A stretch of DNA of 44,118 nucleotides from Chloroflexota bacterium. Its GTDB lineage: Bacteria; Chloroflexota; Limnocylindria; P2-11E. The position numbers and the translations under genes were made by a program. The stretch covers positions 1 to 44,118 of the forward strand of contig JACPOT010000012.1 in NCBI GenBank assembly GCA_016191385.1, given 5' to 3'. Under the pieces are notes generated by a model that made no database searches, was not told where the DNA came from, and saw only the letters and a list, made by a program, of their open reading frames with translations. Of the stretch, positions 1-44,118 are shown one piece after another. How positions within the stretch are numbered: the stretch's first letter is position 1; every line of letters begins with the position of its first letter.

Positions 1-329
1 CCGGGCCGCTCGCGGCCTCCGGAGCCCTCTTCGCCGCGACCGAGGCGGACGCGCTCGTGCAGTCCCATCCGCTGGGCCACCGCCGCGAGCGCATCCCCCG
101 AGACGACGCCGGAGCGCAGCGTCGTGAGCACGCCCTCGCTCGCGTCGGGGAAGCGCTCGAAGAGGTCCTCGCCGACGACGAGGCTCACGACGGCGTCGCC
201 CAGGAACTCGAGGCGCTCGAAGTCGCCGGCGCGCTCGTCGGGGTGCTCGTGGATGTACGAGCCATGCGTGAGCGCGGTCTCGAGCAGCCGCTCGTCCTTG
301 AATCGGTACCCGGCGATCCCGTCCCTCAT
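1..329 (-). CDS. rnc: Ribonuclease III, N-terminal part (runs off the window start)
   Basis: Minus-strand translation from ATG at 329: MRDGIAGYRFKDERLLETALTHGSYIHEHPDERAGDFERLEFLGDAVVSLVVGEDLFERFPDASEG..., containing the RNase III signature ERLEFLGDAV. Confidence 0.93.
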   Translation of the reverse strand, partial: MRDGIAGYRFKDERLLETALTHGSYIHEHPDERAGDFERLEFLGDAVVSLVVGEDLFERFPDASEGVLTTLRSGVVSGDALAAVAQRMGLHERVRLGRGEEGSGGRERP

Positions 330-342
330 GGCCCCCTTCTCA

Positions 343-378
343 TAGAAAGAGGCAGCGGGCCTCACGGCTCGCTGCCTC
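343..378 (-). terminator. Intrinsic terminator or attenuator between acpP and rnc
   Basis: Minus strand GAGGCAGCG-(12 nt)-CGCTGCCTC (perfect 9-bp stem) followed by TTTCTAT. Confidence 0.6.
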
Positions 379-423
379 CCCATATCTCGCGTGTGTCGGT
401 GTCAGAAGGATCTTACGCGATGA

Positions 424-669
424 TCAGCCCCCGGTCTTGTCGGTGATGTACTCCATCGCGTCTGAGACGGTCTTGATCTTCTCGGCTTCCTCGTCGGAGA
501 TCTCCATCCCGAACTCTTCCTCGAGGCTCATGATCAGCTCCACCAGGTCGAGCGAATCGGCGTTCAGGTCGTCGACGAAGGACGCCTCGGGCTTCACTTC
601 GGCCTCGTCCACGCCGAGCTGTTCGACGATGATCTTCTTGAGCCGGTCGTACGACGGACCCTCGGCCAA
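424..669 (-). CDS. acpP: Acyl carrier protein
   Basis: [78 protein letters not shown] phosphopantetheine site. TTG start at 669 preceded by GGAGGAGGT. The track ORF extends to 780. Confidence 0.92.
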
Positions 670-797
670 CGGGACCTCCTCCGCACCCACGTCAGCCGCG
701 GATGCCGCGGCAAGTGTCTCCGGCCCCGAGAAAGGCGTCAATTCAGCCATTTCCGTGGCCGGCGGAACCGTGCACAGCACCGAACGTTAGTCAGCGC

Positions 798-2162
798 GTG
801 AGGTCCATCGCTCTCGCGGCGGCTCTGGTCCTGGTCGGCGTCGCCGCCGTCGCGGTCATCCTCGTCGGTCGGCCGGCCGGGCCCGCGGAGCCTGCGGCGA
901 GCGCCCACCCGACCGGGACGGCGGCGACCGAGACGGCGGTCCCCGTACAAGCCGTGCCGGTGCCGAAGCGTGTCTGGTTCGCGCGCGATCAGCTGCCGCC
1001 GATCGCGGCGATGGTCCTCGGGGCCGGTGGTCCGAATGACAGCCTTGGACGGATCTCGTCCAGGATCGGCGCCCTCCGCGACGCGCAGTCGAAAGATGTC
1101 CCGCCAGGGGCGATCAATGTCGTCGCGCTCATTGGCACGTTCAAGCAGGACTCCGTTGGTGTCACATCGCAATTTGAGACGGGAGGTCGGGTCGATGGCG
1201 ACCTCCTCACTCTTGAGCTCGGCCGCGGCCAGTTCGACCGGATCCGGGGCGCGCTTCAGACGCAGGCCGTCGTGCAGCAGCTCGTCTACACGGCGACGGA
1301 AGAGCCCGGGATCAGCCGCGTCCTCCTGACCGAGCGCGGCGGGGCGAGGCTCACGATCGACCAGCTCGAGATCGACAAGCCGCTCACGCGCGAGGACGTG
1401 ATGGGGTACCCGTTCAGCGGCGCCGAAGCGCCGTCGATCGCGGGCCAGGGCGTCCCGGTGCAGACGGAGGTCCCGCGATGGAGCTTTTCGAACGACGCGG
1501 GACCGGGCCTAGGCCGTTTCTCGCTCGAGCTGCGGGCCAAGTCCGTGGTGACGGGCGGCCGCCTCGACCCGACCGTACGGGTTTCGCTCTCACGCTGCGA
1601 CGCATGTGGATCGAGGTGGCAGTTGCGAGTCGATCTGCCGGATGCAGAGGCCCCGAGCCCGGCGCCTCCCTTCCAGGAGTTCGTCGCCGGGCCTATCAGG
1701 TCGTTCGACGTGCCGCACACTCGCGGGCCGGCCGACCTCGGAACGATCTTCCTCCTCGGGCTCGATGACGCCAGGCCGTGGCGCGTCACGACCGAGCCGA
1801 CGGGCGCCGGCACGGCGCGCATCAACGTGGACATCGGCGGCCGGCCCCAACTCCTCACTAGGAACATCGCGGTCTACGTCCCGGACCCGGACGCGACCAT
1901 GACACGGTCCTTCACGCTCAGCGGTGCCGCGCGTGTCTTCGAGGCGAACGTCATCTGGCGCATCCGCGACGCGAGCGGACGCGCCGTCGCTCAGGACCAC
2001 ACCACCGCGACCATCGGAACGAGCCCGGTGTGGGGCACGTTCGCTACGACTGCAACGGTACCGGCGAGCGTCAGCGGCCAGGTCACCCTCGAGGTCTTCT
2101 GGGCGAGCCCGAAGGACGGCGCAGAGATGGATCTCATATCCATCGCGCTGACGGTGCGCTAG
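798..2162 (+). CDS. Secreted or membrane-anchored protein with GerMN-like and C-terminal Gmad2-like domains
   Basis: GTG start, N-terminal TM/signal (VRSIALAAALVLVGVAAVAVILVG); GerMN-like middle (GGRVDGDLLTLELGRGQFDRIRGALQTQAVVQQLVYTATE); Gmad2-like end (GTSPVWGTFATTATVPASVSGQVTLEVFWASPKDGAEMDLISIALTV). Confidence 0.7.
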   Translation: MRSIALAAALVLVGVAAVAVILVGRPAGPAEPAASAHPTGTAATETAVPVQAVPVPKRVWFARDQLPPIAAMVLGAGGPNDSLGRISSRIGALRDAQSKDVPPGAINVVALIGTFKQDSVGVTSQFETGGRVDGDLLTLELGRGQFDRIRGALQTQAVVQQLVYTATEEPGISRVLLTERGGARLTIDQLEIDKPLTREDVMGYPFSGAEAPSIAGQGVPVQTEVPRWSFSNDAGPGLGRFSLELRAKSVVTGGRLDPTVRVSLSRCDACGSRWQLRVDLPDAEAPSPAPPFQEFVAGPIRSFDVPHTRGPADLGTIFLLGLDDARPWRVTTEPTGAGTARINVDIGGRPQLLTRNIAVYVPDPDATMTRSFTLSGAARVFEANVIWRIRDASGRAVAQDHTTATIGTSPVWGTFATTATVPASVSGQVTLEVFWASPKDGAEMDLISIALTVR

Positions 2163-2611
2163 GCGGGGTCGTCCTTCCCGCCGACCGCCGTCGCGAGGAC
2201 GCCATTCACGAACTTCGGCGACGCCTCGGAGCCGAACATCTTCGCCAGCTCGACCGCCTCGTCGATGATCACGCTCGCCGGGGCATCGCCGCTGTAGCGG
2301 AGCTCGTAGAGCGCGATACGCAGGACGTTCTTGTCGATCTTGGGCATCTGCTCGAGCGGGAACTCATGGGCCAGCGCTGCGATCTCTTCGTCGAGATCGC
2401 GGCGATGCTCGATCACACCCTCGACGATGCTGAGCGCGAAGTCGCCGGCCGTCGCGTCCAGCCCGGCGCGGAAGACGCCCCGCTCCCATGTCGCCTTCGC
2501 GTCCGCGCCGCGGTTCACGTCGGTCTCGAAGAGGGTCTGCAGCGCCAGGCGCCGCGCCGCGTGACGGCCGCCGCGCTGCTCGCGCGGCCGGCGGGGGAGC
2601 TCCGCGCTCAC
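2159..2611 (-). CDS. nusB: Transcription antitermination protein NusB
   Basis: HAARRLALQTLFETDVN...IDKNVLRIALYELRYSGDAPASVIIDEAVELAKMFGSEASPKFVNGVLA; GTG start overlapping the plsX stop. Confidence 0.93.
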   Translation of the reverse strand: MSAELPRRPREQRGGRHAARRLALQTLFETDVNRGADAKATWERGVFRAGLDATAGDFALSIVEGVIEHRRDLDEEIAALAHEFPLEQMPKIDKNVLRIALYELRYSGDAPASVIIDEAVELAKMFGSEASPKFVNGVLATAVGGKDDPA

Positions 2612-3585
2612 GGCGCTGACACACCCGCGCCGATGGCCTCGATGAGGCCGGACGCGACAGAGCGCTCGGCGACGTCGATGGCCAGCTTGAGCATCCGCGC
2701 CTTGGCGCGGCCGTGGGTCACGACCGACACGCCGTTGACCCCGAGGAGCGGCGCGCTGACATAAGGCTCGTAGTCCATCGCCCGGCGGAAGCGGCGGATG
2801 CCCGGCAGGGCGAGGAGCGCCGCAGCCTTGCCGAGCGGCCCGCCGAAGATGTCCCGGCGGATCCCGTCGGTCATCACGTCGAGCACGCCCTCCATCGCCT
2901 TGGCGACGGTGTTGCCGGTGAAGCCGTCGGTGACGACGACGTCGGTCGTGCCGCGCAGGATGTCGCGTCCCTCGACGTTGCCGAAGAACTCGATGTCCGC
3001 GGCTTCGCGCAGCAGGCCGTGCGCCTCGAGCTGCATGCGCCCGCCCTTCTCGGGCTCCTCGCCCACGTTGAGCAGCCCCACCGTCGGACGCTCCCGGCCG
3101 TGTACGCGCTCCATGAAGCGCGACGCCATGCGCGCGAACTGGAGCAGGTTCTGCGCGGTCGCATCCATCGTGGCCCCGGCGTCGAGGAGACACGCCGCGC
3201 GGCTGCGCGTCGTCGGGAGCATGCCGCAGAGCGCGGGGCGGTCGATGCCGCGCACGCGTCCCAGGATGAGCAGGCCCGCGGCCATCGTGGCACCGGTGTT
3301 CCCGGCCGACACGACCGCATCGGCCTTGCCGTCCTTCACCAGCTGGGTGGCCACGGCGATGGACGTATCGCTCCGCCGCCGGAGCGCGGTGGAGGGATGC
3401 TCCCCCATGCCGACGACCTCGCGCGCATCGACGATCGGGATCCCGCCGGCACGGGGGCGCAGTGCCTCCTCGTTCCCGACGAGGAGGATCTCGGCCTGAC
3501 CTCCCGATGCCCGGTACAGCAATGCGCCCCGGACGATCTCGTCCGGGGCGTTGTCGCCGCCCATCGCGTCGACCGCGATGCGCAT
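2608..3585 (-). CDS. plsX: Phosphate acyltransferase PlsX
   Basis: MRIAVDAMGGDNAPDEIVRGAL...SAGNTGATMAAGLLILGRVRGIDRPAL...NVEGRDILRGTTDVVVTDGFTGNTVAKAMEG. Confidence 0.96.
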   Translation of the reverse strand: MRIAVDAMGGDNAPDEIVRGALLYRASGGQAEILLVGNEEALRPRAGGIPIVDAREVVGMGEHPSTALRRRSDTSIAVATQLVKDGKADAVVSAGNTGATMAAGLLILGRVRGIDRPALCGMLPTTRSRAACLLDAGATMDATAQNLLQFARMASRFMERVHGRERPTVGLLNVGEEPEKGGRMQLEAHGLLREAADIEFFGNVEGRDILRGTTDVVVTDGFTGNTVAKAMEGVLDVMTDGIRRDIFGGPLGKAAALLALPGIRRFRRAMDYEPYVSAPLLGVNGVSVVTHGRAKARMLKLAIDVAERSVASGLIEAIGAGVSAP

Positions 3586-3597
3586 CAGATCAGGGCA

Positions 3598-3804
3598 CTA
3601 GGCGGCGCCTGGCGCTGCCCTCTTCGTCTTGATCGCGACGACCTGGCGCCCGCGATACATCCCGCACCGGGGACAGACCTCGTGTGGGCGCTTGGGCGCG
3701 CGGCATTGGGGGCACGCGACCAGCGTCGCCGCGGTCAAAGCCAGGTGGCTGCGTCGCATGCCCTGGTTCGCGTGGGAGTACTTCTTCTTGGGATGAGCGG
3801 CCAT
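3598..3804 (-). CDS. rpmF: 50S ribosomal protein L32
   Basis: [55 protein letters not shown]; CxxC zinc pair. Confidence 0.95.
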
Positions 3805-3827
3805 GGGACTCCTTAGGGGATGTCCCT

Positions 3828-4385
3828 CTAGTCTTTCACATCCCCGCGCCGCTCGTCCGCCACCTTGAGGGCCTGGAGCGCGCTCCAGCGATCGTCGACC
3901 GGGACCTCGTGCTCGTGTGGCGCGACGTTGAGATCGCGGCCGCACTCGGGGCAGAGGCCCTTGCAGTCGGGCCGGCACAGCGGCGCCAGCGGCATCGCGA
4001 GGATCACCTCTTCGCGCAGAAGGGGCGCGATGTCGATCCGGAAGTCGGACCCGATCTCCTTCGCGTCGAGCGGCGGCGCGGGCATCGCCGCGCCGGTCTC
4101 CACGTGAAGCTTCGCGTAGTACTGCTCCGCGAACGTGGTCCGCACGCTGGAGGAGACCGCGGTGAGGCAGCGGGCGCATTCCTGGGCGATGGTCGCGGCG
4201 ATGTCGCCCTCCAGCAGGGCCCCCGGATCCGTGTGGGTGGCGACGATGTGGGCGTCGATCGCGGCGATGCCGTCCTCGAGAAGCTCCTTGTTCTCGCCGA
4301 GCGGGTCGACGGGCGACTCGGCGACGTGAAGCTGGATCTCCTCGCCGACGTCGGCCTTGAGCAAATGGGCGACGCTGATCTTCAC
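3828..4385 (-). CDS. DUF177/YceD family protein
   Basis: C-terminal [17 protein letters not shown] motif; adjacent to rpmF as usual for this family. Confidence 0.85.
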
Positions 4386-4850
4386 TCACGCCTCCGCGGT
4401 GCTGGTCTTGCGCTCCTCCAGGACCTCGAGGCTCTTCTTCACGATGGACAGGGTCTTGTCGAGATCGCCCTCCAGGCGCAGGAGCACGTCGGCCGCGTAC
4501 TGGTCCGCGCCGCGCATGGTCTCCTCGGCCCGCATGTGGGCACGCCCGGCGATGTCGTCCGCGCGCGACTCGGCCTCCCGGAGGATCGCCTGGTCCTGGA
4601 GGAGCAACGCCGCCTGCTCCTGTGCGGCGGCGATGATGCGCTCGGCCTCCTCGCGCGCGTTCGCGATCACGCGGTCGCCCTCCCCCGTGATGCGGCGCGC
4701 TTGCTTGACGTCCTCGGGGATGGCCAGACGCAGCTGGTCGATGAGATCCAGGACGGCGGCTTGATCGAGCATCACCTTGTTCGTCATCGGGACCTTGCCG
4801 GCCGCGACGATGAGGTTCTCGAGCCGGTCCACCAGGAACTGCATGTCCAT
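4386..4850 (-). CDS. Coiled-coil protein, ATP synthase F0 subunit B-like
   Basis: Long heptad-rich helix ([46 protein letters not shown]); family call tentative. Confidence 0.6.
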
Positions 4851-4927
4851 GGTCTATGCGCCGTCGGCGGGGCCCTCGGCGTCCGCCTTCGGGCTCCGCT
4901 TCGCGGCACGCGCTCCGCTGCTTGCGG

Positions 4928-4963
4928 ACTCGCTCGGACCGGCGAAGCCGGATCCTCGCTCGC
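4928..4963. repeat. Dispersed hairpin repeat, copy A
   Basis: Plus strand ACTCGCTCGGACCGGCGAAGCCGGATCCTCGCTCGC; 32/36 identical by hand alignment to copy B (22579-22614); central hairpin flanked by CGAGCGAG direct repeats on the minus strand. Confidence 0.75.
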
Positions 4964-4965
4964 TT

Positions 4966-5532
4966 TTAAGTCCGGTCACGTGGCGGATCGTAACGCAGGA
5001 ACATCACCGTCTCTTCGCCGATCTCCTTGATCCGCTCGGCGCGAGCTCCTTCCGGGAGGACCGGACGGTGCTTGCGGAGCGAGCGCGCCACGACGATGCC
5101 GTCGGGCGACAGAGAGGAGCGCAGGCCGGTGTGCCCGAGCGTCCGGGTCATCGCCGCCTCGTCGGGAAAGGGCGGGTCGCAGAAGACGATGTCGTAAGGC
5201 CCGCTCTGGTCGTCGCGGCCCAGGAACGTAAGGACGCTCGCCCTCACCACTCGCGCCCGATCCGCGTACCCCGTCGCCCGCAGATTTGTGCGGATGGCCG
5301 CGAGCGCGGGCCCGCTGCGCTCCACGAAGGTGGCTCGCGCGGCGCCGCGGGAGAGCGCCTCGATGCCGAGGGTCCCGGCGCCGGCGAAGAGGTCGAGGAC
5401 GGCGGCGCCCTCGAGGCGGGGCTCCAGGATGGCGAAAACGCTCTCGCGGATCCGTTCTGTCGCCGAGCGGGTGATCGACGCGGGCGGCGACACCAGGCGC
5501 CGTCCCTTCGCCTCGCCCGCGACGACGCGCAT
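4966..5532 (-). CDS. rsmD: 16S rRNA (guanine(966)-N(2))-methyltransferase RsmD
   Basis: MRVVAGEAKGRRLVSPP...TERIRESVFAILEPRLEGAAVLDLFAGAGTLGIEALSRGAARATFVE...YDIVFCDPPF. Confidence 0.94.
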   Translation of the reverse strand: MRVVAGEAKGRRLVSPPASITRSATERIRESVFAILEPRLEGAAVLDLFAGAGTLGIEALSRGAARATFVERSGPALAAIRTNLRATGYADRARVVRASVLTFLGRDDQSGPYDIVFCDPPFPDEAAMTRTLGHTGLRSSLSPDGIVVARSLRKHRPVLPEGARAERIKEIGEETVMFLRYDPPRDRT

Positions 5533-7561
5533 CAGGCCAGCCCATAGCGTCGCCAGAGCTCGTCGACCGCGCGGCGGAGCTCCGCATGCTCGGGACGCCG
5601 GAGCTCGGGATCCTCGCGGATGATGACGTCGGCCTCGCGCGAGGCATCCTCGAGGAGCCGCGGGTCGATGTCGGTGAGCGTCACGACGCGCAGCTGATCG
5701 GCGAAGCCGCTCTGCTCGCGGCCGAGGAACTGCCCGGGCCCGCGGATCTCGAGATCCTTCTGCGCGAGCTCGAAGCCGTTCAGCTGCCGTTCGCGCCCGT
5801 CGCGCACGACCTTCTCGGACATGGCCACGAGGCGATCGGAGCCTTTCGCAGGGCTCACGAGCACGCAGTAGGACCGCGTGTCCGAGCGGCCGACGCGCCC
5901 GCGCAGCTGGTGGAGCTGGGCGAGGCCGAACCGGTCGGCGCCGAGCACGACCATGATCGTCGCGTCCGGGATGTCGATGCCGACCTCGATGACCGTCGTG
6001 GCCACGAGCACGTCGATCTCGCGGTCCCGGAAGCGCGTCATGACCTCGTCCCGCTCGCGCTGCGGCATGCGGCCGTGCACGAGCCCGACACGGATCCCCG
6101 CGAGGCCGCCGCGCCGGAGCTCCTCTTCGGTCGCGACCGCGCTCGGCGTCCAGCCGCCCTCTTCTCCGAAGAGCGTGCCGCTCCGCTCGCTCTCCTCGGT
6201 GTCGGCGGGGTCGATGCGCGGACACACGACGAACGCCTGCTCCCCCAGCGCCACGTGCTCCTTCACCCACGGCCACACCTTCGCGAGGGCATCCGGCGTG
6301 CGGACCTCGGTGCGGATCTCCTGCCGGCCAACGGGAAGCTCGTTCAGGACCGAGACGTCGAGGTCGCGGTTCAGTGTCTGCCACAGCGTTTGCGGGATCG
6401 GCGTCGCGGTGGTCAAGAGGACGTGCGGGTAGTCGCCCTTGGAGCGGAGGCTCGCGCGTTGATCGACGCCGAAGCGCTGCTGCTCGTCGACCACGACCAG
6501 GGCGAGCTTCCGGAACGTGACGGTCTCCTCGATCAGGGCGTGCGTCCCCACGACCACATCCAGCGCGCCCGTCCTCAGCGCTTCGAGGATGTGTGCGCGC
6601 TTCTCGCCCGTGACGCTCGAGGTGAGGAGGTCGATATGCGGGCCGCCCTCGAAGGACCGCGACAGCGTCGCGTCTGCTGCGCGTCCGTCAATGTGAACGG
6701 CAGGTCGCGGATCCACCCCGCGAGCTCCTCATCGCTCGCCCGAAGCGCCGGAGCGCTGGCTTCGGCCACCCACTTCGCGCGCCGCTGGGCCGTCGCGAGC
6801 TGGAGCGTCAGCAGCTCGTCGAATGCCAGGCGGCGCCGCGCGTGTGACAGCGCGATCGGGTCGGCGGGGAAGTGGACCTGCTGAAGGGCCAGGGCGATCT
6901 CCGGGAGGTCGTTGCGGCTCCGCATCGAAGCCGGCAGCGGGTCCGGGATGTGCGTCACGAGCGGCGAGGCGACCAGCGTGCCGCCGCGGTCGCGCGCGCC
7001 CTCCACCGCGGTGTGCAGCCACCGCCGCAGCTGGCCGTCCTTGATCCCCTCGGTCAGGCGATATACGGGGACGATCCGCCCGGTGTGGACTGCCTCGCGA
7101 TCGGCGGGCTCGAGGCGCGGCTGCGAGAACTGGAGACCGCGGCCGAACCACTTCACATCGCCGGAGATCCGCACCAGCTGACCTTCGGGAAAGCTCTGCT
7201 TCACGAAGGACCGTCCGAACCACGTGGCCTTGACCGTCGACGGAGTGCCATCCTCCTCGAGAAGCTCCGCCTCGGTGAGCGTCTGACCCCGCGCGGTGCG
7301 CCGCTGCGTGATGCGACCGAGGCGCGCGAGCGCCGTCTGTTTCTCGTCGGCCCGCAGCATGCGCAGACGCTTGATCTCGGAAAGGTCCTCGTAGCGATGA
7401 GGCAGGTGCCACAGCAGGTCCGCGACGGTGCGGATGCGCGATCGCTCCAGCAGCTTCGCCGAGTCGGGTCCGACGCCGCGCAGCGTCCCGACCAGCGCGG
7501 CGAGGATCCCGCCCTGGCTACTCGAGCTGGACGATGAAGGGGTAGTGCGGCTGGCCGCCAC
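5532..7561 (-). pseudogene. recG: ATP-dependent DNA helicase RecG, split in two frames with the Walker A region missing
   Basis: N-terminal fragment 6575..7561 (VGPDSAKLLERSRIRTVADLLWHLPHRYEDLS...LPFTLTDAQQ) and C-terminal fragment 5532..6716 (IDLLTSSVTGEKRAHILEAL...VVGTHALIEETV...DEQQRFGV...QLRGRVGRS). The segment with GDVGSGKT between them is absent and the frame changes near 6662-6680. Confidence 0.85.
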
Positions 7562-9116
7562 GGCGGACCTCCACCTCCGCGTCCGCGAGGGTCACGGCGA
7601 GGAGCTCAGCTGCGCGCGTGGACTCCGCGTCGTCGACACCCGCTCCGCTATAGACCGTGACGATGCTCGCGTCCGGGACCTTGCGCGCCGCCGCCGCGAG
7701 GACCTCGAGCGCATCGGTGCCGCGCGCGACGAGTTTGCCGTCGAGCAGGGCGATGAGGTCCCCCGCCGCGACGGCGACGCCGTCCAGCGCGGTGGCCCGC
7801 GTCGCGGTGGTGATCTCGATGCCATGCGCGTCGCCGGCGGCCTCGCGCATGCGAGCCACGTTGTCGTCAGCCGCGCGCATCGGGTCGAACGCGGCGACAG
7901 CCGCCATCCCGGCGGCCACATTCGTCGTGGCGATGATCTCGACCGCTGTTCCCTCCGCCAGCTTCGCGGCTTCGCGAGCGGCCAGGACCACGTTCTTGTC
8001 GTTCGGCAGCATCACCACGGTCCGCGCATTGGCTTGCGCGATCGACGCTACGAGCTCCCCGACCGAGGGGTTCATCGTGGCGCCGCCCGAGAGCGGACGC
8101 ACATAGAAGGAGCGGGCGATCTCCGCGAATCCCTCGCCCGGGACGACCGCGACGACGGCGACCGCGCGCGGCGGCGACCGAAGGACGATCCCCGTGGCGC
8201 GCTCGTGCTCCGCGACCATCGCGTCGAAGTCCTCGACGACGAGGTCCTCGACCGTTCCGCTGGCCTCGCCCACGGCCACGATGGCCTCCGGCCGAGCCGC
8301 GTGCGCATGCACCTTGACGAGCGTGTCGTCACCGACGACGAGCACGCTGTCGGCGCCGAGGCCGATCATCTCGCGCCGCATGACCTCCGCGGTGCGGCTC
8401 GGCGACTGCACGAGGTATTGCACGCAGTGTCCGCCGGTCCATGACGCGACCTCCTGCGTCCCTGGCTCGACGTGCTGAGCGCCCGGCCGTCGCAGGACGG
8501 GCTGCGGGATCTCCGCGCGGCCATCGATGGCACCGAGCGCGCCCGCGAGGAGGAGCCAGACGCCGTACGCGCCGGCATCGACGACCCCGGCCGCGCGATT
8601 CAACGGGTTGTCCTCCATGGTCCGCTGCAGCGCCGTGGCGCCCACGGTGACGGCGGTCTCGAGGACGTGCGCGATGTCGTCCTCCGCCGGGACACCCTCT
8701 TCTACCGCAGCGCAGAGCGAGAGCATCGTCCCGCCCGCCGGGCGCTCGACGGCGGCGAAGGCGTTCTCGCGCGCCTTGAGGAAGGCGCGACGCACGTCCG
8801 CGGGGCCGGCGGTGTCCTTCCCGGCGAATGCGTCGCTGAACCCGCGAAAGATCTGCGAGAGGATCACGCCGCTGTTGCCACGCGCGCCCATGAGCGCACC
8901 GCGCGCGAGCGCGGCGCTCACATCGGAGACGCTGGTGCCGCTCTCTCGCGCGCGCGCGAGCGCGGCACTGATGGTCTGATGCATGTTGCGCCCGGTGTCG
9001 CCATCTGGCAGCGGATACACGTTGAGGGCGTCGACCTCGGCGGCCTCACGCTTCAGTCGAGCGGCCGCCGCCTCGACAGCGTGAAGCAGCCCGCGACCGT
9101 CCCACCGTGATACGAT
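7518..9116 (-). CDS. DAK/FakA-like protein (fatty acid kinase / DhaL-domain family)
   Basis: DALNVYPLPDGDTGRNMHQT...ALMGARGNSGVILSQIFRGF...AAGVVDAGAYG. Homology-like residues extend upstream of the track start (GTG at 9020) with no ATG/GTG/TTG before an in-frame TAG at 9126-9128; 5' end uncertain. Confidence 0.88.
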   Translation of the reverse strand: MVSRWDGRGLLHAVEAAAARLKREAAEVDALNVYPLPDGDTGRNMHQTISAALARARESGTSVSDVSAALARGALMGARGNSGVILSQIFRGFSDAFAGKDTAGPADVRRAFLKARENAFAAVERPAGGTMLSLCAAVEEGVPAEDDIAHVLETAVTVGATALQRTMEDNPLNRAAGVVDAGAYGVWLLLAGALGAIDGRAEIPQPVLRRPGAQHVEPGTQEVASWTGGHCVQYLVQSPSRTAEVMRREMIGLGADSVLVVGDDTLVKVHAHAARPEAIVAVGEASGTVEDLVVEDFDAMVAEHERATGIVLRSPPRAVAVVAVVPGEGFAEIARSFYVRPLSGGATMNPSVGELVASIAQANARTVVMLPNDKNVVLAAREAAKLAEGTAVEIIATTNVAAGMAAVAAFDPMRAADDNVARMREAAGDAHGIEITTATRATALDGVAVAAGDLIALLDGKLVARGTDALEVLAAAARKVPDASIVTVYSGAGVDDAESTRAAELLAVTLADAEVEVRRGGQPHYPFIVQLE

Positions 9117-9163
9117 CGTCGGACCCTAGCACGGCGGAACCCCCACAAAGGAGCCCACCACTC

Positions 9164-9376
9164 ATGCCACGCGCCTGCGCGATCTGCGGAAAGCACGCGG
9201 CCTTCGGGTCCAACGTCAGTCACTCGAAGGTGCACACGCATCGCCGCTTCGACGTCAATCTTCAGAGCGTTCTCGTCAAGGGCGAGAAGCTCCTCTTGTG
9301 CACGCGCTGCCGCCGCGACCTCACGAAGGACGCGCGCATGGCGCAGAAGAAGGCCCGAGCCGCCCGCGCGCGCTAG
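9164..9376 (+). CDS. rpmB: 50S ribosomal protein L28
   Basis: MPRACAICGKHAAFGSNVSHSKVHTHRRFDVNLQSVLVKGEKLLLCTRCRRDLTK; upstream AAAGGAG. Confidence 0.93.
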   Translation: MPRACAICGKHAAFGSNVSHSKVHTHRRFDVNLQSVLVKGEKLLLCTRCRRDLTKDARMAQKKARAARAR

Positions 9377-10437
9377 AGCGGCACCGCCGCCCGACCCTCC
9401 GGCACCTTCAGCTGACCGCATCCCGCCGCGATGTCCTGGCCTTTGCTGATCCGCACCGTGGCCGCGATGCGGTGGCTCTCGAGCGTCCTGGCGAACAGCT
9501 CCATGGCCTCCGCTGACGGGCGCTCGAACCCGCCGGGTCCCGCGTTCACGGGGATGAGATTCACGTGGTACATGGACGTGCGCCCGCGCGCGGCGATGCG
9601 CCGGCCCAAGCGCTCCGCGTCCGCGACGGAGTCGTTCACGCCCTTGAGAAGGATGTACTCGAAGGTGAGCCGACGCTTCGTCTTCTCGACGTAGCGCGCG
9701 GACGCGTCGAGCACGTCGTCGACGCCCCACTTCCGGTTGACGGGCATGATCATCGCGCGGGTGCGGTCATTCGCGGCGTGCAGCGACACGGCGAGATCGA
9801 TCGGCAGGCCCTCTTCGGCGAGCGCATCGATCTTCGGGACGATCCCGCATGTGCTGATGGTGATGCGGCGCGGGCTGATCCCGAACAGCTCGGGGTCGGT
9901 GAGCGCCCGCACCGAGCCCATCACTGGCCCGTAGTTGTTGAGCGGCTCACCCATCCCCATGTACACCACGTGCGAGACGCGGTCGTCGCGCGAGCGCAGC
10001 TCGCGCTGCCAGTAGCGCACCTGGTCGACGATCTCGCCCCGCGTCAGGTCGCGGATGAGCCCCATCTCCCCCGTGGCGCAGAACGCGCAGGCCATGGGGC
10101 AGCCCGCCTGCGTCGAGATGCACACCGAGTTCCGCTCGCCGTGGTGCGGCATGAGGACGCTCTCGATGTGGTGGCCGTCGTGGAGACGCAGCAGCACCTT
10201 GCGCGTCTCGCCGTCGGCGCTCGCGACCTCCGTCGCGAGTTCGACCGACGACCAGCGGAACGCCTCCGCGAGGGCGCCACGCAGCCCGAGCGGCAGGTCG
10301 GTGAGACCGCCGAAGTCCGCGGCGGTCGAATGCGCGATGGCGCGACGGATCTGCTTGAGGCGGTAGGCCGGCTCGCCGCGTTGCGCGAGCCAGGCAGCGA
10401 GGGTGGCGGCGTCGACATCGGTGATCGAGGGGTTCAT
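9373..10437 (-). CDS. rlmN: 23S rRNA (adenine(2503)-C(2))-methyltransferase RlmN
   Basis: Radical SAM CMACAFCATGEMGLIRDLTRGEIVDQV; MGMGEPLNNY; ATG at 10437. Confidence 0.95.
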   Translation of the reverse strand: MNPSITDVDAATLAAWLAQRGEPAYRLKQIRRAIAHSTAADFGGLTDLPLGLRGALAEAFRWSSVELATEVASADGETRKVLLRLHDGHHIESVLMPHHGERNSVCISTQAGCPMACAFCATGEMGLIRDLTRGEIVDQVRYWQRELRSRDDRVSHVVYMGMGEPLNNYGPVMGSVRALTDPELFGISPRRITISTCGIVPKIDALAEEGLPIDLAVSLHAANDRTRAMIMPVNRKWGVDDVLDASARYVEKTKRRLTFEYILLKGVNDSVADAERLGRRIAARGRTSMYHVNLIPVNAGPGGFERPSAEAMELFARTLESHRIAATVRISKGQDIAAGCGQLKVPEGRAAVPL

Positions 10438-10467
10438 GTGTTCAGTGTGGGGTCGAGCTTTGCGTGC

Positions 10468-10502
10468 GGGCGAGCGGCGGCGGGTGCCGCCGCCGCTCGC
10501 CC
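10468..10502. repeat. Perfect 16-bp inverted repeat between fmt and rlmN
   Basis: GGGCGAGCGGCGGCGG-GTG-CCGCCGCCGCTCGCCC; no T-tract, overlaps the last base of the fmt stop codon. Confidence 0.75.
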
Positions 10503-11419
10503 TAGCTCGGGATCTTTGACCCTTCCAAGTCGCGCACGCCACGGGCCCAATCAGCGCCCGACATCGTGGGCTTGCCGGCAGGTCTCAACTGGTCGAGCCG
10601 AAGCCATCCCGCTCCGACGGCAAGGTGCGGGAGCCCCTCGCGCATGCGCACGGTCCCGTGGTCGGCTGGTGTTCCGCCGGTCACCGAGGCCCTTTCGATG
10701 ATCAGGCGCCTGCCGCGGTGAAACGTGTAGGCAGAAGGCGAGGGCGTGAAGGCGCGAACCACTCGCGCTAGCTCTACAGCGGGTCGCGTCACATCAAGTT
10801 CACCTTGCGCGGGGTCGAGCTTGGGAGCCCACGTGACGTGGGACTCATTTTGCGCGATCCCGTGGATCTCTCCTTTCAAATAGGGCACCAGCGACTCTTC
10901 GAGCATCTTCGCCCCGATCCTGGCGAGTCCCACCTCCAACACGCCGGTGTTCTCGTCGTCGATGGGCACCCGACGTTGGGCGAGGATGGGGCCGGCATCG
11001 AGCGCCGCGGTCCCCTCCATGAGCGTCACGCCCGTCTCGCGGTCGCCGCTGAGGATCGCCCACGCGACAGGCTCGGCGCCACGCCAGCGCGGGAGCAGCG
11101 AGGGGTGGACGTTCACGGCGCGGCCGCGCACGTGGTCGATGAGCGCACGGGGGACGATCCCGCCATACGCGGCCCAGACGAGGGCCTCTGGTCCAAAGGC
11201 CGAGATCACGTCCGCACTCCGGAGCTTCTCGGGCTGCATGACGGGGAGGCCCATCCGCTCCGCCGCGACCTTCACCGGTGGCGGGGTCACCGCGCCGCGA
11301 TGACCCGGGCGGTCCGGACGTGTGACGACGCCGGCGAGATCGATCGCCCCTCGGTCGCGCAGGCGCGCGAGCGCCTCGAGCGACGGCACCGCGAACTCGG
11401 GCGTTCCGAGGAAGATCAC
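10502..11419 (-). CDS. fmt: Methionyl-tRNA formyltransferase
   Basis: MIFLGTPEFAVPSLEAL...NVHPSLLPRWRGAEPVAWAILSGDRETGVTLMEGTAALDAGPIL. Confidence 0.95.
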   Translation of the reverse strand: MIFLGTPEFAVPSLEALARLRDRGAIDLAGVVTRPDRPGHRGAVTPPPVKVAAERMGLPVMQPEKLRSADVISAFGPEALVWAAYGGIVPRALIDHVRGRAVNVHPSLLPRWRGAEPVAWAILSGDRETGVTLMEGTAALDAGPILAQRRVPIDDENTGVLEVGLARIGAKMLEESLVPYLKGEIHGIAQNESHVTWAPKLDPAQGELDVTRPAVELARVVRAFTPSPSAYTFHRGRRLIIERASVTGGTPADHGTVRMREGLPHLAVGAGWLRLDQLRPAGKPTMSGADWARGVRDLEGSKIPS

Positions 11420-12063
11420 TCGGACGCTGAAGCGGTCACCTCCTCCGTCTCGTCCGGCTCGACGACGTGCAGGTCCTCACGCGAGCGCAGGCGATCGATG
11501 TACAGCATGCCGCTCAGGTGGTCCGTCTCATGGAGGAGGCACTGGGCGCCGACGTCGTCCCCTTCGATCACGAACTTCTTCCCGTTGAGGTCCGTCGCCG
11601 AGATGCGCACCCCCAGGGGACGCTCGAGCATCCCGTAGAACCCGCGCACCGAGAGGCAGCCCTCGCTGGTCTCTTCCACCTCCTCCGAGACCTCAGCCAC
11701 CTTCGGGTCGATGCACACGAACCCGGTCTCGTCGACATCCATGATCGCGATCCGCAGAGGCACGCCGATCTGCGGCGCCGCGATCCCGATGCCGCGGGCC
11801 GCGACCATCGACGCGAACATACGCGCGACGAGCTCCTCGAGCTCCTTCTTCGAGAGCGCCGGCTTCTTCGCCGGCGCATGGAGGACCGGGTCACCCACCT
11901 GGCGGATCTCGAGGGCGTGGCGGCGCACGAACTCATCGCTCGACCACTTGGTGCGCCGGGAGGCGTCGATCCTCCAGGGCTTCGCGTTCCTCAGGACCCG
12001 GATCCGCGGCTCCGGTGGTCGCTCGTCCTCGGTCTCGGTCTCGCGCGAGAGGTCCGTCTCCAT
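11416..12063 (-). CDS. def: Peptide deformylase (with N-terminal extension)
   Basis: GIGIAAPQIGVPLRI, EGCLSVRGFYG, HETDHLSGMLYIDR. Confidence 0.94.
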   Translation of the reverse strand: METDLSRETETEDERPPEPRIRVLRNAKPWRIDASRRTKWSSDEFVRRHALEIRQVGDPVLHAPAKKPALSKKELEELVARMFASMVAARGIGIAAPQIGVPLRIAIMDVDETGFVCIDPKVAEVSEEVEETSEGCLSVRGFYGMLERPLGVRISATDLNGKKFVIEGDDVGAQCLLHETDHLSGMLYIDRLRSREDLHVVEPDETEEVTASASE

Positions 12064-12073
12064 CGGGGAGAGG

Positions 12074-13051
12074 TTAGCGGGGGCGCACCTCCGACCCTCG
12101 CGGCCACGCGAGGTAGTCGTCCTCGCCGAAGCCCTCGAGGACGCGATGCAGCATCACGGCGGCGTCGATCGCGGAGCGCGGGCGGCGGCTTGGATCGGGT
12201 TCGAGGCAGGACATGACGAACTGGTGGAGCAGCGCGGGCACTTCCGGCATCACCTCGCGGAGCGGGACGGGACGCTCGACGAGCTGCGGGTAGCGCTCTT
12301 CACGCGCCTGCGCTTTCTGATCCCCGTCGCGGAACGGCGCGACCCCGGTCAGCGCCTCGTAGAGGGTCGCACCGAGTCCGAAGATGTCGGTCGCGGGCAT
12401 GACGTGTTCGTGACGACATTGCTCCGGCGCCATATAGATAGGTGTGCCGATGGCGTGACGAAGAGCGAGCGGGCCGGGCGCAAAGCGCGCGATGCTGAGG
12501 TCCAGGAGCCGCGGTGGGTCGCCGGTCGTGACGTTCGACGGCTTGACGTCGAGGTGCAGCAGCGAGCGCTCGTGCAGGTAGTGGAGCGCCGAGAGCATGC
12601 GGATCGCGAGCAGGAGGATGTCGGGCACGCTGAGGTTGACCTCTTGGTCGAGAAGGTCGTCCAGCGACGGCGCGGAGATGTGCTCGAGGACGATGTACGG
12701 GCGCGGCAGCCGGCCGTTCCATCGCAGCAGTCGCACGAGGTTGGGATGGCGTAGGCCTTCGGCCATCATGGCCTCGCGCTCGAAGCTCGCGAGGGAACGC
12801 TCGCTGTCGAGCCGATCCGGTCGCAGCACCTTGACGGCCACCTTGCAGAAGAGGTCGCGGTCCCAGGCGGCGAAGACCTCGTAGCGCGAGCCGCCACCGA
12901 GATCGCTCATCACGACGAGCGAGGGGTCGATCTCCTGACCGACGTCGAGGCCCCACGAGGACTCCGCTTCCGGCGCGACGGGAGGCGCGTTCTCCTCGGC
13001 CTGGTCCTCTTCCTGAGCGTGCGCGCGCACGCTCGCTCGTACTGCAATCAC
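12074..13051 (-). CDS. Serine/threonine protein kinase-like protein
   Basis: Kinase fold: VAVKVLRPD, LLHLDVKPSNV, LLDLSIAR, GTPIYMAPEQC; HLD and DLS replace HRD and DFG. Start uncertain. Confidence 0.85.
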   Translation of the reverse strand: MIAVRASVRAHAQEEDQAEENAPPVAPEAESSWGLDVGQEIDPSLVVMSDLGGGSRYEVFAAWDRDLFCKVAVKVLRPDRLDSERSLASFEREAMMAEGLRHPNLVRLLRWNGRLPRPYIVLEHISAPSLDDLLDQEVNLSVPDILLLAIRMLSALHYLHERSLLHLDVKPSNVTTGDPPRLLDLSIARFAPGPLALRHAIGTPIYMAPEQCRHEHVMPATDIFGLGATLYEALTGVAPFRDGDQKAQAREERYPQLVERPVPLREVMPEVPALLHQFVMSCLEPDPSRRPRSAIDAAVMLHRVLEGFGEDDYLAWPRGSEVRPR

Positions 13052-13214
13052 GGCGCCACGCCGCCATAGGCGGGGGCTCGCTCGCTGTCACGCGACCGTG
13101 CGCCCAGCGACCCCATATCTCGGGGAGTTCGCGGCGGTTCCGTCGCCTGGCGCGAACGCTTGTGCACCGCTCGTGCAGGTCCCTCTGACCAGTACGACCA
13201 CAAAGGAGGACCAC

Positions 13215-14030
13215 ATGCAGAGCATCAGTGGAGCGACCACGATGAGACTGGCGCTGCGCTTCGTCGTGACGAGCGCGGCGGCGGTCGTCCTGCTTGCCGG
13301 CTCGGCGCAGGGCGTGGCCGCTAAGACGATCGCGCCGGCCGACGACGGCCGCTCGGCAGCCCTCGTCGGGACGGGGCCCGTCAGCCCAACAACGCCGGCG
13401 CGGCCCAACGGCGGGCCGCAGAAGCCCGACATGGCATCGGGCGGCGGGACCAAGGGCGGAACGAAGAACGGTTCCAAGTCGGGGACCGGCAGCAAGTCGA
13501 AGGGCAAGTCCGCCTCAGGGACCGGCAGTGTCTCGAAGGCGAAGACCGTCAAGCCGGCGACCGTGAAGCCCGCCTCGAAGAGCGGAACGGGCAGCAAGGC
13601 CCCCTCTGCGTCGAACACGGGAACGAATAGCGCGTCGAAGGCCACGACGGCCGGCACGAACCACCAGACCGGCACCATCACCGGCGACACGGGCGAGCAG
13701 CCGACAACCGCGGCACCGACAACGGCGGCACCCACCGGCGGCAACAATGAGACGCCCGGCACGACCGGGACGACTCCGACGACCGTCCTCGGTGTCGAGC
13801 AGGCGCCGCAGGGTCCGTTCTCGGACCGCTTCGGCAACCCCACCACGTTCGAGGCGATCATGAGCGGCCAGACCGTCGCGGGTTCGCAGCAGAGCCCGCA
13901 GGCCACTCTCGGCCTCGCAGGCCTTCCGTCGACGAGCTCGATCCCACCGACCCTTCCGGCCGGCACGATCGCGCTCCTCTCGATGGGTGGCGCCCTCTAC
14001 GCGATCCATCGCAAGCGACCGCGCCGCTAG
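13215..14030 (+). CDS. Secreted low-complexity (K/S/T/G-rich) surface protein with C-terminal TM anchor
   Basis: AAAGGAGG upstream of ATG; signal peptide LRFVVTSAAAVVLLAGSAQGVAA; repeated SGTGS/SKSK/VKPA units; C-terminal LPAGTIALLSMGGALYAIHRKRPRR. Confidence 0.7.
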   Translation: MQSISGATTMRLALRFVVTSAAAVVLLAGSAQGVAAKTIAPADDGRSAALVGTGPVSPTTPARPNGGPQKPDMASGGGTKGGTKNGSKSGTGSKSKGKSASGTGSVSKAKTVKPATVKPASKSGTGSKAPSASNTGTNSASKATTAGTNHQTGTITGDTGEQPTTAAPTTAAPTGGNNETPGTTGTTPTTVLGVEQAPQGPFSDRFGNPTTFEAIMSGQTVAGSQQSPQATLGLAGLPSTSSIPPTLPAGTIALLSMGGALYAIHRKRPRR

Positions 14031-14047
14031 ACCCTTTCCCTCCACGC

Positions 14048-14077
14048 GAAAGAGCGGGGCTTCGGCCCCGCTCTTTC
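14048..14077. terminator. Bidirectional stem-loop terminator between convergent genes
   Basis: GAAAGAGCGGGGC-TTCG-GCCCCGCTCTTTC, perfect 13-bp stem with UUCG loop. Confidence 0.9.
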
Positions 14078-14080
14078 ATT

Positions 14081-16084
14081 TCATCCGAGCAGCGTCACTG
14101 GATCCACATCGATGCTCCACTGCGGGCCGACGGGAACACGGTCCAACAACGCGGCGGGACGCGGGCCGCGGAGGACGGTCTGAGCGCGATGGCTCCCGGC
14201 CTTCTTCGCGGCGAAAGCGGGTGCGGGTCCCAGCACGTCCGCGTCCTGGCCAGCCGCCGCGCGCAGCGCGCGCGACAGCTCCGCGGCGCGCCGCTCGACC
14301 GTCGACTCCTGTTTCGCCGACGTTTGCAGGAGGACGAGCTTCCCGAACGGAGGGAGACCGAACTGCCTGCGCGTCGCGAGCTCCGCCTCCGCGAACGCCG
14401 CATAGTCATGCGCGGCCGCGGCACGGATGGCGTAGTGCTCGGGCAGGTACGTCTGCAGGATCCCGCGGCCGCCACCCGCACCCCGTCCGGATCGCCCGAG
14501 CACCTGAGTGAGCAGCTCGAAGGTGCGCTCCGCGGCCGTGTGGTCGGGCAGGTTGAGGACCGTGTCGGCATTGATGACGCCGACGAGCGTCACTCCGGGG
14601 AGATCGAAGCCCTTCGCGACCATCTGTGTGCCGACGATCACCTGCGCGCGCCCGGAGCGCATGAGCTCGAACGCGGCCGCGTGCGCGCCCTTCTTCCGCA
14701 CCGCGTCGCGGTCGAGCCGCAGCACCCGCGCCTTCGGGACCGCGCTCCGCACGTCATCCTCGACGCGCTGCGTCCCGACGCCGAGCTGCCGGATGCGGAC
14801 GCTGCCGCACTTCGGGCAGTGATCCGCGACGCGCGCCTCGGAGCGCCCGCAGCGATGGCAGACCAGACGGCCGTCGGCGTGGAAGGCGTAGGGGATCTCG
14901 CACGCCGGGCACGGCAGCACGTGCCCGCAGTCGCGGCACAACACGACCGTCGCGTAGCCGCGGCGGTTGAGATAGAGGATGGCCTGCTCCCCCTTCTCGA
15001 TGGTCCGCTCGAGCGCGACGCGCAGGGCCCGCGAGAGCGTCGTGCGGTTACCGGCCTTCAGCTCGAGACGCAGGTCGACGATCGTCGTGGGCGGCAGCGG
15101 GAGGTCGCCGGGCCGCTCGGGGAGGTCCAGAAGACGGATCGCTCCCTCACGCGCCGCGTGATAGGTCGTGACTCGCGGCGTCGCGCTGCCGAGGACGACG
15201 GTCGCGCCGGTGATGCGGCCGAGCTCGATGGCCGCGTCGACGGCGTGATAACGCGGGTCGCTCTCCTGCTTGTACGCCGGCTCCTGCTCCTCGTCGACCA
15301 CGATCAGTCCCGGCCTCGCGAGCGGAGCGAAGAGCGCGGAGCGGGACCCGACGACGACGTCCGCCGTCCCCGCGAGCACGCGCCGCCACTCGTCGGCGCG
15401 CTCCCCCTCCGAGAGCGCGCTGTGGAGAAGCGCGACGCGCTCCCCGAAACGCGCGACGAACCGCGCGACGACCTGGGGGGTGAGGCCGATCTCGGGCACG
15501 AGGACGATGGCGCCGCGGCCGCGCTCGAGGGAAAGCGCGACCGCGCGCATGTAGACCTCGGTCTTGCCGCTACCCGTGATGCCGTGGAGAAGGAAGACGG
15601 ATCCGACCCCCGCGAGCGACGCGCCGATGGCCGCGAGCGCCTCGCCCTGGCCCGCGGTGGCGTCCAGGTCGCGGACCGGGTCGTCGTCGACGACCGTGAG
15701 CTCGCCGGGGATCCGCCGCGCGACGAGCCGGGCCTTCGATCCCGTCCGCGTCCGGCGAGCCAGCCCGGGCGGCACCATCGCGCGCACGGCGTCGGCGAGG
15801 GCGCAGCGGTAGTGGCCCGCGATCCAGCGGGCCAGCTCGATCTGGTACGGGCGCAGGACCGGATCGGCCTCGCCCACGGCGGCGACGTTGCGCAGCTGGC
15901 CGGCCGGCTCTTCGACATCGAGCGCGATGGCCACACCGGCAACGGTCCGCGCCGCGAGCGGAATGCGTACCAGCTGTCCGACCGCCACGTCCATGCCGTC
16001 CGGGATCCCGTAGGTGAACGTGCGCGCGGGACCGCCCGCGCCGCTGAAGACCGCGACCTCCGCCGTTCGCAGGGTCACAGCCAA
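14081..16084 (-). CDS. priA: Primosomal protein N' (replication restart helicase PriA)
   Basis: FLLHGITGSGKTEVYMRAV, VVDEEQEPAYKQE, zinc-binding CRDCGHVLPCPACEI...CHRCGRSEARVADHCPKCGS. Confidence 0.95.
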   Translation of the reverse strand: MAVTLRTAEVAVFSGAGGPARTFTYGIPDGMDVAVGQLVRIPLAARTVAGVAIALDVEEPAGQLRNVAAVGEADPVLRPYQIELARWIAGHYRCALADAVRAMVPPGLARRTRTGSKARLVARRIPGELTVVDDDPVRDLDATAGQGEALAAIGASLAGVGSVFLLHGITGSGKTEVYMRAVALSLERGRGAIVLVPEIGLTPQVVARFVARFGERVALLHSALSEGERADEWRRVLAGTADVVVGSRSALFAPLARPGLIVVDEEQEPAYKQESDPRYHAVDAAIELGRITGATVVLGSATPRVTTYHAAREGAIRLLDLPERPGDLPLPPTTIVDLRLELKAGNRTTLSRALRVALERTIEKGEQAILYLNRRGYATVVLCRDCGHVLPCPACEIPYAFHADGRLVCHRCGRSEARVADHCPKCGSVRIRQLGVGTQRVEDDVRSAVPKARVLRLDRDAVRKKGAHAAAFELMRSGRAQVIVGTQMVAKGFDLPGVTLVGVINADTVLNLPDHTAAERTFELLTQVLGRSGRGAGGGRGILQTYLPEHYAIRAAAAHDYAAFAEAELATRRQFGLPPFGKLVLLQTSAKQESTVERRAAELSRALRAAAGQDADVLGPAPAFAAKKAGSHRAQTVLRGPRPAALLDRVPVGPQWSIDVDPVTLLG

Positions 16085-16710
16085 TAGGTTCGGGGGCGCT
16101 CGGCCTCCTTGGTGATGATCGCGGCGATCTCGCGGGCGGTGTCGTCGAGCTTGCCGTCCCGGTTGATCACGACATGGTCGTACTCAGGCACGGCGGCCAT
16201 CTCGATCTCGGCGTTGCGGAGGCGCAGCTCCAGTGACTCGGCCGACTCCGTCCCGCGCGAGGTGAGCCAGCGGCGAAGGAGCCCCAGCGACTCGGGCTGG
16301 ATGAACACGGTGACCGCCTCGGGAAGCACGGCCTTGAGCTTGCGCATCCCCTGCGGATCCGGCTTCACGATGACGATGCGGTGCTGGCGCAGCGTGTCCG
16401 CCAGAGCGTCGCGGCGGACGCCCTTGAACTCATCGTGCACCACCGACCACTCGAGGAAGTTGCCGGCCTCGATCTCGTCGCGGAACTTCTGCGGCTCGTA
16501 GAAGAAGTAATGCTCGCCGTGGACCTCGCCCTTGCGCGGCGGCCGGCTGGTCGCGGTCACGTAGACCACGGCGTCGTCGAGGCTGCGGACGAGACGCTCG
16601 ATGACGCTGTCCTTACCACCTCCTGACGGCGCGGAGACGATCACGAGGAGGCCGCGGACCGTCTCGCGGTCGCGGGGCGGGTCGTCCCTCTTCGTGACGT
16701 CGGCGGTCAC
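16075..16710 (-). CDS. gmk: Guanylate kinase
   Basis: LLVIVSAPSGGGKDSVIERL, TATSRPPRKGEVHGEHYFF; GTG start overlapping the preceding gene's stop. Confidence 0.92.
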   Translation of the reverse strand: MTADVTKRDDPPRDRETVRGLLVIVSAPSGGGKDSVIERLVRSLDDAVVYVTATSRPPRKGEVHGEHYFFYEPQKFRDEIEAGNFLEWSVVHDEFKGVRRDALADTLRQHRIVIVKPDPQGMRKLKAVLPEAVTVFIQPESLGLLRRWLTSRGTESAESLELRLRNAEIEMAAVPEYDHVVINRDGKLDDTAREIAAIITKEAERPRTYWL

Positions 16711-17657
16711 GACACCTCCGCGAAGGGCTTGGCCGTCGCGACCGGCGCGCCGAGGGACGAGAGGTACGAGCGCAGGTCGTCGGCCAGCGGCGCGGTGAAG
16801 GTGCGCTCCCCGGCGTGCGGCAGCTTCGCCGTGATGCGCCACGCGTGAAGGAACTGCCTGCCGAGACCGCTGTTGTCGCCGCGACGGCCGTACACGGGGT
16901 CGCCCACGATAGGCGTTCGCGCGAACGCGAGATGCGCGCGGATCTGATGCGTGCGACCTGTGAGCGGCGTGACGTGCAGCAGTGACTGCCGATCCGGCGA
17001 GCCCGCGAAGACAGCGATGCGCGTGAACCGCGTCGTCGAGTCGCGCCCGCTCGCGCGGACCGCCATCCGCCGCCGGTCCCGCGGGTCGCGCACGATCGGC
17101 GCCTCGATCACCACCGGTCCCTCACCGGGGTCGCCCCAGACCAGGGCCAGGTACTCCTTGCGCACGGTGCGCCCCTGCAGCTGTCGCGCGAGCGCCAGGT
17201 GCGCCAGGTCGTTCTTGGCGATGATCATCACGCCGCTGGTGTCCTTGTCGAGGCGGTGCACGATGCCGGGACGACCGGCTGCGCGCCCCTGGCTCGCGCC
17301 GATGCGCGCGACGAGAGCGTTCACCAAGGTACCCGTGAAGTGCCCGTGGGCCGGATGGACGACGAGATCGGCGGGCTTGTTCACGACGATGACGTCGCGA
17401 TCCTCGTAGAGCGTCTCGATCGGGATGTCCTCGGCGCCGAGCGCGACCGGGCCGGCGTCCTCGGGTACGGTGACGACGATCTCGTCGCCTTTCTTCACTC
17501 GGTGCGCGGCCTCGACCGCGCTGCCGCCGACGGTCACGCGACCGTCGCGGGCCAGGCGCGTGATGGCGCTGCGCGAGAGCTGGCTGTGCTCCGCGACGTA
17601 GCGGTCGATGCGGATGCCCGCGGCGGCGACGTGCAGGACGAGGCGCAGCGTGCTCAC
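16707..17657 (-). CDS. RluA/RluD-family pseudouridine synthase
   Basis: S4-like N-terminus; VVNKPADLVVHPAHGHFTGTLVNAL, GRPGIVHRLDKDTSGVMIIAKND, GRTHQIRAHLA; GTG start overlapping the lspA stop. Confidence 0.92.
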   Translation of the reverse strand: MSTLRLVLHVAAAGIRIDRYVAEHSQLSRSAITRLARDGRVTVGGSAVEAAHRVKKGDEIVVTVPEDAGPVALGAEDIPIETLYEDRDVIVVNKPADLVVHPAHGHFTGTLVNALVARIGASQGRAAGRPGIVHRLDKDTSGVMIIAKNDLAHLALARQLQGRTVRKEYLALVWGDPGEGPVVIEAPIVRDPRDRRRMAVRASGRDSTTRFTRIAVFAGSPDRQSLLHVTPLTGRTHQIRAHLAFARTPIVGDPVYGRRGDNSGLGRQFLHAWRITAKLPHAGERTFTAPLADDLRSYLSSLGAPVATAKPFAEVS

Positions 17658-18148
17658 CGGGCGCTTGCGCGTGGTGGCCGTCTCTCCTCGAGCCACAGTA
17701 GGAACGTGACGAGGAAGATGGCGACGACGATCGACGAGTCCGCGACGTTGAAGGCCCAGAAGCGCCAGCCGTCGGGGAACCCGACGTCGACGAAGTCCAC
17801 GACGTAGCCCTGTCCGATCCGGTCGACCAGGTTCCCCGTCGCGCCGCCGAGCTGCATCCCGAGCGTGGCCGCGATGGGAGCCGAGCGCGCGGCGATGTCG
17901 CGGTAGTAGTACAGGATCAGCAGCACGGCCACGATCGAGAGGATCGAGAGGATCGAGGTGCGCTCCGGCAGCAGGCCGAACGCGGCGCCCGTGTTGCGCA
18001 CGTGCGCGATGCGGATCCAGCCGTCGACGACGTCACGCGCTTCGTTGAGGGGAACGTTCGCGACGACCCACGATTTGGTGAGCCGGTCGAGCGCGTACAC
18101 AGCGACTGCGACGGCGCCGATGAGGATCACGCGCGACAGCGGGAGCAC
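17654..18148 (-). CDS. lspA: Lipoprotein signal peptidase (signal peptidase II)
   Basis: DRLTKSWVVANVPLNE, VRNTGAAFGLL, GGATGNLVDRIGQGYVVDFVDV, FNVADSSI. Confidence 0.93.
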   Translation of the reverse strand: MLPLSRVILIGAVAVAVYALDRLTKSWVVANVPLNEARDVVDGWIRIAHVRNTGAAFGLLPERTSILSILSIVAVLLILYYYRDIAARSAPIAATLGMQLGGATGNLVDRIGQGYVVDFVDVGFPDGWRFWAFNVADSSIVVAIFLVTFLLWLEERRPPRASAR

Positions 18149-18167
18149 CGAGGGTAGTCTCGCATCC

Positions 18168-18854
18168 GTGCCGGCCCCGCCCGCGCGGATCCTCGTCATC
18201 GACGACGATCCCATCCTCCGCCGTTCGCTCGAGCGCGTGCTGCGCCTGGGGAGCTACGACGTGGACCTTGCGGAGAACGGTCAGGTCGCCCTCTCCCTCC
18301 TCGACCGTCAGCGCTACGCGGCGATCGTCCTCGACGTCGGCATGCCCGGTCCCAGTGGTCTCGAGGTCGCGCGCAGGATCCGCGAGGGCCGGGATCGCAC
18401 GCCGGTGATCATCCTCACGGCGCGCGACGCGGTCGCTGACCGCGTCGATGGCCTCGAGGCTGGCGCCGACGACTACCTGACGAAGCCGTTCGCGATCGAG
18501 GAGCTGCTGGCGCGGATCCGCGCCCTTCTTCGCCGCAGCGGCGGCGCCGCCCGGCGGCCGCTCACGTTCGGGGATCTATCCCTCGACCCGGCGACGCGAG
18601 AAGTACGCCGAGGCGAACGGCAGATCGACCTGCGACCCACCGAATTCGCGCTGCTGGAGGCGCTGCTGTCCGACCCCGGACGGGTCATGACCCGCCGCAA
18701 CCTCTATGAGACCGTCTGGGGGTACGACTTCGGCCGCGACTCCAAGACCCTCGACGTGTACATCGGCTACCTGCGCCGGAAGCTCGAGGTCGACGGCGCA
18801 GCGCGTCTCATTCACACGGTGCGGGACGTCGGCTACGTGCTGCGCGCCACATGA
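18168..18854 (+). CDS. OmpR/PhoB-family response regulator
   Basis: Receiver ILVIDDDPILRRSL...VLDVGMPGPSGLE...TKPFAIEELLARIRALLRR and winged-helix Trans_reg_C. Confidence 0.93.
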   Translation: MPAPPARILVIDDDPILRRSLERVLRLGSYDVDLAENGQVALSLLDRQRYAAIVLDVGMPGPSGLEVARRIREGRDRTPVIILTARDAVADRVDGLEAGADDYLTKPFAIEELLARIRALLRRSGGAARRPLTFGDLSLDPATREVRRGERQIDLRPTEFALLEALLSDPGRVMTRRNLYETVWGYDFGRDSKTLDVYIGYLRRKLEVDGAARLIHTVRDVGYVLRAT

Positions 18855-20059
18855 GCCTGCGGCTGCGCGTCGCGCTGCTGACGGCCGCCGCTGTGGCGGT
18901 CCTGGAGATCGTGCTCGTCGGCTCCATCTACGTGTTCATGTCGCAGCGCCTCTACGCGCAGGTGGAGGACGAGCTGCGCAGCACCGCTGCCGTCCTGCTC
19001 CCCATCGTGACATCGACCGGTGACCTTCCGCGGCCAGGACAGGACCCCGGGAACGTCCCGAACCCGCGGCGTGTCCTCACCGCCGAGGGGCGGATCGTGA
19101 GCACCCGCTCCAACGTGGACCTCCCGGTCACTCCGGCCGCTCTCAGCGTCGCCGCGGGAGCTCAGGCCTCAGCCGTCGAGATCGTGCGCTCCGCCGGCGA
19201 GCCGTATTCGGTGCTCAGCGTGAGTGCGGGAGGTGGTCGTGCCGTTCAGGTCGCCCGATCGGTCGCGGCGATCGACGCCGTCCTTCAGCAGATGCTTATC
19301 GCGGGCGTCGTCCTCGGCGCCGTCGGCATCATTGCGGCTCTGGCCGCTGGCGCCGCCGTCGCTACCGGCGCGCGCCTGGAGCGCGTGGTCCAGCAGCTCG
19401 AGCGATCGCGGCACGCGCAGCGACAGCTCGTGGCCGACGCGTCGCACGAGCTTCGCGCTCCCCTCGCCACGCTCCGCGCGAACGTCGAGCTCCTCAGCCT
19501 CGGTAGGGAGGCGCCGGTCGACGACCCGGATCAGCTCCTCGCGGACACGCGCGCAGGCATCGAGGACCTCACCATGGTCGTCGGTCAGCTGATCGATCTC
19601 GCCAGGGAGGACCAACGGGTACACGCGCGCGTGCCGATCCGTCTCGACGAGGTCGTGAGCGACGAGATCGAGCGCACGCAGCGTCGCTACCCAGACGTTG
19701 AGTTCCGCGCCGATCTCGAGCCCACGACCATGACCGGCGACGCCGAGGCGCTGGCGCGCGCGGTCGCGAACTTGATCGACAACGCCGGAAAGTGGACGCC
19801 AGCCGGGCGCGCCGTAGAAGTGACCCTGCGCTCCAAGGTCCTGGAGGTGCGCGACCAGGGGCCGGGGATCGAGCCGTCCGACCTGCCGCATATCTTCGAG
19901 CGGTTCTATCGCGGCTCGCACGGCGCGGGCGTGCCGGGATCCGGCCTCGGACTCGCGATCGTGGAGCAGGTCATGACGTCGCACGGGGGAACGGTCGTCG
20001 CGAGCTCGCGGCCTGGCGGCGGATCCGTTTTCACGGCGCGGTTCGCGTCCTCTTCTTGA
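18851..20059 (+). CDS. Sensor histidine kinase (TM, HisKA, HATPase)
   Basis: LVADASHELRAPLATLRANVELL H-box; NLIDNAGKWTP N-box; DQGPGIEPSDLPHIFERFYRG; GSGLGLAIV; ATGA overlap with the response regulator. Confidence 0.93.
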   Translation: MSLRLRVALLTAAAVAVLEIVLVGSIYVFMSQRLYAQVEDELRSTAAVLLPIVTSTGDLPRPGQDPGNVPNPRRVLTAEGRIVSTRSNVDLPVTPAALSVAAGAQASAVEIVRSAGEPYSVLSVSAGGGRAVQVARSVAAIDAVLQQMLIAGVVLGAVGIIAALAAGAAVATGARLERVVQQLERSRHAQRQLVADASHELRAPLATLRANVELLSLGREAPVDDPDQLLADTRAGIEDLTMVVGQLIDLAREDQRVHARVPIRLDEVVSDEIERTQRRYPDVEFRADLEPTTMTGDAEALARAVANLIDNAGKWTPAGRAVEVTLRSKVLEVRDQGPGIEPSDLPHIFERFYRGSHGAGVPGSGLGLAIVEQVMTSHGGTVVASSRPGGGSVFTARFASSS

Positions 20060-20162
20060 TCAGGCCTTCGCGGCGTCTTACCCACGTCTTACCTGCGGGC
20101 GCGACGCTCTGATCGTTCCCCGGATGGCCGGGGGACGTTGGAGGTGTCTGGTGGACAGTGCG

Positions 20163-21086
20163 ATGGGCCGGCGCGGCTTCCTGAAGGCAGTTGGCGCGGG
20201 CGGCGCCGCGATGGCCGCGCTCGCGGCGTGCAGCGCCGCAGCGTCCCCCGCGGCCTCATCCGCCCCGACGTCGGCAACGGGTGTCGGCGGCACGGCGGCG
20301 ACAGGACCCGCGGATCCGAAGCTGATCCGTCTGAGCAGCGTTGTGATCCCGCTGGACAGCGGGCTCTATGCGTACCTGCTTCCGGAGTTCGAGAAGCGCG
20401 CCGGCTATCGGGTCGAGATCTCCACGGCCCAGGACGTCTATGGGCCCGCGCGCACTGGCACCTTCGACCTCGTCCTCTCGCACTACCAGCACGAGGGCGT
20501 CTTGCCGTTCATGAACGAAGGCTTCGGCGAATTCCCCCGCCTGGTGTTCTCGAGCCCGGGCGCGCTGCTCGGGCCGGCGGCCGACCCCGCGGGGATCCGT
20601 GGCGCGACGGATGTCGTGGACGCCTTCGCGCGGATCGCGCGGTCCGGTGCGACCTTCGTCGTCAACGACCAGGACGGGCTGCGCTACGTCGCCGACGTCG
20701 CGCGCCGCGCGGCGGACCTGCCGCCGAGCGATCGCTTCGTCGACAAAGCGACGCGAGGGCCCGACGCCCTCCGGGCCGCGGTGCAGGCCGGTGGCTACAC
20801 GGTATGGGGACTGATGCCCTTCCTCCGCATGAAGCGGCAGCAGCCGCAGCTCGCGCTCGAAGCGCTGTTCACGCGGGATCAACTGCTCAAAAGCACCATG
20901 GTCACGGTCGTGGTCAAGGCCGAGAAAGTGCCGGGCGTGAACACGACCGCGGCGCGGGCGCTCCAACAGTTCCTGGCCGAGCCGGCCACGCAGGCGAAGA
21001 TCCGCACGTTCCGGATGGAGGGCTTTCCCGATCAGGTCTGGTGGCCCGCCGCGCACGACAACGACAGCACATTCGCGCATCCCTAG
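20163..21086 (+). CDS. TupA-like (tungstate/molybdate-type) substrate-binding lipoprotein
   Basis: Twin-Arg plus lipobox N-terminus MGRRGFLKAVGAGGAAMAALAACS; LDSGLYAYLLPEFEKRAGYRVEI...DLVLSHYQHEGVLPFMNEGFGEFPRLVFSS. Confidence 0.7.
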   Translation: MGRRGFLKAVGAGGAAMAALAACSAAASPAASSAPTSATGVGGTAATGPADPKLIRLSSVVIPLDSGLYAYLLPEFEKRAGYRVEISTAQDVYGPARTGTFDLVLSHYQHEGVLPFMNEGFGEFPRLVFSSPGALLGPAADPAGIRGATDVVDAFARIARSGATFVVNDQDGLRYVADVARRAADLPPSDRFVDKATRGPDALRAAVQAGGYTVWGLMPFLRMKRQQPQLALEALFTRDQLLKSTMVTVVVKAEKVPGVNTTAARALQQFLAEPATQAKIRTFRMEGFPDQVWWPAAHDNDSTFAHP

Positions 21087-21102
21087 GGCGCGATCGCGTC
21101 AG

Positions 21103-21495
21103 CTACCAGACCGTCGGAACGTCGTAGGAGCGGATCCGCTCGTCCTTCGTCACGATCTTCGCGCTCCGCGATCGAGCGGTCGCGATGATGATCCGGTCGG
21201 CCGGGTCCGATGGAGGGCGACCCGGCAGGGTCGTGGACGCCAGCGCGATGGCGTTGTCCACCGGAATGAATGTCAGGAAGGGAAGGGACTCGCACCGCGC
21301 GATCCACTCCTCCGCCGGGATGGTGAGCTCGAGGCGTCCCTTCGCCACGAGCATGCCGATCTCCCAGCAGCTGATCGAGGAGACGCTGATCCCGCCGGGA
21401 TCCATCAGGGAGTCAATGTGGCGCCGCGCGCGCCGCGAAAGCTCTCGGGAGCCATCCACCCACCACAGCAGAGCGTGCGTATCCAGAACGATCAC
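21103..21495 (-). CDS. vapC: VapC-family PIN-domain toxin
   Basis: MIVLDTHALLWWVDGSRELS...ISCWEIGMLVAKGRLEL...PSDPADRIIIATA. Confidence 0.9.
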   Translation of the reverse strand: MIVLDTHALLWWVDGSRELSRRARRHIDSLMDPGGISVSSISCWEIGMLVAKGRLELTIPAEEWIARCESLPFLTFIPVDNAIALASTTLPGRPPSDPADRIIIATARSRSAKIVTKDERIRSYDVPTVW

Positions 21496-21737
21496 CTCGA
21501 TGCGTCCCAGTCCCTTTCCGCGACCGGCTTGGTCGGGTCCGCGTAACGCCGGATCGATCCGCGTAGAGCCCCCAGACGTGCCGCGGGGTCCCGCTCATAC
21601 GGGACCACCTTCACGACCGGAGTCCCGCGATCCGTGATGACCAGCTCCTTGCCGGTCTCCTGGACATGCCGGAGGTGTTCGAGCGCCCGCGCCTTGAATC
21701 GTGATTTCGAGACCGCACCTTCTGCCACGTGGTCCAC
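21492..21737 (-). CDS. Phd/YefM-family antitoxin
   Basis: VSKSRFKARALEHLRHVQETGKELVITDRGTPVVKVVPY; ATGA overlap with vapC. Confidence 0.88.
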   Translation of the reverse strand: MDHVAEGAVSKSRFKARALEHLRHVQETGKELVITDRGTPVVKVVPYERDPAARLGALRGSIRRYADPTKPVAERDWDASR

Positions 21738-21752
21738 CTCTGAATTCTGACG

Positions 21753-21777
21753 ACCATGGTCACGATACCATGGTCAC
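21753..21777. promoter_or_regulatory. Tandem ACCATGGTCAC repeat upstream of the antitoxin (candidate operator)
   Basis: ACCATGGTCAC at 21753-21763 and 21767-21777, same orientation, 14-bp period; each contains palindromic CCATGG. Confidence 0.5.
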
Positions 21778-21779
21778 CT

Positions 21780-22535
21780 CTAGGCGGTGACCATGCCTCC
21801 GTCGATCACCAGCACCTGGCCGGTGATGTAAGCGGCGTCGTCCGAGAGAAGGAACGCGATCGCGCCGGCGACGTCCTCGACCGTCCCGAAGCGCCCGAGC
21901 GGGATCTGGGGGAGGATCGTGTCCTTCATCTTCTCCAGCAGGTCATTGGTGAGGTCGGTCGGGACGAACCCCGGCGCGACGGCGTTGCAGGTGATGTTGC
22001 GCGTCGCCATCTCGCGAGCGACGGTCTTGGTGAACCCGATGAGCCCTGCCTTCGCCGCGCTGTAGTTGGCCTGCCCGGCGTTGCCCACGACGCCCGCGAC
22101 CGAGGACACGTTCACGATCCGGCCGTAGCGCTGCTTCATCATCGGCCGCATCACCGCGCGCGTGACCAGGAACGCGCCGCGGAGGTTGAGGTCGATCACC
22201 TCGTCCCAGGCCTGCGGCGTCATGCGCATCAGCAGGTCGTCGCGAGTGATCCCGGCGTTGTTGACGACGATGTCGATGCGGCCATCCCCGAACGCGAGCG
22301 CCTCCTTGACGAGGCGATCCACATCGGCCTCGAGGGAGACGTCGCCCTGGATGGTCCTCGCGGTGCCGCCGGCCTCTTCGACGAGCTTCTGCGCTTCAGC
22401 GGCCGCGGCGGCGTTGCCCTTGTAGTTGATGGCGAGCTTGGCGCCACCCTTCGCGAGGCGGATCGCCGTCGCGCGGCCGATGCCGCGCGCGCCGCCCGTG
22501 ATGAGCGCGACCTTGCCCTGGAAGTCCCTGCTCAT
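21780..22535 (-). CDS. fabG: 3-oxoacyl-ACP reductase
   Basis: VALITGGARGIGRATAIRLA, NNAG, YSAAKAGLIGFTK, C-terminal YITGQVLVIDGGMVT. Confidence 0.95.
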   Translation of the reverse strand: MSRDFQGKVALITGGARGIGRATAIRLAKGGAKLAINYKGNAAAAAEAQKLVEEAGGTARTIQGDVSLEADVDRLVKEALAFGDGRIDIVVNNAGITRDDLLMRMTPQAWDEVIDLNLRGAFLVTRAVMRPMMKQRYGRIVNVSSVAGVVGNAGQANYSAAKAGLIGFTKTVAREMATRNITCNAVAPGFVPTDLTNDLLEKMKDTILPQIPLGRFGTVEDVAGAIAFLLSDDAAYITGQVLVIDGGMVTA

Positions 22536-22578
22536 CGCGCTCGGCCTACGGCCTCGCCGCCTCGACGCCGCTCGTGGA

Positions 22579-22614
22579 ACTCGCTCGGGCCGGCGGAGCT
22601 GGACCCTCGCTCGC
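22579..22614. repeat. Dispersed hairpin repeat, copy B
   Basis: Plus strand ACTCGCTCGGGCCGGCGGAGCTGGACCCTCGCTCGC; 32/36 identical to copy A. Confidence 0.75.
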
Positions 22615-22632
22615 GCTCTCTCACTCTCTCCA

Positions 22633-23865
22633 TCAGGCCGCCGTGAGGATCAGCGACGCGTTGTGACCGCCGAAGCCCATCGAGTTCGACAGCGCCGTCT
22701 TGATCTTCGCGGCGCGCGCGGTGTTCGGGACGTAGTCGAGGTCGAGCGCGGGATCCGGCGTCGTGTAGTTGATGGTCGGCGGCACGCACCCGTTCTGGAT
22801 GGCCAGGATGCAGGCGATGGCCTCGAGCGCGCCGGCGGCGCCAAGCAGGTGCCCGGTCATCGACTTCGTGGACGAGACCATCAGCTTGTGCGCGTGGTCG
22901 CCGAAGACCTGCTTGATCGCCGTCGTCTCCTCGCGGTCGTTCGGCTGCGTCGAGGTCCCGTGGGCGTTGATGTAGTCGATGTCGGCCGGTCGCAGGCCGG
23001 CTTCCGTGAGGGCCATCTTCATCGCCCGTGCGTTCCCTTCGCCCTCGGGTGAGGGCGAGGTGATGTGGTACGCGTCCGCGGTCGCGCCGTACCCGATGAG
23101 CTCGCCGTAGATCCGCGCCCCGCGCGCGAGCGCGTGCTCGCGCTCCTCGAGGATCACGGCCGCGGAGCCCTCCGAGAGGATGAAGCCGTCGCGGTCCTTG
23201 TCGAACGGACGCGACGCATGCTCGGGGTCGTCGTTGCGCCGGCTCATCGCGTGCATATTCGAGAACGCGCCGATGGCCAGCGGGATGACCGCCGCCTCAG
23301 CGCCGCCCGCGACCATGACCTCGGCCATCCCGCGGCGGATCATCTCCGCGCTCTCGCCGAGGGCGTGCGCGCTCGACGCGCACGCGGAGACGTGGGTCAG
23401 ATTCGGGCCGCGCAGGCCGAACTGCATCGACACCTGGGCCGACGCGGCGTTGGCCATCAGCATCGGCACGAGGAACGGTGACAGGCGGCTCGGGCCGCGC
23501 TTCTCCATCACCAGCACCTGCTCGATGAGCGTCTCGAGGCCGCCGACACCCGTGGCGATGGCCACGCCGATGCGGTCGTTGTCCTTGGCCGTGTCGAGCT
23601 TGCCGTCCTGGATGGCCTGGGCTGCCGCGCCGACACCGAGCTGGGTGAAGCGGTCGGTCCGCCGCGCGTCCTTGCGGTCCATCCACGTGAGCGGGTCGTA
23701 GTCCTTGATCTCGCCGGCGATCTGCGACTCGTACGGCGCGGGGTCGAACCGCGTGATGCGGCCGATGCCGCTCCGGCCGGCGATGAGGCCATCCCACGTG
23801 GTGCGGATGTCGTTGCCCAGAGGCGTGACCGCCCCGATGCCGGTGATGACGACGCGACGTGTCAT
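22633..23865 (-). CDS. fabF: 3-oxoacyl-ACP synthase II
   Basis: MTRRVVITGIGAVTPLGNDI...SACASSAHALGESAEMIRRG...NAHGTSTQPNDREET...STKSMTGHLLGAAGALEAIA. Confidence 0.96.
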   Translation of the reverse strand: MTRRVVITGIGAVTPLGNDIRTTWDGLIAGRSGIGRITRFDPAPYESQIAGEIKDYDPLTWMDRKDARRTDRFTQLGVGAAAQAIQDGKLDTAKDNDRIGVAIATGVGGLETLIEQVLVMEKRGPSRLSPFLVPMLMANAASAQVSMQFGLRGPNLTHVSACASSAHALGESAEMIRRGMAEVMVAGGAEAAVIPLAIGAFSNMHAMSRRNDDPEHASRPFDKDRDGFILSEGSAAVILEEREHALARGARIYGELIGYGATADAYHITSPSPEGEGNARAMKMALTEAGLRPADIDYINAHGTSTQPNDREETTAIKQVFGDHAHKLMVSSTKSMTGHLLGAAGALEAIACILAIQNGCVPPTINYTTPDPALDLDYVPNTARAAKIKTALSNSMGFGGHNASLILTAA

Positions 23866-24866
23866 GCCGGTGCTCCCTTCAGCTTCGCGACGAGGTCGGC
23901 GATCGACGGCGGATCCGAGATGGCCATGGTCTTCGCGTGGACGATCCGCTTCACGAGCCCGCTCACGACCTGGCCCGAGCCGATCTCGACGAACGTCGTG
24001 ACGCCGCCCTCGGCCATGGAACGGACGGAGCGCAGCCACTCGACACGCTGCGCGAGATGACGCACGAGCGCGTCCGGGATCGCGGCCGCGCTGGGATGCG
24101 GACGGCCGCTGACGTTGGCGACGACCGGGACCACCGGCTCCCGCCACACGAGGTGGTCCATGAACTGGCGCATCTCTCCGCCGATGCGGCCCATCGGCGG
24201 GAAGTGGAACGGACCAGAGATCCGCAAGTGGATGATCTTCTTCGCACCCGCGCGCATCAGCGCGTCGCTCGCGGTGGCGAGGCTGTCCGCGTCGCCGGCG
24301 ATGGTGACCTGCGACGGTCCGTTGTCATTGGCGACGACCGTGCGCCCGTCGGGAGTGGCGTCGCGCAGCACGGCGTCCACCTGCTCCGCGGAGAGGCCGA
24401 TCGTCGCGGCCATGGCGCCCTTCGCGCCCTTCGTCGATGCCAGACGGCCGCGCTCGGCCACGAGCCGCAGCGCGTCGGCGAAAGTCAGAACGCCCGCCGC
24501 GACGAGGGCGCTGAACTCGCCCAGTGAGTGGCCCGCGACATAGCGTGGGCGCAGCTCCGCGGGCAGCGCCGCGACACCGCGCGGCTCGCGCCCTTCGCTG
24601 ATGCGCTTGCCGATCGAGGTCGCGCGCTCTGCCAGCGCCTCGAGAATCGCGATGCTCGTCGTGAGGATGGCCGGCTGTGCCGTCACGGTGTCGTCGAGCC
24701 GCTCGGCGGGACCCTCGAAGCACAGCTTCGTGATCGAGTAGCCCAGGACGTCGTCGGCCTCCTGGAAGGTCAGACGCGCGTTGGCCGAGGTCTCCTGCAC
24801 CGCTCGACCCATGCCGACGGACTGCGAGCCCTGCCCGGGAAAGATGAACGCGAGGGGCTGCGTCAC
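23862..24866 (-). CDS. fabD: Malonyl CoA-ACP transacylase
   Basis: FIFPGQGSQSVGMGRA, YVAGHSLGEFSALVAAGVLTF, ISGPFHFPPM. Confidence 0.95.
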   Translation of the reverse strand: MTQPLAFIFPGQGSQSVGMGRAVQETSANARLTFQEADDVLGYSITKLCFEGPAERLDDTVTAQPAILTTSIAILEALAERATSIGKRISEGREPRGVAALPAELRPRYVAGHSLGEFSALVAAGVLTFADALRLVAERGRLASTKGAKGAMAATIGLSAEQVDAVLRDATPDGRTVVANDNGPSQVTIAGDADSLATASDALMRAGAKKIIHLRISGPFHFPPMGRIGGEMRQFMDHLVWREPVVPVVANVSGRPHPSAAAIPDALVRHLAQRVEWLRSVRSMAEGGVTTFVEIGSGQVVSGLVKRIVHAKTMAISDPPSIADLVAKLKGAPA

Positions 24867-24929
24867 GCGCTCAGATTACCACCGGTCGGGACCATTGCGT
24901 TGCACGTCGCATGCATCCAATATCGTGAC

Positions 24930-25514
24930 GTGCGGACATACGTTCTGCGCGGTCGGGCCGAGGCGCGAGACCGCGTCAGCGCCACGATCGATCGCGCCAC
25001 GTTGCGCGAGCTGCGTGTGCGCGGGTATGACGAGCTGCGCCTGACGGACGTCGCGTCGCGGGCGGGCGTGGCACTCCGGACGTTGTACCTCCGGGCGCCG
25101 ACCAAGCGCGTGCTCGTGCTCGGCGCTTTGCGGCGTCGCGCGGCAGCCCTCGCGCGGCGCGTGGAGCGCTGGCAGCCGCCTGCTCAGTCGGCCGCGATCC
25201 TCGACGACCTCGTGGTCCTCCATGAGCGGACGTATCGGACGGACCGTCAGCTCCTGGAGATCCTCGTCGGATCCGGGACACCTGGAGCCGAGGAGGTCTT
25301 GCGCTCCTTGGATCGCGTCCGGCTGGTCCTGATCCGGCGTGCCGTCGACGCTCTCGCGAGCGCGGGGTCACTGCGCGCGCGTTCGGAGGATGCGACGGCC
25401 CTGGCTCACGCGATGCTCGCCTACCCCACGTGGCGCGCCGCGCTCACCGGACCGGCGCGGCGCCGCGCTCCGCGGCTTATCGGATCCGCGCTGCGCGCGG
25501 CGCTCCTGCTCTAG
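24930..25514 (+). CDS. TetR-family transcriptional regulator, divergent from fabD
   Basis: HTH: ATLRELRVRGYDELRLTDVASRAGVALRTLYLRAPTKRVLVLGAL; GTG start. Confidence 0.75.
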   Translation: MRTYVLRGRAEARDRVSATIDRATLRELRVRGYDELRLTDVASRAGVALRTLYLRAPTKRVLVLGALRRRAAALARRVERWQPPAQSAAILDDLVVLHERTYRTDRQLLEILVGSGTPGAEEVLRSLDRVRLVLIRRAVDALASAGSLRARSEDATALAHAMLAYPTWRAALTGPARRRAPRLIGSALRAALLL

Positions 25515-28500
25515 GACTTTTCCAGCTCGAGCTCCGCGGCGACCCCGTTCAGATCCCCTGCCCAGCGGTGACCGCCGCCCGTGAGTCCCGCGCGCATCGA
25601 CGTCGCGAGGGTCTCGCTTGCCACGAGCTCGCGATGTGCCTCGATCGCGCTCGCGAGGCCGCTGCCGTACCGCAGCGCGATGCGGTCGCTGATGGCCAGT
25701 CCCGCCTCCTTGCGCATCTCGTTCACGCGGCGGATCAGCTCGCGCACGAGGCCTTCCCTCTCGAGCTCGGGCGTGCTGCGCGTGTCCAGGGCGACGACGA
25801 GGCCGGCGTCGCGGCCGACCGCGTGACCGGCGGCACCTTCGTGTGACACCAGCACCTCGCTCGGGCCCAGCGTCTGCCCCTCGACGACATATCCGCCGTC
25901 GCGGCGCTCGTACCGGCCTTCCGCGAGCGCCGTCCGCACCCGAGGGAGGTCCTTCCCGAGCCGCGGGCCGAGCACCTTGAGATCCGGCTTCACGATCTCG
26001 CGCACCAGGCCCTCGGCCCGGTCGCGCACCTCGAAGGCCTTCACGTTGAGCTCCTCGCGGACGATCTCCGCCAGATCGCCGGTCCCGTCGAGGAGTCCGC
26101 GGTCGTGATCACCGGCGTCAAAGACCGCCACGAGCAGCGACAGCGGCATGCGGGTCTTCGCGCTGGCGCTCTGCCGCGCCGAGTGGCCGAGCGTGACGAT
26201 GCGGCGAACGGCGTCCATGCGCCGCTCGAGCTCGTCGTCGATCAGCGAAACATCGGCCTCCGGGTAGGACGTGTGATGCACCGACGGCGCGGCTTCCGCG
26301 GCGACACGACGCACGAGCCGCTGGTAGAGCGCCTCGCTGAAGAACGGCATGGCCGGCGCCATGAGCCGCACGAGGGTCGTCAGCGCTTCGTACAGCGTCT
26401 GCTGCGCGGCGAGCGTGCTGCGGGTGTCGCGCGTGCCCCAGAACCGCGGGCGGCTGCGGCGCACGAACCACTGCGAGAGGTCCTCGACGAACGCCTCGAC
26501 GCGCAGCGTGAGCGTCCGCACGTCCCACTCCTCGAGGGCTCTCCGTCCGTCGCGGGCGAGACGGTGCAGCGACGAGAGCAGCCAGCGGTCCATGACCGGC
26601 CGCTCGCGCACTGGTACCGCGGGCGCGGCCGGGTCGAATCCATTGAGCTCCGCGTAGGTCACGAAGAAGGAGTACGTGTTCCACAGGACGAGCAGCCGGC
26701 GCTTGATCTCGTCGAGCGCCTTGAGGCTGAACAGCATCGTCTCGTCCGCGCGCTGGCGGCTCACCGTCCAGCGGATCGCGTCGGCGCCCACCTTCTCCAT
26801 CACCTCTGAGAGGAGGACGACGTTCTCGCCGGTCTTGTGGAACTCGCCGCCGCTCTCATCGAGCATCGGCTCGAAGGTCTGCACCACGCGGTACGGCGGC
26901 TCGTCGCGGAGGGCGACCGCGAAGAACAGCAGTGAGTAGAACCAGAGCCGCACCTGCTCGACCATCTCGACGACGTAGTCGGCCGGGAACCACTTCTCCC
27001 ACTGCTCGCGGTCGGTCTGCCATCCCAGGGTCGAGAACGGCACCACGCCGGCGTCGAGCCACGCGTCGCCGACCTCCTTCACGCGCGTCGCACCAGCGCC
27101 GCACTCAGGGCAGCCCACCGCGACCTGGTCGATCCATGGCCGGTGCAGCTCGGTCAGCTGGTCGAGGCCGCCCTTGGCGCGCGCGCGGAGCTCCTTCTCA
27201 CTGCCGATCACGAAGAAGTGGCCGTTCTCGCACGTGTAGAAGGGGAGCGGCAGGCCCCAGTAGCGCTTGCGGCTGATGTTCCAGTCGCCCATGTTCCGCA
27301 GCCAGTTCTCCATACGCCGCCCGGCGTGCTCGGGGACCCAGCGCACCTTGCGTGCGGCCTCGATCATCTTCGGCCGCAGGTCGGCCATGGAGATGAACCA
27401 CTCGTCGTCGACGCGGAAGACGAGCTCCTCGTGGCAGCGCCAGCACTCCGGATAGCGGTGGGTGTATGGCGCGGAGCGCAACAGCAGGCCGCGCTTCTTG
27501 AGGTCGGCGGCGATCTCGTCCGCAACGTCGCGCGCATCCTTGCCCTCGAGCCAGCCGTACCCGGAGCGGAAGCGGCCCATGTCGTCGATCGGGACGAGCA
27601 CGGGCAGGTCGTTGGTCCGTGAGAGGGCGAAGTCCTCTTCACCGCAGCCGGGGGCGATGTGGACGATGCCGGTCCCTTCGGCCTCGCTGACCTCGCTCCA
27701 GGGGATCACCCGATGGGCTCCCGCGGCATCGGCCGTCGCCGGGAGCTCGCCGTCGAACGGTCCGCGGAACCGCAGGCCGACGAGATCCCTGCCCTTGATC
27801 GTCTCGATGACGCTCGTGCTCTGCCACTTCGCTGTCGCGTAGACCGTTTTGCCGACTACGAGCACCTCGTCGCCGATCTTCGCCCGGACGTAGTCGAGCT
27901 CCGGGTGCACCGCCAGCGCGACGTTCGCGGGCAGGGTCCACGGCGTCGTCGTCCACACCAGGAAGGACTCGCGGTCGCGTCCTTCGATGGGAAAGCGCAC
28001 GTACACGCTCGTGTGGGTCATGTCGCGATAGCCGAGGGCGAGCTCGTGCTGCGACAGCGCCGTCCCGCAGCGCGCGCACCACGGCATCGAGCGGTGACCC
28101 TTGTACAGCCAGCCGCGCTCGTGGCAGAGCTTCAGGGTCTCCCAGATCGCCGAGATGTTGTCGTCGGTGTACGTGAAGTACGAGTGGTCCCAGTCCATCC
28201 ACTGACCGAGGCGGGCGGACTGCCGGGTGAACGCGGCCGCGGAGCGATCCACACGCTCGCGGCACGCGCGGCTGAACTTGTCGACACCGTAGCGCTCGAT
28301 GTCGCGCTTGTTCGTGAGCTGGAGGTCGCGCTCCACTCCGACCTCGACCCACAACCCGTGGCAGTCGAAGCCGTTCTGGTAGCGCTGGTCGAAGCCCTCC
28401 ATGGCCTTGAACCGCTGGAAGACGTCCTTGTACGTGCGCGCCCAGGCGTGGTGGATGCCCATCGCCTCGGCATTCGCGGTGATGGGGCCATCCACGAACG

Positions 28501-28648
28501 AGAAGACCGGGTGGCCCGCGTTCTTCGCGCGCAGCGCGTCGAAGCTCTTCTCGCGCTCCCAGAGATCCATGACCTCGTGCTCGAGCTCGGGCAGGTCGAA
28601 CGTGGACCCCGCCGGCTCGAAGCGCGTCTTCCTTTGGGCGACCGTCAT
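25511..28648 (-). CDS. ileS: Isoleucyl-tRNA synthetase (atypical signature motifs)
   Basis: [56 protein letters not shown]; CP1 editing domain; anticodon-binding C-terminus. Confidence 0.93.
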   Translation of the reverse strand: [1045 protein letters not shown]

Positions 28649-28672
28649 CGCGAAAACTGTAGCGTCGGGATC

Positions 28673-29269
28673 GTGTCCGATCGCCTGACCCGCGCGACGC
28701 GCGTGGAGCTGAGCGCTCTCGCGAAGCGCTACGGCGATCCGATCGTCGCGCGGGCGCGGATCACCGTCGGCTTCGCCGACCCCATCAAGCGGGCGGACCG
28801 CTTCGGGGAGGTCTGCATGGTCGTGCGCGGCCCGACGGGGCGGATCCTGCTGATCACGAAGGACATCTATCCGCGCGGCGCGTTCCGCCTGCCGACGGGC
28901 GGGATCGCGCACGGCGAGAGCGTCGAGGCCGCGCTGCGGCGCGAGACGCGGGAGGAGACCGGGCTCGAGGTCGAGGTGCGCCGGTTCCTCGGCTGGGTCG
29001 ACTATCTGCCGCTCGAGGGCGACAAGGCCATCTTCCACACGTTCGCGTTCCTGCTGGAGGAGACCGGCGGGACGCTCGGCTCCCTGGACCCGGACGAGCG
29101 GATCCTCGCGTATCGAGAGGTGGAGCCCGGCGAGCTAGACGCGGTTGCCGACCGCCTCGACGCCGTTACGTCGCAGCCGAGCGAGGAGATCGGCGGCGAC
29201 TGGGCGGACTGGGGCCGCTTCCGCTCGGTCGTGCATCGCGTGGTGAGCAAGGGGCTCCGCGTTCCCTAG
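28673..29269 (+). CDS. NUDIX hydrolase
   Basis: Nudix box GGIAHGESVEAALRRETREETGLEVE; GTG start. Confidence 0.9.
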   Translation: MSDRLTRATRVELSALAKRYGDPIVARARITVGFADPIKRADRFGEVCMVVRGPTGRILLITKDIYPRGAFRLPTGGIAHGESVEAALRRETREETGLEVEVRRFLGWVDYLPLEGDKAIFHTFAFLLEETGGTLGSLDPDERILAYREVEPGELDAVADRLDAVTSQPSEEIGGDWADWGRFRSVVHRVVSKGLRVP

Positions 29270-30328
29270 TCAGGGCGTCTCGAAGCGCAGCAGGCGCACC
29301 GCGACCGCGAAGCTGACGACCGCCCACACGACCAGACCGAGAAGCTGCGAGCGGACGTCCCACAGCGTCGCGCCCTGCGTGGAGATCTCGCGCAGCGCGT
29401 CGTTGAGAAGGGTGAGCGGCAGCAGGTCCGAGATGGGCCGGATGAGCGCGGGCGCGGCCTCCTTGGAGAAGAACACACCCGAGAGGAAGAACTGCGGCAG
29501 CGTGAGGAGGTTCGCGACCGGGGGCACCTGGTTCTCGGTCTCCGCCCAGCCCGCGAGCGCGAAGCCCTGCATGAGGAACGGCACGGCGCCGATAAGCGCC
29601 ACCGCGAAGAGGGCGAAGATGTTCCCCACCACCTGGACCTGGAACAGCAGGAACGCGACGACGAGAAGGATCCCGACCTGGACCATCGAGAGGATGAGGC
29701 GCATGAGGCCGTGCGCGGCGACGAAGCGCCGTGGGTCAAGTGGCGTCGCGAAGATCCGCCGCAGCACCCCGCGCTGCTTCTGCGCCACGAGCGCGAAGGC
29801 GATCGAGAAGATGTTCAGCTGCATCACGTTGAGGCCGAGGATCCCCGGGACGAGGAAGTCGACGTATCGCAGCCGGACGCCGCTCACCTCCTGCCGCGAG
29901 ACGGTGATCACCGGCGCGCTCCCCGCGGCGGCGAAGGAGATCCGGTCGATGACGTCGCCGATGATCGCGCGCCCGACCGCCACCTCCTGAGTGGTCGCCT
30001 GGTTCTCGTACAGCTGGATGGCCGCGGGCGCGGCGAGGGGCCGGATGCGGAAGTCCGCCGGGATGACGATGGCGAGGTCGAGCTCGCTGCGTTGGAGCTT
30101 GCGCGCCATGGCGTCGCGCGCGACACGCTCGATGCGGAGGCTGGGGATCTGCGCCAGCGACTGCACGAATCTCTCGCTGTCGGGGTTGCCGGCCTCGTCC
30201 ACGATCCCGACGTCCACGCGGCCGAGCGAGCCGAAGTTGAGGAAGCCGAAGATGATCATGAAGAGGAACGGCAGGAAGAAGGTGAAGAACAGGGCGCTGC
30301 GGTCGCGCACGTAGGCGCGCAGGAGCAT
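29270..30328 (-). CDS. ABC-2 type transporter permease
   Basis: MLLRAYVRDRSALFFTFFLPFLFMIIFG...VDFLVPGILGLNVMQLNIFSIAFALVAQKQRGVLRRIFATPLDPRRFV. Confidence 0.9.
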   Translation of the reverse strand: MLLRAYVRDRSALFFTFFLPFLFMIIFGFLNFGSLGRVDVGIVDEAGNPDSERFVQSLAQIPSLRIERVARDAMARKLQRSELDLAIVIPADFRIRPLAAPAAIQLYENQATTQEVAVGRAIIGDVIDRISFAAAGSAPVITVSRQEVSGVRLRYVDFLVPGILGLNVMQLNIFSIAFALVAQKQRGVLRRIFATPLDPRRFVAAHGLMRLILSMVQVGILLVVAFLLFQVQVVGNIFALFAVALIGAVPFLMQGFALAGWAETENQVPPVANLLTLPQFFLSGVFFSKEAAPALIRPISDLLPLTLLNDALREISTQGATLWDVRSQLLGLVVWAVVSFAVAVRLLRFETP

Positions 30329-30355
30329 CGCGGTGAAACGGAGGGTCTGGGCCAG

Positions 30356-31114
30356 CTAGTCCTCCCGCATCTCGTGGCCGGTGAGGTCGAGGAACACGTC
30401 CTCGAGGCTGGCGCTCTGGTGGATGACGGGCTTCGAGAAGCCGCGCCTCAGGAGCGCTTCGATGAGAGCCCGCGGCGAGTCGAGCGAGAGGATGCGGCCC
30501 GCGTCCATGATCGCGACGCGGTCGCAGAGCACTTCGGCCTCGTCCATGTAGTGCGTCGTCAGGAGGACGGTCGTCCCGCCCTCGCGGATCCGCCGGACGA
30601 GATCCCACAGATTGCGCCGCGCCTGCGGGTCGAGGCCCGTCGTGGGTTCATCGAGGAAGAGGACGCGAGGCTCGTTCACGAGCGCCGTCGCGATCGACAG
30701 CCGCTGGCGCTGGCCGCCCGAGAGCTTCTCGTTCCACTGGCCGGTGCGATCCGCGAGGTCGACGGTCGCGAGCAGCGCCTGCGCATCGACACGACGCTCG
30801 TAGCAGATGGCGAAGAGCTCGACGACCTCGCGCGACGTGAGATGCAGCGGGAACGCGCTCGCCTGGAGCTGCACGCCGATGCGGTCCTTGACCCCGCGCG
30901 GATCGCGCGTCACATCGATCCCCGCGACCGTCACCGTCCCGGAGTCGGCGCGGCGCAGGCCCTCGAGGATCTCCACGGTGGTCGTCTTCCCCGCCCCGTT
31001 CGGGCCGAGAAGCCCGAAGACCTCGCCCGCTTCCACGTCGAACGAGATCCCGCGGACCGCCTCGATCGCGCCGTACGACTTGCGGAGGTCGCGGACGGAG
31101 ACGATCGCGCTCAT
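30356..31114 (-). CDS. ABC transporter ATP-binding protein (exporter type)
   Basis: GLLGPNGAGKTTTVEILEGLRR, LSGGQRQRLSIATALVNEPRVLFLDEPTTGLDPQAR. Confidence 0.94.
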   Translation of the reverse strand: MSAIVSVRDLRKSYGAIEAVRGISFDVEAGEVFGLLGPNGAGKTTTVEILEGLRRADSGTVTVAGIDVTRDPRGVKDRIGVQLQASAFPLHLTSREVVELFAICYERRVDAQALLATVDLADRTGQWNEKLSGGQRQRLSIATALVNEPRVLFLDEPTTGLDPQARRNLWDLVRRIREGGTTVLLTTHYMDEAEVLCDRVAIMDAGRILSLDSPRALIEALLRRGFSKPVIHQSASLEDVFLDLTGHEMRED

Positions 31115-31599
31115 CGGCGGACGAACGCGCGATAGGCCGCGTCATAGAGGTATAGCCCGAGCGGCAGGAGCAGGACGGCCGCCGTCACGATCCGCACGAC
31201 GATCGGGTGCGGCCGGCGCAGGCGCGTGTACGTGACCACGAGGGTCACCGAGACCGCGGCGAGGATGGGGACCTGGACGAACCAGTGCAGCGGGTCGGCC
31301 CCTTCGACGACGAGCGCGTAGACGATCGCCGCCGTCAGCGACCCGGTCGCGAGCCCGATGACCGCGTACACGCCCGCGTTGCGCGCCGGATCGCGCATGG
31401 AGAGAAGGAGGCCGAGCCCGAACGCGAGGAGCAGGGCTCCGAGCATGCGCTCGTACACCACGTTGAACGGCGGATAGAAGAACGCGGCCGGGAACGCGAT
31501 CGAGAGGACGATGGGGGCGAAGAACATGGCCGCGCAAACGATCGCGACGGCGCGCGCGCCGCGCAGGGTGGCCGTGTCGAGAGGGCGTCCGTCGTTCAC
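31111..31599 (-). CDS. Multi-pass membrane protein of unknown function
   Basis: Several hydrophobic helices; ATGA overlap with the downstream ABC ATPase suggests co-transcription. Confidence 0.65.
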   Translation of the reverse strand: MNDGRPLDTATLRGARAVAIVCAAMFFAPIVLSIAFPAAFFYPPFNVVYERMLGALLLAFGLGLLLSMRDPARNAGVYAVIGLATGSLTAAIVYALVVEGADPLHWFVQVPILAAVSVTLVVTYTRLRRPHPIVVRIVTAAVLLLPLGLYLYDAAYRAFVRR

Positions 31600-31624
31600 C
31601 GTCCGGACGTTAGCGCCGTAGGCT

Positions 31625-32914
31625 ATGGGTCGCGTGACCTATTCCCCCCGCTCCGCCGGACTCGCCGCGCTGCTGTCCGCCTTGCTCCCCGGCCTCGGCC
31701 AGGCCTACGCGGGCGGCTGGCGTCGCGCGCTGGTCTTCGTGGCCGCCCCCGCCGCGGGCCTCGCGATCTTCGCCGCGGCCTTCCTGCTGATCGAACCCGT
31801 CGCGGCCGCGATGGTCCGGCGCGCCGCCCTCGTCGCTCTCCTCGTCGTCGGCGGCCTCTTCGCGTACCACGTCATGTCGGTCATGGATGCATTCGCCTCC
31901 CGGACGATGGCCCGCCGAAGCACCCGCGACGCGGCCATCCTCGTCGTCGCGCTGCTTGGCCTCGCGCTGCTCTACGCGGGCCTGCAGCGGCAGTCGAACG
32001 CGTGGGCGGGCGTGGTCGCCGGCGTGTTCGAGCAGACCACGGGCCGTACCGTGGGAGCGGGCACGTCAGCGGTGGGCACGACCGCGCCGGGATGGTCGGG
32101 TCGCGACCGGCTCAACGTCCTGCTCCTCGGGCTCGACAGCCGCGACGACCAGATCACCCAGAACACGGACACCGTCATTCTCCTGAGCCTCGACCCCGTC
32201 GACCAGACCGGCTCGATGCTGTCGATCCCCCGCGACACGCTGGTGGAGATCCCCACGGTCGGAAGTGACAAGGTCAACGCCGCGTACGCCTACGGCGGCG
32301 GTGGGGAGAAGGGCGGCGAGTTCGCGCGCCGGACCGTGGAACGGTTCCTGGGCGTGCCCATCCACGCGTACGCCCTGATCGACTTCGCCGCCTTCCGCGA
32401 GACGATCGACAGCGTCGGCGGCATCCTCGTCGACGTTCGCCGGGCGCTCCGGGACGAGGCGTACCCGACCTCCGACTACGGGATCGAGCGCATCTCGCTC
32501 CTCGCGGGGCCGCAGGTCATGGACGGCGACGAAGCGCTGCGTTACGCGCGGTCGCGCCACGACAGCAACGACTTCAGCCGGGCGCGGCGGCAGCAGGCCG
32601 TCATCCTGGCCCTGCGCACGCGTCTCGGCCTGGGCGGCGTGTTCCGCCTGCCCGGGATCGTCCAGCGCGTCGGCCCGCTGGTGCGCACGAGCTTCGACCC
32701 TGGGAACGTGCTGCCGCTCGCCCGCACCGCGCTCTCCATCGACGTCTCGGCCATCCGCAGCGAGCAGCTCCTGCCGTGCAACATCGACGTCCCCCACTGC
32801 GAGCTCGAGGAGCAGAACGCCGCCGATGGCTACTACCTGATCCCGGACCTGGCGAAGGTCCGGTCGCTGGTGACGGACCTCTTCGCGGGCCGGCTGCCCG
32901 CGTCGTCGCGCTAG
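31625..32914 (+). CDS. LytR-CpsA-Psr (LCP) family protein with N-terminal multi-TM domain
   Basis: RLNVLLLGLDSRDDQITQNTDTVILLSLDPVDQTGSMLSIPRDTLVEIP, KVNAAYAYGGG, ALRYARSRHDSNDFSRARRQQAVI; N-terminal LLPGLGQAYAGGWRRAL. Confidence 0.9.
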   Translation: MGRVTYSPRSAGLAALLSALLPGLGQAYAGGWRRALVFVAAPAAGLAIFAAAFLLIEPVAAAMVRRAALVALLVVGGLFAYHVMSVMDAFASRTMARRSTRDAAILVVALLGLALLYAGLQRQSNAWAGVVAGVFEQTTGRTVGAGTSAVGTTAPGWSGRDRLNVLLLGLDSRDDQITQNTDTVILLSLDPVDQTGSMLSIPRDTLVEIPTVGSDKVNAAYAYGGGGEKGGEFARRTVERFLGVPIHAYALIDFAAFRETIDSVGGILVDVRRALRDEAYPTSDYGIERISLLAGPQVMDGDEALRYARSRHDSNDFSRARRQQAVILALRTRLGLGGVFRLPGIVQRVGPLVRTSFDPGNVLPLARTALSIDVSAIRSEQLLPCNIDVPHCELEEQNAADGYYLIPDLAKVRSLVTDLFAGRLPASSR

Positions 32915-33888
32915 GGCTTGGCGCTGCCCGTGTACACGGGCGTCACCCACGAGGCGTAGCGCTCGTTGTCGCCGCGCACGCTCTCGAAGTAGACGGCCTT
33001 GAGGCGCTTGGTGATCGGGCCGACCTCGCCGTCGCCGACGGTGCGATGATCGATGGTCGCGACGGGCGAGATCTGCGCGCCCGTCCCGCAGAGGAAGACC
33101 TCGTCGGCGATGTAGAGCTCGGTGCGGTCGATCTGACGGATGGAGACCGGGATCCTTTCGTCCTCCGCGATCTTCAGGATCCCGCTGCGCACGATGCCCT
33201 CGAGGATATTGTCGGTGCCGGGAGGCGTGAGCAGGACCCCGTCACGCACGAGGAAGATGTTCTCCGCGCTGCCCTCCGACACGTGACCGTCCTGGGTCAG
33301 GACGATGGCCTCGTCGAACCCGGCCTCCTGCGCTTCGGTCTTCGCCAGGGCGGCGTTCACGTACGAGCCGGTGATCTTGCTGCGCGCCGGGATGGCGTTG
33401 TCGTCGGTCCGGCGCCACGACGAGACCGCGCACGAAACGCCGCGGTCGATGTCGATGTAGGTGCCGAAGGGGACGGCGAACACGGTGAACGCGTCTTCGA
33501 GGTCGTGCAGACGCACGCCGATGAGCTCGCTGCTCTTGTAGGCGAGGGGACGGATGTAGGTGTCCTCGCGGTAGCCGCAGCGCCGGAGCACCTCGAGCGT
33601 GATGTCGCTCAGCTCCGCCACGCTGTAGGGGATGCGGATGCGCATGACCTTGCACGAGCGGTGGAGCCGCTCGAAGTGCTCGGTCAGATGCAGGACATAG
33701 AGCTGCTCGTGGGCCGGGTTCCAATACGCGCGGATGCCCTCGAAGACGCCCGTGCCGTAGTTGAAGGCGTGCGTAAGCACGGAGATCTTCGCGTCGGCGA
33801 CCGGGAGGTACTTGCCATCGAGGAAGGCCCACGCGGTCTTGGGGGCCGCTCCGCGACGGAGCGTGGAGGACGTGCGGGCGAGTGCCAT
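32911..33888 (-). CDS. ilvE: Branched-chain amino acid aminotransferase
   Basis: LTHAFNYGTGVFEGIRAYWN, HVSEGSAENIFLVRDGVLLTPP, FLCGTGAQISPVATIDHRTVGDG. Confidence 0.94.
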   Translation of the reverse strand: MALARTSSTLRRGAAPKTAWAFLDGKYLPVADAKISVLTHAFNYGTGVFEGIRAYWNPAHEQLYVLHLTEHFERLHRSCKVMRIRIPYSVAELSDITLEVLRRCGYREDTYIRPLAYKSSELIGVRLHDLEDAFTVFAVPFGTYIDIDRGVSCAVSSWRRTDDNAIPARSKITGSYVNAALAKTEAQEAGFDEAIVLTQDGHVSEGSAENIFLVRDGVLLTPPGTDNILEGIVRSGILKIAEDERIPVSIRQIDRTELYIADEVFLCGTGAQISPVATIDHRTVGDGEVGPITKRLKAVYFESVRGDNERYASWVTPVYTGSAKP

Positions 33889-33965
33889 CCATCTCGCATT
33901 GTGGCACGGCATCACGCCGCGAAAAGTTGCGGGATGGTGTTCCTCATCCGCTCGGTCGCTTCCCG

Positions 33966-34009
33966 GGTACTGAGGAGTACCATCCAGCGCGGTCTGACCA
34001 GAGCGCTGG
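33966..34009. promoter_or_regulatory. tctC leader with nested palindromes (candidate operator)
   Basis: GGTACT-GAGG-AGTACC (33966-33981) followed by CCAGCGC-GGTCTGACCAGA-GCGCTGG (33984-34009). Confidence 0.5.
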
Positions 34010-34044
34010 CCAGAAGATCGTTTTCGGAAGGTGGAGGACACGGG

Positions 34045-35103
34045 ATGGCTCATCGATCGTTCGCACGCGTGCTCACCGCGCTCGCAACGACGGCGCTCAT
34101 CGCCGCCGCGTGTGGCGGGACCGCCCAGCCCAGTCCCACGGCCGCTCTGACCGCCGCGGGCGGCACGGCCGCACCCACGACCGCGCCGACCGCGGCGCCG
34201 GTGCTCAGCCGCCCCGTCGAGTTCGTGATCAGCACGGCTCCGGGCGGCGGATCGGACATCTACGCGCGCATCTGGATCGCCGCGATGGAGAAGGAGAAGG
34301 CGCTCAGCACGTCCGTGCTTCCCGTCAACAAGGAAGGCGGGGCCGGCGCGGTCGCGTTCACGTACGTCTTCGAGAAGAAGGGCGACCCGCACTACATCAT
34401 GGTCACCCTCAACAGCTTCTTCACGACGGTCATCACGCAGAAGCTCCCGTACAAGGCGACCGACTTCACGCCTCTCGCGAACATGGCGCTTGACCCGTTC
34501 TTCCTCTGGGTCAACGCCGATAGCACGTGGAAGAACGCCGGCGACTTCGTCAAGGCCGCGCAGGACAACGCGCTGACGGTGTCGGGCACCGGGTCCAAGC
34601 AGGAGGACGAGGTCCTCTTCCGGCGGATCCAGGACCTCGCCAAGACGAAGCCCTTCAACTACGTCCCGCAGTCCGGCGGGGGCGCCGTCGCGACCGCCCT
34701 CGCCGGCAAGCAGGGCGGCGTCGTCGTCACGGTCAACAACCCGAGCGAAGGCCTCGGCCTGTACCAGGCGAGCCCGCCGAAGATCAAGCCCCTGTGCGCC
34801 TTCACCGCGGACCCCATCAAGGAAGGCGCGTACAAGGACCTCGCGACCTGCAAGTCGCAGGGTCTCGACATCACCGACTACTTCATCGTCCGCGCCATCG
34901 TCGGGCCCCCCGGCCTGACCGCGGCGCAGACGACGTTCTGGGCCGACACCTTCAAGAAGGTGGCCGACTCCGCTGACTGGAAGAAGTTCATGACCGACAA
35001 CGCCCTTCAGCCCAACTACCTCGCAGGCGACGCGCTCAAGAAGCTCTTCGACGACTACAACAAGCTGCACCAGGACATCGCGCAGAAGAACGGCTGGCTC
35101 TAG
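34045..35103 (+). CDS. tctC: Tripartite tricarboxylate transporter (TTT) substrate-binding protein, TctC/Bug family
   Basis: Lipobox IAAACGG; RPVEFVISTAPGGGSDIYARIW; followed by TctB- and TctA-like genes. Confidence 0.88.
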   Translation: MAHRSFARVLTALATTALIAAACGGTAQPSPTAALTAAGGTAAPTTAPTAAPVLSRPVEFVISTAPGGGSDIYARIWIAAMEKEKALSTSVLPVNKEGGAGAVAFTYVFEKKGDPHYIMVTLNSFFTTVITQKLPYKATDFTPLANMALDPFFLWVNADSTWKNAGDFVKAAQDNALTVSGTGSKQEDEVLFRRIQDLAKTKPFNYVPQSGGGAVATALAGKQGGVVVTVNNPSEGLGLYQASPPKIKPLCAFTADPIKEGAYKDLATCKSQGLDITDYFIVRAIVGPPGLTAAQTTFWADTFKKVADSADWKKFMTDNALQPNYLAGDALKKLFDDYNKLHQDIAQKNGWL

Positions 35104-35110
35104 GGCCGGT

Positions 35111-35596
35111 TTGCGTCCGTACCAGGTCGCGACGGCGGCGATCTTCCTTCTGATCGCCGCCGTCGCCATGTTCGACACCCGATCAGGAGCGCTCCCGACG
35201 TCGGCCGCCGGCGTGCCGGGAGGGCTGCGCGGCGGGTGGTATCCCTTCTGGTCGGGGGCGGTCGTGGCGGTCGCCGCGATCGTCGTCGGAGCGCAGACGC
35301 TTCGCCGGCCTGACACCGAGCCCGGCGTGTTCAAGGACCGCGGCGCGGTCCTCTACCTCGCGAAGTTCATCCTCCCGATGATCGTCACGACCTATCTCAT
35401 GTCGGACAAGCTGCTCGGGTTCTACGTGGCGACGGCCGCGTACGTCGCCTACTACGCGGGTCTCGTCGCTCGCTATCGCTGGTACTGGGCGGTCCTGGCC
35501 GGCATCGCGATCCCGCTGGTGATCTACCTGGTTTTCGAGGTCGCGTTCAAGGCGCTGCTCCCGAAGAGCGTCTTCTACCCGACGACGCCCTTCTAA
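35111..35596 (+). CDS. tctB: TTT small membrane subunit, TctB-like
   Basis: Four hydrophobic helices, position between tctC and tctA, TTG start. Confidence 0.8.
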   Translation: MRPYQVATAAIFLLIAAVAMFDTRSGALPTSAAGVPGGLRGGWYPFWSGAVVAVAAIVVGAQTLRRPDTEPGVFKDRGAVLYLAKFILPMIVTTYLMSDKLLGFYVATAAYVAYYAGLVARYRWYWAVLAGIAIPLVIYLVFEVAFKALLPKSVFYPTTPF

Positions 35597-37117
35597 GTGG
35601 ACGTCCTCGGGTCCCTAGCCGGCGGCTTCGCCACCGCGCTCCAGGCCAACAACGTGCTGTTCCTCCTCGCCGGCTGCATCCTCGGGCTGATCATCGGGGT
35701 GCTGCCGGGGCTCGGCGGCACGAGCGGCGTCGCGATCCTCCTGCCCATCAGCGTCTACATCGCGCGCGACAACTCGGCGACGACCGCGATCATCTTCCTG
35801 GCGGGCATCTACTGGGGCGCCCTCTTCGGCGGAGTGGTCACGTCGATCCTCTTCAACATCCCCGGGGAGCCCTGGGCGGTCGCGCTCCTCTTTGACGGCT
35901 ATCCACTGGCGAAGCGGAAGGGCAAACCCGGGGTCGCGCTGGCGAGCTCGTTCATGGCCTCGTGGGTCGGCGCTCTCTTCGCCACGATCCTCCTGACGTT
36001 CCTCGCGAAGGAGCTCGCCGACGTCGCCCTCCGCTTCGGTCCGGCCGAGCTCTTCGCCGTCTTTGTCCTCTCGTTCGCGACGCTCATCGGACTGGGGGCG
36101 GAGTCGCCGATGAAGGCCGTGATGATGGTGGCCTTCGGTCTCCTGCTCGCGGCGATCGGCTTCGACACCATCACCGGGGAGCCGCGCCTCGCGTTCGGGC
36201 AGATCAGCCTGCTGTCCGGGATCGGCTTCGTGCCCGTGACCATCGGCCTCTTCGGGATCGGCGAGATCATCGCCTCTGCCGACGAGGCCGGCATCGGGTA
36301 CGTCGAGAAGATCGCCGCGCGCGTCGGCCTCAAGGACATCCTCGAGACGTTCGCGGCGCTCCGGAAGCGGATCTGGCTGGTCATCGCGAACGGCGTGATC
36401 GGGTTCTTCTTCGGCAGCCTGCCGGGCCACGGCGCGACCGCCGGCTCCTTCCTCGGCTATGGCCTCGCGCGGCAGTGGGCGAGGAACAAGGAGGACTTCG
36501 GCAAGGGCGAGATCTCGGGGATCATGGCGCCGCAGGCCGCCGCCGACGCGTCGGCCGTCGGATCCCTCGTGCCGATGCTGGCCCTCGGCGTCCCGGGGTC
36601 ACCGACGTCGGCCGTGATGATGGCCGGTCTCTTCATCTGGGGGCTGCAGCCGGGCCCGCTCCTCTTCATCGACCATCCCGACTTCGTCTGGGGCCTGATG
36701 GCGAGCATCTACCTGGGACACCTGCTGACGTTCCTCATCTGCCTGACCGCGGTGCCGCTGCTCGCGATGATCATGCGCGCTCCGCACGGGATCCTCACGC
36801 CGTTCATCGTCATCATCTCGGTGATCGGCGCCTACTCGCTCAACAACGACATGAAGGACGTCGCCATCACGATCGTGTTCGGGATCATCGGGTACTGGCT
36901 GCGCAAGATGAAGTACCCGCTGGCTCCGCTCGTCGTCGCCCTCGTGCTCGGCGACTCGACCGAGCGCGAGCTGCGCAAGGCGCTCATCGGCAGTCAGGGT
37001 GAATGGAGCGTCTTCTTCGTCAGTCCGATCTCGGCCATCCTCATCGCCCTGGCCGTCGTCCTCCTCGCCCTTCCGCTCATCGGGCAGCTGCGGCGGCGCG
37101 GGACGGCCCAAGCCTGA
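35597..37117 (+). CDS. tctA: TTT large membrane subunit, TctA
   Basis: GLIIGVLPGLGGTSGVAILLPIS, GALFGGVVTSILFNIPGEPWAVALLFDGYPLA, GSLPGHGATAGSFLGYGLAR, LALGVPGSPTSAVMM. Confidence 0.95.
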   Translation: MDVLGSLAGGFATALQANNVLFLLAGCILGLIIGVLPGLGGTSGVAILLPISVYIARDNSATTAIIFLAGIYWGALFGGVVTSILFNIPGEPWAVALLFDGYPLAKRKGKPGVALASSFMASWVGALFATILLTFLAKELADVALRFGPAELFAVFVLSFATLIGLGAESPMKAVMMVAFGLLLAAIGFDTITGEPRLAFGQISLLSGIGFVPVTIGLFGIGEIIASADEAGIGYVEKIAARVGLKDILETFAALRKRIWLVIANGVIGFFFGSLPGHGATAGSFLGYGLARQWARNKEDFGKGEISGIMAPQAAADASAVGSLVPMLALGVPGSPTSAVMMAGLFIWGLQPGPLLFIDHPDFVWGLMASIYLGHLLTFLICLTAVPLLAMIMRAPHGILTPFIVIISVIGAYSLNNDMKDVAITIVFGIIGYWLRKMKYPLAPLVVALVLGDSTERELRKALIGSQGEWSVFFVSPISAILIALAVVLLALPLIGQLRRRGTAQA

Positions 37118-38196
37118 TGGGACTCATCGGCGACCTCGCGCTGCTCGCGGTGGCGTTCGCGATCATCCTCGCCGGGGCCGAGCTCTTCACGAACGGCATC
37201 GAGTGGCTAGGCGACCGCCTCGGACTGAGCGAGGGGATGGTGGGCAGCGTCCTCGCCGCGGTCGGCACGGCCATGCCCGAGACCATGATCCCGATCATCG
37301 CGATCCTGTTCGTGGGCACCCAGGCGGCCGAGGAAGTCGGCATCGGCGCCATCCTGGGCGCGCCGTTCCTCCTCTCCACGGCCGCGATGTTCGTCACCGG
37401 CGTGGCCGTCCTCATCTACCACCGCCGCGGCCGCCGCAAGTCGCACCTCGTCATCAACCAGGTCGTCGTCGGGCGCGACCTGCGCTTCTTCCTCGGTATG
37501 TACACCGTGGCGATCGGGATGGGCCTGCCCTTCTTCGATAAGCCTGTCGCACTACGCATCGCGGTCGGGATCGCGCTCATCCTCGCATACGTCTGGTACG
37601 TCCGGCGCACGGCGAGCGACCCGAAGAGCGAGAGCTCCGAGCAGCTCGGCCTCCTCCACCTGACCAAGTGGGGGCTTCAGCCAAAGGCCGTGGCGCTTCT
37701 CGAGGAGCACGGCGTCGCGGCGCCCGACACGCGGAGCATCGTCATCCAGGTCTTCATCTCGCTCGTCGCGATCGTCGTCGGGGCACAGATCTTCGTGGAC
37801 AAGATCCAGTCGATCGCGAGCACGATCGGTGTCGCGCCATTGATCCTCTCGCTCATCATCGCGCCGCTGGCCACGGAGCTGCCCGAGAAGTTCAACAGCG
37901 TCATCTGGATCCGGCAGCGCAAGGACACCCTGGCCATGGGGAACATCAGCGGCGCGATGGTCTTCCAGTCATGCATCCCTGCGGCCATCGGGATCGTCTT
38001 CACACCGTGGGTGCTCAACGAGTTCGCCCTAGCGTCGGCGGTGATCGCCATCGGCGCGGGCATCCTCATGCAGATCTACCTGCGGACCGGCAACGTCATC
38101 ACGGGGCGGGAGCTGGTCTCGGTGGGCGTCTTCTACTTCGCGTTCATCCTGTGGGTCGTGGCCTTCCCGCACACGGCCCCGCCCCCGCTCCCCTAG
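37117..38196 (+). CDS. CaCA-family sodium/calcium exchanger-like membrane protein
   Basis: Two alpha repeats: GSVLAAVGTAMPETMIPIIAI and LSLIIAPLATELPEKFNSVIWI; ATGA overlap with tctA. Confidence 0.85.
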   Translation: MGLIGDLALLAVAFAIILAGAELFTNGIEWLGDRLGLSEGMVGSVLAAVGTAMPETMIPIIAILFVGTQAAEEVGIGAILGAPFLLSTAAMFVTGVAVLIYHRRGRRKSHLVINQVVVGRDLRFFLGMYTVAIGMGLPFFDKPVALRIAVGIALILAYVWYVRRTASDPKSESSEQLGLLHLTKWGLQPKAVALLEEHGVAAPDTRSIVIQVFISLVAIVVGAQIFVDKIQSIASTIGVAPLILSLIIAPLATELPEKFNSVIWIRQRKDTLAMGNISGAMVFQSCIPAAIGIVFTPWVLNEFALASAVIAIGAGILMQIYLRTGNVITGRELVSVGVFYFAFILWVVAFPHTAPPPLP

Positions 38197-38272
38197 CGGC
38201 GGGCGCCTCCTCGGGGGCCGCCGTACCATCCTCACGCCGCGTCACGCGGCGATGAGGGAGGGAACACTTCTC

Positions 38273-39262
38273 ATGAAGCGATCCGTAGTACTTCTCGCGC
38301 TGCTCGCGCTCGTGGTCACGGCCTGCGGCAGCCTGCCGGGCCTCGGCAGCGGCCTCAAGATCGGGATGGTCACGGACATCGGCCAGCTTGAGGACAAGTC
38401 GTTCAACGAGTTCTCGTGGAAGGGCGTCCAGGACGGCGCCAGGGCCGTCGGCGGCACCGCGACCAACATCGTCACCAAGGACACCGCGGACTACAAGCAG
38501 AACATCCAGCAGTTCATCGACCAGAAGTACGACGTGATCGTCACGGTCGGGTTCCTGATCGGAACGGACACACTGAACGCGGCGAAGGCCAACCCGACCG
38601 TCCAGTTCTTCGGGGTGGACCAGTTCGTCGCGGACCCAGCACCGGCCAACTACCAGGGTCTCCTGTTCGCGGAGAACCAGGCCGGCTACCTCGCGGGCAT
38701 CGTCGCCGCGAACATCACGAAGTCGAACAAGATCGGCGCCGTCGGCGGCCGCTCTGACGTGCCACCGGTCGTCGCGTACATCGCCGGCTACACGGCAGCG
38801 GCGAAGGCCGAGAAGCCGAACATCCAGGTCCTCGTGAACTACACCGAGGACTTCAACGCGCCCGACAAGGGCGAGGCGTCGGCCAAGACCATGATCGGCC
38901 AGGGCGCCGACGTGATCTTCCAGGTCGCGGGCCTCACCGGCGCGGGCGCGCTCCGCGCCGCGTGCAACGCGAAGGTCTATGGCATCGGCGTCGACGTGGA
39001 CCAGTACCTCAGCCTTCCGGACGCCAAGGCCTGCATCATCACAAGCGCCGAGAAGAAGCTGCAGATCGCCACGGCCGAGGCCATCAAGCGCTTCAAGGAC
39101 AAGGGCAAGCAGGGCGGCAACTTCTTCAACGACGCGAAGAACGGCGGGGTCGCCGCGTCGGAGATCCGCAACCTCACGCCCGTTCCCGCCGGGCTCCAGG
39201 ACAAGCTGAACAAGGCCCTCGAGGACATGAAGAGCGGGAAGCTCAACCCGCCGACCAAGTAG
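38273..39262 (+). CDS. BMP (Med/PnrA-like) family ABC transporter substrate-binding lipoprotein
   Basis: Lipobox VVTACGS; IGMVTDIGQLEDKSFNEFSWKGVQDGA, YDVIVTVGFLIG, NQAGYLAGIVAA. Confidence 0.93.
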   Translation: MKRSVVLLALLALVVTACGSLPGLGSGLKIGMVTDIGQLEDKSFNEFSWKGVQDGARAVGGTATNIVTKDTADYKQNIQQFIDQKYDVIVTVGFLIGTDTLNAAKANPTVQFFGVDQFVADPAPANYQGLLFAENQAGYLAGIVAANITKSNKIGAVGGRSDVPPVVAYIAGYTAAAKAEKPNIQVLVNYTEDFNAPDKGEASAKTMIGQGADVIFQVAGLTGAGALRAACNAKVYGIGVDVDQYLSLPDAKACIITSAEKKLQIATAEAIKRFKDKGKQGGNFFNDAKNGGVAASEIRNLTPVPAGLQDKLNKALEDMKSGKLNPPTK

Positions 39263-39279
39263 CGGCAGTACCCCAGCGC

Positions 39280-40836
39280 ATGACCGGGCAGGAGCGGGTC
39301 GCCGAGAAGGCGGCCCGCTCCTCCACTTCCCCCGCGCTGGAGATGCGCGGGATCACGAAGCGTTTCCCGGGAACGCTCGCTAACGACGGGATCGACCTAG
39401 AGATCCGCCCCGGCGAGATCCACGCCCTCCTCGGCGAGAACGGCGCCGGCAAGTCGACCCTCATGAACATCCTCTACGGGCTGCTCACGCCAGACAGCGG
39501 CGAGATCCTCATGGACGGCGCCACGGTGACGATCCGCGATCCCGCCGACGCCATCGCGCGCGGCATCGGCATGGTCCATCAGCACTTCATGCTCGTTCCG
39601 GTCCTGAGCGTCGCCGAGAACGTGATGCTGGGATCCGAGGTCATGCGCGGCCCGGTGCTCCTCGACGTGGGCGAAGCCGCGAAGCGCATCCGCGCCCTCG
39701 CCGAGCAGGTCGGCTTCACGATCGACCCGGGGGCGCGCGTCGAGCAGCTCAGCGTGGGCCAGCAGCAGCGCGTCGAGATCGTGAAGGCGCTCTACCGCCG
39801 CGCCCGGATCCTCGTCCTCGACGAGCCGACCGCCGTGCTGACCCCGCAGGAGACGGACGAGATCTTCACCGTTCTCCGCCGCCTGCGGACCGAAGGCACG
39901 AGCATCGTGTTCATCAGCCACAAGCTCGACGAGGTCCTGCGGATCGCGGACCGCATCACCGTGATCCGGCGCGGCAAGGTCGTGGGCGAGCTGGACCCGG
40001 GCGCAACGACCGAGCAGGAGTGCGCGGACCTCATGGTCGGGCGGTCGGTGTCGCTGAAGGTGGACCGCGGCGTGGCCCATCCGGGTGAGCCCGTTCTCTC
40101 CGTGCGCGGCCTCGTGGTCCGGGACGACCGCGGCCACGAGACGGTCCGCGGCGTGGACCTCGAGATCCGCAGCGGCGAGATCGTCGGCATCGCCGGGGTC
40201 GCCGGCAACGGCCAGGAGGAGCTCGTCGAGGCCATCACGGGCCTGCGCAAGCCCTCGGCCGGCCACGTCTCTCTGACGGGCCGCGACGTGACGGGCGCCG
40301 CGCCGCGGGCGGTCCGTGACCGCGGGGTCGGGTACGTCCCCGCGGACCGGCAGCGCTACGGACTCGTGCTGGGCTTCCCCGTCGACGACAACACCGTGCT
40401 CACCGAGTACCTGAACGAGCCCTACGCGCACGGCGTCGTGCGCGACGACCGCGCCATACGCAAGCGCGCCGAAACGCTCATCGTCGAGTTCGACATCCGA
40501 GCGCCGGGTCCCGACGTGCGGGTCTCGACGCTGTCCGGTGGCAACCAGCAGAAGGTCGTGGTGGCGCGCGAGTTCGGCGGGGACAAGCTGCTGATCCTCG
40601 ACCAGCCCACGCGCGGCATCGACGTCGGCAGCACGGAGTTCATCCACAAACGCACCGTCGAGCAGCGCGACGCGGGGTCTGCGGTCCTGCTCGTGTCGGC
40701 TGACCTTGACGAGGTCCTCGAGCTTTCGGACCGCGTCCTCGTCATCCACCGCGGCCGGATCGTCGGCGAATTCGACGCCGCGTCCGCCGAGCGGGACAAG
40801 ATCGGCCTGCTCATGGCGCGCGGGCAGGCGGCATGA
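39280..40836 (+). CDS. Nucleoside/sugar-type ABC transporter ATP-binding protein (two NBDs)
   Basis: LLGENGAGKSTLMNILYGLL, LSVGQQQRVEIVKALYRRARILVLDEPTAVLTPQE; second NBD LSGGNQQKVVVAREFGGDKLLILDQPTRGIDVG. Confidence 0.95.
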   Translation: MTGQERVAEKAARSSTSPALEMRGITKRFPGTLANDGIDLEIRPGEIHALLGENGAGKSTLMNILYGLLTPDSGEILMDGATVTIRDPADAIARGIGMVHQHFMLVPVLSVAENVMLGSEVMRGPVLLDVGEAAKRIRALAEQVGFTIDPGARVEQLSVGQQQRVEIVKALYRRARILVLDEPTAVLTPQETDEIFTVLRRLRTEGTSIVFISHKLDEVLRIADRITVIRRGKVVGELDPGATTEQECADLMVGRSVSLKVDRGVAHPGEPVLSVRGLVVRDDRGHETVRGVDLEIRSGEIVGIAGVAGNGQEELVEAITGLRKPSAGHVSLTGRDVTGAAPRAVRDRGVGYVPADRQRYGLVLGFPVDDNTVLTEYLNEPYAHGVVRDDRAIRKRAETLIVEFDIRAPGPDVRVSTLSGGNQQKVVVAREFGGDKLLILDQPTRGIDVGSTEFIHKRTVEQRDAGSAVLLVSADLDEVLELSDRVLVIHRGRIVGEFDAASAERDKIGLLMARGQAA

Positions 40837-41963
40837 GCGGGGCGCGCGCGCGCCTCGGGTCGTGGTGGCGGCTGGCGCAGCTGCCGGTGCTCGCGATCGT
40901 GCTTGCCCTCGTCATCGCGGCCGCCATCATCATCGTTTCGAGCGCGTTCACCGGGACCGGGTTCTTCCCGCTCCTCCCCCTCTTTGCCTACGGCGCTCTC
41001 TTCGCCGGCGCCTTCGCGAGCGACATCGCTCTCAACAACACGCTGGTCGCCGCGGCCCCGCTCATGCTCGGCGGCCTCGCCATCGGCCTCGGCTTCAAGG
41101 CCGGCCTCTTCAACATCGGCGTCGCCGGGCAGTTCCTCGCGGGCGCGTTCGCGTCGGCGGTCGTCGGCGCGGCGCTCGCGCAGCAGCCCGTCGCCCTCGC
41201 GGTGACCGCGTCACTTCTCGCCGCCGGCGCGGCCGGCGCCGCCCTCGCGTTCATCCCGGGCTGGCTCAAGGCGCACACCGGCGCTCACGAGGTCGTCACG
41301 ACGATCATGCTCAACAACGCGACCGCGCTCCTCCTGGCGTGGGCCGTGACGGATCTCGTGCGCGCTCCGGTCTTCACCTTCCCCCGCACGGGCGAGATCG
41401 GGAACTCCGCGCTGCCGGTCCTGCTCGGACGCAACCTGCACCTCGGCGTTCCCCTCGCGCTGATCACGATCTTCGCCGTCCGCTGGCTCCTCGAGCGCAC
41501 GACGTTGGGCTTCGAGATCCGCACCGTGGGCGCGAACCCGAACGCCGCGCGCTACGCCGGGATGCCGCCGCTGGTCATCGTCCCGCTGACGATGGCGCTG
41601 AGCGGGCTGCTCGGCGGCCTCGCGGGCGGGATCCAGATGCTCGGGGTGATCGGCTTCTACGCCTCGGGCATCAGCGCGTCGGTCGGGTTCGATTCGATCG
41701 CCGTCGCGCTCCTCGGCCGGTCCGACCCCATCGGCATCCTCTTCGCGGCCATCCTCTTCGGGGCGTTCCGCGCCGGCGCCCCGCTCATGCAGATCACGAC
41801 GTCGGTGCCCATCGAGATCATCGACATCATCCAGGCGCTCATCATCCTGTTCCTCGCCGCGAACCTGATCGTGCGACGGGTCTTCCGCCTTCGCGCGCCG
41901 GGCCTCGGCATCGAGGGCGCGACGACCGTCACCCGGACCTGGGGCGAGCAGGTGCGGGGCTGA
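40833..41963 (+). CDS. ABC transporter permease (BMP/nucleoside system)
   Basis: GLGFKAGLFNIGVAGQFLAGAFAS, AHEVVTTIMLNN; ATGA overlap. Confidence 0.93.
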   Translation: MSGARARLGSWWRLAQLPVLAIVLALVIAAAIIIVSSAFTGTGFFPLLPLFAYGALFAGAFASDIALNNTLVAAAPLMLGGLAIGLGFKAGLFNIGVAGQFLAGAFASAVVGAALAQQPVALAVTASLLAAGAAGAALAFIPGWLKAHTGAHEVVTTIMLNNATALLLAWAVTDLVRAPVFTFPRTGEIGNSALPVLLGRNLHLGVPLALITIFAVRWLLERTTLGFEIRTVGANPNAARYAGMPPLVIVPLTMALSGLLGGLAGGIQMLGVIGFYASGISASVGFDSIAVALLGRSDPIGILFAAILFGAFRAGAPLMQITTSVPIEIIDIIQALIILFLAANLIVRRVFRLRAPGLGIEGATTVTRTWGEQVRG

Positions 41964-42943
41964 TGAACCTCCTGTTCATCCCCCGCCTCATCGCGGAGCT
42001 GGCTGTCTATCTCGCGACGGTCGTCCCCGACCTCCTGCCCATCGTCCTCACACTCGCGACCCCTCTCGCACTCGGCGCGCTGTGCGGCGTCCTCTGCGAG
42101 CGCTCCGGCGTCGTCAACATCGGGATCGAGGGAACGATGCTGACCGCGGCCTTCATGGGCTACCTCACCGGATTCGCGCTGCACGGATCGATCGGCGCCG
42201 CGGCCGCGATCGCGGCCGGCGTGGTCGTCGCGATGCTCACCGGTGCGCTCCTCGGTCTCCTCCACGCGTGGCTCTGCGTGACGGTGCGGGCGGACCAGAT
42301 CATCGCCGGCACGATCCTCAACGTCGGCGCTCTGGGCCTCACTGCGTACTTCAACCGCCTGATCATCACGCCGTCGGGCCTCGGCGGCGCCGGCGTGATC
42401 CCGCCGATCGTCTTCGGCCTCGGGCCCATCGCCCTCGCGACGCTCGCGCTCGTCGGGCTCATCCACTTCCTGCTGTTCAACTCGCGCTGGGGCCTGCGCA
42501 CCCGCGCCGTGGGTGAGCATCCCAAGGCCGCCGACACGGTGGGCATCGACGTCTTCCGCCAGCGCTACCAGAACGTCATCGCCGGGTGCGCGCTCGCCGG
42601 GCTCGCGGGCGCGTACTTGACCCTCGAGTCGACGGGCTCGTTCCAGAACGGCATGACCGGCGGCCGCGGGTTCATCGCTCTCGCGGCCATGATCTTCGGG
42701 CGCTGGACGCCCATCGGGGCGTTCGGCGGCGCGCTGCTCTTCGGCTTCTTCACCGCGCTCGGAGTGATCGTGCGCGTGCGTCCCGCCGGCGGCGAGCTCG
42801 GCGACATCCTCGCGGCGATCCCGTCATTCTGGTACGCGGCGCTCCCCTATCTCGTGACGGTGGTGATCCTCGCCGGAGTCGTGGGCCGCGCGATCCCACC
42901 GGCCGCCGACGGCGTGCCGTACGAAAAGGAAGCTCGCGCCTGA
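41963..42943 (+). CDS. ABC transporter permease (BMP/nucleoside system)
   Basis: LCERSGVVNIGIEGTMLTAAFMGYL, VRADQIIAGTILN, TGGRGFIALAAMIFGRW; ATGA overlap. Confidence 0.93.
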   Translation: MNLLFIPRLIAELAVYLATVVPDLLPIVLTLATPLALGALCGVLCERSGVVNIGIEGTMLTAAFMGYLTGFALHGSIGAAAAIAAGVVVAMLTGALLGLLHAWLCVTVRADQIIAGTILNVGALGLTAYFNRLIITPSGLGGAGVIPPIVFGLGPIALATLALVGLIHFLLFNSRWGLRTRAVGEHPKAADTVGIDVFRQRYQNVIAGCALAGLAGAYLTLESTGSFQNGMTGGRGFIALAAMIFGRWTPIGAFGGALLFGFFTALGVIVRVRPAGGELGDILAAIPSFWYAALPYLVTVVILAGVVGRAIPPAADGVPYEKEARA

Positions 42944-42945
42944 CC

Positions 42946-43467
42946 TCAGCGACCCTGCGCCTTGAGGTAGCGACGGACATCTTTCATCAGCAGCATCAGA
43001 TGGAGCGGGTCTGTCGGCGAGTCCTCGAAGCCATACCGCTGATAGAACGCGCGTGCGCGCTCGTGCTTCGCGTGGACGAGAAGGACCCGCGCACCGATCG
43101 CGTCCGCAGCTTGTGAAGCGCGAAGCAGCCCGTCCTGCAAAAGCGAGGCACCGAGACCGGCAGCGCGATGGCGGTCGTCCCGCGCGAGCCTCGCGAGCAA
43201 GATCGCAGGGACCGGCCGCTCGCGAGGTTGGCCTCGGAGCGCCCGTTCAGTGGCGTCTTCGGACGCGACGGACGCCGCGGCCAGTGCGTAGGACCCGACC
43301 ACCGTGGTCGGTGCGGTCTCGGTCGTCACCACATAGACACGAGCCGACCCGGACGCTTGGGCGACGAGCGCATGGCGCTTCAGCCACTCGGTCAGCGCTG
43401 GCTCTTCGCATTGGAAGCCTGCGGCCTGATGGTCGGGCCGAAGGAGCTCGGCTTGCCGGTACGCCAC
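42946..43467 (-). CDS. GNAT-family acetyltransferase toxin (TacT/AtaT-like)
   Basis: LARLARDDRHRAAGLGASLLQDGL, ARAFYQRYGFEDSPTDPLHLMLLMKDVRR; paired with DUF1778. Confidence 0.88.
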   Translation of the reverse strand: MAYRQAELLRPDHQAAGFQCEEPALTEWLKRHALVAQASGSARVYVVTTETAPTTVVGSYALAAASVASEDATERALRGQPRERPVPAILLARLARDDRHRAAGLGASLLQDGLLRASQAADAIGARVLLVHAKHERARAFYQRYGFEDSPTDPLHLMLLMKDVRRYLKAQGR

Positions 43468-43470
43468 CGG

Positions 43471-43743
43471 CTACTTCGCGCTGAGCACGCTCGATCGCGC
43501 AAAGAGTCGCTTTAGCCCCGCGTTCTCCCGGGGTGGGCGGTCCAGGAGAGCCTTGAAGCTGGCCCACTGCCGCGGGGACAGTGAGAACTGCGTGCGGTCT
43601 GCCAGAACGCGTTCCGCCTCGAGGCGCGCGGCGTCAACGACGAACTCGGTCAGCGAGCGATCGGTGGTCTCGGCGGCGCGACGAACCAGGCTGTCGACGC
43701 CTTCGGCTACACGAAAGTCCCAGCGGTCCTTGACCTGCTTCAT
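43471..43743 (-). CDS. DUF1778-type (TacA-like) antitoxin
   Basis: MKQVKDRWDFRVAEGVDSLVRRAAETTDRSLTEFVVDAARLEAERVLADRTQFSLSPRQWASFKALLDRPP. Confidence 0.88.
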   Translation of the reverse strand: MKQVKDRWDFRVAEGVDSLVRRAAETTDRSLTEFVVDAARLEAERVLADRTQFSLSPRQWASFKALLDRPPRENAGLKRLFARSSVLSAK

Positions 43744-43750
43744 GGCTGCA

Positions 43751-43778
43751 CCATTGTACACACGAGTGCCGTACATGG
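43751..43778. promoter_or_regulatory. Imperfect palindrome upstream of the antitoxin (candidate operator and promoter)
   Basis: CCATTGTAC-ACACGAGTGCC-GTACATGG; minus strand contains TACAAT, a plausible -10. Confidence 0.5.
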
Positions 43779-43805
43779 AGCAGGAGTTACGCCATCCCCG
43801 ACCGC

Positions 43806-43863
43806 TTGACGACCCCGGGCCCTCTGCCTACGCTGTGCGGTCTACTGGTCTGACCATCAGACC
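43806..43863 (+). promoter_or_regulatory. Candidate promoter with FadR-type operator for the GntR gene
   Basis: TTGACG (43806-43811), 17-nt spacer, TACGCT (43829-43834), then TGGTCTGACCA (43846-43856) and GGTCTGA-CCA-TCAGACC (43847-43863). Confidence 0.65.
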
Positions 43864-43885
43864 GAAACGCGGGAGGTAGCGGGAA

Positions 43886-44118
43886 ACGGCCGTTCTGCAG
43901 CCCATCCGGCGCGACCGTCTTTACCAGGGCATCGTCTCGCAGCTCGGTGCGCTCATCGAGCGCGGAGAGCTCAAGCCCGGCGACCAGCTCCCCGCGGAGC
44001 GCCAGCTCGCCGAGCAGTTCGAGGTCTCGCGCGCGTCCGTGCGCGAAGCGCTCCGATCGCTCGAACTCATCGGGGTCGTCGAGACGCGCGCCGGCGGCGG
44101 CACGTTCGTGCGCCAGGC
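43886..44118 (+). CDS. GntR/FadR-family transcriptional regulator, N-terminal part (runs off the window end)
   Basis: LQPIRRDRLYQGIVSQLGALIERGELKPGDQLPAERQLAEQFEVSRASVREALRSLELIGVVETRAGGGTFVRQ; no canonical start codon, 5' end uncertain. Confidence 0.88.

Follow-up and report, generated by a model that had tools for sequence, protein, structure and literature searches.

The window analysed here, a 44,118-nucleotide stretch of DNA, is contig C14 of a Chloroflexota MAG (1.42 Mb, 121 contigs, ~70% complete) whose closest named relatives are Chloroflexi MAGs of soil, groundwater and lake water. It carries the three genes of a tripartite tricarboxylate transporter (TTT), with the TctA, TctB and TctC Pfam domains all present, divergent from ilvE, and it ends within a gntR gene of the FadR subfamily (Table 1). 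The tctA gene is overlapped by a sodium/calcium exchanger-like gene (CaCA), whose top NCBIfam match is TIGR00367, at a score under the cut-off. As in known TctCBA systems, the genes are arranged in the canonical order C-B-A, but in the window they are part of a longer putative operon with CaCA and BMP-type ABC genes, and their substrate is predicted from context and not from receptor similarity.

Table 1. Genes and candidate regulatory elements of the window (positions in nucleotides; strand as noted, "." for sites)
Feature	Position	Strand	Basis or remark
ilvE	32911-33888	-	divergent from tctC
Putative tct promoter -10 element, TACCAT	33978-33983	+	7 nt before the core; inferred from alignment
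Inverted repeat CCAGCGC-N12-GCGCTGG	33984-34009	.	probably outside the signal
Operator core GGTCTGACC, candidate GntR site in the tctC promoter	33991-33999	.	conserved, 21/21 tctC orthologs
tctC, solute receptor of the transporter	34045-35103	+	PF03401 5.8e-13
tctB	35111-35596	+	PF07331
tctA	35597-37117	+	PF01970 1.2e-134
CaCA, sodium/calcium exchanger-like	37117-38196	+	PF01699; overlaps tctA, same putative operon
BMP-type ABC genes (bmp, ATPase, two permeases)	38273-42943	+	PF02608 (bmp), gene calls, synteny; probably the end of the tct transcript
Putative gntR promoter TTGACG-17 nt-TACGCT	43806-43834	+	sequence and ortholog alignment
Candidate gntR operator CGGTCTACTGGTCTGACCATCAGACCG	43838-43864	.	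core 43847-43855; third half-site GACC 43860-43863
gntR (FadR subfamily), 5' part	43886-44118	+	PF00392 3.3e-23; contig end cuts the gene

A 10-mer, GGTCTGACCA, had been reported by the first-pass annotation in the tctC leader and again ahead of gntR. A search of the window confirmed it at 33991-34000 and 43847-43856 and found no further exact copy. The first copy, which consists of the core GGTCTGACC and A34000, sits in the 156-bp gap between ilvE and tctC, with 44 nt separating it from the tctC ATG, as annotated. The gntR-side copy is fuller: it extends to TGGTCTGACCA and lies within a 27-bp near-palindrome, CGGTCTACTGGTCTGACCATCAGACCG, in which 11 of 13 positions pair by inspection, whereas in the tctC-side copy the outer (first) T is replaced by C. 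Both copies, TGGTCWGACCA at gntR and GGTCWGACC at tctC, agree with the form TKGT-N3-ACMA near promoters that is expected of FadR-subfamily operators, for which the consensus is GGTnnnACC (PMC4494728, PMC7660256). At gntR, most orthologs by far have a further GACC next to GGTCWGACC, the arrangement being GGTCAGACCACCTGACCA in most of them and GGTCTGACCATCAGACC in the window; members of this subfamily are known to use additional half-sites at a distance of 7-12 nt from the centre (PMC4494728).

Both sites directly follow a putative -10 element. The gntR-side site lies 12 nt past the -10-like TACGCT, and in most gntR orthologs TTGAC and -10-like elements are found at the same spacing. The tct promoter of the window has no convincing -35 element; many tctC relatives carry TAnnAT ~7-10 nt ahead of the core, and several have two cores, in some cases with one of them upstream of the -10 element. 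A consensus promoter scan returned nothing at either the tctC or the gntR site, so the promoter assignments are made solely by alignment. A core placed just after the -10 element at gntR and tctC has the position expected of a repressor site, which implies repression of tct and autoregulation of gntR.

Counts of GGTCWGACC by themselves are barely above chance. There are 12 sites in the MAG, compared to 1 for the reversed control pattern, and 9 of the 12 lie within predicted ORFs, with only the tctC and gntR copies preceding genes; likewise, TGGTNNNACCA has three copies in the MAG, and the gntR copy alone is intergenic. The weight lies on conservation at orthologous promoters. Upstream regions of 22 gntR and 21 tctC orthologs, all from the same uncultured Chloroflexota family, were tested for 2304 palindromic patterns (four bases, a gap of 0-8 and the reverse complement). 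GGTC-1-GACC was present upstream of 20/22 gntR and 21/21 tctC orthologs, while the runner-up reached 2 in its poorer set; the remaining two gntR regions carry GGTCAGGCC, with one mismatch, and with these the core is kept at 22/22. Orthologous regions totalling 303 kb held 35 GGTCWGACC sites, of which 34 were intergenic; control palindromes were rare or mainly coding.

The first-pass annotation had named two results that would speak against its proposal, namely that the word is common in coding DNA and that it is not conserved upstream of orthologs. The genome-wide search bore out the former in part, given the nine coding sites, along with an excess over the reversed control, and the latter was contradicted by the orthologs. 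We also looked for a wider regulon. The other GGTCWGACC sites of the source MAG (G000) are nearly all coding, and the remaining intergenic ones in two relatives (G015 and G001) are scattered, with no sharing between them found, so the regulon looks local. Separately, GGTCAGACC is intergenic at single loci of relatives before a TauE/SafE permease gene, before bmp and near small rpsF/ssb-like genes (L109 1501; L082 5181, on a reverse-complemented locus; L089 8545).

The regulator itself could be classified from the fragment and its orthologs. The window fragment contains the N-terminal winged helix, and the contig ends before the C-terminal FCD domain, which was detected in the full-length G020 ortholog (PF07729, 2.5e-29); its earlier assignment to the FadR type is therefore sound. 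None of the NCBIfam equivalogs fits, as the scores for PdhR (122/330), LldR (121/311) and GlcC (90/301) show, all of the PdhR, LldR, GlcC, NanR and FadR models falling far below their cut-offs. By curated score, then, the window GntR is an ortholog of none of these, though it is predicted to work like PdhR, LldR and GlcC. It shares with them the winged helix and FCD domain, the GGTnnnACC operator (PMC7660256), the adjacent extra half-site (PMC4494728), a predicted autoregulation and linkage to genes of a carboxylate-oxidising enzyme and a transporter. It differs in its predicted targets, an enzyme resembling oxalate oxidoreductase (OOR-like) and a TTT transporter, and in the centre of its site, which is fixed as C-W-G. 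An FCD GntR beside a small-carboxylate enzyme is thus known in kind, and what is new is the gene content. Regarding its start codon, the window gene aligns at ACG 43886, CTG 43895 being possible. The start is CTG in 15 of 22 orthologs, TTG in 3 and ATG in 2 (gene starts in L017-L037), and it lies at a fairly constant distance past GGAGG; the window has ACG (43886-43888) at the aligned position. Start codons other than AUG are thus conserved in the gene of this putative repressor.

In relatives, gntR is followed by three genes of a 2-oxoacid:ferredoxin oxidoreductase. The top PDB match of all three subunits is the Moorella oxalate oxidoreductase (1e-101, 2e-83 and 3e-18), the next-best matches being weaker (1.6e-63 vs 1e-101 and 2e-57 vs 2e-83). 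In NCBIfam, oxalate oxidoreductase also ranks first for all three, at scores below the curated cut-offs (380.6/500, 348.5/590 and 95.5/230 for alpha, beta and delta, respectively). The enzyme shares with that of Moorella thermoacetica (5c4i) the subunit set alpha, beta and gamma-delta, and the conserved Arg31 of the PIRP motif, Arg109 (GNR) and residue 112. All alpha subunits read have the motif arginine, as YPIRP or, in G021 and G022, as FPIRP; in the Moorella enzyme the arginine of YPIRP binds oxalate (PMC5020499). Unlike in that enzyme, position 116 of the plug loop is Ala in all alpha sequences read. The Asp116 that it replaces is part of the Moorella mechanism, and we call the enzyme OOR-like on account of this substitution and the sub-cut-off scores. 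It also differs in its setting, uncultured Chloroflexota and Methylomirabilota, together with a TTT transporter. We found no OOR genes in the window or in the MAG assembly, which is ~70% complete and whose contig ends in gntR; this end and the incompleteness may explain the absence. With gntR incomplete and the OOR-like genes absent from the assembly, the link to the enzyme is transferred from relatives, and because the contig stops within gntR, the first-pass annotation missed the likely biological sense of the pair of sites.

Across relatives, the site stays with the promoter when the genes behind it change. Two of them, G021 and G022, are without tctCBA. Its position next to ilvE is taken there by the gene of an MFS carrier, whose top PDB match is the oxalate:formate antiporter OxlT (8hpj, 9e-70) and whose second match is 6g9x, with the core upstream in its promoter. 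OxlT is thus represented outside the window, as a positional substitute in these two relatives only. In G015, tct has moved beside gntR, and the ilvE-side promoter drives CaCA and keeps two cores. In Methylomirabilota, another phylum, gntR is preceded by TGGTCTGACCA and forms one contiguous run with the OOR-like delta, alpha and beta genes and tctC-B-A; their GntR is 42-44% identical, and tctB is represented there by a tctB-sized gene. Conversely, three members of the family (G023-G025) have neither gntR nor tctC nor the OOR-like enzyme.

These observations make it very likely that the core copies are operators of one FCD-type GntR with a shared regulon of gntR and tct, and very probably this regulator switches the transporter operon. 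The earlier proposal that the tct operon, some 10 kb distant, is under the control of this GntR protein is supported by the conservation at both promoters and by the persistence of the site where an OxlT-like carrier replaces tct or CaCA moves in. A GntR dimer would bind GGTC-W-GACC and thereby prevent transcription of its own gene (autoregulation), of the oxidoreductase operon that lies behind it in relatives, and of tctCBA, CaCA and probably the BMP-type ABC genes; we infer binding and repression from the sites, with blocking expected because both directly follow a -10 element. The tctC site of the window genome counts against this model in that it is without the outer T and without a good -35.

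Three other accounts of the shared motif were considered. Chance recurrence of the 10-mer could draw on the 12 copies of the core in the MAG, nine of them inside ORFs, yet it is hardly conceivable that 21/21 and 20/22 orthologous promoters would keep the core by chance while their flanks have diverged between genera, and we rejected it on the outcome of the 2304-pattern test. The first-pass annotation had also described the tctC core as centred in CCAGCGC...GCGCTGG. This outer repeat is perfect in the window, but its centre is 1.5 bp off that of the core, its 7-bp arms match at 0-3/7 positions in relatives (5/7 in one), and comparable inverted repeats occur ~5 times per kb of the window, which is the chance level; it was ruled out as an operator part and is probably no part of the signal. 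Nor does it seem to act in RNA. The arms are able to pair, and the leader could have held a hairpin serving as an attenuator or processing site in place of an operator, but this is very improbable and was rejected: the arms are unconserved, the leader repeat folds no better than shuffles (z -0.05), and the left arm, lying between the putative -10 element and the transcription start, would stay untranscribed. Somewhat less remote, though still improbable, is that the tctC site belongs to another FadR-subfamily paralog, the core being shared only because GGTnnnACC is the general subfamily consensus (PMC4494728); most relatives do have a second GntR with an HTH 50-54% identical. This second GntR differs in its recognition helix (SRITVRD), and its sites, near UbiD-type genes, are of the AATGGTATGACCATT type; it was undetected in G000, G004, G017 and G018, which are incomplete genomes, yet the tctC site is kept there; and the central GGTC-W-GACC is common to the gntR, tctC and OxlT promoters. 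For its part, this FCD paralog has a second predicted regulon, with AATGGT-N3-ACCATT sites (L256 5984 and 6040; L038-L045) near genes for a UbiD-type decarboxylase and CoA-transferase-like proteins.

As to the effector, the FCD domain would bind the imported carboxylate, most likely oxalate or a similar dicarboxylate. The repressor would then come off the DNA, and uptake would be induced along with oxidation to CO2 and the accompanying reduction of ferredoxin; the calcium/sodium exchanger may, speculatively, handle calcium entering or freed with oxalate. We infer ligand and substrate from gene content and structural matches, and on that basis oxalate is the somewhat favoured substrate of the system. 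TTT transporters carry many carboxylates and their substrates are rarely predictable, and the same GntR might respond to another carboxylate, such as pyruvate, glyoxylate, oxaloacetate or a related 2-oxoacid, as a PdhR-like sensor beside a pyruvate-type or novel 2-oxoacid:ferredoxin oxidoreductase. This seems less likely, though not negligible: the sub-threshold OOR scores, the Ala at position 116 in all alpha subunits read and the lactate-type carriers within the OxlT-like family (the second match, 6g9x) would suit it, but oxalate oxidoreductase comes first in PDB and NCBIfam for all three subunits, with the alpha and beta matches far ahead of pyruvate enzymes, the PIRP arginine is invariant and OxlT is the nearest match of the carrier that replaces tct.

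On a wider reading, a dedicated oxalate-responsive repressor might govern a full oxalate module, comprising TTT or OxlT-like uptake, OOR-like oxidation and a calcium/sodium exchanger for disposal of the counter-ion, both in uncultured Chloroflexota of soil and freshwater and in Methylomirabilota; we give this reading about an even chance. Oxalate oxidoreductase would then gain a regulator, and the TTT family an importer of oxalate; neither came up in the literature searched, nor did an oxalate-carrying TTT transporter or a published link on point between GntR, oxalate and TTT. Oxalate is a major carbon acid of soils, and a CoA-independent route for its oxidation in Chloroflexota would matter for carbon turnover there. 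More immediately, a recurring 10-mer yields a testable regulon in bacteria for which none of the close relatives found is in culture, a likely substrate class for a TTT transporter, and a candidate regulator and operator for OOR-like enzymes.

Several features of the neighbouring genes were observed along the way. Nearly all relatives keep CaCA in the cluster, a possible link to calcium oxalate. The BMP-type ABC genes exist in two distant versions in relatives, 35-40% identical and with differing gene order, which occupy the same place (L080, L082, L084, L091 and L092), amounting to a positional replacement. In G009 the receptor gene tctC is duplicated in tandem (L095 2074-2904 and 3082-3912, on a reverse-complemented locus). 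Finally, between the ABC permease and gntR, the minus strand of the window encodes a TacAT-like toxin-antitoxin pair (42946-43776), made up of a TacA1-like antitoxin (43471-43776) and then a GNAT protein (42946-43467), which among the genomes compared occurs in the window genome only.
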